From the NCBI GenBank assembly GCA_023657465.1, contig JAGTJX010000003.1, positions 738,830-802,829 on the forward strand: 64,000 bases of DNA, read 5' to 3'. Both the position numbers and the translations under genes were made by a program. This DNA comes from Lysobacteraceae bacterium (GTDB lineage: Bacteria; Bdellovibrionota; UBA1018; JAGTJX01). Positions 1-64,000 of this stretch are shown in pieces. Under the pieces are notes generated by a model. It was not told the origin of the DNA. It worked only from the letters and a program-made list of their open reading frames with translations, and made no database searches. Position 1 is the stretch's first letter. Every line of letters begins with the position of its first letter.

Positions 1-3
1 TAT

Positions 4-291
4 TCATTTTACAAACCTCTGCAAATCAACTTCATATTTCGTACAGAGATCAAAAAACTCATCCACTGGTTCAGCTGCAAAGTAATTCTCGATGAGATAT
101 CGGTTTTTATCGGGTGCATGCAAAGCCTTTGATAACAGCTCAAACTGAGGCTCTGCTAAAAATGCAAGAATGCAGTCGCCTTCATAAAAAACTTGGTACC
201 GAGTTTCTTTAGGCATCCAAACAAAGTTGCTCATCGGATCTAGGCTAAATCCACGAGCTTTTAGTAGTCCTTCAAATATTTCTATCAACAT
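4..291 (-). CDS. Hypothetical protein, 95 aa
   Basis: Small complete reading frame beginning MLIEIFEGLL. It has no signal peptide, no membrane segment and a balanced soluble composition with several aromatic residues. I do not recognise a family. It is divergently oriented to the barrel protein that follows, with an AT-rich region (292-445) between them that can hold promoters for both. Its downstream neighbour lies outside the window, so the operon context is unknown. A short real gene is likely because the frame is open with ordinary codon use. Confidence 0.55.
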   Translation of the reverse strand: MLIEIFEGLLKARGFSLDPMSNFVWMPKETRYQVFYEGDCILAFLAEPQFELLSKALHAPDKNRYLIENYFAAEPVDEFFDLCTKYEVDLQRFVK

Positions 292-394
292 ATCTACATG
301 TTATCACATTAGTTTATTAAATATATATATAATTTTTTTTAATAATATCAAATAGATATGTTATTTTATAGCCACTCATAAAGAAGCCATTTTC

Positions 395-420
395 TTGACA
401 TATTTGCTGCACGCATAAAA
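395..420 (+). promoter_or_regulatory. Candidate sigma-70 promoter of barrel genes
   Basis: A perfect -35 hexamer TTGACA (395-400) is followed after 14 bases by the AT-rich ATAAAA, within a very AT-rich divergent intergenic region. The spacing is shorter than the usual 17, so the -10 assignment is weak. It lies about 40 bases before the start of the barrel gene at 461. Confidence 0.35.
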
Positions 421-460
421 CCAGGTACACTTAATTCTCGAGGGATTGAAGGAGATATCT

Positions 461-985
461 ATGTTTGCAACACGCTACTTAATCCCATTGTCACTTGTTC
501 TCGTTTCACTCATTCCAGAATCCCAAGCCACTACTGTGAGTTTCTACCAAGGATCTACTTACTCCTTGCCATCACCCTCAGGTAATTCCGGCGGACTCAG
601 GCTCCAAGGTGGTGGAATGATCTTAGGCCTAGGTCGAGGCAAGCTCACAGTACAGACTGGTGGTGCTTATCTCACCCAAGTCTTAAACGGCGCAGACTCC
701 GGTCACTTGCTCATTCCACTTTGGTTCAGACTGAGACTCGCTCAATCTCTTTTCGTCCGTGCAGGTGCGGGCATCAACTATCAACTCGATCGCTTGAATG
801 CAAACGTTCGGGCGCTGGACTATGGACTCATGGGTGGAGCGGGCTTCGACGTCCCTTTGAGCTTCAACATGGGATTAGTCGTCGCTGCTGATTATTATTT
901 TTCACTCGCCAATACTGCTGCGAGCGGAACCTTGAACCAGAATCAGTTTCTCGGTTGGGTTGGACTCAGATTCGGGAGGCCCTAA
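461..985 (+). CDS. Outer-membrane beta-barrel protein
   Basis: About 174 aa. The ATG at 461 is chosen over the TTG at 446 because GGAGA lies just before it at ideal spacing, and because it gives a clean signal peptide (MFATRYLIPLSLVLVSLIPESQA). The mature part alternates polar and hydrophobic residues, is rich in Gly, and ends GWVGLRFGRP, an aromatic and glycine-rich last strand like those of small OmpA/OmpW-like barrels. No specific family is recognised. The next barrel gene starts three bases after its stop, so the two are probably cotranscribed. Confidence 0.7.
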   Translation: MFATRYLIPLSLVLVSLIPESQATTVSFYQGSTYSLPSPSGNSGGLRLQGGGMILGLGRGKLTVQTGGAYLTQVLNGADSGHLLIPLWFRLRLAQSLFVRAGAGINYQLDRLNANVRALDYGLMGGAGFDVPLSFNMGLVVAADYYFSLANTAASGTLNQNQFLGWVGLRFGRP

Positions 986-988
986 ACC

Positions 989-1801
989 ATGAAATACAAA
1001 AAACTTTTACTCCTACTTCTCAGCCCTTCTCTTTCTCAGGCGTACTATAGTTATAATCAAACCAACATGGAATGGAATCGGTTGCTGTCTGTGAGCCAAG
1101 GCATTGCAGCACCTTCTTACATGAGCTCTGTGTTCGAGAATCCCGCAGGACTGGTTTACAATACGAATTTCAAATTCGTAGGAAGCGCTTCTACCAACGA
1201 TACTTCAGGTGGTTTCAGACCTCTTGGAATCGGTGCACAACTTTACGGTGGAAGTGGAACCGTGGGCGGAACGATAGGCCTCATGACGAGCTTGAATAAT
1301 TCCAACGGCTCTGCAATTGGAAGTTCAATCACGTTGCCACTGGGTCTTGCAGCTTCATTGGGATCCGCAGCAGTTGGTGTCGGAGGTCTTGCTGTCATCA
1401 GTGGTTAAGGATTTTTTGTTTCAGCGAGTTCGTTTAATCTCGGAATGATTGCATCGATCAATACTTCAACTCACTGGGGTTTGCAGGCTTTCAATATTTT
1501 AGGCGGTGGCGTATTCGGAACAGGATTTTCATACAACGTTTCTAATGAAGCAACTCTCGTCGTAGATGCTGCAGTCGACCGTGGCATGAGAGGACTTGCG
1601 TTAAAACCCGGCATCGTCGGCAACCTCAAACCTGTGCAACTTGCGTTAAGTTATGGATTTCGTGACGATAATTCTTCAACCTCCGCAATTCTAAACGGAT
1701 TTAGTTTTGGTTTTGGATGGGAAATAGGACAGACCGCACACTGGCAATTTTATTATAATGAGCTTTCCGCTCTTTACCTCGCTCTCACCGTTCGCATATA
1801 G
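989..1801 (+). pseudogene. FadL-like barrel gene split by in-frame TAA
   Basis: The frame starts with a signal peptide (MKYKKLLLLLLSPSLSQA) and contains FENPAGLVYN, resembling the NPAGL motif near the N terminus of FadL/OMPP1-type barrels. It stops at a TAA at 1406-1408. The same frame then continues without a shift (GFFVSASSFNLGMIAS...) to a second stop at 1799-1801, ending in a typical barrel strand, LYLALTVRI. Without the TAA the product would be about 270 aa. The second half has an internal ATG at 1445 but no signal peptide, so it could not reach the outer membrane alone. A nonsense mutation is the simplest reading; sequencing error or readthrough are alternatives. Confidence 0.7.
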
Positions 1802-1815
1802 TCCGTTTAGACCCA

Positions 1816-3975
1816 ATGCCACTTGATCTCTCTAAGCTTAACCCGCACCAACGTGAAGCAGTGACTCATGGATCTGGACCTTTGCTCATCTTAGCTGGTG
1901 CAGGAAGCGGCAAAACTAACACCATGGCTCACAGAATTGCTCATCTGATTTCAGAGCGCGGTTTGAAGGGCAATGAAATCTTAGGACTCTCCTTCACCAA
2001 TAAGGCCGCTCGCGAACTCAAAGAACGCGTCATTAAAATGGTCTCGCCCCTAGTGAAAGACTCTCAGCTCAAGGGGCTTACGATATCTACATTCCATTCC
2101 TTTTGTGTGAAACTCATTCGAGCACACTCGATGCGTCTGGGATTCCAGCCAGGATTCTCCATTCTCGATTCAGGTGATCAGAACGACGTACTCAAACAAG
2201 TTCTCAAGAACATCAAAATCGATGATCGCAAGTTTGACACAGGCTTCCTCCTCTCTCAATTTTCACTGCTTAAGAATAGCTCTGTGAAAACAGAAGCGGC
2301 ACAAGAGCATTTCCTTGAGTCTATTCAAACAGGACGCTTACACGTGGATTATGCAACCGCTGCTGCAGCTGCGTTTCCTAAGTACCAAGAGAGGCTGAAG
2401 ACACTCAACGCTCTCGACTTCGATGACCTCATCTACATGGCCGAGAAGTTGCTTAGTGAGAATGAAGACATTCGCTCCAAACTCAAAAACACTCTCAAGC
2501 ATATCTTAGTCGATGAATATCAAGATACGAACGCATCACAATTCAGACTCATTCAACTCCTCACTGACGAGAACCCTAATCTCTGTGTTGTCGGAGACGA
2601 CGATCAATCCATCTATGCTTGGCGAGGAGCAGATCCCGCACACATTCTTCAGTTTAAGAATCAGTATCCTCGCGTGAAAGTCATCACGCTTGAACAAAAC
2701 TACCGAAGCACTCAGATCATTCTTGATTCTGCTAACTCAGTCATCGCTGACAACAAGGTGAGACATGCGAAGAAACTCTGGTCCAACAAATCAACTGGAC
2801 CCAAAATCAAACTCATCATCTGCGAAGATGATCGCGATGAAGCAGAAACAGTCGCAGATGACATCAGAGCGCAAGTGTTTGAATCCCATCACGGTGTCTT
2901 AAGACAGATTAGACCTTTTTCTGATTACGCCGTCCTCTACCGTTCCAATGCTCAATCACGAGCGTTCGAAGAAGCGATGAGAATGTCCAAGATCCCTTAC
3001 AAGATGGTGGGCGGAATGTCGTTCTTAGATCGCAAGGAGATTAAGGACGTCCTCTCCTACTATCGCTTCATCATCAATCCGAATGACGACGCTTCTTTGA
3101 GACGTGTACTACTTTGGCCAACTCGTGGAATCGGCAAGAAGACGATCGACACTCTCCATGAGTTCTCAGTGAAGAACGGAATTTCTCTCTATAGCGCCAT
3201 CACGAATCAAGTGGAGTCTAATGAGTCACTGCTTCAGACGCGAGCGCTTGAACCACTAAAGAAGCTTGTAGCGTTTCACACCGAAAGACGTCAGGCACTT
3301 GAGGCGCTCATCTTAGACCCTGGTCGTATTTCACTTTGGGCAATCGAGCTCATTAAGTCTGCAGGTCTCGAGTCTACGATCATCGATGAAGAAGAGACTA
3401 CCGCTAACGCGGACAAGAAAATTGAAAACATCAAGGAACTCGCAAACTCTCTTTCGATTTATACACTTAGTGACTTTGATTTGACCGGAGAGGCGACGAG
3501 TATCGACTTCCTCACCGAATTCTTAAGCAGACTTGCACTCCAAGCCAAGGATGATCTCAAGAAGGAAGATGACTCCACCTCTGACCAAGTCACACTCATG
3601 ACTCTTCATAGTTCTAAGGGTCTTGAGTTTCAGAATGTTTACTTAGTCGGAGCTGAAGATGGCTATCTCCCCCACAAGAAGATCATGGAAGAAAACGGCG
3701 ATCTCTCTGAAGAGCGCAGACTCTGCTACGTTGGAATGACGAGAGCTAAGAGTAGACTTGTCATCACAAGATGCAATCACCGCATTAGGTGGGGCAAGAA
3801 AGTGCCGCGTATTCTCTCCAGGTTTCTCGATAAAGTTCTTGTTCAGTTTGAAGTCTCCAACGAAACTGGAGGCGTGGATCTCAACTCAGTCGAAGCTGTC
3901 GAGAAACACGAGGTCAGAGTGAAGTCATTCTTAGACCAATTGAAAAGTAGATTAGGCGAAGATGCCAAAAAATAA
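1816..3975 (+). CDS. UvrD/PcrA/Rep-type DNA helicase
   Basis: 719 aa, normal length for the family. The superfamily 1A helicase motifs appear in order: Q-motif LNPHQREAV, Walker A AGAGSGKT (residues 27-34), Walker B with VDEYQDTN, motif III GDDDQSIYAWRGA, motif IV LEQNYRS, motif V TLHSSKGLEF and motif VI EERRLCYVGMTRA. The family is an ATP-driven 3'-5' helicase that unwinds DNA in nucleotide excision repair, mismatch repair or fork restart. UvrD, PcrA and Rep cannot be separated by eye, so no symbol is given. It begins 14 bases after the broken barrel gene and is followed by the GyrI-like gene. Confidence 0.95.
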   Translation: MPLDLSKLNPHQREAVTHGSGPLLILAGAGSGKTNTMAHRIAHLISERGLKGNEILGLSFTNKAARELKERVIKMVSPLVKDSQLKGLTISTFHSFCVKLIRAHSMRLGFQPGFSILDSGDQNDVLKQVLKNIKIDDRKFDTGFLLSQFSLLKNSSVKTEAAQEHFLESIQTGRLHVDYATAAAAAFPKYQERLKTLNALDFDDLIYMAEKLLSENEDIRSKLKNTLKHILVDEYQDTNASQFRLIQLLTDENPNLCVVGDDDQSIYAWRGADPAHILQFKNQYPRVKVITLEQNYRSTQIILDSANSVIADNKVRHAKKLWSNKSTGPKIKLIICEDDRDEAETVADDIRAQVFESHHGVLRQIRPFSDYAVLYRSNAQSRAFEEAMRMSKIPYKMVGGMSFLDRKEIKDVLSYYRFIINPNDDASLRRVLLWPTRGIGKKTIDTLHEFSVKNGISLYSAITNQVESNESLLQTRALEPLKKLVAFHTERRQALEALILDPGRISLWAIELIKSAGLESTIIDEEETTANADKKIENIKELANSLSIYTLSDFDLTGEATSIDFLTEFLSRLALQAKDDLKKEDDSTSDQVTLMTLHSSKGLEFQNVYLVGAEDGYLPHKKIMEENGDLSEERRLCYVGMTRAKSRLVITRCNHRIRWGKKVPRILSRFLDKVLVQFEVSNETGGVDLNSVEAVEKHEVRVKSFLDQLKSRLGEDAKK

Positions 3976-3987
3976 GGAGCCTAACAT

Positions 3988-4545
3988 ATGTTTCGAGTTA
4001 TTCTTTCTGCCATTGGATTAGCCGTTCTATTTTTCACTGGAGTGTTTGCTTATTTTGGAGCGTTTAACACGATCACTGTTACTGAATCAGACATTGGTCC
4101 TTTCACTCTTGTCTATCAATCTAATGTTGGTGACTACAAACAAACGGGTTCTACAGTCGATTACATGATGAAGATTTCTCTCTCAATGGGTGCCACACCC
4201 ATCGCTGGATTCGGTCAGTACTACGATGATCCAAGCACTGTTGCTCTTGAGAAGCTGAGGAGTGACGCAGGAATTGTGATTGACCCCAAGGATCTAGGCA
4301 AGTTTCAGAACTATGCACACAACCTGAAGTCAGAACACAAGATCCTCACACGTGAATTCCCTCTGACAAGAGCTGTGACTTCAGAGTTTCCACTCAGAGG
4401 CATCCTCTCCACTTTTCTAGGAATCATAAAGGCCTATCCTGTGATGGATCAGTACATGAAGTCCAAGAACTATCCCATGACCTATGCATTTGAGATTTAT
4501 CCGTTGAATGAGAAGAAGGTTCAATACGCGTTTCCGCTGAAGTAG
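3988..4545 (+). CDS. GyrI-like effector-binding domain protein
   Basis: 185 aa with one N-terminal membrane segment (residues 5-25), then a domain with the pattern of GyrI-like/SOUL small-molecule-binding folds: GPFTLVYQSNVGDYKQTG, a central ATPIAGFGQYYDDPS and LRSDAGIVI. The ligand is unknown; the membrane anchor suggests a periplasmic or membrane-facing domain. A strong ribosome-binding site, AAGGAG, lies ten bases before the ATG. It starts 12 bases after the helicase stop, so probably cotranscribed with it. There is no DNA-binding domain, unlike GyrI-domain transcription factors. Confidence 0.75.
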   Translation: MFRVILSAIGLAVLFFTGVFAYFGAFNTITVTESDIGPFTLVYQSNVGDYKQTGSTVDYMMKISLSMGATPIAGFGQYYDDPSTVALEKLRSDAGIVIDPKDLGKFQNYAHNLKSEHKILTREFPLTRAVTSEFPLRGILSTFLGIIKAYPVMDQYMKSKNYPMTYAFEIYPLNEKKVQYAFPLK

Positions 4546-4551
4546 AGAGTC

Positions 4552-5098
4552 AGCCCTGAGTAAGCGATTTTCCTGGATCTGATTTTTTTTTGAACTGTGG
4601 CCGCTGACCAAATAAATAATAAATAACCCCACCCAGCGCCCCACCTACGTGAGCTGCATATGCAACGTTGGACTCTTTATCGGATAATGATAAAATATTA
4701 AAAGAAAAATTCATAACCATCATCCAGTAAACTGAAATCCTAGAAGTCGTCCAACTCCAAGTTCTAGGATCAAAACTACGATCAACAATTTTTATTCTAG
4801 AGAATGTCAGTATTAGATAAATAATGAAAGAGATGAGCGTGTAAAAACGAATGAGTTAAAATGGTTATACCACCCATTCGAAAGGGATCAGTATTAGTAA
4901 ATCCAAATCTTTCACTTGAAACTTTAATCGCTAATGTCATTAAAATTAAAAAAACTACATTTAAATGATAATCTTTCTTTTCAATGACATTCTTAAATCA
5001 TTTTGAGACTCTTCAATTTCAGAAAATTTTAAAAGTTTGTGTGAAATGTAAGTTTTCCAACTCGGAGTATCATTAAATTTTTGCTCTTCGATATACAC
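4552..5098 (-). pseudogene. Decayed rhomboid protease, probably once fused to the zinc-ribbon protein
   Basis: Read on the minus strand, this stretch encodes pieces of a rhomboid in several frames. Directly after the zinc-ribbon stop, in the same frame, comes VYIEEQKFNDTPSWKTYISH. After a shift there is a first membrane helix (HLNVVFLILMTLAIKV) and the hallmark THSFLHAHLFHYLSNTD, ending in a stop. After another shift the C-terminal hallmark AYAAHVGGALGGVIYYLFG carries the catalytic-type His. The segment with the catalytic serine (GxSG) is absent, so the enzyme cannot be active. The two frameshifts, the stops and the internal loss make this a clear relic. Confidence 0.8.
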
Positions 5099-5422
5099 TT
5101 AACCAACTGGCTCCAACTCCAGGTACGCCTTCACCGCACCGACAGGCATCCACACTGAATGACACTGAACACACTTCTCCATGACGAAAGGATCATCTGT
5201 CTTCTTCACTTCGTATTGATAGAAGAGCCCTCGGCAATCAGGGCATTGAATCTTACTTCTGCCTAATTCTCTCATGTGAACATCGGATTGATTGAGGGCA
5301 CGGAAGAATGTGGTCTCTAGGATCCACATTTTCTTGCAAGGAATACAGCGCTCACCCCTGACTCCGTTCACTTCATACGACATGAGCGGAGTTTGAATCG
5401 TACAGACAGGGCAATATCTCAT
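5099..5422 (-). CDS. Double zinc-ribbon protein
   Basis: About 107 aa. The start is taken as the ATG at 5422 because it overlaps the rsmB stop as ATGA, a translational-coupling arrangement; the longer GTG start at 5437 would lie inside rsmB. Two CxxC pairs at the N terminus (CPVC, CIPC) and two later (CPDC, CVQC) form two TFIIB-type zinc ribbons. Function is unknown. Its frame runs directly, through one TAA, into the rhomboid relic downstream, so it may be the surviving N-terminal half of a zinc-ribbon/rhomboid fusion. Confidence 0.7.
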   Translation of the reverse strand: MRYCPVCTIQTPLMSYEVNGVRGERCIPCKKMWILETTFFRALNQSDVHMRELGRSKIQCPDCRGLFYQYEVKKTDDPFVMEKCVQCHSVWMPVGAVKAYLELEPVG

Positions 5423-6636
5423 GGGGAGCGAAACCACATCCCGGCTTGGAATCCATCACCATGGGGCGCTTCTTGCGGTGCAATTGTGATCTTCCAAACG
5501 AGCTTCGCATCACGAGAGTCCATGATCTCTGCGACATGTTCGAATTCATCTTTGAGTACTGAGCAGACAGAATAAACAAAAAACCCTGAAGGTTTCACAT
5601 GCTTGAGAGAGTCTTCAACGATTTTCCGTTGAAGCTTAATCAATCCTTCTACAGCGAGTTCGTCTCGCACCCATCGGATCTCTGGATTTTTCCGAAGCGT
5701 TCCAATTCCTGTACAAGGAGCATCCACCCATACGAGTTCGAATTGATCTTCTGCTCGAATTTTCTTCTGCTCATAGATTCTAATTTTTTCAGCGAGCCCC
5801 AGGCGCTTGATGTTTTCACGTACGAGCTCGAGCCTCTTGGGTGATTCATCCATCGCGATACCTGAGTGACCTAAGAACGCAAGTCCGATGGCTTTGCCAC
5901 CAGGAGCTGAACAGATATCGAGGAAGTCAGCCTCAGGTATTCCCTTCTCTACAAGAGTCTCATGCACCCGCTTCACAAGCGCTTGAGAGCTCAAATCCTG
6001 AACATAAGAATCACTTCCGACTGACTCACCTGGATCACCAGCGAGTTTCTCAGTCTTACCGTCACGGTTAATCATGTAGAACTCAGGTCGATTCATCATG
6101 GTTTGAGAAAACTCTATAGCCCACTCTCGTCCGTATTCACGTGAGAGTCTTTCCCAGAGCCACTCGGGCAGACCTGTCCAAGCCAACCACTCCGGTTCTC
6201 CTGAGTTTTCACTAGGCTTCCAAGACTTCCACTGATCCAGAGATTCAGTGACTTGTCTCAGCACCGCATTGACGAAGTCACCTGATTGCGAACCTTGTTT
6301 TTCTTTAATGAAGTCGACGACTTCAGAGACGATTTTTCCTGGGATGGCTGCCTCTTGTGCAAGGAGCGGATAGATTCCTAAATAGAGTGCCTTACGCGTC
6401 CAGCCTGTGGGTTTTTTCTTATGGCTATAAGTATCCATAATCCAATCAAGGCGAGATTTGTATCTCAGGATACCTGCGACCATTTCTCTACACCAAGGAG
6501 CATCGTGAGGCTCGCGGCCTTCGGATTGATAAACAACCCTCGACCAAGCTTGAGCGATCGTGACTTTGTCATTAAGAACTTCAGTAATCACACGAACTAC
6601 GAATTCGCGTGATCTCGTTAAGTGATGATCAACCAT
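5419..6636 (-). CDS. rsmB: 16S rRNA m5C methyltransferase, RsmB/Sun family
   Basis: 405 aa. An N-terminal NusB-like RNA-binding domain (about residues 8-135) is followed by a Rossmann methyltransferase domain. The SAM-binding motif is DICSAPGGK (240-248), and the two cysteines of the m5C family are in DAPCTG (C308) and YSVCS (C358). The family methylates C967 of 16S rRNA (E. coli numbering). The canonical TCS is VCS here, a conservative change. The start overlaps the end of sppA by 8 bases, and the stop overlaps the zinc-ribbon start by 4, forming an sppA-rsmB-zinc-ribbon operon. Confidence 0.9.
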   Translation of the reverse strand: MVDHHLTRSREFVVRVITEVLNDKVTIAQAWSRVVYQSEGREPHDAPWCREMVAGILRYKSRLDWIMDTYSHKKKPTGWTRKALYLGIYPLLAQEAAIPGKIVSEVVDFIKEKQGSQSGDFVNAVLRQVTESLDQWKSWKPSENSGEPEWLAWTGLPEWLWERLSREYGREWAIEFSQTMMNRPEFYMINRDGKTEKLAGDPGESVGSDSYVQDLSSQALVKRVHETLVEKGIPEADFLDICSAPGGKAIGLAFLGHSGIAMDESPKRLELVRENIKRLGLAEKIRIYEQKKIRAEDQFELVWVDAPCTGIGTLRKNPEIRWVRDELAVEGLIKLQRKIVEDSLKHVKPSGFFVYSVCSVLKDEFEHVAEIMDSRDAKLVWKITIAPQEAPHGDGFQAGMWFRSP

Positions 6637-7636
6637 TCCATAGCCAGTAAACCCCCGGTTGTAATTCGTTCGTAACAGCGTCTAGTAATGAATTCGTTTT
6701 AGCATCTCCACCGATGACTGCTTGAAGCAGTCTCACGACGAGTGAGCGGGAACCTGTGCTCGAAGATGACTCAGCATCGTCTTCATCATCTCCGAAGAGC
6801 GCGTCCATGAACTTGCTCTTAGGTTTCTCAGAGTAATAAACTTTTGGTTTGCCTTCGATCTTAGCGGTCTTCGCAACGTCATCGATCGCATCATCGAGAC
6901 CACCGAGCAAATCGACGAGTCCGATGATCTTCGCTTGTTGACCTGAGAAGATGCGTCCATCTGCAACTTTTGTGACTTCTTCCATCGGAAGCTTGCGACC
7001 TTCAGATACTGCCTTCTTAAACTGAGAGAGAACATCATCGACCATCGATTGCAGATGTGCGCGCTCCTCTAGAGTCATGTCACGGTATTCAGCGCCAGAG
7101 TCCTTGAACTTCCCTGTCTTAATCGAGAAGCGCTCGACCTTAGCCCAGTCGTAGAGCTTCTTCATGTTGGTGAATTGCATGATCACTCCGATCGAGCCTG
7201 TGATCGTTCCCGCATTAGCGAAGATCTTAGAAGTTCCTACTGCGATGTAATATCCACCGCTTGCCGCCACCGATCCCATAGAAGTCACGGTTGGTTTTTT
7301 GCAACGCTTGATCGCATCGTAGATCTCTTGAGAAGGGCCCACTGATCCTCCAGGAGAATTGATACGCACGACGATGCCTTTGACGAACTCATCTTCTTCG
7401 AATGATTTTAATTTTTTCAGTAATTTTTTTGAATCCATGATGGCGCCGTTGACTTCAAGTACACCGATTGCGCCTTCGTTCTTGGATTTGAAGATCTTAC
7501 TTCCCTTACTAGAGGAAGCTTGGTCACTGCCCTTACCTCTGATACGCATCATGCTCATCGTTGCGAATCCGATGAAGAGCATGAGAGAGATTACGAGTAC
7601 CCAAAACAATCCTGTGAATCGATTTTGTCCAGCCAT
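6629..7636 (-). CDS. sppA: Signal peptide peptidase SppA
   Basis: 335 aa, the short single-domain form of the S49 family. One N-terminal membrane anchor (residues 9-29) precedes a protease domain with INSPGGSVG, the nucleophile Ser126 in SVAASGGYY and the general base Lys178 in GKFKDSG. The Ser-Lys spacing of 52 equals that known for Bacillus SppA. The enzyme digests leftover signal peptides in the membrane. It is the first gene of the operon with rsmB. A good sigma-70 promoter lies just upstream. Confidence 0.92.
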   Translation of the reverse strand: MAGQNRFTGLFWVLVISLMLFIGFATMSMMRIRGKGSDQASSSKGSKIFKSKNEGAIGVLEVNGAIMDSKKLLKKLKSFEEDEFVKGIVVRINSPGGSVGPSQEIYDAIKRCKKPTVTSMGSVAASGGYYIAVGTSKIFANAGTITGSIGVIMQFTNMKKLYDWAKVERFSIKTGKFKDSGAEYRDMTLEERAHLQSMVDDVLSQFKKAVSEGRKLPMEEVTKVADGRIFSGQQAKIIGLVDLLGGLDDAIDDVAKTAKIEGKPKVYYSEKPKSKFMDALFGDDEDDAESSSSTGSRSLVVRLLQAVIGGDAKTNSLLDAVTNELQPGVYWLWNG

Positions 7637-7646
7637 GGTGAGATCT

Positions 7647-7675
7647 ATTGTCGGGCTGTCTCAAGGAAAAGTCAA
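7647..7675 (-). promoter_or_regulatory. Sigma-70 promoter of sppA-rsmB
   Basis: On the minus strand TTGACT, 17 bases and GACAAT fit a sigma-70 promoter with ideal spacing. The -10 box lies 11 bases before the sppA ATG, so the leader would be very short and no Shine-Dalgarno sequence is visible. Confidence 0.55.
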
Positions 7676-7823
7676 AAGACTCATGGGTTTTGCGCGGTGA
7701 GTTATAAATTTAAAGCTTATTCATCACTCTCAGCGATCTGTGAAGGTCTTAAGTTTAAAAAACGTCAACTTACCGCTCTAGCAGACGTCTGTGACAAGAG
7801 TAAGTTTATGTTTTTTCAAGTTA

Positions 7824-8315
7824 CTAATGATTAGGTCTGCAGCTAACTTCATTGTCACAATGCATACGGTGAGTAGATCTACCGCAGGAGTCAATAGCGG
7901 CATTCCTAGCTTCGAGCTCAGTTGCACCATAACTCGAGTACGTTTTAGCAAACGCATGAGTCTCACAGAACCACGCCTTATTCGAAGCTGAATCCTTATG
8001 GTTATTGCCAATCCCAATTTGAATCACAGTCTTGGCATTGGGGAACGAATCACCTACCTTCGGTGTTGAAGTCTGAGCAGACCCAGCCTTATATCCATCT
8101 TGGTAAGAAGTCTTGAGTGTCGCCGAATCCGCACCACAAGTAGTATACGTACTTGAGTCCATCTGACTTCCAGCGCGGCCATCATTGAATCCCTCTTCAT
8201 AGGCCTCTGATTTTTGACAGATACGTGCTTTATGAGCTTCCATCATAGATGTGCAAGAAGCAAGCGAGTGCAAAAGTACTGACATACAGGCTTTTTGAAT
8301 GAGAGTAGTTTTCAT
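7824..8315 (-). CDS. Putative lipoprotein with GxxDG repeat and Cys-rich C terminus
   Basis: 163 aa. The N terminus MKTTLIQKACMSVLLHSLASC ends in a lipobox-like LASC (Cys21), suggesting lipidation and anchoring to a membrane. Two related segments follow (YEEGFNDGRAG and YQDGYKAG), as in small envelope proteins with repeated G-x-x-D/A-G motifs. A C-terminal half with paired cysteines (CETHAFAKTYSSYGATELEA, later CGRS and CDNE) may form disulfides in the periplasm. No named family is certain. It is divergent from the next gene with only 30 bases between the starts. Confidence 0.65.
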   Translation of the reverse strand: MKTTLIQKACMSVLLHSLASCTSMMEAHKARICQKSEAYEEGFNDGRAGSQMDSSTYTTCGADSATLKTSYQDGYKAGSAQTSTPKVGDSFPNAKTVIQIGIGNNHKDSASNKAWFCETHAFAKTYSSYGATELEARNAAIDSCGRSTHRMHCDNEVSCRPNH

Positions 8316-8345
8316 ATTTGAATTCTAATCTAACATATTAATGAG

Positions 8346-9575
8346 ATGCAAAAAAAATCTGCCATTCAACTAGCCGCACTCATTGGAGTTTTGACTATTG
8401 CATACCTTTTTTATCGATCGCAATTCACTTCAGATCTCGCTACAGCCACTCTTCAGAAATCCGATAAAGGCTCAAAAAACCTAACAGAACATTCTAATTT
8501 TAACCTGACTCGTCCCTCTCAAACATCAGTACAAAAAAAAGTTGTTCTTCCCAGAGAGCAAACCGAAGCACTCGTGAAACAAGCAATGAAAGAACAAAAC
8601 ATCTGCAAACTCATGAGTGCTCTAGATACAGGAGGAGTGGACTCAAACGGTGACATTGATTTTCTTCTTCTCCATGTATTCGAAGATAAAACTGACTATG
8701 AACTCGCTCGAGCTATACGTAGTGGTGATATCGGAAAATTAAGAGCAATCATGAAACAGCCCTATCAGAGTCGTACACCGTTTCTTATTGGGCTCTGCAT
8801 GGCAGGCCTGATCACTGACAGTACGAGAGTCGGTTGCGGAGAATTTCAAAACAAAACTTCTGATGAATTAAAAGAAGCTGACGCTATGCTGGGTGTTTCA
8901 ATTAATGAAACACACAAAAAATGGATGACGATGCTCTATCAAGCGCTCATTCGTACAAAGTTAAATGCCCCCAAGAGCGAAATCATCAATCTCATTACAC
9001 AGGCCTTCACCCTTGAAGGAACACACACTGAGCATGAACAGTTTGTGGGTTCAATAGCTGCAGAAATGGGCAAATCGATTACCGCAGATTATGCAAAATC
9101 GAGTTATCTAACTTCTATGTTTATGCCAAATTTCAAACCTGTGTATGATTTTTTAAGAGAAGGCATGGATAACTGGGACAGAGAACTAGTGACTCTGATT
9201 GCAGAAAAGAGCAACAGACTCCTTCACACTTATTTGAGCAAGCAACCTCCAGTATGCTGCACAATTACAGCAGCTTACTTTTATGGAATCCTTCAAAAAG
9301 CGTTAGAAAAAATTCATGCCTCCAGACTTGCTTTGTCTATTTCAAAAGAGGAATTATACGATCGTGCGACAAATGCAGAGACGCACGCCATAAACGACAC
9401 AGGATCTACTTTAGCTTTTTTGTTCTTTATTGGAGAGATGAACGAGAAAACGAATCAAACAGAAAAGTGCGACCCTACTCAAGTGAATAAAGCTTGGAAT
9501 GAAATCAAAGATAATTTTGACGATGGAGTAAGACGTGAAATGATGAGAAATGGTTTCGATTGGTACAGGCAATAA
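8346..9575 (+). CDS. Membrane-anchored protein of unknown function, 409 aa
   Basis: An N-terminal signal anchor (residues 5-23, IQLAALIGVLTIAYLFY) is followed by a mostly alpha-helical extracytoplasmic region with five or more cysteines. I recognise no domain. Codon use is slightly more AT-rich than in the neighbouring housekeeping genes. It ends at a bidirectional terminator shared with rpsA on the other strand. A secreted or inner-membrane-tethered accessory protein is the most that can be said. Confidence 0.6.
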   Translation: MQKKSAIQLAALIGVLTIAYLFYRSQFTSDLATATLQKSDKGSKNLTEHSNFNLTRPSQTSVQKKVVLPREQTEALVKQAMKEQNICKLMSALDTGGVDSNGDIDFLLLHVFEDKTDYELARAIRSGDIGKLRAIMKQPYQSRTPFLIGLCMAGLITDSTRVGCGEFQNKTSDELKEADAMLGVSINETHKKWMTMLYQALIRTKLNAPKSEIINLITQAFTLEGTHTEHEQFVGSIAAEMGKSITADYAKSSYLTSMFMPNFKPVYDFLREGMDNWDRELVTLIAEKSNRLLHTYLSKQPPVCCTITAAYFYGILQKALEKIHASRLALSISKEELYDRATNAETHAINDTGSTLAFLFFIGEMNEKTNQTEKCDPTQVNKAWNEIKDNFDDGVRREMMRNGFDWYRQ

Positions 9576-9580
9576 AAAAA

Positions 9581-9621
9581 CCCCAGGACAGTATCACCAT
9601 CCTGGGGCTAAATTTTTTTTT
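9581..9621. terminator. Bidirectional intrinsic terminator
   Basis: A perfect 8-bp stem (CCCCAGGA / TCCTGGGG, 9581-9588 and 9600-9607) has seven A before it and a run of nine T after it, so it can stop transcription in both directions. It sits between the convergent 409-aa gene and rpsA. Confidence 0.85.
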
Positions 9622-9644
9622 CGAAGATTTTTTGAGCTTCGCAC

Positions 9645-9663
9645 GAAATAGCTTCGCTATTTC
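9645..9663 (-). terminator. Hairpin after rpsA
   Basis: A perfect 8-bp hairpin (GAAATAGC / GCTATTTC, loop TTC) lies 10 bases past the rpsA stop. It lacks a clear T run in the minus direction, so it may protect the 3' end or assist the terminator at 9581. Confidence 0.4.
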
Positions 9664-9672
9664 CCGCTTACT

Positions 9673-11481
9673 CTATTCATCTTTTTTGAGCGCGTTCTTG
9701 AGTTTATCGCCCAAGATATCGCCCATTGAAGTTTTCTTCGTGCGATCGCCAGCGTAGGTGTTGAAGTTCGCGCGCTCTTCTGATCGATTCAATTGCTTGA
9801 TCGAAAGAGAGATGCGTCGTTCTTTTGGTTCGATAGAGAGAATCTCTGCACGAACCTTATCGCCTACTTTAACAACGTCAGACACTTTTTCTACGCGGCC
9901 CTCAGATGAAAGCTCAGATACGTAGATGAGTCCTTCGATACCTTCTTCAAGCTCAACGAATGCACCGAAGTCGGTGATTTTCGTGATCTGTCCGTCGATA
10001 CCTTGGCCAGTTCTGTAACGTGACTTGATGTTATCCCATGGATCACGCTCAAGCTGTTTCACGCCGAGTGAGAACTTCTCGGATTGCTTGTCGATCGAGA
10101 GAACCACAGCGCGGACTTTGTCGCCCTTTTTGTATTTCTCTGAAGGATGAGCGAATTTCTTCACCCATGAAACATCACTGACGTGAATGAGACCGTCGAT
10201 GCCCACACCTACGTCAACGAAGATACCGAAGTCTGTAACAGATTTAACATCTGCCGCTTCGATGATCGTGCCAACTGGGTATTTGATTTCGAGCTCGTCC
10301 CAAGGATTGTTCTGAAGTTGTTTGATGCCGAGAGAGATGCGCTTGTTCTTAGAATCCACTTCGAGAACTTTGCACTCTACTTCATCGCCCACATTCAATA
10401 CTTTAGAAGGATGTTTCACGCGCTCTGTCCACGACATTTCTGAAACGTGTATGAGGCCTTCAACGCCATCTTCTAACTCAATGAATGCGCCGTAGTCTTT
10501 GAGACTGACGACTTTACCTTTTACAACCTTACCGAGTGGGAATTTGTATTCTGCTTCATCCCATGGGTTTGGAGATACTTGTTTAAGACCGAGAGATACG
10601 CGTTCTTTTTCTTTGTCGTATTTCAAGATCTTCACTTTTACTTCATCGCCCACGCCGAACAACTCGTTCGGGTGTTTGATGCGTCCCCAGGACATATCGG
10701 TGATGTGGAGGAGTCCATCCATACCGCCCAAGTCGATGAATGCGCCGTACTCAGTGATGTTCTTCACTGTTCCGGAAACAATCATTCCTTCTTGGATGCC
10801 TGCGAGAGTTTCAGCTCTTTGCATTTCGCGCTCTTGAGAAACAACCGCTTTACGGGAGAGAACAATGTTCCCACGTTTCTTGTTGAACTTGATGATTTTG
10901 AATTTCATCTTCTGGCCTACGAACTTGTCCAAGTTTTTGATTGGCTTGGTGTCGAGTTGTGAGCCAGGGAGGAATGCTTTCACGCCGATGTCGACCATGA
11001 GGCCACCTTTAACTTTGGTGATCACAGTTCCTTCGACGAGTTGATCTTTTTCAGTCGCAGCAGAGATTTCGTCCCATGCTTTGATGATTTCTGCGCGGTC
11101 TTTAGAGCAGAGGATGAAACCGTTTTCGATTTCAAGGCGATCTAAATAAACGCTGAGAACTTCACCCATGGTGACTTTTGGAATTCCAGTTGCGTCTTTG
11201 AATTCTTGGATCGGAATGATGCCTTCGCATTTGAAACCGATGTCGATGGTCACATGTTCAGGGCCGATTGCGATGATTTTGCCATCGATCACTGCGCCTT
11301 CTTTGATGCCATCTTCTGGTTGAGATGCTTCGAATAATGAAGCGAAGTCTTCGCCAGTTCCTTTTTTATTATTGTCTTCTTCTCCGAATGAATCTGAAAA
11401 TTGATCCATCCAAGATTGATTAGCTAATGCTTTTCCAGACAAAGTTTTCTTTGCCGGAGCTTCTACTTTCTGAATTGCCAT
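9673..11481 (-). CDS. rpsA: 30S ribosomal protein S1
   Basis: About 602 aa with six S1 (OB-fold) RNA-binding repeats, recognisable as repeated segments such as VKNITEYGAFIDLGGMDGLL, VVSLKDYGAFIELEDGVEGL and ITKITDFGAFVELEEGIEGL, each followed by a KVKILKYDKEKERVSLGLKQ-type strand. S1 sits on the 30S subunit and unfolds mRNA during initiation. I take the ATG at 11481 (MAIQKVEAPAKK); the frame remains open to a TTG at 11532. Neither has a strong Shine-Dalgarno sequence, so the start is uncertain. The gene is monocistronic here, ending at the hairpin and bidirectional terminator. Confidence 0.93.
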   Translation of the reverse strand: MAIQKVEAPAKKTLSGKALANQSWMDQFSDSFGEEDNNKKGTGEDFASLFEASQPEDGIKEGAVIDGKIIAIGPEHVTIDIGFKCEGIIPIQEFKDATGIPKVTMGEVLSVYLDRLEIENGFILCSKDRAEIIKAWDEISAATEKDQLVEGTVITKVKGGLMVDIGVKAFLPGSQLDTKPIKNLDKFVGQKMKFKIIKFNKKRGNIVLSRKAVVSQEREMQRAETLAGIQEGMIVSGTVKNITEYGAFIDLGGMDGLLHITDMSWGRIKHPNELFGVGDEVKVKILKYDKEKERVSLGLKQVSPNPWDEAEYKFPLGKVVKGKVVSLKDYGAFIELEDGVEGLIHVSEMSWTERVKHPSKVLNVGDEVECKVLEVDSKNKRISLGIKQLQNNPWDELEIKYPVGTIIEAADVKSVTDFGIFVDVGVGIDGLIHVSDVSWVKKFAHPSEKYKKGDKVRAVVLSIDKQSEKFSLGVKQLERDPWDNIKSRYRTGQGIDGQITKITDFGAFVELEEGIEGLIYVSELSSEGRVEKVSDVVKVGDKVRAEILSIEPKERRISLSIKQLNRSEERANFNTYAGDRTKKTSMGDILGDKLKNALKKDE

Positions 11482-11651
11482 TTGTTTTGATTTACCTTTC
11501 ACGAACGTTTCCGTCACAGGGCCAGACTGCAAAGCTGTCCATTGGCCTGAGTACGAAAACCCTTAAGGACTAGAATCCCTAAGGAGTTCAAAGGTATAGA
11601 CCAGGTTCCCCACCTTGAAAAGGGTAAAATTAAGAGATTTAGTCGGGTTTA

Positions 11652-11916
11652 GACTCAGAATCCAAAATCCAGGCTTCCCGACTGGCATGGAATTGATTTT
11701 GTAAAAGCCCAGGAACTTTGGAACTCACCTCATTTTGAGTTTCTACTTCGGTCAGACGGAGAATCAAGGTGGGGTGTAATCGGGATAATCGAAGGTGTTT
11801 TTTGGACTGCAGTCATTACTAGAAGATCTAAAAATATTCGTATTATTTCAATAAGGAGGTCACGAAATGAAGAAAAACAAGCTTATCAAAACCGCTTCAA
11901 AGCAGATTACAAGTAA
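11652..11916 (+). pseudogene. brnT: Decayed BrnT-family toxin gene
   Basis: One frame from 11686 reads HGIDFVKAQELW, then R-x-D-G-E and W-G-V-I-G, then FWTAVITRRS, then IRIISIRRSRNEEKQAY, ending at TAA 11914-11916. These are the conserved pieces of BrnT ribonuclease toxins (KHGIDF..A, FT.R...RIISAR.A...E...Y). That frame has no ATG, GTG or TTG before the motif. The expected N-terminal part (DSESKIQASRLA) lies in another frame just upstream, at 11652-11687, and also lacks a start. So the gene is frameshifted and startless. It overlaps brnA by about 50 bases, the usual toxin-then-antitoxin order. Confidence 0.7.
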
Positions 11917-12148
11917 GGAACTGGATGAGAAATTTGATACAGGAGATAGTATTCTAGAATATGCAGAACTAGATGTAGGTACTTTTCGTGTGAATGTAGA
12001 CTTTCCAGCAAGGACAGTTTCAGCTCTAGACAAGGAATTAACTCGACTCGGAATTTCTCGCCAGGCTCTGATCAAAATATGGATCGCTGAACGCTTAGAC
12101 GTAGCCTCTGAAAAAGAACTTAAAAAACTGGCAGTTAAGATACAGTGA
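11867..12148 (+). CDS. brnA: BrnA-type antitoxin
   Basis: 93 aa. The N-terminal half (TSKELDEKFDTGDSILEY) is the toxin-binding type segment. The C-terminal half (VNVDFPARTVSALDKELTRL, ISRQALIKIWIAERL) is a ribbon-helix-helix DNA-binding domain. BrnA antitoxins neutralise BrnT and repress their own operon. An excellent ribosome-binding site AAGGAGGT lies seven bases before the ATG. The antitoxin is intact while the overlapping toxin upstream is broken, so this is a solitary antitoxin derived from a type II module. Confidence 0.82.
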   Translation: MKKNKLIKTASKQITSKELDEKFDTGDSILEYAELDVGTFRVNVDFPARTVSALDKELTRLGISRQALIKIWIAERLDVASEKELKKLAVKIQ

Positions 12149-12183
12149 AGACTTTTAGTATAGAGATAACAATAACTGTATAA

Positions 12184-13389
12184 TCATGAATTTTTTTGAG
12201 CTCGTCTTCTGAGCAGCCTCTCATAAAGCCCGAGTAACTGCTGAAGCCTATCCTGACGAGCAAACGATTTCATCGCATGAGCCCGTGCGGCCTTACCCAT
12301 CTTCACGCGCATTTCAGGGTTATCTAAAAATACTCGGATCGCGCGCTGTAGATCAAACGCGTCTGCAGGACGTGTGAGCACTCCGAACTCATTATTACCT
12401 ACAACCTCATCAGATGAACCCCCACGCGAAATGAGAATCGGAGTCTCCATTGCCATCGCTTCAACGACGACGAGAGAGAATGCTTCTTGGCGCGCAGGCA
12501 TGACGAAGAGATCAAACGCATTCATGACCTCAGGGATGTTCTCCTTGTATCCTGCGAACACGACGTGATCACCGATGCCGAACTGCTTCACCATCTCTTG
12601 GAGTTGTGCCAGGTACTGATGTTCGCCTGTCTTAGGTTCTTCACCCACGATCACGAACTTCACCTTGTCGATCGCCTTGGATCTCACGAGCAGCCCCGCT
12701 GCAGCCTTCACGACGATGTCTTGTCCTTTAGTGGGATCGATACGACCCACGCAACCGATCACAACTGTGGATTCATCAGCGCCCCACTCTGCTCTCTGGC
12801 GTTTGGCATCGACACGTTCTGGATCGAAGACGAGATAATCGAGCCCCAAGTGGATCACATTCACTCGATCTTCCTTCAGAGGATGAGTAGCTAAAATATT
12901 TTTCTTCAATGTCTCAGACATCGTGACTACACCATCGAGCCTCTTCATCATCAACGCGTTCCAAGGGGTGCGCATGCTTTCAGTGGCAAGCGCATGCCGA
13001 TTGGAGAAGACAACTAGATGCTTCTTCTTCCAAACCCAAGGAAGGATCGCACCCATCATAGAAGGTTGATAGAAATGTAAGATCTGGACCTTGTCATCGC
13101 AGACTTCATTGAGAATGTTTCTAAATCCCATGTCGAAGAATTTTCTCGGGAAGTCTTTCACGGTGATGATCTTCACACCAGGTTTATCAACAAGCTTTAA
13201 ATGAACGGGTGATCCCATTAGACACACGAGACGCACTTCGATCCCCAACTGCGAAAGCTCCAGGATGTCGTTGGTCACGACTTGCTCAATCCCCCCGTAT
13301 GAACGAGAAAGACACACTTGTGCAATGGCGGTGCGTTCACGCACTTCTCTCGCTAATACATCAACTGGAGATAGGGATTCTTGCAACAC
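12184..13389 (-). CDS. Glycosyltransferase family 4
   Basis: About 401 aa. GT-B fold: N-terminal IAQVCLSRSYGGIEQ (donor/acceptor loop) and a C-terminal donor domain with VIGCVGRIDPTKGQD, VIVGEEP, FAGYKENIPEVMNAFDLFVM and the E-x7-E motif region in EAFSLVVVEAMAMETPILIS. The family transfers a sugar from a nucleotide-sugar with retention. The GTG at 13389 follows AGAGG at good spacing, giving a 29-base overlap with the preceding gene; the longer ATG at 13479 would overlap by 119 bases. It is last in the envelope array, and its place next to a heptosyltransferase suggests LPS core assembly. Confidence 0.85.
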   Translation of the reverse strand: MLQESLSPVDVLAREVRERTAIAQVCLSRSYGGIEQVVTNDILELSQLGIEVRLVCLMGSPVHLKLVDKPGVKIITVKDFPRKFFDMGFRNILNEVCDDKVQILHFYQPSMMGAILPWVWKKKHLVVFSNRHALATESMRTPWNALMMKRLDGVVTMSETLKKNILATHPLKEDRVNVIHLGLDYLVFDPERVDAKRQRAEWGADESTVVIGCVGRIDPTKGQDIVVKAAAGLLVRSKAIDKVKFVIVGEEPKTGEHQYLAQLQEMVKQFGIGDHVVFAGYKENIPEVMNAFDLFVMPARQEAFSLVVVEAMAMETPILISRGGSSDEVVGNNEFGVLTRPADAFDLQRAIRVFLDNPEMRVKMGKAARAHAMKSFARQDRLQQLLGLYERLLRRRAQKNS

Positions 13390-14476
13390 CACACACCTCT
13401 TCAAAAACCCGCTTGGGGTTGATTCCACGCAAACATTTGATCTGTTCATTCTGTGGCTGATAGCAGTGATTCTTCTCACAGGGCCAGCAATCCACAGGAT
13501 TAAAACTCACTCTAACACGGGCAGGTCCCGTTGGTGCAGTACGATTTGGATTTGCAGCGCCACACACAATCTGCACGGGAGATCCACAAAGTGACGCCAC
13601 ATGTGCGAGACCTGATTCGTTGCAAACGCTAAATTTTGCCTTCTCAAAAACTCCTGCGAGTTGAGACACCACGCCTTGACTCGTCAGATCGATGAATTGC
13701 TCTGCAGGCCTACCACTCATCATGTCTTGAGCAAGCTTCACTTCAGAAGGGCCTCCCACGATCACTCCAGGAATTTTGAGTTTCTCCCATATGATGTCTG
13801 CTAAACCCAAAAAATATTCCGTAGGCCATCGTCTTGAATCTGCAGTCGCACCTGGCGCCAATACCCAATAATCTGACTTCGGTCTTTCAAGAGGAGTCAT
13901 TCCAGCCCACTCCCCTTTTGCATTGAATAGATCAAGCACTCCTTGGATCGGCGGATCAAGCTCATTCGGAGCGTCTTGAGTCCAAAATCGATTGATCGAA
14001 ATGACGGGTAGATTGAGACCCTTAATCAAATTCAAATAGGATTGTGCTCGGTGAATTCCTGGATCAGGACTCCACTTCTGCTTGAGGTTAAGCAATACAC
14101 CTCTTCCCTCGGTTGAGTATCCAAGACGGTGCTTCACACCTGCACGCCAAAGCATGTAGGCACTAGAAAGTGAGTTAGGAAGAGTGATACCCAAATCCCA
14201 AACACGCGCTCTTTTTAATTCTCGAGAAAAACTACTCAGTGTCATTGCTTTTTCTAAGAAACTCTTGCCCTTCATGGAAGGAAGTACAAACGTTTCATTC
14301 ACGCATTTTTGAAACTGAATGTCTTTTACCCATTCAGTACAGACGACAGCAATGTGAACCTTAGGGAATATTTGTCTCAGTGAATAGTAGAATGGATAGG
14401 CCATGATCTGATCGCCGATCCAATTCGGCGCGCGTACTAAGATAGACTGAATCTGCTTAATGTTGACCTGGCTCAT
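13361..14476 (-). CDS. Glycosyltransferase family 9 (heptosyltransferase-like)
   Basis: 371 aa. N-terminal ILVRAPNWIGDQIMAYPF matches the heptosyltransferase signature (R-x-P-N-W-I-G-D). The C-terminal domain has APGATADSRRWP, CNESGLAHVASLCGSP and a cysteine cluster (CWPCEKNHC, CLRGI) seen in WaaF-like enzymes. It would add heptose to the lipid A-Kdo core on the inner leaflet of the inner membrane. It overlaps the upstream DUF3108 gene by 20 bases and the downstream GT4 gene, consistent with tight cotranscription. Confidence 0.88.
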   Translation of the reverse strand: MSQVNIKQIQSILVRAPNWIGDQIMAYPFYYSLRQIFPKVHIAVVCTEWVKDIQFQKCVNETFVLPSMKGKSFLEKAMTLSSFSRELKRARVWDLGITLPNSLSSAYMLWRAGVKHRLGYSTEGRGVLLNLKQKWSPDPGIHRAQSYLNLIKGLNLPVISINRFWTQDAPNELDPPIQGVLDLFNAKGEWAGMTPLERPKSDYWVLAPGATADSRRWPTEYFLGLADIIWEKLKIPGVIVGGPSEVKLAQDMMSGRPAEQFIDLTSQGVVSQLAGVFEKAKFSVCNESGLAHVASLCGSPVQIVCGAANPNRTAPTGPARVRVSFNPVDCWPCEKNHCYQPQNEQIKCLRGINPKRVFEEVCGVARIPISS

Positions 14477-15479
14477 ACTTTTCTAAGTTTACAACGACTG
14501 AACCAATTTTCACGTGAGCTTCAATTCTCACAATCATTTTTTCAGCATCATCACTGATCCAAATAAAATTATCAGCGGTTTGCTGTAAGATTCCATCCAA
14601 TCTCGTTTCGGGTTTGAGTACAGCGCAGCGTCTCTTGCCGAGAGGAGTTCCACAGTCTTCGTGGCGAATCACCAGCACATCGACATCGAAGGTCTTGCCT
14701 TCCACTACCATGGGTAGTTTGATGATATTACCGTCAGTAAGAGCAACTGTTCTTAAATAGTATAGAGCTGTAAGAGTGTCCTGAGAATAAGGCTTAATGA
14801 CCATGGTTTCTTTCTTCTCAACGAAACCTTTTTCAGAATGATTGAGTCTGCTCCAATAGAAGACATTCATTTTTTCAATATCGTGAATCTCAACCGCATC
14901 TCGCTTCTGCTTAGTCTCATCGAGCACTAAGTGAAACCTATGAGTGAATAATCCTTCGAAGTCCATGAACGATTCAATCTTGTCATCGAGAGAATAGAAT
15001 AAGTTCATGATTGCAGAACTCTTTGCGACCGCATCGAGGTGATATACTTTTCGATTATTAATGTATTTGAATGGCTGAATCGTAACGCTTGCCTTACCTG
15101 CAGAGAATCCTAAGTAACCCACATTCCAAGTTTGCACTTCACCCAAGGGATACTGCTCACGCCCATCAGGTGGTCTTCGGTTTTTAATAACAAAACCTGC
15201 AACGGGTTCCGGAGTTGCTGTGGGTGTCGCGGTAGGCTCCACTCCACCTTTACTTTTTTTATTTTTTTTAGGTTTTTTCTTTGCGACTGGAGTCGGTGCG
15301 GGCTGCGGTTGCAATTCTTTAAAAGCCGTTTCGACTTTTAATTTTTGCAATTCAAGTGGGAGTTCTGAAGTCGATTCTTCGAGACTTTTCGGACGATCCA
15401 ATTGTTTTGTGGCACAACCTGTGATGAATAATGCCAACGCAAGAATTCCATGGGTTGAATGATAATGTCGCACGTTCAC
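14457..15479 (-). CDS. DUF3108-domain lipoprotein
   Basis: 340 aa. The signal sequence ends in a lipobox (LALFITGC). A Pro/Thr/Lys-rich linker (about residues 45-95, with KKKPKKNKK and PTATPTATPEP) resembles wall- or periplasm-spanning tethers. The C-terminal domain (from QTWNVGYLGFSAGKASV to about 335) fits DUF3108, whose members are envelope proteins of unknown role found with LPS genes. It is embedded between the LpxL-like gene and the heptosyltransferase, implying an envelope function. Confidence 0.8.
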   Translation of the reverse strand: MNVRHYHSTHGILALALFITGCATKQLDRPKSLEESTSELPLELQKLKVETAFKELQPQPAPTPVAKKKPKKNKKSKGGVEPTATPTATPEPVAGFVIKNRRPPDGREQYPLGEVQTWNVGYLGFSAGKASVTIQPFKYINNRKVYHLDAVAKSSAIMNLFYSLDDKIESFMDFEGLFTHRFHLVLDETKQKRDAVEIHDIEKMNVFYWSRLNHSEKGFVEKKETMVIKPYSQDTLTALYYLRTVALTDGNIIKLPMVVEGKTFDVDVLVIRHEDCGTPLGKRRCAVLKPETRLDGILQQTADNFIWISDDAEKMIVRIEAHVKIGSVVVNLEKYEPGQH

Positions 15480-15507
15480 TCTAGTTTAGGGGACGATCAG
15501 AATAATA

Positions 15508-16440
15508 TCAATCTGACAATCCGCGTCTCAGACGAAAGCGCTCCCATTCCGTAGGCTTCAGAGGACTTAAGTCACCTTTGAAGCGTCGATGCATCCAGAG
15601 CCACTGCTCAGGAGTTCTTAAGATCTCTGACTCAATGATGCTTGAGTAATGAGCTGTATTGAGCGCAATTTCTCTTGAAGCATTAGAATCTTCAGTCCAT
15701 GGAATCTCTGGTCCTACTTCAATTTGGTGAGAACCGTCATCCAGCCTGCGACAAAAAACCGGCACTACTGCAGCACCCGTACGCTTAACAAGGGTGGCCA
15801 CTACGCTATGCGTACCCACGGGAAGTCCGAAGAACGGAACCCGAATCCCGATCGGTGGACCTGCATATTGATCGAGCACGATACCCACTAATCCACCTTT
15901 TTTAATCTGGGCGAGAATGTCTCTCAGCGTCTTGGGTTCATAAGTGCCATTCACCCCGCATCGATTTCTTCCCCATTCGACCCACTTATGAAACCACTTG
16001 GGTTTTAGCTTCTTGGTCACCATGAGGAGGTTCCCCATCTGGAGTCCACCTCTAGCTGCCATGATTTCCCAATTTCCCATGTGTGATGCAAGAAAGATTG
16101 CTCCCTTACCTTTATCCATCGCACGCACAAGATGTGAGAAGCCATCGACACTCACCCTGCTTTTCGTGAACCATTTCATCGGCCCAAGGAGGAAGAGTGT
16201 TTCAATGATCAAATTCGCCAAGTGAACATAAGTCTCATCACGGAGCCTGGCACGTTTGAGTACAGAGCCTTTTCCATCTCCAGGAAATGCGATCTCTAAA
16301 TTCGAATCAATCACTGCGATACGTGGACTTACTAGACGGATCAAACTCCCTAACACTCGACCGATGGCAAGTCTCCAGCTCCCCGGTATGATCGCCAATG
16401 CCCAAATCCAAAAAGTGAGTGGAAATGTTAAAAAAATCAA
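15508..16440 (-). CDS. Lipid A late acyltransferase (LpxL/HtrB family)
   Basis: 310 aa with an N-terminal membrane anchor (WIWALAIIPGSWRLAIG) and the acyltransferase H-x4-E motif as H120-MGNW-E125. Further family features are VLDQYAGPPIGIRVPFFG and a C-terminal WLWMHRRFKG. The family adds a secondary acyl chain from acyl-ACP to lipid A at the inner membrane. The start overlaps the lpxB-lpxK fusion by 4 bases. LpxL and LpxM cannot be told apart by eye. Confidence 0.88.
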   Translation of the reverse strand: MIFLTFPLTFWIWALAIIPGSWRLAIGRVLGSLIRLVSPRIAVIDSNLEIAFPGDGKGSVLKRARLRDETYVHLANLIIETLFLLGPMKWFTKSRVSVDGFSHLVRAMDKGKGAIFLASHMGNWEIMAARGGLQMGNLLMVTKKLKPKWFHKWVEWGRNRCGVNGTYEPKTLRDILAQIKKGGLVGIVLDQYAGPPIGIRVPFFGLPVGTHSVVATLVKRTGAAVVPVFCRRLDDGSHQIEVGPEIPWTEDSNASREIALNTAHYSSIIESEILRTPEQWLWMHRRFKGDLSPLKPTEWERFRLRRGLSD

Positions 16441-18509
16441 TCTAATGACCTCTCAAGATTTGATCTGCCGCTTAACCAGTTTATCTCAGAATCTACGACC
16501 CAAATTTGTTTTTTTATAGAGTCATCACTGACTCTTACAAAATCTTTCTCAGTCATGGCGAGAGCAAAGCCTTTCTTTTCTGACTGAATCAATAAGTTTT
16601 TCATCAGTTCAGGACTCCAAGTTGAGTGATCCCTGAAGATTTCGTGATGACCAATTTTAATTCCCAATTTATCAAGTGAATCCTTTAGCTGATCAGGCTT
16701 CGCTATACCTGAAACCAAATAAAGTGGCTTCGCAGGAATACTTTGTTTGAAGACAGTTTGAATTTTCACACGCATGGGCTCTCGAGTGCTGAAATTTCCT
16801 TTCGTCCAAATCCTAAGTTCATTAGCCTTCATCACTGCACCTGGAATCTCACGATACCAAGCTTCACCCACACGGTCTGAAGTCATGAGAATGATTTCTA
16901 AGTCCTTCTGAATCTGTAGGTTCTGTGCGCCATCATCAAGAATGACCCAGTCAGGGACTCTCCCTAGTTTTTGTTTCAAGCTCGCAAAAGATTCAAGTCT
17001 ATTACGCCCAATTCCTAGAGGGACTTGCGGAAACTTATTATGAATCATCAAAGCCTCATCACCCACTTGCTCTATGGTTAATCCACTCATTCCTGGAGTG
17101 ACCACCCAACCATTCTCCTCAGAACTTGATCGATACCCTCGGGTGAGAACCCAGACAGACTTCTTACGTTTCTCTGCTTCGCTCAAAAGCTCAAGGACGA
17201 ACGGAGTCTTACCTGTGCCACCCATTTGATAGTTTCCGACACTGATGACTTTAGCGGGTAGCTTCTCAGGTCTCGCGAACACCAACCTGAATTGATGAAT
17301 TGCATTCCACAGATGTGCGGATAAATATTTAATAATCGAAAAAGACTGAACACTCGCTCTTCCGATTTCAAGTTCAGCAATCATAGAGTCTGCAACGAGT
17401 TGAGTTGGAGAGGCATTGACTTTCATTTTCTCTCGTATGAGATGAATCGCATTTGATTGAGAGGATTTAAGCTTCTCAGAGTCATGAAGCTCTTGGAGTG
17501 CATTCATACACTTCTCTACTGTGGCATCAGAACAGAGGAGCTCTTTAAAGTGAGGAGGATTCTTAGCCTCATAATCGAGGATAATATTCGAAAGTCCCGC
17601 AAACTGCTTAATCTTGAGAACATGGAGCAAGATGAAACAAGTAATCGGATTGAGCTTATACACTACGATGTGCCTCAGCCCCAAGAGAGCTGCCTCTAGA
17701 GTTGATGTTCCACTCTTAATCAGTCCATAATCAGCTGAGCGCATGATCGCATGTGAATTCCCCCAACAGATCTCAGCATTGGGAACGATTTGTTTAATCC
17801 GATCGCTCCAGATTTTTCTTTGAGTCTCACTGAATTGATTCGGAAACGAAAAATTCACTTGAGCACCTGTTTGCTTCTCAAATCGTGCTGAGGTCTCTGA
17901 CATGAGCTCGAGATGAAACTCAATCTCTTGGCGCCTTGAACCTGGGAGTACAGCCAACTGTTTTTTTCCAGTAGCATTATTCATGTCACCTGATGGCAAT
18001 TGATCTAGAAGTGGATTACCAACGTATTGAACGGCTAAACCTTCTTTTTCAAAAAACTCTTTTTCAAATGGAAAAATACAAAGGACTTGATCAACGTACT
18101 TCTTGAGGATCTGAATCCTCTTCTTCCTCCAGACCCAGACTTTGGGTGGAATGAAATAAATTATCCTTGATCCACACTTTCTGAGTGTAGGGAGAAGCGC
18201 GAAGTGCAAGCCTGGATAATCAATGAGAAGTGCGACATCTGGTGGATTCGTTCTCAGAAACTTTTTGATTTCTCGAAGCTTGAGATAAACTTTTGGTAGG
18301 GAGCGAATGATCTCGACTAATCCCATGATCGATAGTTCTTCAGCATTGAAGAGCGGCTGAAGGCCAGCAGCTCTTGATTCTTTACCGCCAATACCTGAAA
18401 TTTTAAGAGAAGAGTCTCTTGTTGCGAGTTCTTTTAGGATTCCAGAAAGATACTGATCCGAAGACTGCTCAAACGCTGAAACCCAGAGGTGACGATTGCT
18501 GTTCTTCAT
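16437..18509 (-). CDS. lpxB-lpxK: Fused lipid-A-disaccharide synthase and tetraacyldisaccharide 4'-kinase
   Basis: 690 aa, about the sum of LpxB (~380) and LpxK (~320). Residues 1-375 read as LpxB: PDVALLIDYPGLHFALL, IYFIPPKVWVWRKKR, FPFEKEFFEKEGL, VQYVGNPLLD, LPGSRRQEI and IKSGTSTLEAALLG. Residues about 390-690 read as LpxK: VISVGNYQMGGTGKTPFV (Walker A), VLTRGYRS, GDEALM and VILDDGAQNLQIQKDL. LpxB joins UDP-diacylglucosamine and lipid X; LpxK phosphorylates the disaccharide, so one protein carries consecutive steps. Two departures from the norm: the LpxB GExSGD loop is AFEQSSDQ, and the LpxK DDGFQHR is DDGAQNL. Confidence 0.92.
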   Translation of the reverse strand: MKNSNRHLWVSAFEQSSDQYLSGILKELATRDSSLKISGIGGKESRAAGLQPLFNAEELSIMGLVEIIRSLPKVYLKLREIKKFLRTNPPDVALLIDYPGLHFALLPTLRKCGSRIIYFIPPKVWVWRKKRIQILKKYVDQVLCIFPFEKEFFEKEGLAVQYVGNPLLDQLPSGDMNNATGKKQLAVLPGSRRQEIEFHLELMSETSARFEKQTGAQVNFSFPNQFSETQRKIWSDRIKQIVPNAEICWGNSHAIMRSADYGLIKSGTSTLEAALLGLRHIVVYKLNPITCFILLHVLKIKQFAGLSNIILDYEAKNPPHFKELLCSDATVEKCMNALQELHDSEKLKSSQSNAIHLIREKMKVNASPTQLVADSMIAELEIGRASVQSFSIIKYLSAHLWNAIHQFRLVFARPEKLPAKVISVGNYQMGGTGKTPFVLELLSEAEKRKKSVWVLTRGYRSSSEENGWVVTPGMSGLTIEQVGDEALMIHNKFPQVPLGIGRNRLESFASLKQKLGRVPDWVILDDGAQNLQIQKDLEIILMTSDRVGEAWYREIPGAVMKANELRIWTKGNFSTREPMRVKIQTVFKQSIPAKPLYLVSGIAKPDQLKDSLDKLGIKIGHHEIFRDHSTWSPELMKNLLIQSEKKGFALAMTEKDFVRVSDDSIKKQIWVVDSEINWLSGRSNLERSLD

Positions 18510-19283
18510 TCACCTGACTACACCCGTGTCACAATCGCGAATGAATCTGACGAATTCCTGCACTTCAGGTGCTTCACCATACTGAGATTCAATCTCAATG
18601 AGAGTCTGATCTTTGTTCACATCTGTACGAGTCCAGAGCTTGATGGTTTCATTGAGCATCTGAATGACTTCAGCTTTGTATCCACGTCGTCTGAGTCCTA
18701 CAATATTGGCTCCACGAAGAGTCATGGGACGCGATCCGTGTGCAATACAGAACGGAGGGACACTCTTCTCTACTCCCGTGTGTCCAGAGACGTAGGAGTG
18801 CTTACCCATTTTAAGAAACTGAGCAATAGCTGATACACCACCGATCGTGACGTAATCTTCAAGTGTCACGTGTCCTGCAATTTGAACAGAGTTTGCAATG
18901 ATACAATGATCACCAATCGAAGTGTCGTGACCAAGATGTACATAAGCCATGAGAAGATTATCGTTACCCACGACCGTCACTTCAGATCCTTGTGCAGTAC
19001 CGAGATTCAGAGTGACAGACTCACGGATCGTATTACGATCACCGATTCTGAGTTCCGTATTTTCGCCATTGTACTTGAGATCCTGAGGCACTCCGCCAAT
19101 AACTGAAAATGGGAAGAATGTATTGCTCTTACCAATGCTCGTTTTGCCTGAAACCACGACATGACTCATGAGCCTAGTCCCAGTCCCGATTTTTACTTTT
19201 GGGCCGATGATACAATAAGGACCCACTTCAACACCTGAGTCGAGCTCAGCACCTTTTTCGATAATTGCGGTTGAGTGAATCAT
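18510..19283 (-). CDS. lpxA: UDP-N-acetylglucosamine acyltransferase LpxA
   Basis: 257 aa, the usual length. Left-handed beta-helix hexapeptide repeats fill residues 1-190, with family motifs GVPQDLKYNGENTELRIGD and the catalytic histidine H119 in YVHLGHD. The C-terminal helical domain follows. It performs the first step of lipid A synthesis, transferring an R-3-hydroxyacyl chain from ACP to UDP-GlcNAc. It overlaps fabZ by 4 bases and abuts the lpxB-lpxK fusion with no gap, the classic lpxD-fabZ-lpxA-lpxB order. Confidence 0.96.
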   Translation of the reverse strand: MIHSTAIIEKGAELDSGVEVGPYCIIGPKVKIGTGTRLMSHVVVSGKTSIGKSNTFFPFSVIGGVPQDLKYNGENTELRIGDRNTIRESVTLNLGTAQGSEVTVVGNDNLLMAYVHLGHDTSIGDHCIIANSVQIAGHVTLEDYVTIGGVSAIAQFLKMGKHSYVSGHTGVEKSVPPFCIAHGSRPMTLRGANIVGLRRRGYKAEVIQMLNETIKLWTRTDVNKDQTLIEIESQYGEAPEVQEFVRFIRDCDTGVVR

Positions 19284-19783
19284 TTGTATTCCCTCACTTG
19301 AGATAAAATTCTTCCTTCTGAGACTCGTGCACCCGCAGAATCAATGGAACAGTTAAAAATCACCATACTTGAATGTGCCTTCACTACTTCTGTCATGAGA
19401 GTCAGCGTATCACCTGGAACAACAACTTTTCTAAATCTCACGTTCTCAGTTCCCACCAAGAAAATAGAATAGTTCTTCGCAAACTCGTTGTCGTGTCCCT
19501 GAGCTGGATAAAAACTAAAAATCGCTGCCTGAGCCATCGCTTCAATCATCAGCACTCCTGGCATGATGGGATTACCTGGAAAATGTCCTGCGAAGTGAGG
19601 TTCATCAGCTCTCACGTTCTTCGTTGCACGAACTTTTGTGCCCACGTGTTCACGCCCTACCTTGAGTGAATCAGAGACTCTGTTGATTTCTTCCACTGTA
19701 TCTACAAACAAAAACGGATATCGCTGAGGAAGGAAACTCTTCACCTGTTCTGTACTTAATGGTCCAATCTTAAAAGCACTCAT
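19280..19783 (-). CDS. fabZ: 3-hydroxyacyl-ACP dehydratase FabZ
   Basis: 167 aa, slightly longer than typical. Hot-dog fold with the active-site segment GHFPGNPIMPGVLMIEAMAQ, catalytic His67 and Glu81. It dehydrates 3-hydroxyacyl-ACP in fatty acid synthesis and so competes with LpxA and LpxD for the same substrate. It overlaps both neighbours by 4 bases (lpxD upstream, lpxA downstream), indicating translational coupling. Confidence 0.95.
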   Translation of the reverse strand: MSAFKIGPLSTEQVKSFLPQRYPFLFVDTVEEINRVSDSLKVGREHVGTKVRATKNVRADEPHFAGHFPGNPIMPGVLMIEAMAQAAIFSFYPAQGHDNEFAKNYSIFLVGTENVRFRKVVVPGDTLTLMTEVVKAHSSMVIFNCSIDSAGARVSEGRILSQVREYK

Positions 19784-20859
19784 GATTCTTTTGATCCTTT
19801 TAATGCGTTTTTATTCAGCCAAGCATTCACTTTTAGAAAATCTCTATGAGATCTCTGAGGAACTCCTGCGCAGACTTCATGATCCTTCATGTCTTTCATG
19901 ACGATTGACATCGCTGCTACTTTTGCATAATTACCGATCACGACTTTGTTAGAAACTCCGGTGAGACCGCCAATGATAGAGAACTCACCCAACGTGCTAC
20001 TGCCTGCCATACCAGCAGATCCACAGATTACTGATCCACGTTTCATGAGCACATTGTGTCCAATTTGAACATTGTTATCGATTTTGACTTCGTCTTCGAT
20101 CACTGTGTCTTCGAGAGTTCCTCGGTCGATACTGCTATTGGCACCGATCTCCACTTTGTTTCCAATACGGACTGATCCTAAATGATAAATTTTCTGATGC
20201 CCGACGGGGACTTTGTTCTTCATAATGGGCGCGTAGCCGAAGCCATCTGCACCAATCGTTGTTAAGGAATGAATTCTGGTTTCGTCACCGATCTTCACAC
20301 GAGGATAGATCACAACTCCCGCGAATAAACGGGAGTCTCTTCCCACCACTACTTCATCACCCAGTACGACATTCGCATCGATTTCCGATTGATCACCGAT
20401 TACTACTCGTGCACCAATCACTGCATTGGGACCGATAACGACTCCATGGCCAAGCTTCGCAGACGGATCAACTGTCGCTGTTTTATGAACACGAGTCTCG
20501 GCACTCTTCGAACTTACACTCGGATCAAACCCTCTCCCAGCAAAGAGTTGGGTAGCAAGACCTAGAGCCAAATACGGATCTTCTACTTCTATAATCCAAG
20601 CAGAATTCAGAATTGGGTGTTTGTAGGACTTAAGCCCTTCTAAGAAAATCTTCGATGTCACGAGTACAGTAGGATGAGCCTCTACTAGATCATCTAAGTA
20701 TTCTCTGGAGAAGAAAAAACAAGCGTCTCCCGATTTTGAGCCTTTTAGCGCCGAGAGACGCTTGATAAGAATTGAATCGGGTGACGATCCGCTTGAAGCT
20801 GCGTGCAGCACACCAGAGGTGGCACGCTGGAGCTCTATCAGTCCTACAGAATCAATCAC
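19780..20859 (-). CDS. lpxD: UDP-3-O-(3-hydroxyacyl)glucosamine N-acyltransferase LpxD
   Basis: 359 aa. The N-terminal uridine-binding domain (to about residue 115) is followed by a beta-helix of hexapeptide repeats, with IGADGFGYAP, GANSSIDRGTLEDTVI and the catalytic-type histidine in KIDNNVQIGHNV. LpxD adds the N-linked hydroxyacyl chain in the third step of lipid A synthesis. The N-terminal domain diverges from E. coli in sequence, but the helix is typical. It overlaps skp and fabZ by 4 bases each. Confidence 0.94.
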   Translation of the reverse strand: MIDSVGLIELQRATSGVLHAASSGSSPDSILIKRLSALKGSKSGDACFFFSREYLDDLVEAHPTVLVTSKIFLEGLKSYKHPILNSAWIIEVEDPYLALGLATQLFAGRGFDPSVSSKSAETRVHKTATVDPSAKLGHGVVIGPNAVIGARVVIGDQSEIDANVVLGDEVVVGRDSRLFAGVVIYPRVKIGDETRIHSLTTIGADGFGYAPIMKNKVPVGHQKIYHLGSVRIGNKVEIGANSSIDRGTLEDTVIEDEVKIDNNVQIGHNVLMKRGSVICGSAGMAGSSTLGEFSIIGGLTGVSNKVVIGNYAKVAAMSIVMKDMKDHEVCAGVPQRSHRDFLKVNAWLNKNALKGSKES

Positions 20860-21368
20860 TTTTTCGCCGTTTTATTATACTGATTGATCACTTCTGTTGT
20901 GATGTCATCTTTATCGAGAGAGAAGAGAATTGTATTCTCATTGTTCTCAAGAACGAGAGCCATCTGTCTTTCAGTAGCGATACCATGAACGATTTTCTTA
21001 AGTGCTGTCACGATAGGAAGAGTGAGCTCTTGCTCTTTCTTCTGAATGTCTGTTTGTGAACGAGCAGTTTTCTCTTGAAACTTCATGATGCGCTCTTGGA
21101 GTTCGCTTTGTTTCTTTGCCTTCGCTTGATCGTTCATGACGAGCGATTGTTTTTGAAACTCCTCGTGTAACTTCTTGATAGATGCTTCTTCGTTCTGAAG
21201 TTCAGTTTTCTTTTTGTTGAATTCAGCTTCCAATTCAGTTTTTGCCTTTTTGCCCGCGTCTACTGATTGAAGTGCTTTTTGCATATCCACAATTCCGAAT
21301 TTGACTTCAGATGCAGATGCGCTGACTGCCAACATTAATCCGATCATTCCCATCATTACTCTAGTCAT
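20856..21368 (-). CDS. Periplasmic chaperone Skp/OmpH family
   Basis: 170 aa. The signal peptide (MTRVMMGMIGLMLAVSASA) is followed by a beta strand, FGIVDMQKALQSVDAGKKAK, and a long charged coiled coil (about residues 45-125) forming the tentacle arms of the Skp trimer. The family carries unfolded outer-membrane proteins across the periplasm to the BAM complex. Its place directly after bamA is the widely conserved order. Confidence 0.9.
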   Translation of the reverse strand: MTRVMMGMIGLMLAVSASASEVKFGIVDMQKALQSVDAGKKAKTELEAEFNKKKTELQNEEASIKKLHEEFQKQSLVMNDQAKAKKQSELQERIMKFQEKTARSQTDIQKKEQELTLPIVTALKKIVHGIATERQMALVLENNENTILFSLDKDDITTEVINQYNKTAKK

Positions 21369-21405
21369 ATACGTGCCTCCTTACGGCGATGAACAAGCTC
21401 AACCT

Positions 21406-23805
21406 CTAGAACGGTTGACCTATGAAAAAGTTGAAGACCATCGGATCTTCATTCAAACTTCTATCTGGGTCAAACGGAAAACCCCACTCGAAACGCAGCG
21501 GGCCAATTGGCGAAAACCATCTAATTCCAAACCCAGCGTCTTGACGCAGCCTGAACTGAGCCAGTGACGGAAAAGTTTTAAATCCATTTCCTACATCGTA
21601 GAATATAACTGCTTTAAGACCTGCTTCTTTGATCAGAGGATGCTCGATCTCAAACAAGCTGAACATCTGCGTTTCAGCACCGACTGGATAATTAGAGGTT
21701 GCACCTGCTGGATTGAATAGCCCGTTAGCAGCTAAAGTACCTGTCTCTTTTGGACTTAAGTTGAAGAAATTCCAACCCTTCATATTATTAGGTCCACCTA
21801 AGAAGAACTTCTCCGAAGGCGGGATTCCACGCGTAGAAGTCTGAAAGAGCTGTCCGAACTCAGTATTATTTCTAAACACGAAATCCCCGATGATTCTGAA
21901 GTAGAAGCGATTGCCAAGCCCAAGCTTAATGAAATTCTTATCACCCCATAGTCCTGCAGCCTCAATCGAAGCTTCTTGATACGAGCCGCCGGAAGTTTCA
22001 AACCGGTTGTTTCGTTTATCTCTTACGAATTTAAAAATAACACTCGAGAGCACACCATCATCGAGCAGTGACTTATTGATATTAGAATTTGTATAACTTC
22101 CAGGTACAGAATCATTCGGAATGTCTTGATTCATGATTTTATCAGAAAGCTGCATGCCTTCGTTTTTGTAAGTCAGGTACAAAAAATGATCGTCGACGAA
22201 CTGATAGCCTGCTCTTAAGTTCATCCCAATCCTGCGAGTATTATAACGAAGAGGAACTTGCGCTGTGGTGGAATACAAATCAAATCCACTGCTCCAACGA
22301 GTGTCGAATGTATAAGGCTCAGTGAAGCTGATGTTCAAACTTCTAAATGGCCCCGTAGAATACTGACCTTGAAGTGAAACGACTTGTCCGCGACCGAGTA
22401 AGTTGATCTCAGAAATCTGAGCCTGAAGAAACAAACCTTGAGCAGAACCATAACCTGCACCCAGTGTGATCGTTCCAGTGGAACGCTCTTTGATCTGAAT
22501 TTCCACATCGATGATGTCATCTCGACCTTTTCTCGGATGAGTATTGAACTGAATCTCGCCAGGAGCGAAGTAGCCCAGTCTCTCAACACGTTCTTTTGAG
22601 ATTCTCATCTTCGATCCACTGAAGAGCTCTGCTTCCTTGATTTTTAGTTCGCGCCTAATGACTTTATCGTGTGTCTTTGTATTGCCTACGATGTTGATTT
22701 CACCGAAGTAAACCAGACTCCCTTTTTCAAACTTATAATCGACGTCGATTTCCTTCGTTTCTTCGCGAATCTGCATATTCGGAACAACGTTGACGAATGC
22801 ATATCCTAAGTCTTGATACTTCTCTGTGAGGGTTTGTATGTCTTGATTGCGCTCAGTAATCTTGAAGCGCTTGCCTTCTTTGAGGAGGAGCGGAGCTTCA
22901 AGCTCTTCACGCTGGAACATGAGATCTCCACTGAAATCGACTTTACCCATTTTGTAGGCATCCCCTTCATCAACATAGATGGTGATGTAGAGATACTTCT
23001 TATCATCGCTTACGGTGACGACAGGATTTTCATTTCTAAACTTCACAAAACCATGATCGAGATACCAGTAGATCAATCGCTGCAAATCATTCTTAAACGC
23101 AGATTCCTTGAAACTTCCTGAGCTGTTTAAGAACGAGAGCATATTACCTTCTCTCGTTTCCATGAGAATGGACTTCAACTGCTCATCACTGAATGCCTTA
23201 TTATTTAAGAAGGTGATCTTCTTGATTCTGACTTTGTCGTAATCATTAATTCTATAAACGAGCTTCACTTCATCATCTTTGAGTGGATGAACTTCATATT
23301 TGATCTTAGCTAAGAAGTAGCCTTTGTCTTCGTAGTGACGCTGGAGTCGTTCGATCTCTTCTCGGATTTTGTTTACATCCAGAATCGACCATTCTTTTAC
23401 TTTCAAAACTTCTTTGAGATCACTATCAGTGAGTTGTTCGTTCCCATCGAATTCAATTTCTGCGATGACCGGACGTTCTTTGAGTTCAATAATGATTTTA
23501 ACTTGATCGCCTTTTGAATCTGACTTCATTTCAATCGAATCAAAATATCCCATTTGAAAGAGGGAGTGAATGTCTCCTCGGATCGATGAGGGGTCGAGCT
23601 TTGTGCCTATTTTGGAAATGAGTTTTGCAAGAACGGCTTCTTTCTCAATCCTCTTTAATCCTTTGATTTCAAAATCAGAAATAGTCTTACCTGCACCGCT
23701 GACTGCCCCGGACGAGGATGTGCGAACTAATGCTCCATAAACTTCATTATAAGATAAGGAAAACGCAAGCCCGAACGCTAGCGCTAGTCGTAAAGTACAA
23801 TTCAC
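21406..23805 (-). CDS. bamA: Outer-membrane protein assembly factor BamA
   Basis: 799 aa. After a signal peptide come five POTRA domains (about residues 40-420; e.g. DFEIKGLKRIEKEAVL and GNEQLTDSDL), then a 16-strand barrel with FTEPYTFDTRWSSG, FRFVRDKRNNRFE-like and FFLGGPNNMKGWNF, and a terminal FNFFIGQPF ending in Phe, as in BAM substrates. BamA folds and inserts beta-barrel proteins. The gene lies 35 bases downstream of lolD and 37 upstream of skp. Confidence 0.95.
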   Translation of the reverse strand: MNCTLRLALAFGLAFSLSYNEVYGALVRTSSSGAVSGAGKTISDFEIKGLKRIEKEAVLAKLISKIGTKLDPSSIRGDIHSLFQMGYFDSIEMKSDSKGDQVKIIIELKERPVIAEIEFDGNEQLTDSDLKEVLKVKEWSILDVNKIREEIERLQRHYEDKGYFLAKIKYEVHPLKDDEVKLVYRINDYDKVRIKKITFLNNKAFSDEQLKSILMETREGNMLSFLNSSGSFKESAFKNDLQRLIYWYLDHGFVKFRNENPVVTVSDDKKYLYITIYVDEGDAYKMGKVDFSGDLMFQREELEAPLLLKEGKRFKITERNQDIQTLTEKYQDLGYAFVNVVPNMQIREETKEIDVDYKFEKGSLVYFGEINIVGNTKTHDKVIRRELKIKEAELFSGSKMRISKERVERLGYFAPGEIQFNTHPRKGRDDIIDVEIQIKERSTGTITLGAGYGSAQGLFLQAQISEINLLGRGQVVSLQGQYSTGPFRSLNISFTEPYTFDTRWSSGFDLYSTTAQVPLRYNTRRIGMNLRAGYQFVDDHFLYLTYKNEGMQLSDKIMNQDIPNDSVPGSYTNSNINKSLLDDGVLSSVIFKFVRDKRNNRFETSGGSYQEASIEAAGLWGDKNFIKLGLGNRFYFRIIGDFVFRNNTEFGQLFQTSTRGIPPSEKFFLGGPNNMKGWNFFNLSPKETGTLAANGLFNPAGATSNYPVGAETQMFSLFEIEHPLIKEAGLKAVIFYDVGNGFKTFPSLAQFRLRQDAGFGIRWFSPIGPLRFEWGFPFDPDRSLNEDPMVFNFFIGQPF

Positions 23806-23840
23806 CGTTGGTCATTTGTAGGTTTGCGTCAGATGTAATG

Positions 23841-24536
23841 TCAAACAAATTGTCCATCGCGCATGTGATAGACGCGATGCATTTTTTTAGCGAGTTGTTC
23901 ATCATGCGTCACAAGCACAATCGAGATTCCTAATCGCTCATTGAGATCTACCAAAAGCTCCATCACTGCCTGTGAATTTACAGAATCCAAGTTACCCGTG
24001 AGTTCGTCAGCGAAGAGGACTGGCGGATTCATCACGATGGCGCGACAGATCGCAGTACGTTGCTGCTCCCCACCTGAACATTCATTAGGTTTATGACCCA
24101 TACGATGTTCAAGACCTACTTTTTTGAGTAGTTCAGTGGCCAATGCCCTTGCTTCAGATTGAGTTTGCCCAGAGATCAGAGCGGGTAACATGACATTTTC
24201 TAGAGCAGTGAATTCAGGAAGGAGATGATGAAACTGAAACACAAATCCCATTTTCAAATTTCTAAACTGCGCGAGTTTTGAATCATTCCACGAAAGAATA
24301 TTTTGTGACTGATTCCCATGGAAAAACAATTCTCCATTCGTTGGGCGCTCGAGCGTCCCTAGAACATGAAGGAGCGTACTCTTCCCTGCTCCACTTGCAC
24401 CAATGATTGCCACTCGCTCACCGCGTGAAAGAACAAAGTCAATACCTCTGAGTACTGGAATCTCAATCCCTGACTTGTGAAAAGACTTTTTAATTCCTTT
24501 TGCGCTCAGGACAACTTCTAGTTTTACGTTAATCAC
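23841..24536 (-). CDS. lolD: Lipoprotein-releasing ABC transporter ATPase LolD
   Basis: 231 aa. It has Walker A GASGAGKST, Q-loop GFVFQFHHLLPEF (the LolD/MacB-type QFHHLLPEFTALEN), the signature CSGGEQQRTAIC, Walker B VLFADELTG and the switch histidine VTHD. It energises extraction of lipoproteins from the inner membrane for delivery to the outer membrane. Signature and Q-loop are typical, except that the usual SGGERQRVAIARA reads SGGEQQRTAICRA. It overlaps lolC by 8 bases, so the two are coupled. Confidence 0.95.
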   Translation of the reverse strand: MINVKLEVVLSAKGIKKSFHKSGIEIPVLRGIDFVLSRGERVAIIGASGAGKSTLLHVLGTLERPTNGELFFHGNQSQNILSWNDSKLAQFRNLKMGFVFQFHHLLPEFTALENVMLPALISGQTQSEARALATELLKKVGLEHRMGHKPNECSGGEQQRTAICRAIVMNPPVLFADELTGNLDSVNSQAVMELLVDLNERLGISIVLVTHDEQLAKKMHRVYHMRDGQFV

Positions 24537-25758
24537 GTCTTAAACCCTCGAGTGGCTGTAATCTCGAAACTCTCCATGCTGGAAAGACAGCAGCAACAAC
24601 ACTTAAGAAAAACGCAACTACCGCGACCAGAACCGCAGATTGAACATCGACAACGACTGGTAGATGATCGAGGTGATAAATTTCTGAGGGAATTTTGATC
24701 CATTTGAATCGAGAGAGTAACTCATTTATTCCAATTCCTAAACCCATTCCAAAACAAATTCCCACTCCGCCAATCCATGCACCCATCACCGCAAACAGCA
24801 TGAATGATTGTCTCGGACTCATACCGATTGCCTTCAGCACTGCAATGTCTTCTGTCTTGTCATGTATGAGCATCATGAGAGTACTGATGACGTTGAAGGC
24901 TGCGACCATAATGATCGCAAGCAGAATGATAGAGATCACAACCTTTTCTAGCCTGATCGCAGAGAAAATATTCTTATTGAGATCTGACCAATGTCTCGCT
25001 CTATAAGGATAACCCAAGTATTCATTGAGTGTTTCTGCTACGCGCTTACCATCAGAGTCAGGCTTGAGTTTGAGACGGAAGTTTGTGACTTTGCCAGGAG
25101 AGGAGAGGAGCGATTGTACCCAAGTGAGTGTAGTGAACACCACCTTTGAATCATACTGATGCATACCAAGCTTAACGATACCGACGACTTTGGCTTCAGA
25201 TGCTACAGGCTGTGAAGTCACTCCAGAAGTGGTGCCTCTTAACGCTTCTCCTGAGAAAGGAATGATCACTCTCAAAGAATTTCCTAATTCTGCACCAATC
25301 CGCCCAGCGATGGCAGATCCAATTACAATTTCTTTTTCATTCTCTGGCCAACGACCGGAAACAAGCTTCTGATCGATGCGAGAAACTCTCCCGATTGATT
25401 CAAAGTCGAGTCCTTCGAAGAGTGCGCCAGCTACTCCTGTTTTTCCTGCAATCATCACTTCAGCTAAGAACGACGGAGAGAGATCAATCACATCAGCACT
25501 CCATTTTGTAATTTTTGCTTTCATCTCAAGAGGAGAGCTTACTGGATTGCCACGTGTATAGACAACCACTTCTCCATTAATTCCTGATACAACTTGAGCG
25601 AGTTCAGACTGGAATCCCGAGACGGCACCATTCACGACAACAAGTGCGAGCACTCCCAAAGCCATACCGATGACCGATATCCACGCAATGAACGATGCGA
25701 AAGTTTCACTCGATTTCGAGGAAACCATCCTTCGCGCCATCCATATCATGAGCTTCAT
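24529..25758 (-). CDS. lolC: Lipoprotein-releasing permease, LolC/LolE family
   Basis: 409 aa. Four membrane helices in the FtsX/MacB topology: one at residues 24-47 (ASFIAWISVIGMALGVLALV), a large periplasmic domain (about 50-270), and three near the C terminus (275-300, 318-345, 368-392). The N-terminal RRMVSSKSSETFASFIAWIS is characteristic of LolC/E. Only one permease gene is present, so the complex may be a homodimer (sometimes called LolF) rather than LolC plus LolE. It overlaps lysS by 4 bases. Confidence 0.9.
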   Translation of the reverse strand: MKLMIWMARRMVSSKSSETFASFIAWISVIGMALGVLALVVVNGAVSGFQSELAQVVSGINGEVVVYTRGNPVSSPLEMKAKITKWSADVIDLSPSFLAEVMIAGKTGVAGALFEGLDFESIGRVSRIDQKLVSGRWPENEKEIVIGSAIAGRIGAELGNSLRVIIPFSGEALRGTTSGVTSQPVASEAKVVGIVKLGMHQYDSKVVFTTLTWVQSLLSSPGKVTNFRLKLKPDSDGKRVAETLNEYLGYPYRARHWSDLNKNIFSAIRLEKVVISIILLAIIMVAAFNVISTLMMLIHDKTEDIAVLKAIGMSPRQSFMLFAVMGAWIGGVGICFGMGLGIGINELLSRFKWIKIPSEIYHLDHLPVVVDVQSAVLVAVVAFFLSVVAAVFPAWRVSRLQPLEGLRRD

Positions 25759-27251
25759 GTTTTTCTCAGTTGAGGGAATAGAATCACATCACGAATACTT
25801 GCAGAATCCGTCATGAGCATCACGAGACGATCAATTCCAATTCCTTGGCCTGCCGCGGGTGGCATTCCGTATTCGAGAGCTGTGACATAATCTTCATCCA
25901 TGTCACAGGCTTCAAGGTTACCGCTGTTTTTTGCGTCGACTTGCGAGAGGAATCTCTCATACTGATCGATCGGATCATTGAGCTCAGAGAAGGCGTTAGC
26001 CATCTCACGTCCGTAGACGAAGAGTTCGAAGCGATCGACCAAGAATGGATCTTTCTCGTTCTTACGAGAAAGAGGAGATACATCGAGTGGATAATGAGTC
26101 ACGAATGTCGGCTGAATGAGTTTTGCTTCCACTTCTGCATCGAAGATCGCCATGATGAGGCCACCCACTGTATCTTTTGGATCCATGTGAATGTCTTTTG
26201 ATTTGCCGTAAGCCACGAGCGACGAACGATCACGAATCTTCGTGCGATCTTTGAATCCACTCATTTCAATCACTGCGTCTTCCACTCCGATGCGCTTCCA
26301 CTTACCTCCGAAGTTGATTTCAGTTTCTTGATAGATTGTAGAGTTCTTACCATTCACTGCTTGGCAAACTGCACGGAAGAGTTCTTCAGTGAGAGGAATG
26401 AGATCCTCATAAGTTGCATACGCTTGGTAAAACTCAAGCATAGTGAACTCAGGATTGTGCTTAATCGAGATACCTTCGTTTCTAAAGTTTCTGTTGATCT
26501 CAAACACTCGGTCCATACCACCTACAAGTAGGCGCTTGAGATAGAGCTCTGGAGCAATACGTAAGTAGAGCTTCATGTCGAGTGTGTTGTGATGAGTGAT
26601 GAACGGCCTAGCATTCGCGCCACCAACAATCGGATGCATCATCGGAGTCTCAACTTCAATGAAGTCACGCTTCGTGAAAAACGTTCTCACCGCCTCGACG
26701 ACTTTAGAGCGCTTCAGGAATGTCTCACGACTGATCGAAGACATCATGAGATCCAAATAGCGTTGACGATACTTGATTTCGACATCAGCGATGCCATGGA
26801 ATTTTTCTGGAAGCGGTCTTAAAGACTTAGTCACTAAGTCTAATTTCTCGGCATGCACAGAGAGCTCACCTGTTTTTGTTTTAAACATGTAGCCTGAAAC
26901 AAAAATAATATCGCCAATATCATATCCACTAAAACGATCGTAAGCCTCATCGCCTAGCGCTGCTTTTTGTACGTAAGCTTGAATGACTCCTGAACGATCT
27001 TTGATTTGAACGAACGCAGCTTTACCAAACCCGCGAATCGCCATCATGCGACCCGCCACTGAGACAGGAATTTTCTGAGGATCTAATTCTTCTTTTGCTT
27101 TAGCCCCGTACTTCTCGTGGAGTTCACTTGCGAGCGCAGAAGGAGTAAATCCATTTTTGTAAGGATGATCTTGGTCTTCTAATCCTTTTTTAAGCTTCTC
27201 GAGTCTCACTTGGACTTGTTCGGATTCACTTTTAAAGCGATCTAAATTCAT
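25755..27251 (-). CDS. lysS: Lysyl-tRNA synthetase, class II
   Basis: About 498 aa. The ATG at 27251 (MNLDRFKSESEQ) is chosen because it overlaps the trxB stop as ATGA; the longer frame to 27293 would overlap trxB more. An OB-fold anticodon-binding domain (about residues 55-165) precedes the class II core with motif 1 around VETPMMHPIVGGANARPF, motif 2 RNFRNEGISIKHNPEFTMLE and motif 3 GIGIDRLVML. It charges tRNA-Lys. A housekeeping gene within the envelope array, coupled to both trxB and lolC. Confidence 0.96.
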   Translation of the reverse strand: MNLDRFKSESEQVQVRLEKLKKGLEDQDHPYKNGFTPSALASELHEKYGAKAKEELDPQKIPVSVAGRMMAIRGFGKAAFVQIKDRSGVIQAYVQKAALGDEAYDRFSGYDIGDIIFVSGYMFKTKTGELSVHAEKLDLVTKSLRPLPEKFHGIADVEIKYRQRYLDLMMSSISRETFLKRSKVVEAVRTFFTKRDFIEVETPMMHPIVGGANARPFITHHNTLDMKLYLRIAPELYLKRLLVGGMDRVFEINRNFRNEGISIKHNPEFTMLEFYQAYATYEDLIPLTEELFRAVCQAVNGKNSTIYQETEINFGGKWKRIGVEDAVIEMSGFKDRTKIRDRSSLVAYGKSKDIHMDPKDTVGGLIMAIFDAEVEAKLIQPTFVTHYPLDVSPLSRKNEKDPFLVDRFELFVYGREMANAFSELNDPIDQYERFLSQVDAKNSGNLEACDMDEDYVTALEYGMPPAAGQGIGIDRLVMLMTDSASIRDVILFPQLRKT

Positions 27252-28174
27252 GTGTGTTCCAAAAATCTTTCTGCATCGATTGCAGCCATGCAACCAGTAC
27301 CTGCTGCTGTCACTGCTTGACGATAATGTGGATCTGCAACATCTCCTGCTGCAAACACACCAGGAATATTAGTTTTTGTAGTTCCCGGTTCTACCCAGAG
27401 GTAGCCCGTCTCATTCATGTTCAATGATCCTACGAATGGAGTCGTATTAGGTTGATGACCGATAGCCACGAATACTCCAGTGACGGCGAGATCTTCGACC
27501 TTGCCCGTTTTTAAATTTTTTATTTTTACGCCAGAGACAGACTTATCTCCGTACACTTCTTCAATCGCTGAATCCCAGATGAATGAAATCTTCGGATTCT
27601 TCATCGCCTTTTCTTGCATGATCTTACTCGCACGGAGAGAATCACGGCGGTGAATGACTTTCACTGATTTTGCAAAACGAGTGAGGAACGTAGCTTCTTC
27701 CATCGCTGTATCTCCACCACCGACAACAGCGATGTCTTGGTTACGGAAGAAGAAACCATCACAAGTCGCGCAGGATGAAACACCTTTGCCCATGTAAGGT
27801 TTTTCAGAAGGAATATTTAACCACTTTGCTGATGCACCTGTAGCAACGATGAGAGTTTCCGTCTGCTCCACTTTTCCACCTTCGAAGTAGAGTGTGAACG
27901 GACGCTTACTCAAATCAACTTTGATCAGTTGTGCATGTAAGAATTGTGTTCCAAATCTTTCAGCCTGTTTTCGGAATTGAATCATGAGTTCAGGTCCCAT
28001 CACACCGTCAGGGAATCCTGGATAGTTTTCTACGTCAGTGGTGATGGTGAGCTGGCCGCCGGGTTGGACGCCTTCTACGCAGAGAGGTTGCAGATTTGCA
28101 CGACCCGCATAAATTGCAGCAGTTAATCCAGCAGGGCCTGACCCCAAAATGGTGACGGATCTTACACCCGACAT
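27248..28174 (-). CDS. trxB: Thioredoxin reductase
   Basis: 308 aa. FAD-binding GSGPAGLTAAIYAGRA at the N terminus, redox-active CATC (C135 and C138), NADPH-binding VVGGGDTAMEEATFL and C-terminal GVFAAGDVADPHYRQAVTAAGTGC. It reduces thioredoxin with NADPH in the cytoplasm. It starts 6 bases after the 59-aa gene and overlaps lysS by 4 bases, so it is the second gene of the long array. Confidence 0.96.
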   Translation of the reverse strand: MSGVRSVTILGSGPAGLTAAIYAGRANLQPLCVEGVQPGGQLTITTDVENYPGFPDGVMGPELMIQFRKQAERFGTQFLHAQLIKVDLSKRPFTLYFEGGKVEQTETLIVATGASAKWLNIPSEKPYMGKGVSSCATCDGFFFRNQDIAVVGGGDTAMEEATFLTRFAKSVKVIHRRDSLRASKIMQEKAMKNPKISFIWDSAIEEVYGDKSVSGVKIKNLKTGKVEDLAVTGVFVAIGHQPNTTPFVGSLNMNETGYLWVEPGTTKTNIPGVFAAGDVADPHYRQAVTAAGTGCMAAIDAERFLEHT

Positions 28175-28180
28175 GGATGA

Positions 28181-28360
28181 TTAATCCTGAACCAAGTCGA
28201 TGGACGCTGGAATGTACTCAGCATTTGCTTCTGAATCTTCCAAAGCTTTCACCATTGCATCTACTTCTGCTTGGGATACCTTTTCTCGTCTCACGTTACG
28301 TTCATAGATTCTGGTGTCGAATTTTTTTGCTTCAATTGCTTGGCTTAAGAGTGGGTACAT
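28181..28360 (-). CDS. Small charged protein, 59 aa, first gene of the envelope array
   Basis: A complete frame, MYPLLSQAIEAKKFDTRIYE followed by RNVRREKVSQAEVDAMVKAL and a Ser/Ala-rich tail to VQD. The sequence is amphipathic and helical, with no signal or membrane segment. There is no Shine-Dalgarno sequence, but a well-spaced promoter places the transcription start within about two bases of the ATG, suggesting leaderless translation. It ends 6 bases before trxB. I do not recognise a family; position and coding character support a real gene. Confidence 0.7.
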   Translation of the reverse strand: MYPLLSQAIEAKKFDTRIYERNVRREKVSQAEVDAMVKALEDSEANAEYIPASIDLVQD

Positions 28361-28368
28361 AATGAGTA

Positions 28369-28397
28369 TTTGTAATGCGGCTGGGTGTAGAAAGCAA
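28369..28397 (-). promoter_or_regulatory. Sigma-70 promoter of the envelope gene array
   Basis: Minus-strand TTGCTT, exactly 17 bases, then TACAAA. The predicted start is near 28362, next to the ATG at 28360. No other clear promoter-sized gap lies between here and the end of the array at 12184, apart from 28-37 base gaps. Confidence 0.55.
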
Positions 28398-28422
28398 GGC
28401 GCATAGATAGAGAGCTTCGCAC

Positions 28423-28445
28423 CAAAACCTCCACAGGAGGTTTTG
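28423..28445 (-). terminator. Hairpin between rhomboid gene and envelope array
   Basis: A perfect 10-bp inverted repeat (CAAAACCTCC / GGAGGTTTTG, loop ACA) lies 8 bases past the rhomboid stop. No T run follows on either strand, so it is a weak intrinsic terminator or an RNA-stabilising hairpin separating the two transcription units. Confidence 0.5.
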
Positions 28446-28453
28446 CCGCTTGC

Positions 28454-29215
28454 TCAGTGCCAAGTCTTAGGATCATTACGTGAGTCACCTTGCTTGAATA
28501 GCTGATTGAGGAAGTCCTTCTTAGGTGTTTTGGTATTGGTCACAACGAGCTTCAGATGAGGTGCCTTACCCTTACTTTTCGCCATGCGTTTAAGCCCAGT
28601 GATCCTCTGCTTCAAGAACACTGAAAGAAGAAGAAACAAAAATCCTCCGAGCATTCCTCCCAGATGCGCGATTCCGCTCAGTCCTCCACCGGGAGTAAAC
28701 ACCGTCGTAAAAAACTCCACTCCTGCCAAAACCCACACAAACACTTTGGCCTTCATTGGGAAGAGCATCATGAAAAGTAGCGTGCGCTCGCTAAACAAAA
28801 TCCCGTAAGCAACGAGAAGTCCATAGACTCCCCCCGAAGCTCCTATGAGTGGTATGGCAAGCGAGTCCGGTTGCCAGAAGATCAACTGCAAAATGATGTA
28901 AGAGAACCCCGCAAAAATAATCGACGCCAAATAGTAGCGAACAAACTTGGCTGTCCCCCACACCATCTCAAGCTCCGATCCAATCACGACTAGCATGAGA
29001 GCATTGAGCACCAAGTGAGTGACATCTCCATGAAGAAGACTGTAGGTGAAGATCTGCCAAACATGAAAATGTATCAGAAATCCAGATGGCCTCAGTCCCA
29101 ATACAGAGAGAACATGTCCACCCAGCCACCGATCCATGACTTGTTGAAAAACAAACAATCCTAAACTTAAAAACAAAATGGTCTTTACTGCGGGAGTGAG
29201 CCTGTAGTTCATCAT
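28454..29215 (-). CDS. Rhomboid intramembrane serine protease
   Basis: 253 aa with six predicted membrane helices. The catalytic serine is S128 in GASGGVYG, and the histidine is H184 in AHLGGMLGG. The TM2 region YSLLHGDVTHLVLNALML carries the supporting His and Asn residues. A basic cytoplasmic C-terminal tail of about 50 residues follows. It cleaves membrane-embedded substrates, which cannot be named. Its start overlaps the epimerase stop by 4 bases. It is the intact counterpart of the broken rhomboid at 4.6-5.1 kb. Confidence 0.93.
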   Translation of the reverse strand: MMNYRLTPAVKTILFLSLGLFVFQQVMDRWLGGHVLSVLGLRPSGFLIHFHVWQIFTYSLLHGDVTHLVLNALMLVVIGSELEMVWGTAKFVRYYLASIIFAGFSYIILQLIFWQPDSLAIPLIGASGGVYGLLVAYGILFSERTLLFMMLFPMKAKVFVWVLAGVEFFTTVFTPGGGLSGIAHLGGMLGGFLFLLLSVFLKQRITGLKRMAKSKGKAPHLKLVVTNTKTPKKDFLNQLFKQGDSRNDPKTWH

Positions 29216-29628
29216 TTGGAGGATGCCTCCATAATCTCAATCAGTAAACCGCCCGTCGTACTGGGATGAATAAAATTGATTCGCATCTGATGTGCGCCAA
29301 TCTTAGGCGATGGATAGATGAGCTTGTAACCAGCCTGAAGGAGTTCTTTTGAGAGGGAGTCTAGTTTACCTGTTTCCACTCTGAACGAGAGGTGGTGAAC
29401 CCCTGGACCACGTTTTGCGATGAATTTTGCGACGGTGCCTTCGGGATCTTCAACTTGAAGGAGCTCAATATTTGTTGTTGCGGTAGCGGGTTTCAAGAAG
29501 TGAACTTGCACGCCTTGATCGGCGACATGCTCTGTGCCGGAAGCTTTGAGTCCTAGAATTTCAAAAAGTTTTTTAACCTGAGGTAAATCATTAACTGCAA
29601 TTCCGATGTGATCGAGTGTGATTGTCAT
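29212..29628 (-). CDS. mce: Methylmalonyl-CoA epimerase (VOC family)
   Basis: 138 aa, the family's usual length. Paired beta-alpha-beta modules begin ITLDHIGIAVNDL (metal ligand His) and include GPGVHHLSFRV and GGLLIEIME (metal ligand Glu). It interconverts R- and S-methylmalonyl-CoA in propionate, odd-chain fatty acid and branched amino acid breakdown. No Shine-Dalgarno sequence precedes the ATG; instead a GC-rich hairpin and T-rich run end directly at it. It is coupled to the rhomboid gene. Confidence 0.87.
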   Translation of the reverse strand: MTITLDHIGIAVNDLPQVKKLFEILGLKASGTEHVADQGVQVHFLKPATATTNIELLQVEDPEGTVAKFIAKRGPGVHHLSFRVETGKLDSLSKELLQAGYKLIYPSPKIGAHQMRINFIHPSTTGGLLIEIMEASSK

Positions 29629-29715
29629 AAAAAGAAAGGGCCATTACCACTTGTTGCTGTACCTGATTTCGCCTCCCCAGACAAAATCATCAAGTGATAA
29701 CGGCCCTCAGTCAAT
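29629..29715 (-). ncRNA. Structured RNA or leader upstream of mce
   Basis: On the minus strand an outer 16-bp stem (arms 29706-29691 and 29653-29638) encloses an inner 10-bp stem (29688-29679 / 29674-29665, loop GGGG). Each stem contains two G-T pairs that are G-U in minus-strand RNA but would be C-A mismatches in plus-strand RNA, which fixes the strand. An 11-base bulge (AGGTACAGCAA) lies on the 3' side. The outer stem is followed at once by TTTCTTTTT, then the mce ATG, so it looks like an intrinsic terminator. A TATAGT box at 29728-29723 could start the transcript near 29715. I recognise no known family. Confidence 0.6.
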
Positions 29716-29897
29716 GTCAAAGACTATAGAGTACCCACCAGTAATCCCCCTAGCCTAGACACCTACATATCGACTGTGTCTGAGAAAACTTGAGTTATTT
29801 TTGCAACACTGTGCGAGCAAGGAACTACGAAGCTGTTTCACGCGAAGCGCCCTATCAAGCGCCAAATGGATAGAATAACCTTAGAGTCTACTAACGA

Positions 29898-29922
29898 AAA
29901 AGCCTCCAATTTGGAGGCTTCC
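29898..29922 (-). terminator. Intrinsic terminator after the Gly/Met-rich gene
   Basis: On the minus strand AAGCCTCC and GGAGGCTT form a perfect stem around a short AT-rich loop and run into a TTTTT stretch. It lies about 35 bases past the stop of the 627-aa gene. Confidence 0.8.
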
Positions 29923-29956
29923 GTGCGAATTTCACTAAAATTTTTATTAATTCTAC

Positions 29957-31840
29957 TTACTGAAAGTACAATTCGCGGTTAAAAAAACCACCACCTTGAA
30001 ACATTCCACCACCTTGAAACATTCCACCACCTTGAAACATTCGATAGTAGTTCTGTTGTGCTTCATAGAGCTGTTGCTGTGCATAAAAACTATTTTGCTG
30101 AGTCTGCATTTGTTCTTGCATGCGAACTTGTTGTTGCATCATCGCTTGTTGTTGCCACTGCATAAATTGCGGATTCATACCGCCCATACCCATGTTGCCG
30201 CCCCAGCCCATGCCTGGCATTCCGCCCATACCCATGTTGCCGCCCCAGCCCATGCCTGGCATTCCGCCCATACCGCCTAAACCTAAGTTAATTCCAATTC
30301 CAGCACCTGGGAATCCACCCATTCCGTACATTCCGCCCATGTTGCCGCCCCAGCCCATACCCATGTTGCCGCCCCAGCCCATGCCTGGGAATCCACCCAT
30401 TCCGTACATTCCGCCCATGTTGCCGCCCCAGCCCATGCCTGGGAATCCACCCATTCCGTACATTCCGCCTCCCCAGCCTCCACCACCGTATGGGTTCATA
30501 CCCATCATGCCCAACATTCCATTCATTCCAAAGCCACCGCAACTGCTGCCCATGAGAGGACTGCCAGGTGCCATTTGTGGACCATAGTTTGTGGTCTCTG
30601 GTTTGAGAGGGTCTTTCGCAGCCAAACCTAACAAGTTTTGGTTGCCAATATAGCCCGTGTTGTAAGCCTTGACATAATCATTGTACATGTTGGCGTTCGA
30701 CTGATTAGCAGCATTATGCGAATCCAAATAAGAGCTAAAACTGTTCGAATAACTATTCACAGCATTATTACAAACACTTGCATTGATCAGCGCTCCAGTC
30801 ACAGGAACTCCAAAACCAATCAAGCCTTGCACAATCAGCTCTCCAGTTGTTGGAGCACGGTGAACGTTACCCCACTGATCCTCATAAAAACCACTTCCGC
30901 CTGAGGACTGACGGCGTTTTTCTCTCAGAGTTTTTTTACAGTCTTTACAATTGGTGTCTAACAATGTGAACTCAGCATCCCAAGTAGTAATTAAACTATC
31001 GAGTTTATTAATATTTTTATCAAGTAGTGCAATGGCTCTCTCTGTTTCAAAAATATTATTGTCATAAATATTTGCTTGGCAGAGCTTGATTGCATTCAAA
31101 CACTTATCGGTGACTTTTCCAGCCATACCGGTGAAACCTTGATCTACAAACTTACTAAATAGCCACACGCAAGCATTGTCATCGCCCCAAACTTGTCCGC
31201 TATAAACATAGTTTCCGTTTGCATCTTTCTTTTTATCTTTGAGAGCTTTGTCGTTCGTTCCTTTAGTACCTTCAGGAAGGCCGTCGTTGTCTGCATCAGA
31301 ACCAACTGTTCCATCATCACCAGGAAGATTGGTCTTGTCACCTTTGAGTGGATTGTCAGTTTCGTATCCACCAGTGTCACCTTGATTATTTTGGTTAGCA
31401 CCTAGATGTAGACCGAATGCAGACCATTCAGATTTGTTATAGTGAAACCCAGCTTCACTGAGCATTTCAAAATCTTTACCACTACACGCTTCGAGACATT
31501 CCTTATTACAGAGCCCGTAAGCCTTTTTCTGTTTCTTCAATTCTTTTAATTTATCTTTGAGTTCTTTTTGAGCTCTGCGCTTGTCTTTTCTAGACTGCTC
31601 ACCTTGTTTAATTTTAGTTTTGTATTCCTGATATTTTTCAGCTTTTTCGTCTTCACTGAGTTTGCTCGTGTCGAGGCCTTCTTCAGAAGTAGAGGCTAAG
31701 AGGTCTTCAATATTTCCATCAGGGTCTTCTTGCGCATACACAGTTGCCATGTTCGCTGGCAGAGCAATTATCCCCACAAAGAGCCAGGTTGCTCCCTTTT
31801 TGAATAAATCTTTTTTCCAATGACGAACCGTTTTCATCAC
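29957..31840 (-). CDS. Secreted Gly/Met/Trp-rich repeat protein, 627 aa
   Basis: Signal peptide with a cut near VYAQE. A charged coiled-coil-like part (residues about 50-110) is followed by a D-rich segment (SDADNDGLPEGTKG) resembling a thrombospondin type 3 calcium-binding loop, then a region with several cysteine pairs (e.g. NCKDCKK). The C-terminal third holds imperfect 14- and 18-residue repeats of GMGGMPGMGWGGNM and MYGMGGFPGMGWGGNMGG type. A Gln/Met-rich stretch and three MFQGGG units follow. No family is recognised. A surface, matrix or metal-binding role is possible but is inference. A terminator follows. Confidence 0.75.
   Translation of the reverse strand: MMKTVRHWKKDLFKKGATWLFVGIIALPANMATVYAQEDPDGNIEDLLASTSEEGLDTSKLSEDEKAEKYQEYKTKIKQGEQSRKDKRRAQKELKDKLKELKKQKKAYGLCNKECLEACSGKDFEMLSEAGFHYNKSEWSAFGLHLGANQNNQGDTGGYETDNPLKGDKTNLPGDDGTVGSDADNDGLPEGTKGTNDKALKDKKKDANGNYVYSGQVWGDDNACVWLFSKFVDQGFTGMAGKVTDKCLNAIKLCQANIYDNNIFETERAIALLDKNINKLDSLITTWDAEFTLLDTNCKDCKKTLREKRRQSSGGSGFYEDQWGNVHRAPTTGELIVQGLIGFGVPVTGALINASVCNNAVNSYSNSFSSYLDSHNAANQSNANMYNDYVKAYNTGYIGNQNLLGLAAKDPLKPETTNYGPQMAPGSPLMGSSCGGFGMNGMLGMMGMNPYGGGGWGGGMYGMGGFPGMGWGGNMGGMYGMGGFPGMGWGGNMGMGWGGNMGGMYGMGGFPGAGIGINLGLGGMGGMPGMGWGGNMGMGGMPGMGWGGNMGMGGMNPQFMQWQQQAMMQQQVRMQEQMQTQQNSFYAQQQLYEAQQNYYRMFQGGGMFQGGGMFQGGGFFNRELYFQ
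30175..30476 (-). repeat. Coding tandem repeats of 42 and 54 bp
   Basis: Near-identical units sharing CATGTTGCCGCCCCAGCCCA on the plus strand are repeated about five times, in a 42-bp form (14 residues) and a 54-bp form (18 residues). All keep the reading frame of the 627-aa gene. The DNA copies are nearly identical, implying recent duplication or homogenisation and possible length variation between strains. Confidence 0.85.
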
Positions 31841-31914
31841 GCGTCCTCGCTTAAACTAAGTTTAATTAAGACTAACGACTTGCGCTAATCTTAGAGCACG
31901 TTCCCTAAGGGATA

Positions 31915-31934
31915 GTGTATCAAAATAGATACAC
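31915..31934. promoter_or_regulatory. Inverted repeat upstream of the 627-aa gene
   Basis: GTGTATC, six bases, GATACAC is a perfect operator-like palindrome about 75-95 bases before the start of the minus-strand 627-aa gene. On that strand TTGAGC, 17 bases and GATACA overlap it, so a repressor could block a promoter. The protein that binds is unknown. Confidence 0.4.
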
Positions 31935-32017
31935 GTCAGCTCAAATCCTTTTCGGACGAGTGCGATTAAATCATTAATAGATTTATTATTCAGCTAACTA
32001 TCTGAAATCTAAGCCGA

Positions 32018-32131
32018 TTAAGCTCTGGATTTCTTGACGGTTTCCTTACGTTTAGCGAGTCTAGCCTTCTTTTTGACTTGGCTTACACGACGTTTTGTAT
32101 AGATGGTTTTGTTTTTTCTTCCTCTGCCCAT
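32018..32131 (-). CDS. Small very basic protein, 37 aa
   Basis: The frame MGRGRKNKTIYTKRRVSQVK continues KKARLAKRKETVKKSRA. About 40% of residues are Lys or Arg and none are acidic except one Glu. This composition fits a small ribosomal or nucleic-acid-binding protein, like the tiny basic proteins associated with ribosomes in some lineages. No Shine-Dalgarno sequence is visible. It occupies what would otherwise be an empty 376-base gap. I do not recognise a family. Confidence 0.55.
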   Translation of the reverse strand: MGRGRKNKTIYTKRRVSQVKKKARLAKRKETVKKSRA

Positions 32132-32217
32132 AGGCAGGTAGAATTAAATGGTTTTCGTTTTCGAGTCAAGAGAGATACAATTTTTAAGCTTATCGAAATA
32201 GTAGCCCTCAAGGCTCA

Positions 32218-32817
32218 ATGGGAGAGTGCATGGAAGCAGTTCAAAACGTAACGCAAAGTTCAAAAAACATGGAAACACATAATTTCAAAGTCGGTGATGT
32301 CGTAGTCTATGGAACCCGTGGCAAGCATACCATCATCTCTATAGAGAACAGGACTATGGGCGACCAAGCCATGTCGTTCTATAAACTAGAGCCAGTCAAT
32401 TACGCTGTCGCTAAACGCGTGAGCACGAACTCAGCCTCTATCCTTGTTCCTGCAGCTACGGCTAGGAAGTCTGGACTGAGAGACAATTGCTCTGCTCTCG
32501 AGATGGAGAAGGCCATTCAACTACTGAATCAGAAGGACGCTGACGTCCCAGATAGCATCCTCAACATTCCTGCAAACAAGCTTGGCACAGAAATCGAGAA
32601 ACTCTGTAATGAGTTCGGTGCTCTAGGGATTGCTCAATCGATTCAAGTTCTCGTGACTATACAAAGACGAGATGCTGCGATGCCTAAGAATCTCCAGGCA
32701 CTTCTAGATCAATTGCTGAAGAACCTCTGCCGTGAGTTTGCTGATCACCGGGGTGAGACACCTTCGAATGAGATCGAAGCCGAGCTGCGTAAGAGTTTGA
32801 AACTCAAGCTAAACTAG
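32218..32817 (+). CDS. CarD-like transcriptional regulator
   Basis: 199 aa. The N-terminal CarD/TRCF RNA-polymerase-interacting domain is seen as FKVGDVVVYGTRGKHTIISIENRT-like sequence (about residues 20-75), including KLEPV. The C-terminal helical DNA-contact domain is typical of CarD/CdnL proteins, with repeated L-C-x-E-F-G-A-L type helices. These proteins stabilise open promoter complexes. The first ATG is used; ATG codons at 32230 and 32269 are alternatives, the latter just before the domain. Confidence 0.8.
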   Translation: MGECMEAVQNVTQSSKNMETHNFKVGDVVVYGTRGKHTIISIENRTMGDQAMSFYKLEPVNYAVAKRVSTNSASILVPAATARKSGLRDNCSALEMEKAIQLLNQKDADVPDSILNIPANKLGTEIEKLCNEFGALGIAQSIQVLVTIQRRDAAMPKNLQALLDQLLKNLCREFADHRGETPSNEIEAELRKSLKLKLN

Positions 32818-32827
32818 GTTTTTAACC

Positions 32828-34090
32828 CTAAAACTCATCGGCTTTAGGAATGCGTGTGAACGCAATCAGTGTTCGCGCGGAATCTCTTACGTCGTGAATC
32901 GCACCGAAGTACACTTTATCTTTCCCAAACTTCTGATTGATCTCATCGAGTAACCTTGGCATCAGCGCACGTCTCGGGTCTTCGAAGAGCGAAGGAGTAT
33001 GTTGTGCATCTTCAGTGAGATCGCTGAGCACCATTCCTACTTTCAGAGGTTGTGCATCTTCAGGGTGAGACTTCCAGAGCTCATTGAGAGCCGAGATGAG
33101 TTCACGTGTGTCTTGGGTTTCCATAAGCTTGACTGACTGATCAAAGTAGCGGGCTCCAGCGCTCCTGCCCCACACTGATCTAAAATCCTGTGCTTTCCTC
33201 TCTCCTGGAGGAGGCAAAAGACTCACATCAATGCTCAGCCTTGCAGTCCAATAACCTTCACGCCTAAGCCTCACTGCGGCTTTGTGCGTGAGCTTCTTGA
33301 TCACATCAAGAGCGCTCTTCCAGTTTCGATCTTCTGGCGGCAAAACATGTGAGTGACTGATGCTGCGAGTACGGGTGGCGACCTCTTCAGTCTCCTCGCC
33401 CCTTAGCCATCTATAAACATTCACGCCATGGATATTGCCCCAGACTTGTCTGAACTCCTTTTCATCTAGAGCAAGCAGATCACCCATAGAGAAAACCATG
33501 TGTTTTCTGAGTCTCTCTTCCATTGCAAATCCAATTCCAGGCAGATCTCTGAGCTTGAGTATTTTTAGTCTATGAGGGAGCTCAGACTTTTCAATGATCG
33601 TGAGTCCGTTTGGTTTTTGCATGTCAGCTGCAATTTTTGCAATCCAGCGATTAGGCGCGATGCCAATGGAACAGTGAATGACTTCGCCTACCTTTTGATG
33701 AATGACATCTTTTAATTGTTGAGCAAGCCTGATGGCATTGGCTCTATCTTTTTGAGAACCCTTAAGCTCAAACGCGAGTTCATCGATCGAACAAACACGA
33801 TCTACAGGCATCACCTCATCGACGACTTCTATGATTTTGTGATGAAAGTCGATATAAGGACCATGACCCGAATTCACTAGGATCAGTCCTGGGCACATTT
33901 TTTTGGCTTCAGATACAAGCGTTCCTGTCTTGATCCCGAATGCTTTCGCTTCATAGCTTGCTGCGATTACTGAAGTGTTATCAGCGATCATGGGTACTAC
34001 AGCTATGGGTTTTCCTCTCAACTCAGGGTTGAGCTGTTGTTCGACTGATGCAAAGTATGAATTAAAATCAAGATAGATCCACTTCAACAC
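32828..34090 (-). CDS. Y-family DNA polymerase (DinB/Pol IV-like)
   Basis: 420 aa. Palm motifs YLDFNSYFASVEQ (Asp8) and VCSIDELAFEL (Asp103, Glu104) give the metal-binding catalytic residues. SIGIAPNRWIAKIAADMQKP is the family's S-x-G-x-A-x-N-K-x-x-A-K region. Helix-hairpin-helix LRDLPGIGFAMEERL and a little-finger domain follow. It carries out error-prone bypass synthesis on damaged DNA. No beta-clamp motif was clearly identified at the C terminus. It is convergent with the CarD-like gene, only 10 bases apart. Confidence 0.9.
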   Translation of the reverse strand: MLKWIYLDFNSYFASVEQQLNPELRGKPIAVVPMIADNTSVIAASYEAKAFGIKTGTLVSEAKKMCPGLILVNSGHGPYIDFHHKIIEVVDEVMPVDRVCSIDELAFELKGSQKDRANAIRLAQQLKDVIHQKVGEVIHCSIGIAPNRWIAKIAADMQKPNGLTIIEKSELPHRLKILKLRDLPGIGFAMEERLRKHMVFSMGDLLALDEKEFRQVWGNIHGVNVYRWLRGEETEEVATRTRSISHSHVLPPEDRNWKSALDVIKKLTHKAAVRLRREGYWTARLSIDVSLLPPPGERKAQDFRSVWGRSAGARYFDQSVKLMETQDTRELISALNELWKSHPEDAQPLKVGMVLSDLTEDAQHTPSLFEDPRRALMPRLLDEINQKFGKDKVYFGAIHDVRDSARTLIAFTRIPKADEF

Positions 34091-34122
34091 TTGAAGACTC
34101 TAGCAATGACTGGGAGCGTTCT

Positions 34123-35281
34123 TCAATTTTTAAAGAATCTGATCTGAGGACCTGTGATTTTCGTCACCTCAGAGATGTTCTGCAATATGCCAAAACAATC
34201 GAGAGTCACTAATATGCCCCCGTCGCTCGCATGCATGAAGGAAGAAACGGGCACTTCTACTTCCATTTCTTTTATTCTTAACTTTCCGTTTGAGTCTTTT
34301 ACGAAGGTGTACTCACTCGACTCATAACTAGATTCGACTGAAGGCAGAGTATAACTCAATAAATTATTTTTTGATTCTTTAGCAATAAACGACTTTTCAA
34401 TACTTAGCATACAATAAGCTTTCTTAAGATCAACTCTGATTGGCTCAATCTGATTTCCATTTTGAAAAAACGAGATTGAAACTTCTTCTTTAGGAACCAA
34501 AAAACTCATCTGAGGATCTGTTGCAATACTAGCAAGCTCGATACGAACAAGCGAATAGTTAGAACCCGTGAATGGAAGTTTGATTTTCTTAGAGTTGCTC
34601 AGTTCTGTATTTTTAGAAACATCTTTTAGCGATTCTTCCATTTCTTCGCCGAAAGACTTGAAATAGTTTTTTCCCATTTTCGCATAAAGACCGAAGCTTC
34701 CGCCGACTGCTCCAACGAGATTGCCCATAGTAGTTGTATTATAACAAAGAAGAAGATGGTCTTCTCCTGTAGACATCATGATGAAGTCTTGATTCATCTT
34801 AAGGTTTTGAACAGAGCCATTTGAGAGTGTAATCACACTTCCACTACTCTCTTCCCAATTTACATTTTTGTTATTCTCTTCAATCTCCATTACCAGTTGA
34901 TTTTGAATTTCCTTACCGCTGAAACCTTCGGTGGCACTGTGACCGCCAGAAGTAAGTGTGCTCTCAATAGACCCCCAAAGGCAATAAGGCTTAGCAATAT
35001 CAATTGTTTTGGTTTTTGAATTTTTAGAAATGATTTTTCCGTTTTGGAAAAACACAACGTACCCTCCTGACCATTAATTTTGTTCACATCAGCCATTTCA
35101 AATCTAAAACTATTCACTCCATAATAGATGATGATGTCTTTTCCCTTTACTGCATCTGCAATTTGCACAGGAGATGAAGGTTGAATACGTACTAGTTTGA
35201 GCTCAACTCTTTCAAAGTGAGGTCTTGAGCAAGAACTGATGTAGAAAAAAAGGTCACTAAAACTAAAATTATTTTTTGCAT
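34123..35281 (-). pseudogene. Secreted-protein gene broken by two frameshifts
   Basis: A signal peptide starts at the ATG at 35281 (MQKIILVLVTFFSTSVLAQD, with GGAGA before it) and soon meets TAG. A second frame supplies VELKLVRIQPSSPVQIADAV and more, to about 35066. There the frame changes again within a GAGGGTAC run to YVVFFQNGKIIS, which stays open to 34123. The start phases of the three pieces are all different. Within the last piece SISFFQNGNQIEP and KKAYCMLS echo VVFFQNGKIIS and KPYCLWGS, so the protein had two related domains. The family is unknown. Separate genes are unlikely because only the first piece has a signal and a ribosome-binding site. Confidence 0.72.
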
Positions 35282-35306
35282 AAGCATTCTCCGACGATTC
35301 CAGAAG

Positions 35307-35798
35307 TTAATTCATATTATAAAAATGTGTGACATTCGTAAGATTGGTATCTCGACCATTCCTTCTGGGGTCAACATGCCAAAAATAAAAACTATCTGGC
35401 TTCCCCTTTTCGCAAAGTAGTTCAGAAGGCCCAGCATATGACCTTTGATATGCTTCAGCTATGAGCACTCCTGAATAACTATCTTTATAAACTGTAAATT
35501 CTATTCCGTGCTCTTCGTTGGAATAGGTAACCGCTTTATGATCAATTCTTTCTTTTACATGCACTTCGAATGGCGGTGTGTGGGTGTTTCTTGAGAGCGC
35601 TCTAAACTTCCACAATACTCCAACCACCGTTCCATTAGAGAGTTTTTTCAAATGAACTGTATATCCAGACCAAGTAGAATCATGCTGACCACTGCAGTCA
35701 AGGTATTCATTCTTTGTGATTATCGCTGGATTTGTCGTCGTTTGTGATGAAGTCCCAAAAACTGCTGTGAAAATTATTAAAACAAATGTCTTTTTCAT
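35307..35798 (-). CDS. Small secreted protein, 163 aa
   Basis: Signal peptide MKKTFVLIIFTAVFGTSSQT, then a beta-rich domain with two cysteines (YLDCSG and ELLCEKG) likely forming a disulfide, and a C-terminal YFWHVDPRRNGRDTN. No family is recognised. It lies upstream of the frameshifted secreted-protein gene in the same orientation (26 bases apart), so the two probably formed one operon of exported proteins. Confidence 0.6.
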   Translation of the reverse strand: MKKTFVLIIFTAVFGTSSQTTTNPAIITKNEYLDCSGQHDSTWSGYTVHLKKLSNGTVVGVLWKFRALSRNTHTPPFEVHVKERIDHKAVTYSNEEHGIEFTVYKDSYSGVLIAEAYQRSYAGPSELLCEKGKPDSFYFWHVDPRRNGRDTNLTNVTHFYNMN

Positions 35799-35870
35799 TC
35801 GCGAGTGATTAACGCACAGGCAAATTCAATACAAACATTATTTAAAAAAATAAGATGTTAGTGAAAATGA

Positions 35871-35905
35871 AAAAACCCCAGACAGTTTCCCGTCCAGGGT
35901 TTTTT
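35871..35905 (-). terminator. Intrinsic terminator of the rRNA operon
   Basis: On the minus strand CCCTGGAC pairs with GTCTGGGG (two G-U pairs) around an 8-base loop and is followed by TTTTTT. It lies about 10 bases past the 5S rRNA. Confidence 0.8.
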
Positions 35906-35914
35906 GAATTAAAA

Positions 35915-36028
35915 GGGGCATCGCGCTATTTTAACACCGAGCTACCTCGGCACTATGTTCGCCGCAGGCGAGCTTAACTTCTGAGTTCGGAATGGGATCA
36001 GGTGTAACCTCGCCGCCATAGACACCCC
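35915..36028 (-). rRNA. rrf: 5S ribosomal RNA
   Basis: The terminal helix GGGGTGTC / GATGCCCC closes a 114-base RNA. Internal landmarks are TGGCGGCGAGGTTACACCTG, ATCCCATTCCGAACTCAGAA and GCCGAGGTAGCTCGGTGTT, the universal 5S loops. It is last in the operon, followed by a terminator. Ends are set from the helix and may be off by one or two bases. Confidence 0.92.
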
Positions 36029-36239
36029 TAACTTGTATAAAAATTAGTGTCTTTGACTCCGGCCTGTTTATCACAGGCCGGATCGAAATGATTAGTATTA
36101 ATTTAAAATTTTTCTCACGTTCTGAGCTACGCTTGAAAACTCTCATAGAGAATTTTCTATTTAGGAACACCTATCTATCAAATAGTCCGTCCGAACTTCA
36201 AATCGTCAGAGATCTGAAAATAGGGAAGAAATAATAAAA

Positions 36240-39140
<2,901 letters not shown>

Positions 39141-39230
39141 TTTGTTATTTTTCGCCTATTCAATCTCGAAGTCGACCTTCGAAGCATGGTCCAATTCTGC
39201 GCTTGTTACATATTCAAAAAGACTATCTTG

Positions 39231-39244
39231 TTTCTTAAAGAATA
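39231..39244 (-). promoter_or_regulatory. BoxA-like antitermination site before 23S
   Basis: Minus-strand TATTCTTTAAGAAA resembles boxA (core CTTTAA) and sits in the 16S-23S spacer shortly before 23S, the usual place for an Nus-factor antitermination element in rRNA operons. Confidence 0.45.
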
Positions 39245-39410
39245 GGCCACAGTGATAAAATCTGCGACTCTTCACGTGAGGCTCTCACAACGCAATTGTC
39301 TACAGTCACCATTCAGTTATCGACCGAAGCACCGATACACCGGACTCAACGTCTTTGGTTCAAGCGTTATCTGTATTCGCCACGCGTCTGTTCCATTCTT
39401 ACCGAGTTTA

Positions 39411-39487
<77 letters not shown>

Positions 39488-39632
39488 GTCTACGGGGAGC
39501 CTTGGTGCAGTCGGATCGACCGACATTCTCTGCTTGCAGAGAGCAGGTGCATTCATTTGACTATGGTAAGCAAACCGACCCGCCTTGCGAAACGCCTGAA
39601 GAGTCTTGGCGACCTGAAGACATCAGTCCTTG

Positions 39633-41156
<1,524 letters not shown>

Positions 41157-41430
41157 ACTTTATTAAACTTTGTGTTGATCCGCAAAACAGGTTTAACCCT
41201 ACTTTGCGTTTCTGTTGCTCAATTCTCGAATTATTATATTAGACAGAGAAACCGAAGTTCCTCTCTCTGGGATAAAAAGAATTGGCTTATGCTTACTACA
41301 CTCCATTTCCCTTGCGGGTCTGGAGCTAGCAGCTTGGCCCGCTCTCTCATCTAAAAAATTCATCCAATTTTCAAAGAACAAGCGGCCTTGAGAAGAAGTT
41401 TCCTTTTTGCTCATTGCCGCGAGGTCTTTC
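41157..41430 (-). other. rRNA operon leader region
   Basis: A gene-free leader between promoter and 16S. It holds a boxA-like element (minus strand TGTTCTTTGAAAA at 41380-41368), as in antiterminated rRNA leaders, and an AT-rich part just before 16S that would pair with the spacer for processing. The 71-aa open frame across it has no coding features and is rejected. Confidence 0.65.
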
Positions 41431-41459
41431 TAAGTAGCGGAAACCTTTTGAGTGCGCAA
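41431..41459 (-). promoter_or_regulatory. Candidate rRNA operon promoter
   Basis: Minus-strand TTGCGC, 17 bases, TACTTA. An A/T-rich tract (AATTTTTTTTGAAAATAG) just upstream could act as an UP element. The transcript would begin about 270 bases before 16S. Confidence 0.5.
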
Positions 41460-41519
41460 TAGCTATTTTCAAAAAAAATTATGACACGATTGCACTAAGT
41501 GTTTTTGGCTCCATTTTCA

Positions 41520-42431
41520 TCATTTCAATTGGTACTGCGAAAGCTTTTTTAAGAGGGTAGATTTACTCATACCCGTACCCCTCGCCATTTGGTTAATTCT
41601 TCCCTGATATTTTATAAATGCTGACTTCAGGTACTGTTTCTCAAAATTACCCAATGATTCCTTATAGTTATAAGTGCTTAGCGAACCATCTATAGTCGTA
41701 AATGCCTGAGACGCAAAACCAGGAGGTAGATGCTCTTTTAAAAGCTCAGAATCCAAGCAACTTGCGACAGAATATTCCAAAACATTCTCTAATTCTCGGT
41801 AGTTACCAGGCCAAGAATATGCTTCGATTGCGTGTGCAAATTCTTTTGAAATTTTCTGAATTGGTTTTTTCTTTTGCTGAGAAATATTAGAGAGAATCAA
41901 ATGCACTGTTTCACCAAAATGTAGAGGATTCTCAGCTAATTTTGGCATTTCTAAAGGAATTACGTTTAAACGAAAGAAAAGATCTTCTCGAAAATTTTTT
42001 AACTGAATTTCTTTAGGAAGATTTTTATTTGTCGCCGCAATGACTCTCACATCAAGCTGTTTTGTTTGGGCACTCCCCACTGGTAAAATCGATCTGTCTT
42101 GAAGGAACTGCAGAAGCCTTTGTTGAAGTTTCATAGATAATTCTCCGATCTCATCTAAAAAAACCGTACCACCATTCGCTTGCTCAAAAAGACCAGTTTT
42201 CTTGACATCTGCACCAGTAAACGAGCCTTTTTCGTGACCAAAAATCTCTGATTCTAAAGTCCCTTCATGAAGACTCGCAAAGTTCACCGTCACAAACGGC
42301 TTACTCGCTCTTGAACTCATCGAATGAATTCTCTTAGCTAACGTGGTTTTCCCGGAACCAGTAGGACCGGTGATGAGAACATTGAGTGGATGCTTTGCTG
42401 CTAATTCTACTAAGTGACTGACTGACTTCAT
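41520..42431 (-). CDS. Sigma-54 activator without a regulatory domain
   Basis: 303 aa. It begins directly with the AAA+ domain: Walker A GPTGSGKT (22-29), the sigma-54 contact loop as GSFTGA (69-74, Ala changed to Ser from GAFTGA), Walker B VFLDE (90-94), GNYRELENVLEYSVASC and a Fis-type helix-turn-helix at the end (GRINQMARGTGMSKSTLLKK). There is no receiver, GAF or PAS domain, so activity must be controlled through expression or partners, as in PspF-like proteins. A strong ribosome-binding site AAGGGGAG precedes it, and a sigma-54 promoter lies upstream. Confidence 0.92.
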   Translation of the reverse strand: MKSVSHLVELAAKHPLNVLITGPTGSGKTTLAKRIHSMSSRASKPFVTVNFASLHEGTLESEIFGHEKGSFTGADVKKTGLFEQANGGTVFLDEIGELSMKLQQRLLQFLQDRSILPVGSAQTKQLDVRVIAATNKNLPKEIQLKNFREDLFFRLNVIPLEMPKLAENPLHFGETVHLILSNISQQKKKPIQKISKEFAHAIEAYSWPGNYRELENVLEYSVASCLDSELLKEHLPPGFASQAFTTIDGSLSTYNYKESLGNFEKQYLKSAFIKYQGRINQMARGTGMSKSTLLKKLSQYQLK

Positions 42432-42492
42432 GAGACTCCCCTTACCTATTGATGGTTAACGAACTGATTGTTTGACTACTAAATCCTCACGT

Positions 42493-42508
42493 TGCAACCC
42501 GAGTGCCA
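42493..42508 (-). promoter_or_regulatory. Sigma-54 promoter
   Basis: Minus-strand TGGCACTCGGGTTGCA matches the -24/-12 consensus TGGCAC-N5-TTGCA exactly. Transcription would begin near 42481, about 50 bases before the ATG of the receiver-less activator. The site is in the divergent region between two sigma-54 activators. Confidence 0.85.
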
Positions 42509-42593
42509 AGATTCTCATGACCTGTACTCTGCTATATTTTTGTATACGGTTTATTTTTATTAACTCTAAGAGATCTTGTAGGCATTCACCAAC

Positions 42594-42620
42594 ACGTGTT
42601 GACGGCTATAGACAACACGT
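42594..42620. promoter_or_regulatory. Enhancer-like inverted repeat
   Basis: ACGTGTTG, 11 bases, CAACACGT is a perfect inverted repeat; the left arm is itself part of the palindrome CAACACGTGTTG (42590-42601). Its centre is about 125 bases upstream of the predicted sigma-54 start, the usual distance for an NtrC-family activator site. It also lies just before the ATG of the response regulator at 42637, so binding there could autoregulate that gene. Confidence 0.6.
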
Positions 42621-42636
42621 AAGATGATAGGAGTTC

Positions 42637-44064
42637 ATGAATAACATACCGCAGATTCTGATCGCTGATGATGACTCAATTATTCATATGAGTATGGATG
42701 TCATTGCGGAAAAACAAGGATGGAAGCTCACTCATACAAGTCTTCCCAAACAGACTCTGGAGAAAGTCAATAATGAGATATTTGATCTCATTATTCTAGA
42801 CATTCACTTCGGCCATAAAAAAGCAGGATTAGAAGTCCTGAAAAGTTTACAGAAGTCATCTCCACTGACTCCGGTCATCATGCTCAGCGGAGAAAATGAA
42901 TTCAGCTTCATCAAAGAGGCTCTCAAACTTGGTGCGGAAGATTATATAATCAAAGGCGACGAGGAAGAGAAACTCGTCCACTCAATCGGACAAGTACTCA
43001 AAACAAAAAAACTAAGTGATCAATCGCTAGCACACTCACGTGAGCTCATACACAGGGATGAAGCACACCAACTCGTAGGCGAAACAGTCGTAGTTCAAGA
43101 GCTTAGAAAAACGATTGATAAACTCAGAAATAAACGAATCAATATTCTCATCTATGGTGAAACGGGTACTGGAAAAGAAATTGTAGCTCGTGGATTAAGA
43201 GCAAGATCTGGTGATGAACTAGAGCCTTTCGTTGCAATTGATTCAGCCACTATTCTCAGTTCTACTGCAGAAAGCTCACTTTTTGGGCATGAAAAGGGTG
43301 CATTCACTGGTGCAGAGCAATCCAAAACCGGACTTTTTGAAGAAGCACGTGACGGAACGATATACTTCGATGAAGTTTCAAACATGCCGCTTGAGATTCA
43401 GTCCAAGCTCATGCGTGTACTTCAAGAAAAAGAAATCCGTAAACTCGGTAGCAATCAAACCATCAAACTCGACTTCAGAGTGATCGCTGCGACCAACAAG
43501 GACCTCACTGAACTTTCTAAAAAAGGCGAATTTAAAGACGATCTTTTTCAGCGTTTGAACGTCGTGCCAATCACGATCCCACCACTCAGAGACCGAGCAA
43601 ACGACGTGCCTCTTCTCATCTCTCGCGCATTCTTAAAAGCAGGGTCACCACAGTTCAACATCAGTGAAGATGCAATTACTCTGCTTAAGGTCTATCCCTG
43701 GCCAGGTAATGTGCGAGAACTCGTACATCTTGTCCATTACTGGATCGCAATGAACGATACTGGTTCTATTGAGGTTCCTGATCTTCCACCGCACATTAGG
43801 ATTGCGGCTCAAAAAAAAGGCTTTAGCTCTTCAAACAATCAGTCTCAATCCAATGAGCAAACTCGATCAGACAAATCAGGCACCTTCTATGACAAGGTAG
43901 AGGCGTATGAATCATCACTACTCAAAGAAGAATACAAAATTTGCGACGGAAATATTTCTGCATTGGCGGAAAAAATGGGAATGGATCGATCCCATCTCTA
44001 TAGTAAACTCGCTCAATACGGCATTCATCAAAAACGTGAAAAAAATAAACCTCACTCATTGTGA
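42637..44064 (+). CDS. NtrC-family response regulator
   Basis: 475 aa. The receiver domain (1-120) has the acidic pair at D11-D13 and phosphoacceptor Asp55 in LIILDIHFG. A central AAA+ domain (about 145-375) has Walker A GETGTGKE, GAFTGA intact, IYFDEV in place of the usual Walker B FLDE, and R-fingers in RVLQEKEIRKLGS. A Ser/Gln-rich linker leads to a Fis-type helix-turn-helix (ISALAEKMGMDRSHLYSKLAQYG). It would activate sigma-54 promoters after phosphorylation by a kinase not present in the window. The likely target is the divergent sigma-54 promoter. The start follows TAGGAG. Confidence 0.94.
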   Translation: MNNIPQILIADDDSIIHMSMDVIAEKQGWKLTHTSLPKQTLEKVNNEIFDLIILDIHFGHKKAGLEVLKSLQKSSPLTPVIMLSGENEFSFIKEALKLGAEDYIIKGDEEEKLVHSIGQVLKTKKLSDQSLAHSRELIHRDEAHQLVGETVVVQELRKTIDKLRNKRINILIYGETGTGKEIVARGLRARSGDELEPFVAIDSATILSSTAESSLFGHEKGAFTGAEQSKTGLFEEARDGTIYFDEVSNMPLEIQSKLMRVLQEKEIRKLGSNQTIKLDFRVIAATNKDLTELSKKGEFKDDLFQRLNVVPITIPPLRDRANDVPLLISRAFLKAGSPQFNISEDAITLLKVYPWPGNVRELVHLVHYWIAMNDTGSIEVPDLPPHIRIAAQKKGFSSSNNQSQSNEQTRSDKSGTFYDKVEAYESSLLKEEYKICDGNISALAEKMGMDRSHLYSKLAQYGIHQKREKNKPHSL

Positions 44065-44093
44065 GGATTACTGGAATATCTGTTTAACAAAAC

Positions 44094-44855
44094 TTATTTT
44101 CTCACTCTATAGTAAATCCAACCTGGATGGGGGTCTGACTTAGGGTCGATCACTGACTGAAACACGTCTTCTTCTGTCGACCAATACGGCTCATACCATT
44201 CACGGTCTGGATCAAGCACCAGCACGAGCTTCTTCGCGGCATCATAAGCTCCAATCACAGCTACGTGTCCAGGACCTTCAGGGTCGCCAGTGAGATCTGC
44301 TTGCAAGAAGTTGATCACTATGAAGTCATTCGCAGTTTTCTCGTTCTCGACTAACTTGTCATGAAACAGTTTTCTACTCGCATCCAAGTTATTCGAGTCG
44401 ATTACATTCAGGTCAATCTGTGTACCCGGATTCTCTAATCCCAAGTTGTGAACCGCTAGCTTCAATACTTCCCAATGCTTCTTGATTGCAACGTTGGAGC
44501 GATCAAACTTCTCGATAGAAAAACCTCCAAGAATGGTTTTCTTGTAGCGATCATCAGTGTGTTTTTCAGCTAATGAATGAAAAGTAACAAGCGGTGTATC
44601 TGATGAAAGACCTTTCACAGTTCTTGCTGCATTCAGTGTCGTCGTAAAAGCGGCTGCTGAGCAGCCACTCTTTGTTTCTTGTCCAACATAGTAAGGCATG
44701 AGTGCCCAGAAATCTGGAGCATTGTTTTTCTTAAAATAAGACTGATTTGTACCTAATGAGAGCGGAACAGCCTTCGGTCCGTATTTAGGATTCGCAAATG
44801 TTGCAGTCGAAATAGAAAAAATAACTACCATCACGAGCTTCGAAAATTTTATCAT
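44094..44855 (-). CDS. Secreted phytochelatin-synthase-like cysteine peptidase
   Basis: 253 aa with a signal peptide (cut after STATFA). The papain-like core of the phytochelatin synthase family is visible: Cys65 in QETKSGCSAAAFTTTLNA, His197 in GPGHVAVIGAYD and Asp215 in VLVLDPDREWYEPYW. The His-Asp spacing of 18 equals that of the cyanobacterial enzyme alr0975. Prokaryotic members hydrolyse glutathione to gamma-Glu-Cys; export would place this activity in the periplasm or outside. It lies 18 bases after the TonB-like gene in the same direction. Confidence 0.8.
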   Translation of the reverse strand: MIKFSKLVMVVIFSISTATFANPKYGPKAVPLSLGTNQSYFKKNNAPDFWALMPYYVGQETKSGCSAAAFTTTLNAARTVKGLSSDTPLVTFHSLAEKHTDDRYKKTILGGFSIEKFDRSNVAIKKHWEVLKLAVHNLGLENPGTQIDLNVIDSNNLDASRKLFHDKLVENEKTANDFIVINFLQADLTGDPEGPGHVAVIGAYDAAKKLVLVLDPDREWYEPYWSTEEDVFQSVIDPKSDPHPGWIYYRVRK

Positions 44856-44873
44856 GTGTCTAATGATATGAGA

Positions 44874-45434
44874 TTAAATCTCGTAATCAATAGGAATAGC
44901 AAGCCTAAGACTCGATTCCCTGAGTTGTGCTGGGAAAGCCTTAAACCGTGTTGAGTTTTTAACAAGATCAAAGGCCGCTTGATTCAATCTCGAATAGTTA
45001 CACGGTTTATGAATCAACACATCCGAAATCACACCTTCGCGACTCACTGTAAACACGATCTCGACTCTGCCCTTCTCCCTCATGGAAGCAGACGCAGCCG
45101 GATAAACGAGCTGTCTCTGAAAAAACTTCTTCAGCTCATAAAAATATTCTTCTTTAGCAGTAGCAACTCCGAAAGCTGTTTGGGCAGAATTATCAGGTGA
45201 AGAAGCAGCTTGTGAACTGGGCCTGGGTTTCAGGACAGGTTTCGTTTGGGTATTGGAGTGAGTGGATTCAGGGCTTTGTTTTTCTGTAACAACTTTCTTG
45301 TAGCTAATCGGATCTAAGCTTAAGATTATCATCCCTGGTTCAGGTCTTCTCAGCAAAATCCAAAGTAAAATGAATAAAACAATCCCTAGATGAGTGAATA
45401 CACTGAGAAACCAGGGATTGTTTTTGAATTTCAA
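44874..45434 (-). CDS. TonB-family protein
   Basis: 186 aa. An N-terminal membrane anchor (residues 9-27), a Pro/Ser/Thr-rich linker (about 55-85) and a TonB C-terminal domain (about 95-185: RQLVYPAASASMREKGRVEI, VSREGVISDVLIHK, FPAQLR...IPIDYEI). TonB links the inner-membrane ExbB/ExbD motor to outer-membrane receptors. No exbB, exbD or receptor gene is nearby, so the partner is unknown. It starts three bases after the subtilase stop, so the two are probably cotranscribed. Confidence 0.87.
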   Translation of the reverse strand: MKFKNNPWFLSVFTHLGIVLFILLWILLRRPEPGMIILSLDPISYKKVVTEKQSPESTHSNTQTKPVLKPRPSSQAASSPDNSAQTAFGVATAKEEYFYELKKFFQRQLVYPAASASMREKGRVEIVFTVSREGVISDVLIHKPCNYSRLNQAAFDLVKNSTRFKAFPAQLRESSLRLAIPIDYEI

Positions 45435-45437
45435 AAC

Positions 45438-47147
45438 TTACAAACTCAATGCATTAAACGCGTTGATAACTCCACCCGTACGAGAGAGCTCTGAGAAAAA
45501 AATCGAAATGCTCTCACCGATCGTAGAAGGTCTAGCAACCTCTAGGCCAACATACTGAGTGACTGACTTCTGAAGGATATCCTTCAGTTCAACCGCATTA
45601 AGTGATGGACGAAGGCTCCACACGAGAGCTGCAACACCAGCAGCTGAAGGTGTTGCCATACTTGTTCCACTATAAACATCGTAGCCATCTCCGTAAGGAA
45701 CTGTAGAACGGATATTCACACCAGGAGCAAAAAGATCGACGTTCACTTTTCCGTAATCAGAGAAGTAAGCAGGAAGCTCCTTGCCTTTGATTGCAGAAGA
45801 AGCACCGACTTCAATCCAACTAGGGATGTCTTCACCTGTAGCAACATTCTTCACTCGGGTTGGATAATGAGTTTCTAAGTCATTGTCCTGTCCATCGTTA
45901 CCTGCTCCGTGGAAAATAAGAACATTATGTGCTGCTGCATATTCAAATGCTGCTTGAACTCCTGCCATATCTGGTGAGTAGCGCTTGCCGAAGCTCATGT
46001 TGATGATGTTTGCACCATTATCAACAGCGTATCTGACAGCGTTTGCAACATCTTTGTCATATTCGTCTCCGTTTGGAACAGCTCTGACAGGCATGATGAG
46101 AACGTTTTGAGCAACGCCTTGAATACCCAGGTTGTTCAAACGATCGGCACCGATGATGCCTGCTACGTGAGTGCCGTGTGAGAAGTCACCTGTCATCACA
46201 TTATTATCACCATAGCCACGCTCAATGAATTGGTTCGTGTTTTCTTTCAGAAGTTCTTTCCTTGGATCGAAGGTTTCTGAATAGTAATAGAACGCTCTCT
46301 CGTAAAATGCGCCGATGCGCATTTCTAAAGCAAAAACAGTCTGAACGGGTCTAGCACCGAATGCGTCTTTGAACAGAGCAATGATCTTGTCTTTGGAATT
46401 CTGAACAGCAAAAAATTCAGATTGAATCGCCGAGACGTTTTCACGTGTCAGGGTATCGAACTCGCCATTGAATGCCTTCAAATTCTTCAGCACAACATAG
46501 TGGTACTTAATTCGACCACGAATAGTTAAGAGACGATTGTATTCCTTCTCAAACTTTGTTTGATTCTCTCTCACATCTGCAATGAGGTCGGTAAAGTACT
46601 TGGCTTCTGCTTCACTAAGTGTTGATCCTTCGGATTCGACTTTTTTCTTGAGGTTACTCATTCTCACGAGCTCACGAGTAGACTCGAAAGTGGTCGTCTC
46701 GATTTTACCTAAAAAGTTCCAACCATTCACATCGTCGATATATCCGTTGTTATCATCATCGATTCCGTTGCCAGCGATCTCTCTTGCGTTAATCCAAATC
46801 TTCCCTTGAAGATCAGGGTGAGTGATATCGACACCTGAGTCGATTACTGCAACTACAATTTGCTTAAAACCATCAATAGATGGATTCGCCGCAAGTTGAG
46901 CGTAGATTTTGTCTGAGCTCACGCCTTCGATTGAATCAGATGATGGATCCTTATTAAACCAATTCTCTGGAATAGACGTTGCTGAAGCCTCAGATCGAGA
47001 AACTCTTACGTCGTTCTTAGCCCATCCACTGACTCTGAATTCTGGTTCAAAGTTTAAATCTACTGGTGTAGTGACTTTACGCTGCGGTGAACAGCCGTAT
47101 CCGAAAACTAAACTGAGAACCGCGATTACTTTTAGATTATTTTTCAT
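45438..47147 (-). CDS. Subtilisin-like serine protease (S8) with helical insertion
   Basis: 569 aa. The signal sequence ends in GYGC (Cys19), a probable though non-canonical lipobox. The triad is Asp103 (VVAVIDSGVDITHPDL), His324 (SHGTHVAG) and Ser496 (GTSMATPSAAG). A calcium-loop-like IDDDNNGYIDDVNGW follows the Asp. Between Asp and His there is an extra segment of roughly 160 residues (about 146-305), rich in charged helical sequence, not seen in simple subtilases. It probably degrades external protein and may be surface-bound. First gene of a three-gene set with the TonB-like and phytochelatin-synthase-like genes. Confidence 0.9.
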   Translation of the reverse strand: MKNNLKVIAVLSLVFGYGCSPQRKVTTPVDLNFEPEFRVSGWAKNDVRVSRSEASATSIPENWFNKDPSSDSIEGVSSDKIYAQLAANPSIDGFKQIVVAVIDSGVDITHPDLQGKIWINAREIAGNGIDDDNNGYIDDVNGWNFLGKIETTTFESTRELVRMSNLKKKVESEGSTLSEAEAKYFTDLIADVRENQTKFEKEYNRLLTIRGRIKYHYVVLKNLKAFNGEFDTLTRENVSAIQSEFFAVQNSKDKIIALFKDAFGARPVQTVFALEMRIGAFYERAFYYYSETFDPRKELLKENTNQFIERGYGDNNVMTGDFSHGTHVAGIIGADRLNNLGIQGVAQNVLIMPVRAVPNGDEYDKDVANAVRYAVDNGANIINMSFGKRYSPDMAGVQAAFEYAAAHNVLIFHGAGNDGQDNDLETHYPTRVKNVATGEDIPSWIEVGASSAIKGKELPAYFSDYGKVNVDLFAPGVNIRSTVPYGDGYDVYSGTSMATPSAAGVAALVWSLRPSLNAVELKDILQKSVTQYVGLEVARPSTIGESISIFFSELSRTGGVINAFNALSL

Positions 47148-47178
47148 AGCACTCCTTAAAAATGATGAAAATTAAGAA

Positions 47179-47676
47179 TCAGTTTTTAGGTAATTTGAAA
47201 ATCACACGACGGCCTCTGTAAATGATGTCGTAAGTGCGAGTGGTGCGAATCGGAGTGACATTCACATAAAGTCTATTTGAATCAAACGCCATCTGAGTAG
47301 CATTCACTGTATACTCTTCGACTTCGCCCTCTGGGACTTCTGTTCCTTTTCTGAATTTGAGAATGACATCGCGATTCTCAATCTGAGTGATGGTATCGAA
47401 GCGAATACACTCTGTTCTAAAATCAGTGTAATAAAAAGGGTAAGAACAAATTGCTCTTCCTCTGAATCCACAAGGGAAATAATTATATCTCCAATTGTTA
47501 AATGGAACTAGGGTGAACTCTCGACATACTTGTTTAGTGAATTCCACAGGAATGTTGAGATGGACTTTTTTAGGACTTGCAGAAGTTCTTTCGAACTTGA
47601 TTGGATCTGCGGAGACGTATGAAACCTGGAAACCTAAGATGAGTAGAGTGACTGCAAGAATATTTTGGATTGCCAT
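47179..47676 (-). CDS. Secreted protein of unknown function
   Basis: About 165 aa. The ATG at 47676 is chosen because GGGGGG lies at Shine-Dalgarno distance before it; the TTG 21 bases upstream has none. A signal peptide (ILAVTLLILGFQVSYVSA) precedes a beta-rich domain with four cysteines (CREF, CGFRG, CSYP, CIRFD). No family recognised. It is 31 bases upstream of the subtilase in the same direction and may be in its operon. Confidence 0.62.
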   Translation of the reverse strand: MAIQNILAVTLLILGFQVSYVSADPIKFERTSASPKKVHLNIPVEFTKQVCREFTLVPFNNWRYNYFPCGFRGRAICSYPFYYTDFRTECIRFDTITQIENRDVILKFRKGTEVPEGEVEEYTVNATQMAFDSNRLYVNVTPIRTTRTYDIIYRGRRVIFKLPKN

Positions 47677-47761
47677 GAATAACCCCCCCGAGTTCAAAAG
47701 CAGCTTACTAGTAACAAAAGACTATACGCGTTAGCAACAGAGATTCGTTAGCATATAAGAA

Positions 47762-48679
47762 ATGGGACTCACGACGATGATTCAAGCGCAGAACTTCCAC
47801 TGGTTGGACTTGGTGGATCCTACCGTTGCTGAACTTGAGGAAGTGGCTAAGAAGTACGGTCTACACCCCACGTCAGTACAAGACTGCCTTGATCCCGAGC
47901 ATCTCCCTAAGTTTGAACGAATCGATACACTCACCTTCATCATCTTAAGAGCGTTTGATCATTCTTGCGATCCCCATGCAGACACGGTTCAGGAACTCAC
48001 AAGAAAAGTCGCGATCTTCTACACTCCTGCATTCCTGATTACTGTGCATAGAAGCGACCAAGTGTTCTTCGAAGCTCTTAGGGAAAAATGGAAAACTAAA
48101 ATCCAATCACTTCCCTATCCTGCACCCCATCTTGTGAGTGACCTCATCTATAGTATTTTTCATTCCTACGAAAAACCGATCGATAATGATCTTGATCTGC
48201 TTGAAAAAATGGAAATGAAAGTCTTCGGCACTCAAGGAGCAAAGTCATTCGAAGTGGAAGAGGCTTACTACTTAAAGCGGCGAGCATCAGTGTTCAAGCG
48301 CATGCTGAAACTCTCAGCAGATTTATTGCCAAAAATTTCGAGCTTGTTTGAAGGCAACAATCCTCTCTTCCAAGACATTAGAGACAGTATGGATAGTTTG
48401 TTCTTCTTCGTAGATGAGTTGATGGAGAATACAAACAGCTTATTATACCTCCACCTCTCGCTTGCTTCCCATCGACTAAATGATGTCATCCGAGTCCTCA
48501 CGATTATTTCTGTTTTTATTTTGCCACTGAATCTTATCACAGGAATCTACGGAATGAACTTCGAATGGATGCCTGAACTCAAAATGGCTTGGGGCTATCC
48601 GATTGCGCTTTTCTCGATGGCAGGAATCGTCGCAGGGCTCTTCTTCTGGTTTAGGAAAAAGGGCTGGCTGAAGAGCTAA
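47762..48679 (+). CDS. corA: CorA-like magnesium/divalent cation transporter
   Basis: 305 aa. A cytoplasmic N-terminal domain with HPTSVQDCLDPEHLPKFERI and a long helix (about 190-245), then two C-terminal membrane helices (248-268 and 280-298) with the pore signature YGMNFEWMPEL between them. CorA proteins are pentameric channels for Mg2+ uptake. The basic C-terminal RKKGWLKS is typical. It is divergent from the secreted gene upstream and convergent with the START-domain gene, sharing the last four bases. Confidence 0.92.
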   Translation: MGLTTMIQAQNFHWLDLVDPTVAELEEVAKKYGLHPTSVQDCLDPEHLPKFERIDTLTFIILRAFDHSCDPHADTVQELTRKVAIFYTPAFLITVHRSDQVFFEALREKWKTKIQSLPYPAPHLVSDLIYSIFHSYEKPIDNDLDLLEKMEMKVFGTQGAKSFEVEEAYYLKRRASVFKRMLKLSADLLPKISSLFEGNNPLFQDIRDSMDSLFFFVDELMENTNSLLYLHLSLASHRLNDVIRVLTIISVFILPLNLITGIYGMNFEWMPELKMAWGYPIALFSMAGIVAGLFFWFRKKGWLKS

Positions 48680-49341
48680 CCTAATAACTCTGTAATTTTT
48701 GGATGAGTTTTGAGATCTGGCTTTTTCAACTGTTTCTTCAGATTATTAAAGGTATCGATTGGCCAACCTTTTTGGAATAGGTTCACGACCCACTTAGGTA
48801 AACCACCCATAGGGTCTGCGTGAATCTCAGCATGAAACTTAGTTCGCTTACCTCCATCAATGGAAGTGAGTTCAAAGGTCGAACCCTCGAGCTTTCCTCT
48901 GACATACTTGTCCTTAGGAAATTCAGGATCTTCGACGTCATGATTCTGAAAGGTGATTGAATTCTTCTCCTTAGGTATAGTGACATTTACCTCAGTGAGA
49001 AACTCTCTGTCCTTAATGACGAACGGAGTACCGATATGGTCGAACTCAATATAACGATTGGGCGCAGTCCATCTAACAACCTTGGAAACTTCCAGATCTG
49101 CCATCCACTCCGTAAGTCGCGAGACGTCCATGAGTACTGAAGCGACTTTCATGAAGGGCTCATCTAGTTCACCCACTCCACCAAATGCAAGTAAGCCATC
49201 TGTCTCAGATTCTTTCATATAGACTGTGATGTCTTTCTCTTCTTTCGTTTTCTGCCAGCCAGTAAATGATCGATCTGCTGCTATTGCGTTTATCTGAAAT
49301 AAAAGAAGTAGAATCAGACCAAATAAATTATTTATCATCAT
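48676..49341 (-). CDS. Secreted START-domain protein
   Basis: 221 aa. A signal peptide (MINNLFGLILLLLFQINAIAA) is followed by a START/SRPBCC helix-grip fold: ITVYMKESETDGLLAFGGVG, VASVLMDVSRLTEWM, RYIEFDHIGTPFVIKDREF and a long C-terminal helix (PKWVVNLFQKGWPIDTFNNL). Such domains bind lipids or other hydrophobic ligands. Export suggests a periplasmic lipid-binding or transfer role, which is inference. Confidence 0.78.
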   Translation of the reverse strand: MMINNLFGLILLLLFQINAIAADRSFTGWQKTKEEKDITVYMKESETDGLLAFGGVGELDEPFMKVASVLMDVSRLTEWMADLEVSKVVRWTAPNRYIEFDHIGTPFVIKDREFLTEVNVTIPKEKNSITFQNHDVEDPEFPKDKYVRGKLEGSTFELTSIDGGKRTKFHAEIHADPMGGLPKWVVNLFQKGWPIDTFNNLKKQLKKPDLKTHPKITELLG

Positions 49342-49419
49342 TATATTTTATATAAAATTCATTCAAATGCAAAAAATCCAAGCCAACTTCAGGCAGAACA
49401 GCATAATTAAAGTATACAT

Positions 49420-50133
49420 TCACATAAATTCGTAGGTAATTTCTAACATCCAGCCGTTTTCATTGAAGCTTCCAGGATTACCCCACTTAGGACCTGTGAT
49501 GACGGTTAAAGAGTGATTCGGATTCCACTGAATCGCAGTAATTAATACGCCTAAATCATGTTTGCCAGAATACCAATCCGCTATCAAAGTCCAATGAGGA
49601 ACGATGCTTTGTTCAAAACCAAAAAAACCATCGAGAACATTACTTCCAAATATAAGAGAACTTCCAGAGTTAATTCCTGCTGTTAGACGAGTATTTGTTT
49701 GGTAAAAATTATAGCTTAATCCAGTAAATGTCCAATGTCCGACCGAAACATTACCCTGCAAAGCAAAAGGAAACTCTTGCCCAAAAATGAATTTGAGTTG
49801 CTCACTCAAAGGTGCAACCCATTTGTACCCTATGCTAGCAGCTAGCCTTCCCGATCCAGGAAATGTTAAATTATAAACAGTCGATGCCACTTCGAATTGT
49901 TCAGATATTCCATAGGTAAAAAAATTAAATGTTTGCCAATTTGCTTTTCCTGGATCTGGAAAGTAAGGAACTTGACTCTCATGCGCTATCATAAAAACAC
50001 CTTTTGGTGTTGTTTGTGCATTAGGAACGCTCGCAATTAAAGATACAGCATGAGCTTCACTGCTAAGATGCAGAGGAAAATAAATAAGCAAAAACAAAAC
50101 GGATTTTTTATATTTTGAATTTTGTTTCTTCAA
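49420..50133 (-). CDS. Outer-membrane beta-barrel-like protein
   Basis: 237 aa. Signal peptide (MKKQNSKYKKSVLFLLIYFP to about residue 29), then alternating aromatic/polar strands (FNFFTYGISEQFEVASTVYN, GLSYNFYQTNTRLTAGINSG) and a terminal MLEITYEFM-like strand ending in an aromatic-Met. It has no recognised family. The gene is AT-rich compared with its neighbours and stands alone between the START gene and tRNA-Ala. Confidence 0.65.
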   Translation of the reverse strand: MKKQNSKYKKSVLFLLIYFPLHLSSEAHAVSLIASVPNAQTTPKGVFMIAHESQVPYFPDPGKANWQTFNFFTYGISEQFEVASTVYNLTFPGSGRLAASIGYKWVAPLSEQLKFIFGQEFPFALQGNVSVGHWTFTGLSYNFYQTNTRLTAGINSGSSLIFGSNVLDGFFGFEQSIVPHWTLIADWYSGKHDLGVLITAIQWNPNHSLTVITGPKWGNPGSFNENGWMLEITYEFM

Positions 50134-50266
50134 AGCTGCCCTAATAGTTTTTATTCAATTAAAGAGATCAGTTTTAATAATATCAAAACTCTCTCATTCA
50201 AACACAGTAAGTTGAGATTAAAATAAATTGAACTTCTGGTTATGACCACTTGAATCAAAATTCAAA

Positions 50267-50342
50267 TGGTGGAGGCGAACGGAGTCGAACCGATGACCTA
50301 TAGCTTGCAAAGCTATCGCTCTACCAACTGAGCTACGCCCCC
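50267..50342 (-). tRNA. tRNA-Ala (TGC)
   Basis: 76 bases with encoded CCA. Acceptor stem GGGGGCG / CGCCTCC with one G-T pair, D-arm TAGCTCAGTTGG, anticodon loop CTTTGCAAG with TGC, and T-arm GTTCGACTC. It is not beside an rRNA operon, unlike the usual 16S-23S spacer location of this tRNA. Confidence 0.96.
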
Positions 50343-50368
50343 ACTTAAAGAATCTGTGAAGAGCTCAA

Positions 50369-50397
50369 CTTGTATGTTAGTCCTTTTAAAAGATCAA
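50369..50397 (-). promoter_or_regulatory. Candidate tRNA-Ala promoter
   Basis: Minus-strand TTGATC, 17 bases, TACAAG, about 27 bases upstream of the mature tRNA 5' end. Its position argues that the plus-strand gene here starts at the later ATG (50419). Confidence 0.5.
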
Positions 50398-50418
50398 GAA
50401 GAAGGCGCGAGTAACGCA

Positions 50419-50721
50419 ATGAGTCTGACTGAGATTAATTACGAAAAAGGGTTTTTGATGGATGAATCCTGGATGGGCGGGATATCCAGGAACCCCACAC
50501 GCCCTGAAGAATACCTCGCTTTCATCATAAATCATGAAGACGGATCGCCTATCGCTCAACATGAATGTACGAGCCTAACCGAAGCTCTGTTAGTCATGAA
50601 TAGCGTCAAGCGTGATTGGAAATTCGAAGGATCTTCAAGCTGCGGGGGCTGTCAGACAGGTAAATGCAATACGGGAGCCTGCCATAAACTCAATTCGAGT
50701 TATGAGAATCATAATCCTTAG
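50419..50721 (+). CDS. Small protein with Cys-rich C terminus
   Basis: About 100 aa from ATG 50419 (MSLTEINYEKGFLMDESWM). Earlier in-frame starts (ATG 50374, GTG 50356) would overlap the tRNA promoter. A compact alpha/beta N-terminal part is followed by a cluster of five cysteines (SCGGCQTGKCNTGACHK), which could bind a metal such as zinc or an iron-sulfur cluster. No family recognised. Its last 32 bases overlap the convergent membrane-protein gene. Confidence 0.6.
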   Translation: MSLTEINYEKGFLMDESWMGGISRNPTRPEEYLAFIINHEDGSPIAQHECTSLTEALLVMNSVKRDWKFEGSSSCGGCQTGKCNTGACHKLNSSYENHNP

Positions 50722-51424
50722 AAAGTAACTCTGCGCAATCAAGATACCGATGAAGCGAATGATAGAGCTGTGTTCCAGTCAAATAAAGTAGCACTAAAAA
50801 CAAAGCGAGAGAAATCGCCGCTGAAATCTCAGTAGAAAAGTATCTAAAAAGTCGTACAAATAACTCGGCACCCACAGGAAGACCATTGAGTGATGAACTC
50901 AGTGCTGCTGAATGATCGACGATCTCAAAACTCTGAGAAAGTAAGAAAAAAAGAGCGCCTCCAAGAGCAATAAGGAATCTCGTACGACCCAGGAGAATCC
51001 TTAAATCCATTTTGAAGTTATCTACTACCCACGCCCACTCTGCCCGAGAAGCTGAAATTGATTTTCCCATTCTTTGAGTCGTATCCGTTCTCCACTTACC
51101 TTCTTTGAGTGTTTGCCTCAGACTCATCGATAACCCGCCCTTCTTAAAGAGATGGGGAACATCAACTAAGACTTGAGACCCTAGAAAATAGGCTGAATAC
51201 AGTAGAGGAAAAATGAGAAGTGCAACGTCCGCTAAAGACTTGGCTTTCTGTGGGAAGAACCCCATCTTCACCATGAATAGAATCATTGCAGAAAGAATAA
51301 CGGGAATGAGAAAACACCAAAGCAGGGTTGAAAACATCTGCTGATGAACTTGCATGCGGTCTTTCTGAGAGTCATCTTGGATAAACTTCAGAAATTTTGT
51401 GTAAAGGTCTAGCTTATCCTTCAT
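50690..51424 (-). CDS. Integral membrane protein, about five helices
   Basis: 244 aa. Predicted helices near residues 33-53 (LLWCFLIPVILSAMILFMV), 66-86, 145-163 and 205-225, with a basic amphipathic loop between. No motif identifies a family. It starts 10 bases downstream of the cyclo-ligase stop, suggesting a zapA-cyclo-ligase-membrane protein operon. Confidence 0.65.
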   Translation of the reverse strand: MKDKLDLYTKFLKFIQDDSQKDRMQVHQQMFSTLLWCFLIPVILSAMILFMVKMGFFPQKAKSLADVALLIFPLLYSAYFLGSQVLVDVPHLFKKGGLSMSLRQTLKEGKWRTDTTQRMGKSISASRAEWAWVVDNFKMDLRILLGRTRFLIALGGALFFLLSQSFEIVDHSAALSSSLNGLPVGAELFVRLFRYFSTEISAAISLALFLVLLYLTGTQLYHSLHRYLDCAELLSKDYDSHNSN

Positions 51425-51434
51425 AACCTTAAGT

Positions 51435-51944
51435 CTAGCCTCTCTTTGATTTGCAGTCTATGACTCGTGTTTGGGTGAAAATATAGTCCATAGGTACATC
51501 CCAGGACTCTTGTTTGAGTGAAGGTTTGACAAGTTCATCATAAGTCAGGGCAATTTTGAGTGTGTGAGTAGCCCTAGGCAAAAAACGATCGTAGTACCCT
51601 TGGCCTCTGCCCATTCTCTCGCCTCTTTCACCGAAGGCTAAACCTGGAACTAAAATAAGATTGAGCGCTTCTGGATCAATGCCGAATTCCATTTCACCAG
51701 GCCCTAGATCCTTCCATCTCGGGAAAAAACATTTTGCGCCTTTTAATTCAAAAAAATCTTTGAGAAGGGTGACTTCAATTTCGCCTACCATGGGTTCATA
51801 GAGCGCAACAAACTGAAGCGAGTTTGGAAAAAGTTGAGAATATTGCCTTTGAAACTGCGTGCAGACAATCTCGCTATAATCAGAGGTTACGCAAGGTGAT
51901 AACGCTTTAAAAAAACGTTTTGCAAAAGAACGAAGATCACTCAT
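51435..51944 (-). CDS. 5-formyltetrahydrofolate cyclo-ligase
   Basis: 169 aa. The family motif is clear near the C terminus: LILVPGLAFGERGERMGRGQ followed by GYYDRFL. The enzyme uses ATP to convert 5-formyl-THF to 5,10-methenyl-THF, recycling a storage folate. It overlaps zapA by 4 bases. A zapA-cyclo-ligase pairing is common in proteobacteria, where 6S RNA often lies between them; here the overlap leaves no room for it. Confidence 0.88.
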   Translation of the reverse strand: MSDLRSFAKRFFKALSPCVTSDYSEIVCTQFQRQYSQLFPNSLQFVALYEPMVGEIEVTLLKDFFELKGAKCFFPRWKDLGPGEMEFGIDPEALNLILVPGLAFGERGERMGRGQGYYDRFLPRATHTLKIALTYDELVKPSLKQESWDVPMDYIFTQTRVIDCKSKRG

Positions 51945-52234
51945 TTTTTCTTTTTTGAATGGAGAGCATTGACTTGACTCATCAATCGATCGAGCTTGAT
52001 TTCGGTATCAGCCTTGAATTCTTCAAAGCGTTGCTTGGCTTTCACATATTCCTCAGTAACTTCTAGAAGTGCCATCGTCAGTACGTGAGATGGGGTCGTA
52101 GCGAGCTTGGAGTGAGCAACTTTCTCTTCTGCGGCTTCAATCCTAGCCTGCGCTATGCGCATCACAGAGATGGCTAATTCATCGTTCTCATCCGTACGGA
52201 TCGGGAGCTTCTGACCTAATATTTGTAGTTCCAT
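51941..52234 (-). CDS. zapA: Cell-division protein ZapA-like
   Basis: 97 aa. N-terminal beta-hairpin MELQILGQKLPIRTDENDEL and a long C-terminal coiled coil (about 40-92) match the ZapA family, which cross-links FtsZ filaments. The Lys-rich end is typical. First gene of the operon with the cyclo-ligase, divergent from the coiled-coil gene at 52344. Confidence 0.85.
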   Translation of the reverse strand: MELQILGQKLPIRTDENDELAISVMRIAQARIEAAEEKVAHSKLATTPSHVLTMALLEVTEEYVKAKQRFEEFKADTEIKLDRLMSQVNALHSKKKK

Positions 52235-52343
52235 TATTTAATGCTAACTCAATCAAGAATTTGACACAACACTTGGAAAACATTGCCGATTGGAATGAAT
52301 GGAAATTCACCGCATAATTACGTGAGGAAGAGGGTTTTGGTTT

Positions 52344-52811
52344 ATGTCCGACGCAAGTCGAGTCAAAGGCGGATCAGAGGAAATGCAAATGGCTCAGTAT
52401 CGAGCTCAGCTTGAGCGCGAGAACGACGCCGCTCTCCGCGAGATCAAATCCAAATCTGCAGAAGAAATCCAACGGACGATCGATGAGAAGGAACTCATGT
52501 TAGGCAGCATGAGAAACGCTTACGACCTCAAAATCTCTCGTGAAGCAGAAATACTCGAAGAAGAACTCACCAAAATGAGACAATCTCAAATGAACCGCAT
52601 CGATCTCGAGAGAAAAAATGCCGAAGCTGAGGTCGATAAGATCAAAATGAACAATGAGCAAAGAATTGCTCATTACAGAAAAAATTCAGAAATCCAAATC
52701 GATGAAGTCAGAAAAGAAACTGAACGCTCGACCAACAACCTCAATGATAAGTATAAAAAAGAAGCAGCAAGGATTGCTGCATACGAAGGTCAACTCAAGG
52801 AGAAAGCATGA
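52344..52811 (+). CDS. Cytoplasmic coiled-coil protein, 155 aa
   Basis: Almost entirely charged heptad sequence (e.g. REAEILEEELTKMRQSQMNR) with no signal peptide. It would form a long helical rod. There is no recognised family. The stop overlaps the next start by four bases, so the two products are translationally coupled and probably interact. It lies divergent to zapA, which is suggestive of, but does not prove, a cytoskeletal role. Confidence 0.68.
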   Translation: MSDASRVKGGSEEMQMAQYRAQLERENDAALREIKSKSAEEIQRTIDEKELMLGSMRNAYDLKISREAEILEEELTKMRQSQMNRIDLERKNAEAEVDKIKMNNEQRIAHYRKNSEIQIDEVRKETERSTNNLNDKYKKEAARIAAYEGQLKEKA

Positions 52812-53053
52812 GCATGTACAATAGAAACGCACAAGCAAAGAACGCCCTACCCCCACAATCTGCTTCTGGAGCTGGAGCTATTGCAGCGGCCGCTAAATCA
52901 GAAGATAACTCTGTCCGTATCAATGGATTTCAACAAGTCCTTGAAATGCTCAGAGTTGCTGATCCTAGCTTTCGTGAGTCTCTCTTGAGGCGAATGGCTA
53001 ATACTGATCCTCGCATGGCGAGAATGCTTCGCGCTCAGTTGTTAGAAGATTAA
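52808..53053 (+). CDS. Small protein coupled to the coiled-coil gene, 81 aa
   Basis: A low-complexity Ala/Pro/Ser N terminus (to about residue 35) followed by a helical domain: INGFQQVLEMLRVADPSFRE, LLRRMANTDPRMARMLRAQL. The C-terminal part is reminiscent of short helical-hairpin protein-interaction segments, but no family is recognised. It overlaps the upstream gene by four bases and is followed by a 19-bp perfect palindrome. Confidence 0.65.
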   Translation: MSMYNRNAQAKNALPPQSASGAGAIAAAAKSEDNSVRINGFQQVLEMLRVADPSFRESLLRRMANTDPRMARMLRAQLLED

Positions 53054-53058
53054 TCTTG

Positions 53059-53099
53059 GAGCATTGCGATAAATGGCTTTGCCATTTATCGCAATGCTC
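53059..53099. repeat. 19-bp perfect palindrome
   Basis: GAGCATTGCGATAAATGGC, loop TTT, then its exact reverse complement. It starts 5 bases past the stop of the 81-aa gene. With no T run it is not a standard terminator. It resembles an extragenic palindromic (REP-like) unit or a strong RNA hairpin protecting the 3' end. Confidence 0.85.
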
Positions 53100-53133
53100 T
53101 GTTCACAACTCGTAATCACATTGTTCACAACTC
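53100..53133. promoter_or_regulatory. Paired 12-bp direct repeats upstream of the TIGR02147 gene
   Basis: TGTTCACAACTC occurs at 53100-53111 and 53122-53133, a 22-base period (two helical turns), ending two bases before the -35 box of the next promoter. This is the position of an activator or autoregulator site. Confidence 0.6.
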
Positions 53134-53135
53134 AG

Positions 53136-53164
53136 TTGACATCTTAATCCTGCGCGGCTAAACC
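53136..53164 (+). promoter_or_regulatory. Promoter of the TIGR02147-led cluster
   Basis: A perfect TTGACA, 17 bases and TAAACC. Transcription would begin around 53171, three bases before the GTG start, so the first gene may be translated from a leaderless message. Confidence 0.6.
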
Positions 53165-53173
53165 CCGTGCATC

Positions 53174-53986
53174 GTGATTTTTACACACAATGACTATAAG
53201 TCGTTTCTGAAGAACGCTTTGGTCGAGAAACAGAAGAGAAACCCCAAGTACTCGCTCAGAGCAATGGCGAAACACTTACGGTTGCAGCCTTCCCTTCTCT
53301 CAAGCATTTTGAGCGGAGATCGCGAACTGACTGAAAACAATGCTCCAGGAGTCGCCGAGCGCCTAGACCTCTCCCCCATTGAGTCTGAGTACTTCCTTCT
53401 CCTGGTGCAGTATTCACGCTCAAAGAACCCAGTCGTCAAACAATCTATTCTCAAACAAATCGAACAAAAGAACCCTCAATTGAGACGATCCTATGACCTC
53501 TCGATTGATCATTTCCTCAATATTTCTGAATGGTTTCAAATCGTTGTCCTTAATTGGCTCCGTATTCCTGGCAAATCTCAAAACCCACAAGATATTGCGA
53601 AGGCTATTGGAATTCATAGCTATGAAGTCGAAGATGCACTCAATCGACTGGAAAGACTCGAACTCATTGAGCGCGGAACCCAAAGTCGATTCAAAGTAGT
53701 CCATGACCGCACCCTTACTCAATCGAAGACTGACAACGCCGCAATTAAAAAGTTCCATAAACAGATGCTTCAAAAAATCATAAACGCACAAGATGAGGTC
53801 TCACCTCAAGAGCGATTCACGGGAACAGAGACTCTCAACTTATCTCGATCTCAAGTAGGCGCAGCTACAGAAATCATCGAAGAATGTTTTTCAAAGTTAT
53901 TAGAATTGGCGAAGAAACCGACCGCTGAATCTGATGTTTATCATGCGGGGATCTTCATGGTTCCTATGACCCAATCAAAAGCTTAA
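53174..53986 (+). CDS. TIGR02147-family putative regulator
   Basis: 270 aa from GTG. The family hallmark is an N-terminal YKSFLKNALVEKQKRNPKYS-like segment, an HTH (SLRAMAKHLRLQPSLLSSIL, SGDRELTENNAPGVAERLDL) and a middle winged-helix-like part (about 105-170). The family was described from Fibrobacter and Bdellovibrio-type genomes, where its role is unknown. It lies directly before secreted-protein genes, so control of those genes is plausible. The upstream repeats are candidate binding sites. Confidence 0.85.
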   Translation: MIFTHNDYKSFLKNALVEKQKRNPKYSLRAMAKHLRLQPSLLSSILSGDRELTENNAPGVAERLDLSPIESEYFLLLVQYSRSKNPVVKQSILKQIEQKNPQLRRSYDLSIDHFLNISEWFQIVVLNWLRIPGKSQNPQDIAKAIGIHSYEVEDALNRLERLELIERGTQSRFKVVHDRTLTQSKTDNAAIKKFHKQMLQKIINAQDEVSPQERFTGTETLNLSRSQVGAATEIIEECFSKLLELAKKPTAESDVYHAGIFMVPMTQSKA

Positions 53987-53993
53987 ACGCGAA

Positions 53994-55190
53994 TTGAAGA
54001 GTCTTCGCTTCTGTTTCATGGCAGGAAAGCTAGTTAAAGAGAACACCAGGGATCGCGAGAGCATTGCCGCAGTTTACGAAAATGCCGGCGCTACAGAACT
54101 AGTCGCTATTCGGGTGAATCGATATGTTTATATAGACGAGGCTTTGAGTGAAGAGCTCACTCCTAGATCACGCGCACTGATGTTCGTACACGAAACCATG
54201 CACTCATATCTGGACTGGGAAACTCCAATGAGAAACTTCAAGCTAAAAAACATGGTAAGACAGATCTCAGAAATCGCGAAAGGCAATATCCGTAAGCGCT
54301 CGAAGCTTCACTATATTGTCACTGCAAACGACATCGAACTTCCGATGTCTCATGAACTCATCGATGTTAATCGTGGGTTTATTGAATTCTTCTCGATGAA
54401 CGATGCAGAACAAGAACACTATTTTAATTCCATCACAAATTATCAGAGTCAATTCGCACCTAAATCGAATGAGTTCTGGGATTCACTGAGCGCTGCTGAC
54501 CAAAGAGATCTTGTGTTGTTCAAAACACTCAGTCCTTATGTTTGGCTCATCCAAACTCAGTGTCAGGAAAATAACTGGCCTGTGTTTACACGATTGGTAG
54601 GCTTCGAAAATGTAGGCCAATCAGAAGACACCTTGATCTCCTGTCTCTCTGGTCTAGGTAATGACTGGTCATCCATGAATACTGTCATCGCCATAGCCGA
54701 AGAACACTCATGTACTGAGACAAGATTAACAAAATACCTTCAAGATTTGAGTAACAAGAGCGTCTACATCGACAAGGCTAGGATTGTAGCTAGTCCAGAG
54801 CTCTTAAGATTATTTGGTATCGCATCAAGTGAATCTCCAAAAACAGTCCTATCCATGGAAATCAAACCTACAACTGAACTTCCAAGTGAACTCGTTGGCT
54901 TAATCAAGCTCATGAGCCTTGCAGTACTCTCTTCTCAGGAAGCATGGGTGAATGAGAAAATTATAGGTAGCCGAGCTTTTGATGACGCCATAGGAGTAAA
55001 GAAGCTTATTCATCAGCTAGATTATTCTAAATTCTATGTACCAGTCGAAAGAGAAAGAGAGTATGCACGTGATCATCTGATTATACTGCATGATCAACTT
55101 ACGTCTCAAATAGTAAAAGAATTCGCTAAAACACTTGGCAATGAAAAAGCAAAAACTATGGGTGAACAAATCAAGAAAAGGACAAACTAA
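53994..55190 (+). CDS. HExxH-containing protein without signal peptide
   Basis: 398 aa from TTG (53994), with a possible later ATG (MAGKLVKENTRD) at 54018. HETMHSYLDW (His66, Glu67, His70) is a zinc-protease-like motif at a helix start, preceded by the strand IRVNRYVYIDEALSEELTPR. The rest is mostly helical. Such proteins usually carry a signal peptide; here none is visible, so the N terminus may be lost. Only 7 bases separate it from the regulator gene. Metal binding and activity are inference. Confidence 0.6.
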   Translation: MKSLRFCFMAGKLVKENTRDRESIAAVYENAGATELVAIRVNRYVYIDEALSEELTPRSRALMFVHETMHSYLDWETPMRNFKLKNMVRQISEIAKGNIRKRSKLHYIVTANDIELPMSHELIDVNRGFIEFFSMNDAEQEHYFNSITNYQSQFAPKSNEFWDSLSAADQRDLVLFKTLSPYVWLIQTQCQENNWPVFTRLVGFENVGQSEDTLISCLSGLGNDWSSMNTVIAIAEEHSCTETRLTKYLQDLSNKSVYIDKARIVASPELLRLFGIASSESPKTVLSMEIKPTTELPSELVGLIKLMSLAVLSSQEAWVNEKIIGSRAFDDAIGVKKLIHQLDYSKFYVPVEREREYARDHLIILHDQLTSQIVKEFAKTLGNEKAKTMGEQIKKRTN

Positions 55191-55192
55191 AA

Positions 55193-56437
55193 ATGAAGAT
55201 CATTAAACTGATAACAACTTACTTGTTAATTACTTCTCCATCATTCGCACAGAGCCCAGTAGGAGAAAGTCAGAAGCTCATGTCGCAAATCGGAGTGACA
55301 ACAGAGTTTATCAAATCTGCTTCTAAAAAGTGGGTTGATGACACAGCCAAACAAAAACAAAATGCTCACTATGATTACATGTTAGCAGTACAGAGAATTA
55401 ATGCCAGACTAGAAAAAGCACTCTTAAAATACGAGTCTCAGTTTCAAACTCATGTACTTCCTACCATCCAAGAACATTTGAATCTACTTGAGTCTGTTCA
55501 CAACTTCTCAGGTTACAGCTCTGCCCAGAAATCAAATCAACTTGGAATCTTATCCGATGGATTCCGTGGAGTGTTAAATAATGGACTACAAAGTGAAATA
55601 GATAACATTCAGTTTGAGCTGATCTCTCAAGCGTTGTCACCTACTGTAACCGTAAGCACACTTAACTTAGAGTATAATTCGAATGACTATACTCAGTCTT
55701 CGATTCAAAATCTCATTAGATACGGTAAAAATTCAGTTTTTACGAATTACTACAGTCATGAAAAGATTCTGTACAATCTCATTAATGATACCACTAAGTT
55801 TATTGCTTTTAGAGATTTGTTTATGGACTATTGTGTAAGTCAGAGTTGCTTCGCACTACTCTCAGCTGATATCTCTGGAATGCTTGATTCATTCAAAAAA
55901 ATAGTAAACGACGATCTGACATTCCAAGTCTCAAATCATTCAGCAGTTACACTTCGTAACTCTTATTTTCCAAAAACCAATAGCAATGACAATAATTATT
56001 ACTACCTTGGTGATGGTCTCACTAGCATGCCGCCTTCAGCCTATTATGCGAATATTCCTTATTCTATATCTGAAAAGGAATATGAGATCAGAAAAGACGA
56101 GCTCAAAACGCAAGTTAAGAAAAACTTTGAAGCTTTTATTCCAGCTCTTAGAGAAAAAGTAAGTACACTGCTATCGAATACGATAAGCTATGATTAAATC
56201 TGCAGAGACAAAAGAGCAGAATTAAAGAAGGTAAGAATCTTTCAAGATCTTCTTTGCAAATTACCTACAGATGACTTCAGAGAAGATACTTGCCTTACAG
56301 GGGCTGAGACTTACTCCATCATTGAAAGTAAAACAAATTGGTTCTTAAACCAAAAATCTTACATCAGAAAAGAATGCGGTGGTTCGAAGGGTTTTCAAGA
56401 AAAGCTAATGAATATCTTAAAAACATCAGGAGTTTAA
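55193..56437 (+). pseudogene. Secreted protein gene interrupted by in-frame TAA
   Basis: A signal peptide (MKIIKLITTYLLITSPSFAQ) and a helical extracellular region run to a TAA at 56195-56197. The same frame continues without shift for 79 codons (ICRDKRAELKKVRIFQDLLC and more, with a CGG and C-containing end) to TAA 56435-56437. The continued part has no good start codon or ribosome-binding site, and its end places the AGGAG of the next gene at the right distance. The full protein would be about 413 aa. It starts two bases after the HExxH gene. The truncated 334-aa form may still be made. Confidence 0.65.
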
Positions 56438-56438
56438 A

Positions 56439-56816
56439 ATGACATTTATTTTTTTAGTTTACATAACAGCAACGAGCTTCGCTCAAGCCCAAGAAGGAGA
56501 CTTCATCTGTAATGCGATTTGCGTTCGCTCTGACGTCTACCTCTCATCGAAGACCACTCCGGTTTCAGGCTGGAGCGCCAGTAGTGACGACGAAGCTTAT
56601 ACAGAAATGAAATCAAACTGTCCTCACGGGCTACTAGTAATATCGATAGACCGCTCCTCCAACGTTATTGTGAGACGATCACATTGGAAGTACTCCCATG
56701 CGAGAACACTGGATATCGTAGGAGCTACCCCCAAGAACTCATGTGATCCAGTCCGAATGAACAATGAACTATCAAATGGCATTCGGTACATTGGAAATGA
56801 AAGAGTCGGAGGATAG
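56439..56816 (+). CDS. Small secreted Cys-containing protein
   Basis: 125 aa. A signal peptide (FIFLVYITATSFAQA) is followed by a domain with CNAICVRSDVYLSS, SASSDDEAYTEMKSNCPHG and NSCDPVRMNN, four cysteines probably in disulfides. No family recognised. AGGAG lies seven bases before the ATG. It is the last gene of the TIGR02147-led cluster. Confidence 0.62.
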   Translation: MTFIFLVYITATSFAQAQEGDFICNAICVRSDVYLSSKTTPVSGWSASSDDEAYTEMKSNCPHGLLVISIDRSSNVIVRRSHWKYSHARTLDIVGATPKNSCDPVRMNNELSNGIRYIGNERVGG

Positions 56817-56824
56817 TTTTAGAA

Positions 56825-57349
56825 TTAATCTCTAAGTACGATTTTACGCCTCATTTCAAATAATACCGGATCAGTCATTTCTCTAATCGTTGAAATCAAA
56901 GAGCGTATTACTGAATCATGGCCTTCTAGTCTTCTTTCTAGTTCATTTAACTTTGAAACAAACTGTTGATGGGTTTTAACGAACTCCCTCAATTGAATAA
57001 ACGCTCTCACCACGAAAACACTCGTATGAAGTGCCTTTTGGGAGTTAAGTACGTTAGCGGCCATAATCGCGCCATACTCAGTAAAAGCATAAGGTAACTT
57101 ATTGGAATATTTAATCTTTTTGAGGTGGTCACAAATTGTGACCACCTCACTCTTCTCGATTTCAGTTAAACGAAACATAAAGTCTGAAGGAAAACGCTCA
57201 AAATTTCGTTTTATCGCTTGGTTCAATGCTTTTGTTTTCACACCGTAGAGTCTTGCCAGATCAACATCTACAGTTACTCTTTGATCTCGAATCGTTTGGA
57301 TGAGATTTTCAATTCTTTCACTAGGATTATCAGTTGGAGCCTTGTTCAT
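56825..57349 (-). CDS. ORF6N-domain protein
   Basis: 174 aa. Residues 10-95 match the ORF6N domain (VTVDVDLARLYGVKTKALNQ, KRNFERFPSDFMFRLTEIE, LPYAFTEYGAIMAANVLNS), a DNA-binding module of phage antirepressors and host proteins. A coiled C terminus follows. It stands alone with no other phage genes nearby, so it may be a captured phage regulator. Confidence 0.87.
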   Translation of the reverse strand: MNKAPTDNPSERIENLIQTIRDQRVTVDVDLARLYGVKTKALNQAIKRNFERFPSDFMFRLTEIEKSEVVTICDHLKKIKYSNKLPYAFTEYGAIMAANVLNSQKALHTSVFVVRAFIQLREFVKTHQQFVSKLNELERRLEGHDSVIRSLISTIREMTDPVLFEMRRKIVLRD

Positions 57350-57450
57350 AAGTAGTCAGTACAGCAATTTGCGTGCCTGTTTTTTCTGGGATTTTTTAAC
57401 ACTTCTGACCAAGATTCAGACTTAATGTCTCGAACTCAACCTATAAACTT

Positions 57451-59838
57451 CTAAAACCCAAACGCCTTCTTGAGATCTCCGACCTTCTTAGCAGCATCGT
57501 TTCCTAAATGCTTCTTAGCTAGCTCTTCGGCTTGTCTTGCAGCTTCGGCCTTCGCTCTGCCTTCAGCAGCTCGGCCAATGTTTGCTGTAGCTACACGGAT
57601 GAAGTGTTCAGGAACATCAGCGTACTTGTAGCATGGCTTCATCATCGTGCAACCGACAGACATCGGGAACTGCACAGGTTGTGACTGACCTTCTGCTAAT
57701 ATGTGCTGAACATTCGTGCCTGCAACATCTGCAGAGATCCCGAAGAGGCCAGTCATATGGTAGCGATCAATGATCTTCCACTTCGCATCGATACCGTAAT
57801 CAATCAGGTTAAGAACAGTAGCGCCTTCGATATCGACACCTTGATTCGGTTTTACCTTCGCTACGAAGTTAGGAGCGTTGAACTTGCCTCCAGCAATCGT
57901 GAAGTCTGAAGACATGAGTTCATATCCAGACTCACCTTCTGGAAGAGAATTGATCTTCTTGCCCTTAGCTTGTGGAATTTTATCGCCTAGACGGGCGAGA
58001 GCCCCATTAAGGGCCTCTCGTATCATCTTATTCACATCAATGGTTGCAAAAGAAGCTTGAGCGATTTTCATTTGGCCAGTGAACTTAAGGGAGTTGAGCA
58101 TCTTGATCTTATTGAAGCTCTCACCACTGCCGTTCATCTTGAAATCGACTTTGCCGAGTACGGTGTTCTTGAAGGTTGCGTACTGAGACTCAACAGACTT
58201 CTTGAGATTGAGGCCTGAGACTACTGTATCCATCTGATACGTGGGAGCCTTAGGCTTCAAATCCACTCTCATTTTGCCACTGATTGAACCATCCCAGAGC
58301 TTCATCTTGAAAGACTCGACTCCTGCTGAGAGATCCTTGAATACAAACTTGGTATCAATGTCTGTCATCTTCACATCATAGAACTTAATAAGTGGGATAG
58401 AGGCACTCACCTGCATTGCCATTCCACGCATCATCTCGCTCATCTTCATCGGAGCAATCATCGCATCGTAATCAGGTAAGCCACCCGCAGTTGCGCCTGA
58501 ACCACTTGCAATAGAAGCTGCATCAGAAGCTCCAGACTGAGACGACGAGTCCATCTTAGGCATTTCGATCAATTGATCGAAGTCCATGCCCTTATCACTC
58601 GTGAAGTTCATCGTGATTTGAGGTTTTTTAAAATTTATGACTTTCCCTGAAACTTTAAGATCATTGCCAGGCGCTTGGAACCTCAAGTTCATTGAGTCAA
58701 TTTGATCGGTCTTGAAATGTGCGACGAAGTCCATTTCGGGCTTGGCCTTGAGTTTCGGTGCCTTGGCCTGAAGTTTCAAAATACTAAACTCGCCTGAATA
58801 ATTAAGAGCAGATGCAGGACCTTCTAATTCTGTCTGAAACTTCATGATTCCTGAGAGGTCATATTCCTTCAACATGGGGATCAATTGATTCCATGTGCTT
58901 AAGTCCACATCATTCGATGCCACCGATCCTTTGATATGTGAAGTACCCTGAGCATCTTGTGTGACTGCGATTTTGGTTTTGATTTCGGCATTATGAAATT
59001 GAGCTGAGAGATCTTCGATCACTGCACCTTTAGGTGTAGCCATGAACTTAAGAGTGGCGTGTGCTGCGACTCCAGCCTTCTTCTCGAACATTTCTGGCAT
59101 GCTGATTTTGAGATTGTCTAAATTGAGTACGATCTTGGACCGAAGCTGGAAAAAGTCCATTCCCTTAAGCTCAGGAGTAAACTGTCCTTCGATACGAAAA
59201 GGGCCTTCGACACTGAGGAGTGCGCCCATTTGAGTCTGAAGGTCTGCCCAGATTTGCATCTCAGTGGTCTTAGTGAGTGAAATGTTTTTGAAAACGATAT
59301 TGAGGTCTTTGATTTCGTTTTTGAGATCCATGCTCTCGTCTACAATCTTCACGAGAGTATTGCGAAGCTCGATTCCCATCGCTGCCCGAGTGACGATTGC
59401 AGGAAGCGCGATGCTAGCTTTTGATGATGAAGTTGCCTGCGGTGCTTCTGCACCCGGTTTCACCTTCGACAATTTCATGAGATTTATATTACCAGATTTC
59501 GTACGGTGCACATAAAGATAAGGCTTATCCATCTTGAGAGTGAGCACAGGTGATCCACTGAAGATCGAAGTAAACGGAAGATGGAAAAATGCATCTTCAA
59601 CAGAAAGAATTTTGGTTTTGCTCTGATCATAAATCTTGAGGCCGTCGATTTTGATTTTGACTTGTCCCCAGAGAGAAAGCGAAAGCTTACCTAGCTCTAA
59701 TTTTCCATTTAGATTGTCGTTTGCAACACTCACAATCTCAGGTCGGTACTTATCTACATTCACCACAAGAGGAATGATGATGATTGCGCTTAAAATCAAA
59801 AAGATGAACCCACCGAAAAACAACAGCCCTTTTTTCAT
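57451..59838 (-). CDS. AsmA-family protein
   Basis: 795 aa. N-terminal signal anchor (FFGGFIFLILSAIIIIPLVV) followed by VNVDKYRPEIVSVANDNLNG, the AsmA start, and many beta strands. AsmA-like proteins span the periplasm and are thought to move phospholipids between membranes. The C-terminal part ends with a helical Lys/Ala tail. It starts 10 bases after gatB, so may be cotranscribed with the gat genes. Confidence 0.87.
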   Translation of the reverse strand: MKKGLLFFGGFIFLILSAIIIIPLVVNVDKYRPEIVSVANDNLNGKLELGKLSLSLWGQVKIKIDGLKIYDQSKTKILSVEDAFFHLPFTSIFSGSPVLTLKMDKPYLYVHRTKSGNINLMKLSKVKPGAEAPQATSSSKASIALPAIVTRAAMGIELRNTLVKIVDESMDLKNEIKDLNIVFKNISLTKTTEMQIWADLQTQMGALLSVEGPFRIEGQFTPELKGMDFFQLRSKIVLNLDNLKISMPEMFEKKAGVAAHATLKFMATPKGAVIEDLSAQFHNAEIKTKIAVTQDAQGTSHIKGSVASNDVDLSTWNQLIPMLKEYDLSGIMKFQTELEGPASALNYSGEFSILKLQAKAPKLKAKPEMDFVAHFKTDQIDSMNLRFQAPGNDLKVSGKVINFKKPQITMNFTSDKGMDFDQLIEMPKMDSSSQSGASDAASIASGSGATAGGLPDYDAMIAPMKMSEMMRGMAMQVSASIPLIKFYDVKMTDIDTKFVFKDLSAGVESFKMKLWDGSISGKMRVDLKPKAPTYQMDTVVSGLNLKKSVESQYATFKNTVLGKVDFKMNGSGESFNKIKMLNSLKFTGQMKIAQASFATIDVNKMIREALNGALARLGDKIPQAKGKKINSLPEGESGYELMSSDFTIAGGKFNAPNFVAKVKPNQGVDIEGATVLNLIDYGIDAKWKIIDRYHMTGLFGISADVAGTNVQHILAEGQSQPVQFPMSVGCTMMKPCYKYADVPEHFIRVATANIGRAAEGRAKAEAARQAEELAKKHLGNDAAKKVGDLKKAFGF

Positions 59839-59848
59839 AGTCCTACTC

Positions 59849-61315
59849 TCAACCTTTCAGTTTCTTCTTCACAAGATCTTGGAGCATGCCTGGATTAGCC
59901 TTGCCGCCCGTAGCTTTCATGGCTTGGCCAACGAAGAACCCTATTAGCTTCTCCTTGCCCGCTCTGTAATCTTGAACATTCTTCTCATTCTCAGCGATGA
60001 TCTTGTCGATGATGGGCTCAAGAGATGAAGTATCACTCATCTGTTTGAATCCGTGCTTCTCTACTACTGAGGAAACATCGCCACCCTCAGTCCAAAGAAT
60101 CGTGATGATCTGCTTCGCCATGGAGAAAGAAACACTATCATCGCTGAGTAGTTTGGCAATCTCTCTGATTTGTTTTGCAGAGACTTTTGAACCTGTGATG
60201 TCTAAGTCCGCATCATTGAGGAGTCTTGCAAGTTCACTGGTAATGAGATTTGCAACCTTCTTGCCTAATTCTTTAGAGTTCCCAATGCCACCCAGGCTCT
60301 CTTCATAGTATTCAGATAGTTTTTTGTCTTGAGTGAGCACAGTTGCATCGTATTTGGACAAATCATAAAGACTGATGAACCTGTCTCGCTTCGCCTGCGG
60401 AAGTTCTGGAAGACTCCCACGAATTGACTCGATTTGCGCTTTCTTCAAAATCAGCGGCGGTAGATCTGGATCTGGGAAGTATCGATAATCATGTGCTTCT
60501 TCTTTGGAGCGCATGGAGAAAGTCTGTCCTTTAGCACTGTCGAATCCACGCGTCTCTTGAATGACCGTGCCGCCAGATTTTACTACTTCGATCTGTCTTA
60601 GGATTTCGTAATCGATCGCCTTCTCTACGAAGCGGAATGAATTGACGTTCTTAATCTCAGCACGAGTTCCAAACTTCTCTACTCCGCGCTTACGAACGCT
60701 CACGTTCGCATCGCATCTGAAATTCCCTTCTTGAAGATTGCCATCGCACACTCCGAGATAAGTTACGATCGCATAGAGAGACTTGAGATAAGCCACAGCT
60801 TCTTCGCTCGATCGCATATCAGGACCACTCACCACTTCGATGAGAGGAACGCCTGCGCGGTTCAGATTCACGAGCGAGTAACCCGACATGTGCAAGTTCT
60901 TTCCTGCGTCTTCTTCAATGTGAATACGTTGAATCGTGATGGTTTTTGATTCTCCATTTTTTAATTCGATTTCCAATTTTCCATGTTCGCAGATCGGCAG
61001 ATCATACTGAGAGATCTGATAACCCTTCGGTAGATCTGGATAAAAATAATGTTTGCGAGAGAACACGCTCTTAGGCCGGATCTCACAACCTGTGGCGAGT
61101 CCTGCTTTGATTGCGAACTCTACGACTTTCTTATTCAGTACCGGGAGCGTGCCAGGTTGAGCGGTATCGACAGGAGAGGTATTCATGTTCACGAGCTCTT
61201 CTCCAACGGATCTTCCACCTTCGGGACGTGAGCGTGCACGAGAGAAAACCTTAGACTCAGTCGCTAACTGAACGTGAACTTCTAATCCAATGACGGCTTC
61301 GAATTCAGATTGCAT
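59849..61315 (-). CDS. gatB: Asp-tRNA(Asn)/Glu-tRNA(Gln) amidotransferase subunit B
   Basis: About 488 aa from ATG 61315 (MQSEFEAVIGLEVHVQLAT), the typical start; an upstream ATG at 61333 adds six residues. Signatures: RSRPEGG, KHYFYPDLPKGYQISQYDLP and HIEEDAGKNLH, and C-terminal YqeY-like helical domain. GatB phosphorylates the tRNA-bound Glu or Asp before amidation. It overlaps gatA by 11 bases. Confidence 0.95.
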   Translation of the reverse strand: MQSEFEAVIGLEVHVQLATESKVFSRARSRPEGGRSVGEELVNMNTSPVDTAQPGTLPVLNKKVVEFAIKAGLATGCEIRPKSVFSRKHYFYPDLPKGYQISQYDLPICEHGKLEIELKNGESKTITIQRIHIEEDAGKNLHMSGYSLVNLNRAGVPLIEVVSGPDMRSSEEAVAYLKSLYAIVTYLGVCDGNLQEGNFRCDANVSVRKRGVEKFGTRAEIKNVNSFRFVEKAIDYEILRQIEVVKSGGTVIQETRGFDSAKGQTFSMRSKEEAHDYRYFPDPDLPPLILKKAQIESIRGSLPELPQAKRDRFISLYDLSKYDATVLTQDKKLSEYYEESLGGIGNSKELGKKVANLITSELARLLNDADLDITGSKVSAKQIREIAKLLSDDSVSFSMAKQIITILWTEGGDVSSVVEKHGFKQMSDTSSLEPIIDKIIAENEKNVQDYRAGKEKLIGFFVGQAMKATGGKANPGMLQDLVKKKLKG

Positions 61316-62765
61316 GGTACACCTCTGTCTCAAATGAATGTGCAGCCTGAAGGAGTCTCTCTTCTTCGAAGTGCGGAGCTAAGAACTGAATCCCAATGGG
61401 GAGCTTCTCTGCGTCTACTCCGCATGGAACGCTGATACCTGGGAGACCCGCAAGAGATGCTGGAATCGTGAGAATATCCATCAGATAAGCTTGAAGCGGA
61501 TTAGAGGACTTCTCACCAAACTTAAATGCCGTCGTTGGCCCTACTGCAGATGCAATGAGATCCACACTCTTAAAAGCTTCATCGAAGTCATTCTTCATCA
61601 GTCTACGTACTTGGCAAGCGCGCTTGTAATAAGCATCGTAATAACCACTTGCTAGAGCGAAAGTACCCAAGAGGATTCTGCGTTTCACTTCAGGTCCGAA
61701 GTTCGCGCGCACACGCTTATAAAAACTCATTGGGTCAGGAGCTTCCACTGCGCTTTGTGGTCTCACTCCGTAACGAACGCCATCGAATCTCGCGAGATTG
61801 GATGAAGCTTCAGATGCAGAGACAAGATAATAAGTTGCGACTGCGTACTTCGAGTGTGGGAGAGAAATATCTACGAGCTTTGCTCCCAAAGATTCAAGTT
61901 TCTTCAGCGATTCACGAACAGATGCTTCAACTTCCATTTGCATTCCATCGACGAAATATTCCTTAGGAATTCCAATGCGAACACCGCTCCAACTCCATTT
62001 GTCTTTGAGTTTACCCAAGTAGTTTCCAACGGAGTTCGGAGCACAGGTTGCGTCCATCTCATCCGCGCCACTCATCACTTGGAGTAATCTTGCGGCATCA
62101 TCTACGTTCTTCGTCATCGGACCGATCTGATCGAGAGAAGATGCAAACGCGATGAGTCCGTAGCGTGAGATTCTTCCGTAAGTGGGCTTAAGTCCAACAA
62201 TGCCGGTGAAACTAGCAGGTAAACGAATCGATCCGCCTGTGTCTGTTCCAAGACTCGCAACACAGAGATCAGCTCCGACTGAAGTCGCAGATCCACCACT
62301 TGATCCCCCCGGAACACGGTCAGGATGTGTGGGATGAATCACGGGTCCAAATGCGGAGTTCTCGTTTGAACTTCCCATAGCGAATTCATCCATATTGAGT
62401 TTACCCAAACTCACAGCGCCTGCGTTCTCTAAACGAATGACAGCAGTCGCTGTGAAAGGCGGAACATAATTCTCTAACATCTTCGACCCACATGTCGTCA
62501 CCACTCCGTCCATCGTGAGCACGTCTTTGATCCCCAGTGGAATTCCAAGTAGAGGTTGCTTCTCGAAACTTCTCTCTCCATCACGAGCGATGATTTCATC
62601 CGCTGTTTTGGCTTGCTTTAAAGCTCTCTCTTCACAAAGCGCGAGATAAGCGTTCGTCTTCGAAGCTTTGATCTTCTTAAAATAATCCTTCGTGAGCTCA
62701 GTGGAGCTCAGCTTTTTAGCTATAAAATCTTTTTGTAATTTTGCGATGGAGTGGTTTTGGTTCAT
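61305..62765 (-). CDS. gatA: Asp-tRNA(Asn)/Glu-tRNA(Gln) amidotransferase subunit A
   Basis: 486 aa amidase. The Ser-cisSer-Lys triad is in GIPLGIKDV (Lys), PGGSSGGSATSVGA (cis Ser) and GTDTGGSIRLPAS (nucleophile). It releases ammonia from glutamine and channels it to GatB. It overlaps gatC by four bases and gatB by 11, giving a gatC-gatA-gatB operon. Presence implies the organism forms Gln- or Asn-tRNA by transamidation. Confidence 0.96.
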   Translation of the reverse strand: MNQNHSIAKLQKDFIAKKLSSTELTKDYFKKIKASKTNAYLALCEERALKQAKTADEIIARDGERSFEKQPLLGIPLGIKDVLTMDGVVTTCGSKMLENYVPPFTATAVIRLENAGAVSLGKLNMDEFAMGSSNENSAFGPVIHPTHPDRVPGGSSGGSATSVGADLCVASLGTDTGGSIRLPASFTGIVGLKPTYGRISRYGLIAFASSLDQIGPMTKNVDDAARLLQVMSGADEMDATCAPNSVGNYLGKLKDKWSWSGVRIGIPKEYFVDGMQMEVEASVRESLKKLESLGAKLVDISLPHSKYAVATYYLVSASEASSNLARFDGVRYGVRPQSAVEAPDPMSFYKRVRANFGPEVKRRILLGTFALASGYYDAYYKRACQVRRLMKNDFDEAFKSVDLIASAVGPTTAFKFGEKSSNPLQAYLMDILTIPASLAGLPGISVPCGVDAEKLPIGIQFLAPHFEEERLLQAAHSFETEVYHAI

Positions 62766-63061
62766 AAGATCGGTGGAACCTTGTATCCTTCGTAAAGTGT
62801 TTCAGGAGCGGATTGAAGAACTTTTGGTTTGCCTTCGCTGTCCACGAATGGAGCGTCAGGAACATCATCTCGAAGGAGGAGTTCCATCTCGTAGGGATGA
62901 ATCATTGGCTCGACTCCATCTACCTTCGCATCACTAATGGCATCGACGTACTTCATCATCTCTTCGAATTGGTTCGTGAACTTCTTCATTTCCTCATCAG
63001 AGAGATCGAGACGTGCGAGATCTGCTATTTTTTTTACCCAAGCTTGGTCTACTTTTAACAT
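62762..63061 (-). CDS. gatC: Amidotransferase subunit C
   Basis: 99 aa. Typical GatC start (KVDQAWVKKIADLARLDLSD) with helices, then VEPMIHPYEMELLLRDDVPD and a C-terminal VPPIL. It stabilises the GatA-GatB complex. First gene of the gat operon. Confidence 0.93.
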   Translation of the reverse strand: MLKVDQAWVKKIADLARLDLSDEEMKKFTNQFEEMMKYVDAISDAKVDGVEPMIHPYEMELLLRDDVPDAPFVDSEGKPKVLQSAPETLYEGYKVPPIL

Positions 63062-63116
63062 TGTGATGACGAGTCTAGTGGATTCGGCGCGTTTAGAGGA
63101 TGCGTCAAATATTCAA

Positions 63117-63656
63117 TTAATTTGGATAGTTACAACCGTCTTGGCGAGTGGTGACGATTCGGTCGATATCGACTCCTAGTGACCAGAGTTTCATGAGAAT
63201 TTCTGAATAGAGCTCGGGAGACATTTCGGGAGTGCGAGAGAGAACCCAAATACTACGGCCTCTTGCATCAGAAACAACTGCGAAGTCGTAATCTGATCCC
63301 AGCTCGACGACCCAGTACTGTGACCAAACGAGCCCCCAGAAAAACCCAACCCAGAGCTTGGCTGGGTAATCGTGATTGAAGTTCATCGCAACTCCCCTCA
63401 CCTTACGAACTTCACCATTGGGATTGAAATCATTGCAGGTATTGAGAACTCGGAGAGCACCTGAAGCTGGATTCATCGTGTATCTTGCGCGTGTGCAGAC
63501 GCAGTTTTTCTGAAACGACTGAGGGATCGATGCAACTTCGTACCAGTCACCCGAATATTTTACAGGATCAAATTTCGGAACTGGACGGAGCACTGGTGAT
63601 TCGGACGCAAATGCTGCGAGAGAATAAAGGCTCATGAATAGGGCAACAATGCTCAT
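63117..63656 (-). CDS. Bacterial lipocalin
   Basis: About 179 aa. I choose the ATG at 63656 ([20 protein letters not shown]), which gives a signal peptide; the frame is open further upstream to 63833 but would then overlap the divergent rmlA gene. Lipocalin motifs: [20 protein letters not shown] (GxW), [11 protein letters not shown], and [20 protein letters not shown] (TDY-like), followed by [10 protein letters not shown]-type strand. It binds hydrophobic ligands, and the family is often in the outer membrane. Confidence 0.85.
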
Positions 63657-63755
63657 CATTATAAGAAGAGTAGAGCTTACCTTAAACACATTTGCACGAC
63701 CGGTAGCGTTAGGTATTGCATTACAGCTCTCTTTTATGACAAAACTGCAAGAATC

Positions 63756-64000
63756 ATGAAACGTAAAGGAATCATACTCGCAGGTGGATCTGGAACCAGA
63801 CTCTACCCCATCACTCACGCAGCTTGTAAGCAACTTCTCCCAGTCTACGATAAGCCGATGATCTACTATCCTCTCTCAAGCCTCATGCTTGCAGGAATTC
63901 AAGATGTTCTCATCATCTCTACTCCGCGCGATCTTCCTCGTTTCGAAGAATTATTAGGCGATGGAAAAAAATGGGGAATGAACTTCGAGTACATCGTTCA
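63756..64000 (+). CDS. rfbA: Glucose-1-phosphate thymidylyltransferase, 5' part
   Basis: The frame starts at ATG 63756 and runs off the window end. It reads [37 protein letters not shown] and [10 protein letters not shown], the nucleotidyltransferase G-G-x-G-T-R-L-x-P and K-x-x-x-P-x-x-x-K-P motifs of RmlA/RfbA. It makes dTDP-glucose for dTDP-L-rhamnose synthesis. The C-terminal part is outside the window. A rml cluster may follow. Confidence 0.87.

Follow-up and report, generated by a model that had tools for sequence, protein, structure and literature searches.

A small RNA gene with a flagellar-type promoter, predicted to pair with the coding sequence of one flagellin in relatives of Bdellovibrio

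The minus strand directly upstream of mce (methylmalonyl-CoA epimerase) in the window, by which we mean the whole 64,000-nucleotide stretch of DNA analysed, encodes a small RNA (sRNA) of about 132 nt, which is very probably a standalone, sigma28-dependent sRNA of a new family that controls one flagellin by pairing with the flagellin B mRNA. The features on which this assignment rests are listed here in window coordinates, with the exception of the last, which lies on contig C4 of the same genome.

29768-29793, minus strand, sigma28 (FliA)-type promoter, a pattern match in its own genome
29793-29788, minus strand, promoter -35 element TCAAGT, FliA-type
29773-29768, minus strand, promoter -10 element TCGATA, FliA-type
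29629-29760, minus strand, sRNA gene of about 132 nt, aligned with 38 distinct homologues, its start placed from the -10 element and its end from the U run
29760-29626, minus strand, match to the sRNA covariance model (100.6 bits)
29716-29760, minus strand, hairpin P1 with an inner stem; 94% of cells in the outer helix are paired
29740-29735, minus strand, P1 loop UGGUGG, with GGUGGG conserved
29701-29714, minus strand, linker and 5' arm of P2, UUGACUGAGGGCCG, complementary to the flagellin B coding sequence CGGTCCTCAGTCAA
29636-29708, minus strand, hairpin P2, from the fold; outer stem 29708-29691 with 29653-29636
29690/29689-29679 with 29674-29664, minus strand, inner stem of P2, from the fold
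29654-29663, minus strand, 3' bulge of P2, GGUACAGCAA; GGUACAGC is invariant across the sRNA family
29629-29637, minus strand, UUUCUUUUU, the U run with which the P2 terminator ends; a U run follows P2 in most homologues
29212-29628, minus strand, mce, a neighbour outside the RNA (TIGR03081, 113.4 bits, just below the cut-off of 114.95)
C4:570694-570707, nucleotides 776-789 of the 831-nt flagellin B gene, site CGGTCCTCAGTCAA, pairing with UUGACUGAGGGCCG (29714-29701)

The sequence-only reading had described, between 29638 and 29706, an outer stem of 16 bp (29706-29691 with 29653-29638 on the minus strand) and an inner stem of 10 bp (29689-29680 with 29673-29664). Both are present, and the minus-strand fold of the 100-nt stretch has an energy of -42.5 kcal/mol (z = -6.32, equalled by none of 200 shuffles), compared with -23.8 kcal/mol (z = -2.95) for the plus strand. 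On the minus strand the four non-Watson-Crick pairs, two in each stem, are indeed G-U without exception; the strand deduced from them was the right one, although the G-U argument by itself is weak (four of four on one strand has a probability of 1/8), and it is the covariation, the conserved promoter and the U tail that settle both the strand and the reality of the RNA. The coordinates so described are limited to the 3' half of the conserved element; upstream of them lie another covarying hairpin (29760-29716) and a promoter. The proposal of a small RNA in its own right, complete with a terminator, stands, whereas the length of about 80 nt given for it does not, the RNA being about 132 nt long with its start near 29760.

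The first hairpin, P1 (GUCUAGGC.../...GCUUAGGC, with loop UUUGGUGGG), is joined by the linker CUUGACU to P2, the apical loop of which is purine-rich and 96% of the cells of whose outer helix are paired. P2 and UUUCUUUUU together have the form of an intrinsic terminator, a stable hairpin with a U run behind it, and P2 is thus predicted to double as the terminator of the sRNA; its stem is much longer than usual, and it is absent from the list produced by a simple terminator scan. A small ORF within the RNA was considered and rejected: start-like columns are present, but the frames stop early in most sequences.

The covariance model finds exactly one copy in each of 44 of the 58 genomes of the class. 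When only genomes with at least 90% completeness and no more than 5% contamination are counted, the sRNA is present in 31 of 35, and the four exceptions belong to two families, f3 and f7, from every member of which it is absent. Of the 369 genomes searched in the phylum no others gave a match, with nine candidates scored per genome, a depth at which weak relatives could escape. Public records matching the exact pattern are mostly metagenome-assembled genomes of Bdellovibrionota. Two such records, L050 and L052, are titled Legionella sp. and Nitrosovibrio sp.; L052 gives a full model match (91 bits), and the title is probably that of a mislabelled metagenome bin, while L050 matches the exact pattern yet not the model.

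Conservation of the stems in relatives had been put forward as one of the tests on which a real RNA should stand or fall, and the stems proved to be conserved with compensatory changes. Both-side changes occur in 22 of 34 pairs among the 38 distinct sequences (6/8 pairs in the P1 outer helix, 8/14 in that of P2), and the number of double-changed cells is 115, against 41.1 ± 6.2 in shuffles, with both hairpins covarying. Pairing, at 87% in register, falls to 37-51% when the partner columns are slid by 1-3 positions. Fitting of the alignment to the covariance model flatters these counts, but plain MAFFT alignments give the same pattern.

A FliA-type promoter, the mark of a sigma28-dependent flagellar sRNA, stands directly upstream at all 39 sRNA loci with fixed spacing, in the form T(A/C/T)AAG, 15-16 nt, CGA(T/A); 34 were found by the strict pattern and five by eye with one deviation each. 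The FliA consensus of the attack-phase promoters of B. bacteriovorus is the same motif (PMC3627812). The strict motif has four matches in the organism's own genome, two of them before the sRNA and before a flagellin. The motif alone is not specific, because a reversed-pattern control also matches twice in that genome, and it is the conservation that carries the argument. A FliA-type sigma factor was found in 58/58 genomes of the class. The flagellar sigma factor appears to turn on the sRNA, alongside the late flagellar genes.

The other form that had been envisaged, an attenuator or riboswitch-like leader of mce, has the local arrangement in its favour. The U run touches the mce ATG, TTTCTTTTT ending at 29629 and the start codon lying at 29628, and the observation that no ribosome-binding site intervenes was borne out, a Shine-Dalgarno sequence being absent; moreover, the RNA adjoins mce in most genomes, and leaders of mce orthologues from other families of the order hold the same RNA. 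A cis-acting leader would, however, be fixed upstream of its gene and co-oriented with it. The RNA is instead kept in three genomes in which mce was not found (G001, G005 and G045), points away from mce in G039, is on a different contig in G041 and is separated from mce by another gene in G048, and even the spacing between the two varies. We therefore regard a leader function as very improbable. In the families without the sRNA, the model found no hidden copy at the mce loci. In G048, the stretch between the sRNA and mce (L108, 4223-5011, plus strand) contains an ORF of 262 aa and a repeated hairpin, and is perhaps an inserted mobile element. On the other side of the sRNA in the window, at 29957-31840 on the minus strand, lies a gene for a Gly/Met/Gln-rich repeat protein of 627 aa with a signal-peptide-like start; it has no match in Pfam or NCBIfam, and similar proteins are encoded upstream of the sRNA in several relatives.

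Strong structure and a single copy per genome are also what a housekeeping RNA would show, and a divergent form of a known RNA (6S, c-di-GMP-I/merRNA or another Rfam family) or a repeat element was weighed on those grounds. The statement that the element matches no nameable family agrees with our Rfam search, which at gathering and at permissive thresholds returned nothing relevant up to E = 10, apart from one chance match; SRP RNA, tmRNA and RNase P RNA are excluded solely by the Rfam scan of the window. There is no match here to 6S RNA (RF00013), the true 6S gene being at C4:714760-714937, or to the c-di-GMP-I riboswitch/merRNA (RF01051), a separate copy of which lies at C2:68644-68742 on the minus strand. 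None of the eight attack-phase sRNAs of strain HD100 matches model R1, even without filters. The sRNA is single-copy in its own 2.83-Mb genome, the outcome that had been set against a known repeat, and viral contigs gave no exact-pattern match. We give a repeat or mobile element, like a divergent known RNA, negligible probability. A CsrA sponge of the CsrB/RsmZ type, which would carry several conserved GGA motifs in its loops, was also rejected: the GGA at the apex is the one that is widespread, and several members have GGU instead. Anti-Shine-Dalgarno mimicry, in which GAGGAGG of the apical loop would face the CCUCC end of 16S rRNA, is compatible with the sequence and was dropped. No earlier description of the sRNA was found in the literature searched, subscription journals being mostly beyond the reach of that search. 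Among our incidental observations, c-di-GMP-I (merRNA-like) RNAs, for which the 2013 merRNA paper saw no conservation beyond the Bdellovibrio lineage (Karunker et al., PMC3627812), occur well outside Bdellovibrio, in the present genome (locus L127) and in most genomes of the order. About 4 kb separate one flagellin gene of the present genome (C4:718830-719660) from that for 6S RNA; 6S RNA and flagellins share a contig in several genomes, and flagellin matches number from three to nine per genome.

The predicted target is one of these flagellins, flagellin B, the gene for which is directly upstream of that for flagellin A and in this genome encodes both Flagellin_N and Flagellin_C domains. When the flagellin loci are compared for duplexes with the linker region, one and the same flagellin B site gives the best in every one of the 30 genomes tested. 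The codons of this site are nearly frozen in 40 flagellin B genes (GTC 40/40, CTC 40/40, AGT 37/40 and CAA 40/40), and are the only ones among 203 scored columns with a relative synonymous entropy below 0.15, the mean for the gene being 0.79; the alanine codon just beyond the pairing is free again. Of 43 flagellin B entries, among which a few genomes appear twice, 36 contain the exact 13-nt core; it occurs in none of 30 flagellin A genes of the same genomes and in none of nine flagellins from genomes without the RNA.

The sRNA and its site pair at 476 of 480 positions in the 32 genomes with both partners, and a change in one partner is mostly matched by the other: AGC in the flagellin of G037 faces CUUGGCUG in its sRNA, and in G001, G009 and G028, which represent three genera, the flagellin reads TCA GTC and the sRNA GGACUG. 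The remaining differences are mostly G-U, with one A-C mismatch within the site in G044. None of 5000 random reassignments of partners reaches the observed Watson-Crick count, in a control that preserves column composition but not phylogeny, so that shared ancestry stays in. All of the compensatory cases are within one family (f2); G028 and G044 belong to the same genus and differ at that position, which makes that change, at least, a recent one. Such joint change of RNA and message from genome to genome makes the sRNA look built for pairing with the message of one flagellin, and base-pairing with a flagellar mRNA is thereby indicated from sequence alone. The case for this target draws on the flagellin loci, codon conservation and covariation, and other targets may exist. 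Three genomes of 75-82% completeness without a match to the RNA (G042, G043 and G050) have both the leader motif described below and the site, and from this we would predict that the sRNA is merely missing from the assemblies.

That leader motif is a second link between the two RNAs. The flagellin B leader carries (G/C)GUACAGC, the same sequence as the sRNA bulge, in a small hairpin whose stem varies with pairing kept; the element is thus in a bulge in the sRNA and in a hairpin loop in the leader. In 80 flagellin upstream regions examined later, which included many paralogues, it occurs in two, both of flagellin B, and a third pattern match is far upstream. It is rare in the background, and absent from the flagellin leaders examined in f3 and f7, the families without the RNA. 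The common element may bind a common factor, which might replace Hfq. Hfq itself, which an Hfq-dependent sRNA would need in the organism, was detected by TIGR02383 in 0/58 genomes (a model positive in 5 of 14 controls), a search that a very divergent Hfq could escape.

The leader of flagellin A has features of its own. In the present genome (C4:569805 region; C4:570651-571051, L141) it contains TGCTGTACCTGA, which is perfectly complementary over 12 nt to the bulge region of the sRNA and was not found in the flagellin leaders of other genomes. The first target considered was this one, with GCTGTACC of the leader pairing with the GGUACAGC bulge; seen in one of 56 flagellin leaders, it was treated as coincidence. 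Other flagellin A leaders (L142-L170) hold conserved and probably structured sequences, CAGACGTT...AACTCGG in family f2 and GAGGGCGTC...GGGCACGC...CGGGCACAGCGT...GACGAAAGGGC in family f5.

Taken as a regulator of flagellin B, the sRNA would be made from the FliA promoter together with the late flagellar genes, and its single-stranded linker (UUGACU) would dock first on the site of 14-15 nt, located some 45-60 nt ahead of the point where the flagellin B coding sequence ends. Cofolding gives an 8-bp helix at the linker, with P2 unopened, worth about 8 kcal/mol, and from there pairing could spread into the 5' arm of P2 by strand displacement, opening the lower stem. The outcome would be post-transcriptional control of one flagellin paralogue. 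We infer expression of the RNA and its pairing in the cell, and pairing may lower rather than raise flagellin B output; against this, repression through a translated coding site so close to the 3' end would be unusual.

The shared GUACAGC element invites another explanation, in which the sRNA acts mainly as a decoy that mimics the flagellin B leader and titrates an RNA-binding protein or ligand, pairing being the step of release or capture. The sRNA does resemble the leader in its sigma28 promoter, its 5' hairpin and the element, which is invariant in the sRNA as GGUACAGC, and the rarity of the element, its absence from leaders of genomes without the RNA and the maintained pairing of the varying leader stem all fit such a role. 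A decoy alone leaves the frozen codons unexplained, however, as it does the compensatory changes that link the sRNA to the coding sequence, the element sits in different structural contexts in the two RNAs and the binding factor is putative, and we consider it a possible but doubtful account. About as tentative is a combination of the two contacts into an Hfq-free system, in which pairing at the coding end of flagellin B is coupled to GUACAGC, shared with the leader, as the site of a dedicated factor; docking of the linker would then open the lower part of P2 and shift the factor between sRNA and leader. If this were true, the cell would gauge flagellin B mRNA by means of an RNA switch.

The direction of control might also be reversed, with the flagellin B mRNA as the regulator and its 3' coding site acting as a sponge for, or opening, an sRNA aimed at other mRNAs. 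Flagellin mRNAs are usually abundant, and the site is far from the start of translation, both of which would suit this arrangement. Several targets are known for the sigma28-dependent sRNAs of E. coli (PMC10578931). The flagellin loci and the few hundred kb searched nevertheless yielded no other conserved target, and we think a reversed direction unlikely. Control of flagellin B by the sRNA is the reading that we prefer.

FlbT is an RNA-binding regulator of a flagellin leader. Another is CsrA-FliW (PMC4894983), and a factor of either kind acting on the flagellin leader would explain the shared GUACAGC element, which is, however, unlike the GGA-type motif of CsrA. Among sRNAs, the closest parallels are MotR and FliX of E. 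coli, which are sigma28-dependent and pair inside coding sequences, with fliC among their partners (Melamed et al. 2023, PMC10578931). The present sRNA resembles them in sigma28 control, here judged by promoter sequence, and in coding-sequence pairing. MotR and FliX are, however, UTR-derived and bind Hfq, whereas the present sRNA is an intergenic gene in organisms where no Hfq was found, bears no sequence relation to them and, unlike them, has a target site at which synonymous codons have stayed nearly frozen throughout an order. In Campylobacter jejuni, CjNC1 and CjNC4 are FliA-dependent and repressed target fusions without needing Hfq (PMC4626219), and CJnc170/FlmR is a further FliA-dependent sRNA (PMC11187230). 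CjNC1 and CjNC4 differ from the present sRNA in being about 44 nt long and in having the 5' UTRs of sigma54-dependent genes as predicted targets, and no sequence relation to the Campylobacter sRNAs was apparent. Bdellovibrio bacteriovorus HD100, of the same phylum, has merRNA and APsRNA1-7, attack-phase RNAs of which some arise from FliA-type promoters (PMC3627812); they are distinct from the present sRNA by the model comparison above, and merRNA holds a c-di-GMP-I riboswitch, which the present sRNA lacks.

The sRNA is, by this analysis, a previously undescribed family of a known functional class for which a target can be named, and it was named from the genomes themselves, with compensatory changes between two different RNAs. 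The group consists of relatives of the predatory Bdellovibrio, in which the targets of sRNAs are little known, and it offers a predicted case of sRNA-mRNA pairing within a coding sequence where Hfq was not found. This makes a testable proposal for why these bacteria retain several flagellins: one of the flagellins appears to be under the control of an RNA of its own, and the synonymous codons nearly frozen at its site would be the visible sign of that control.
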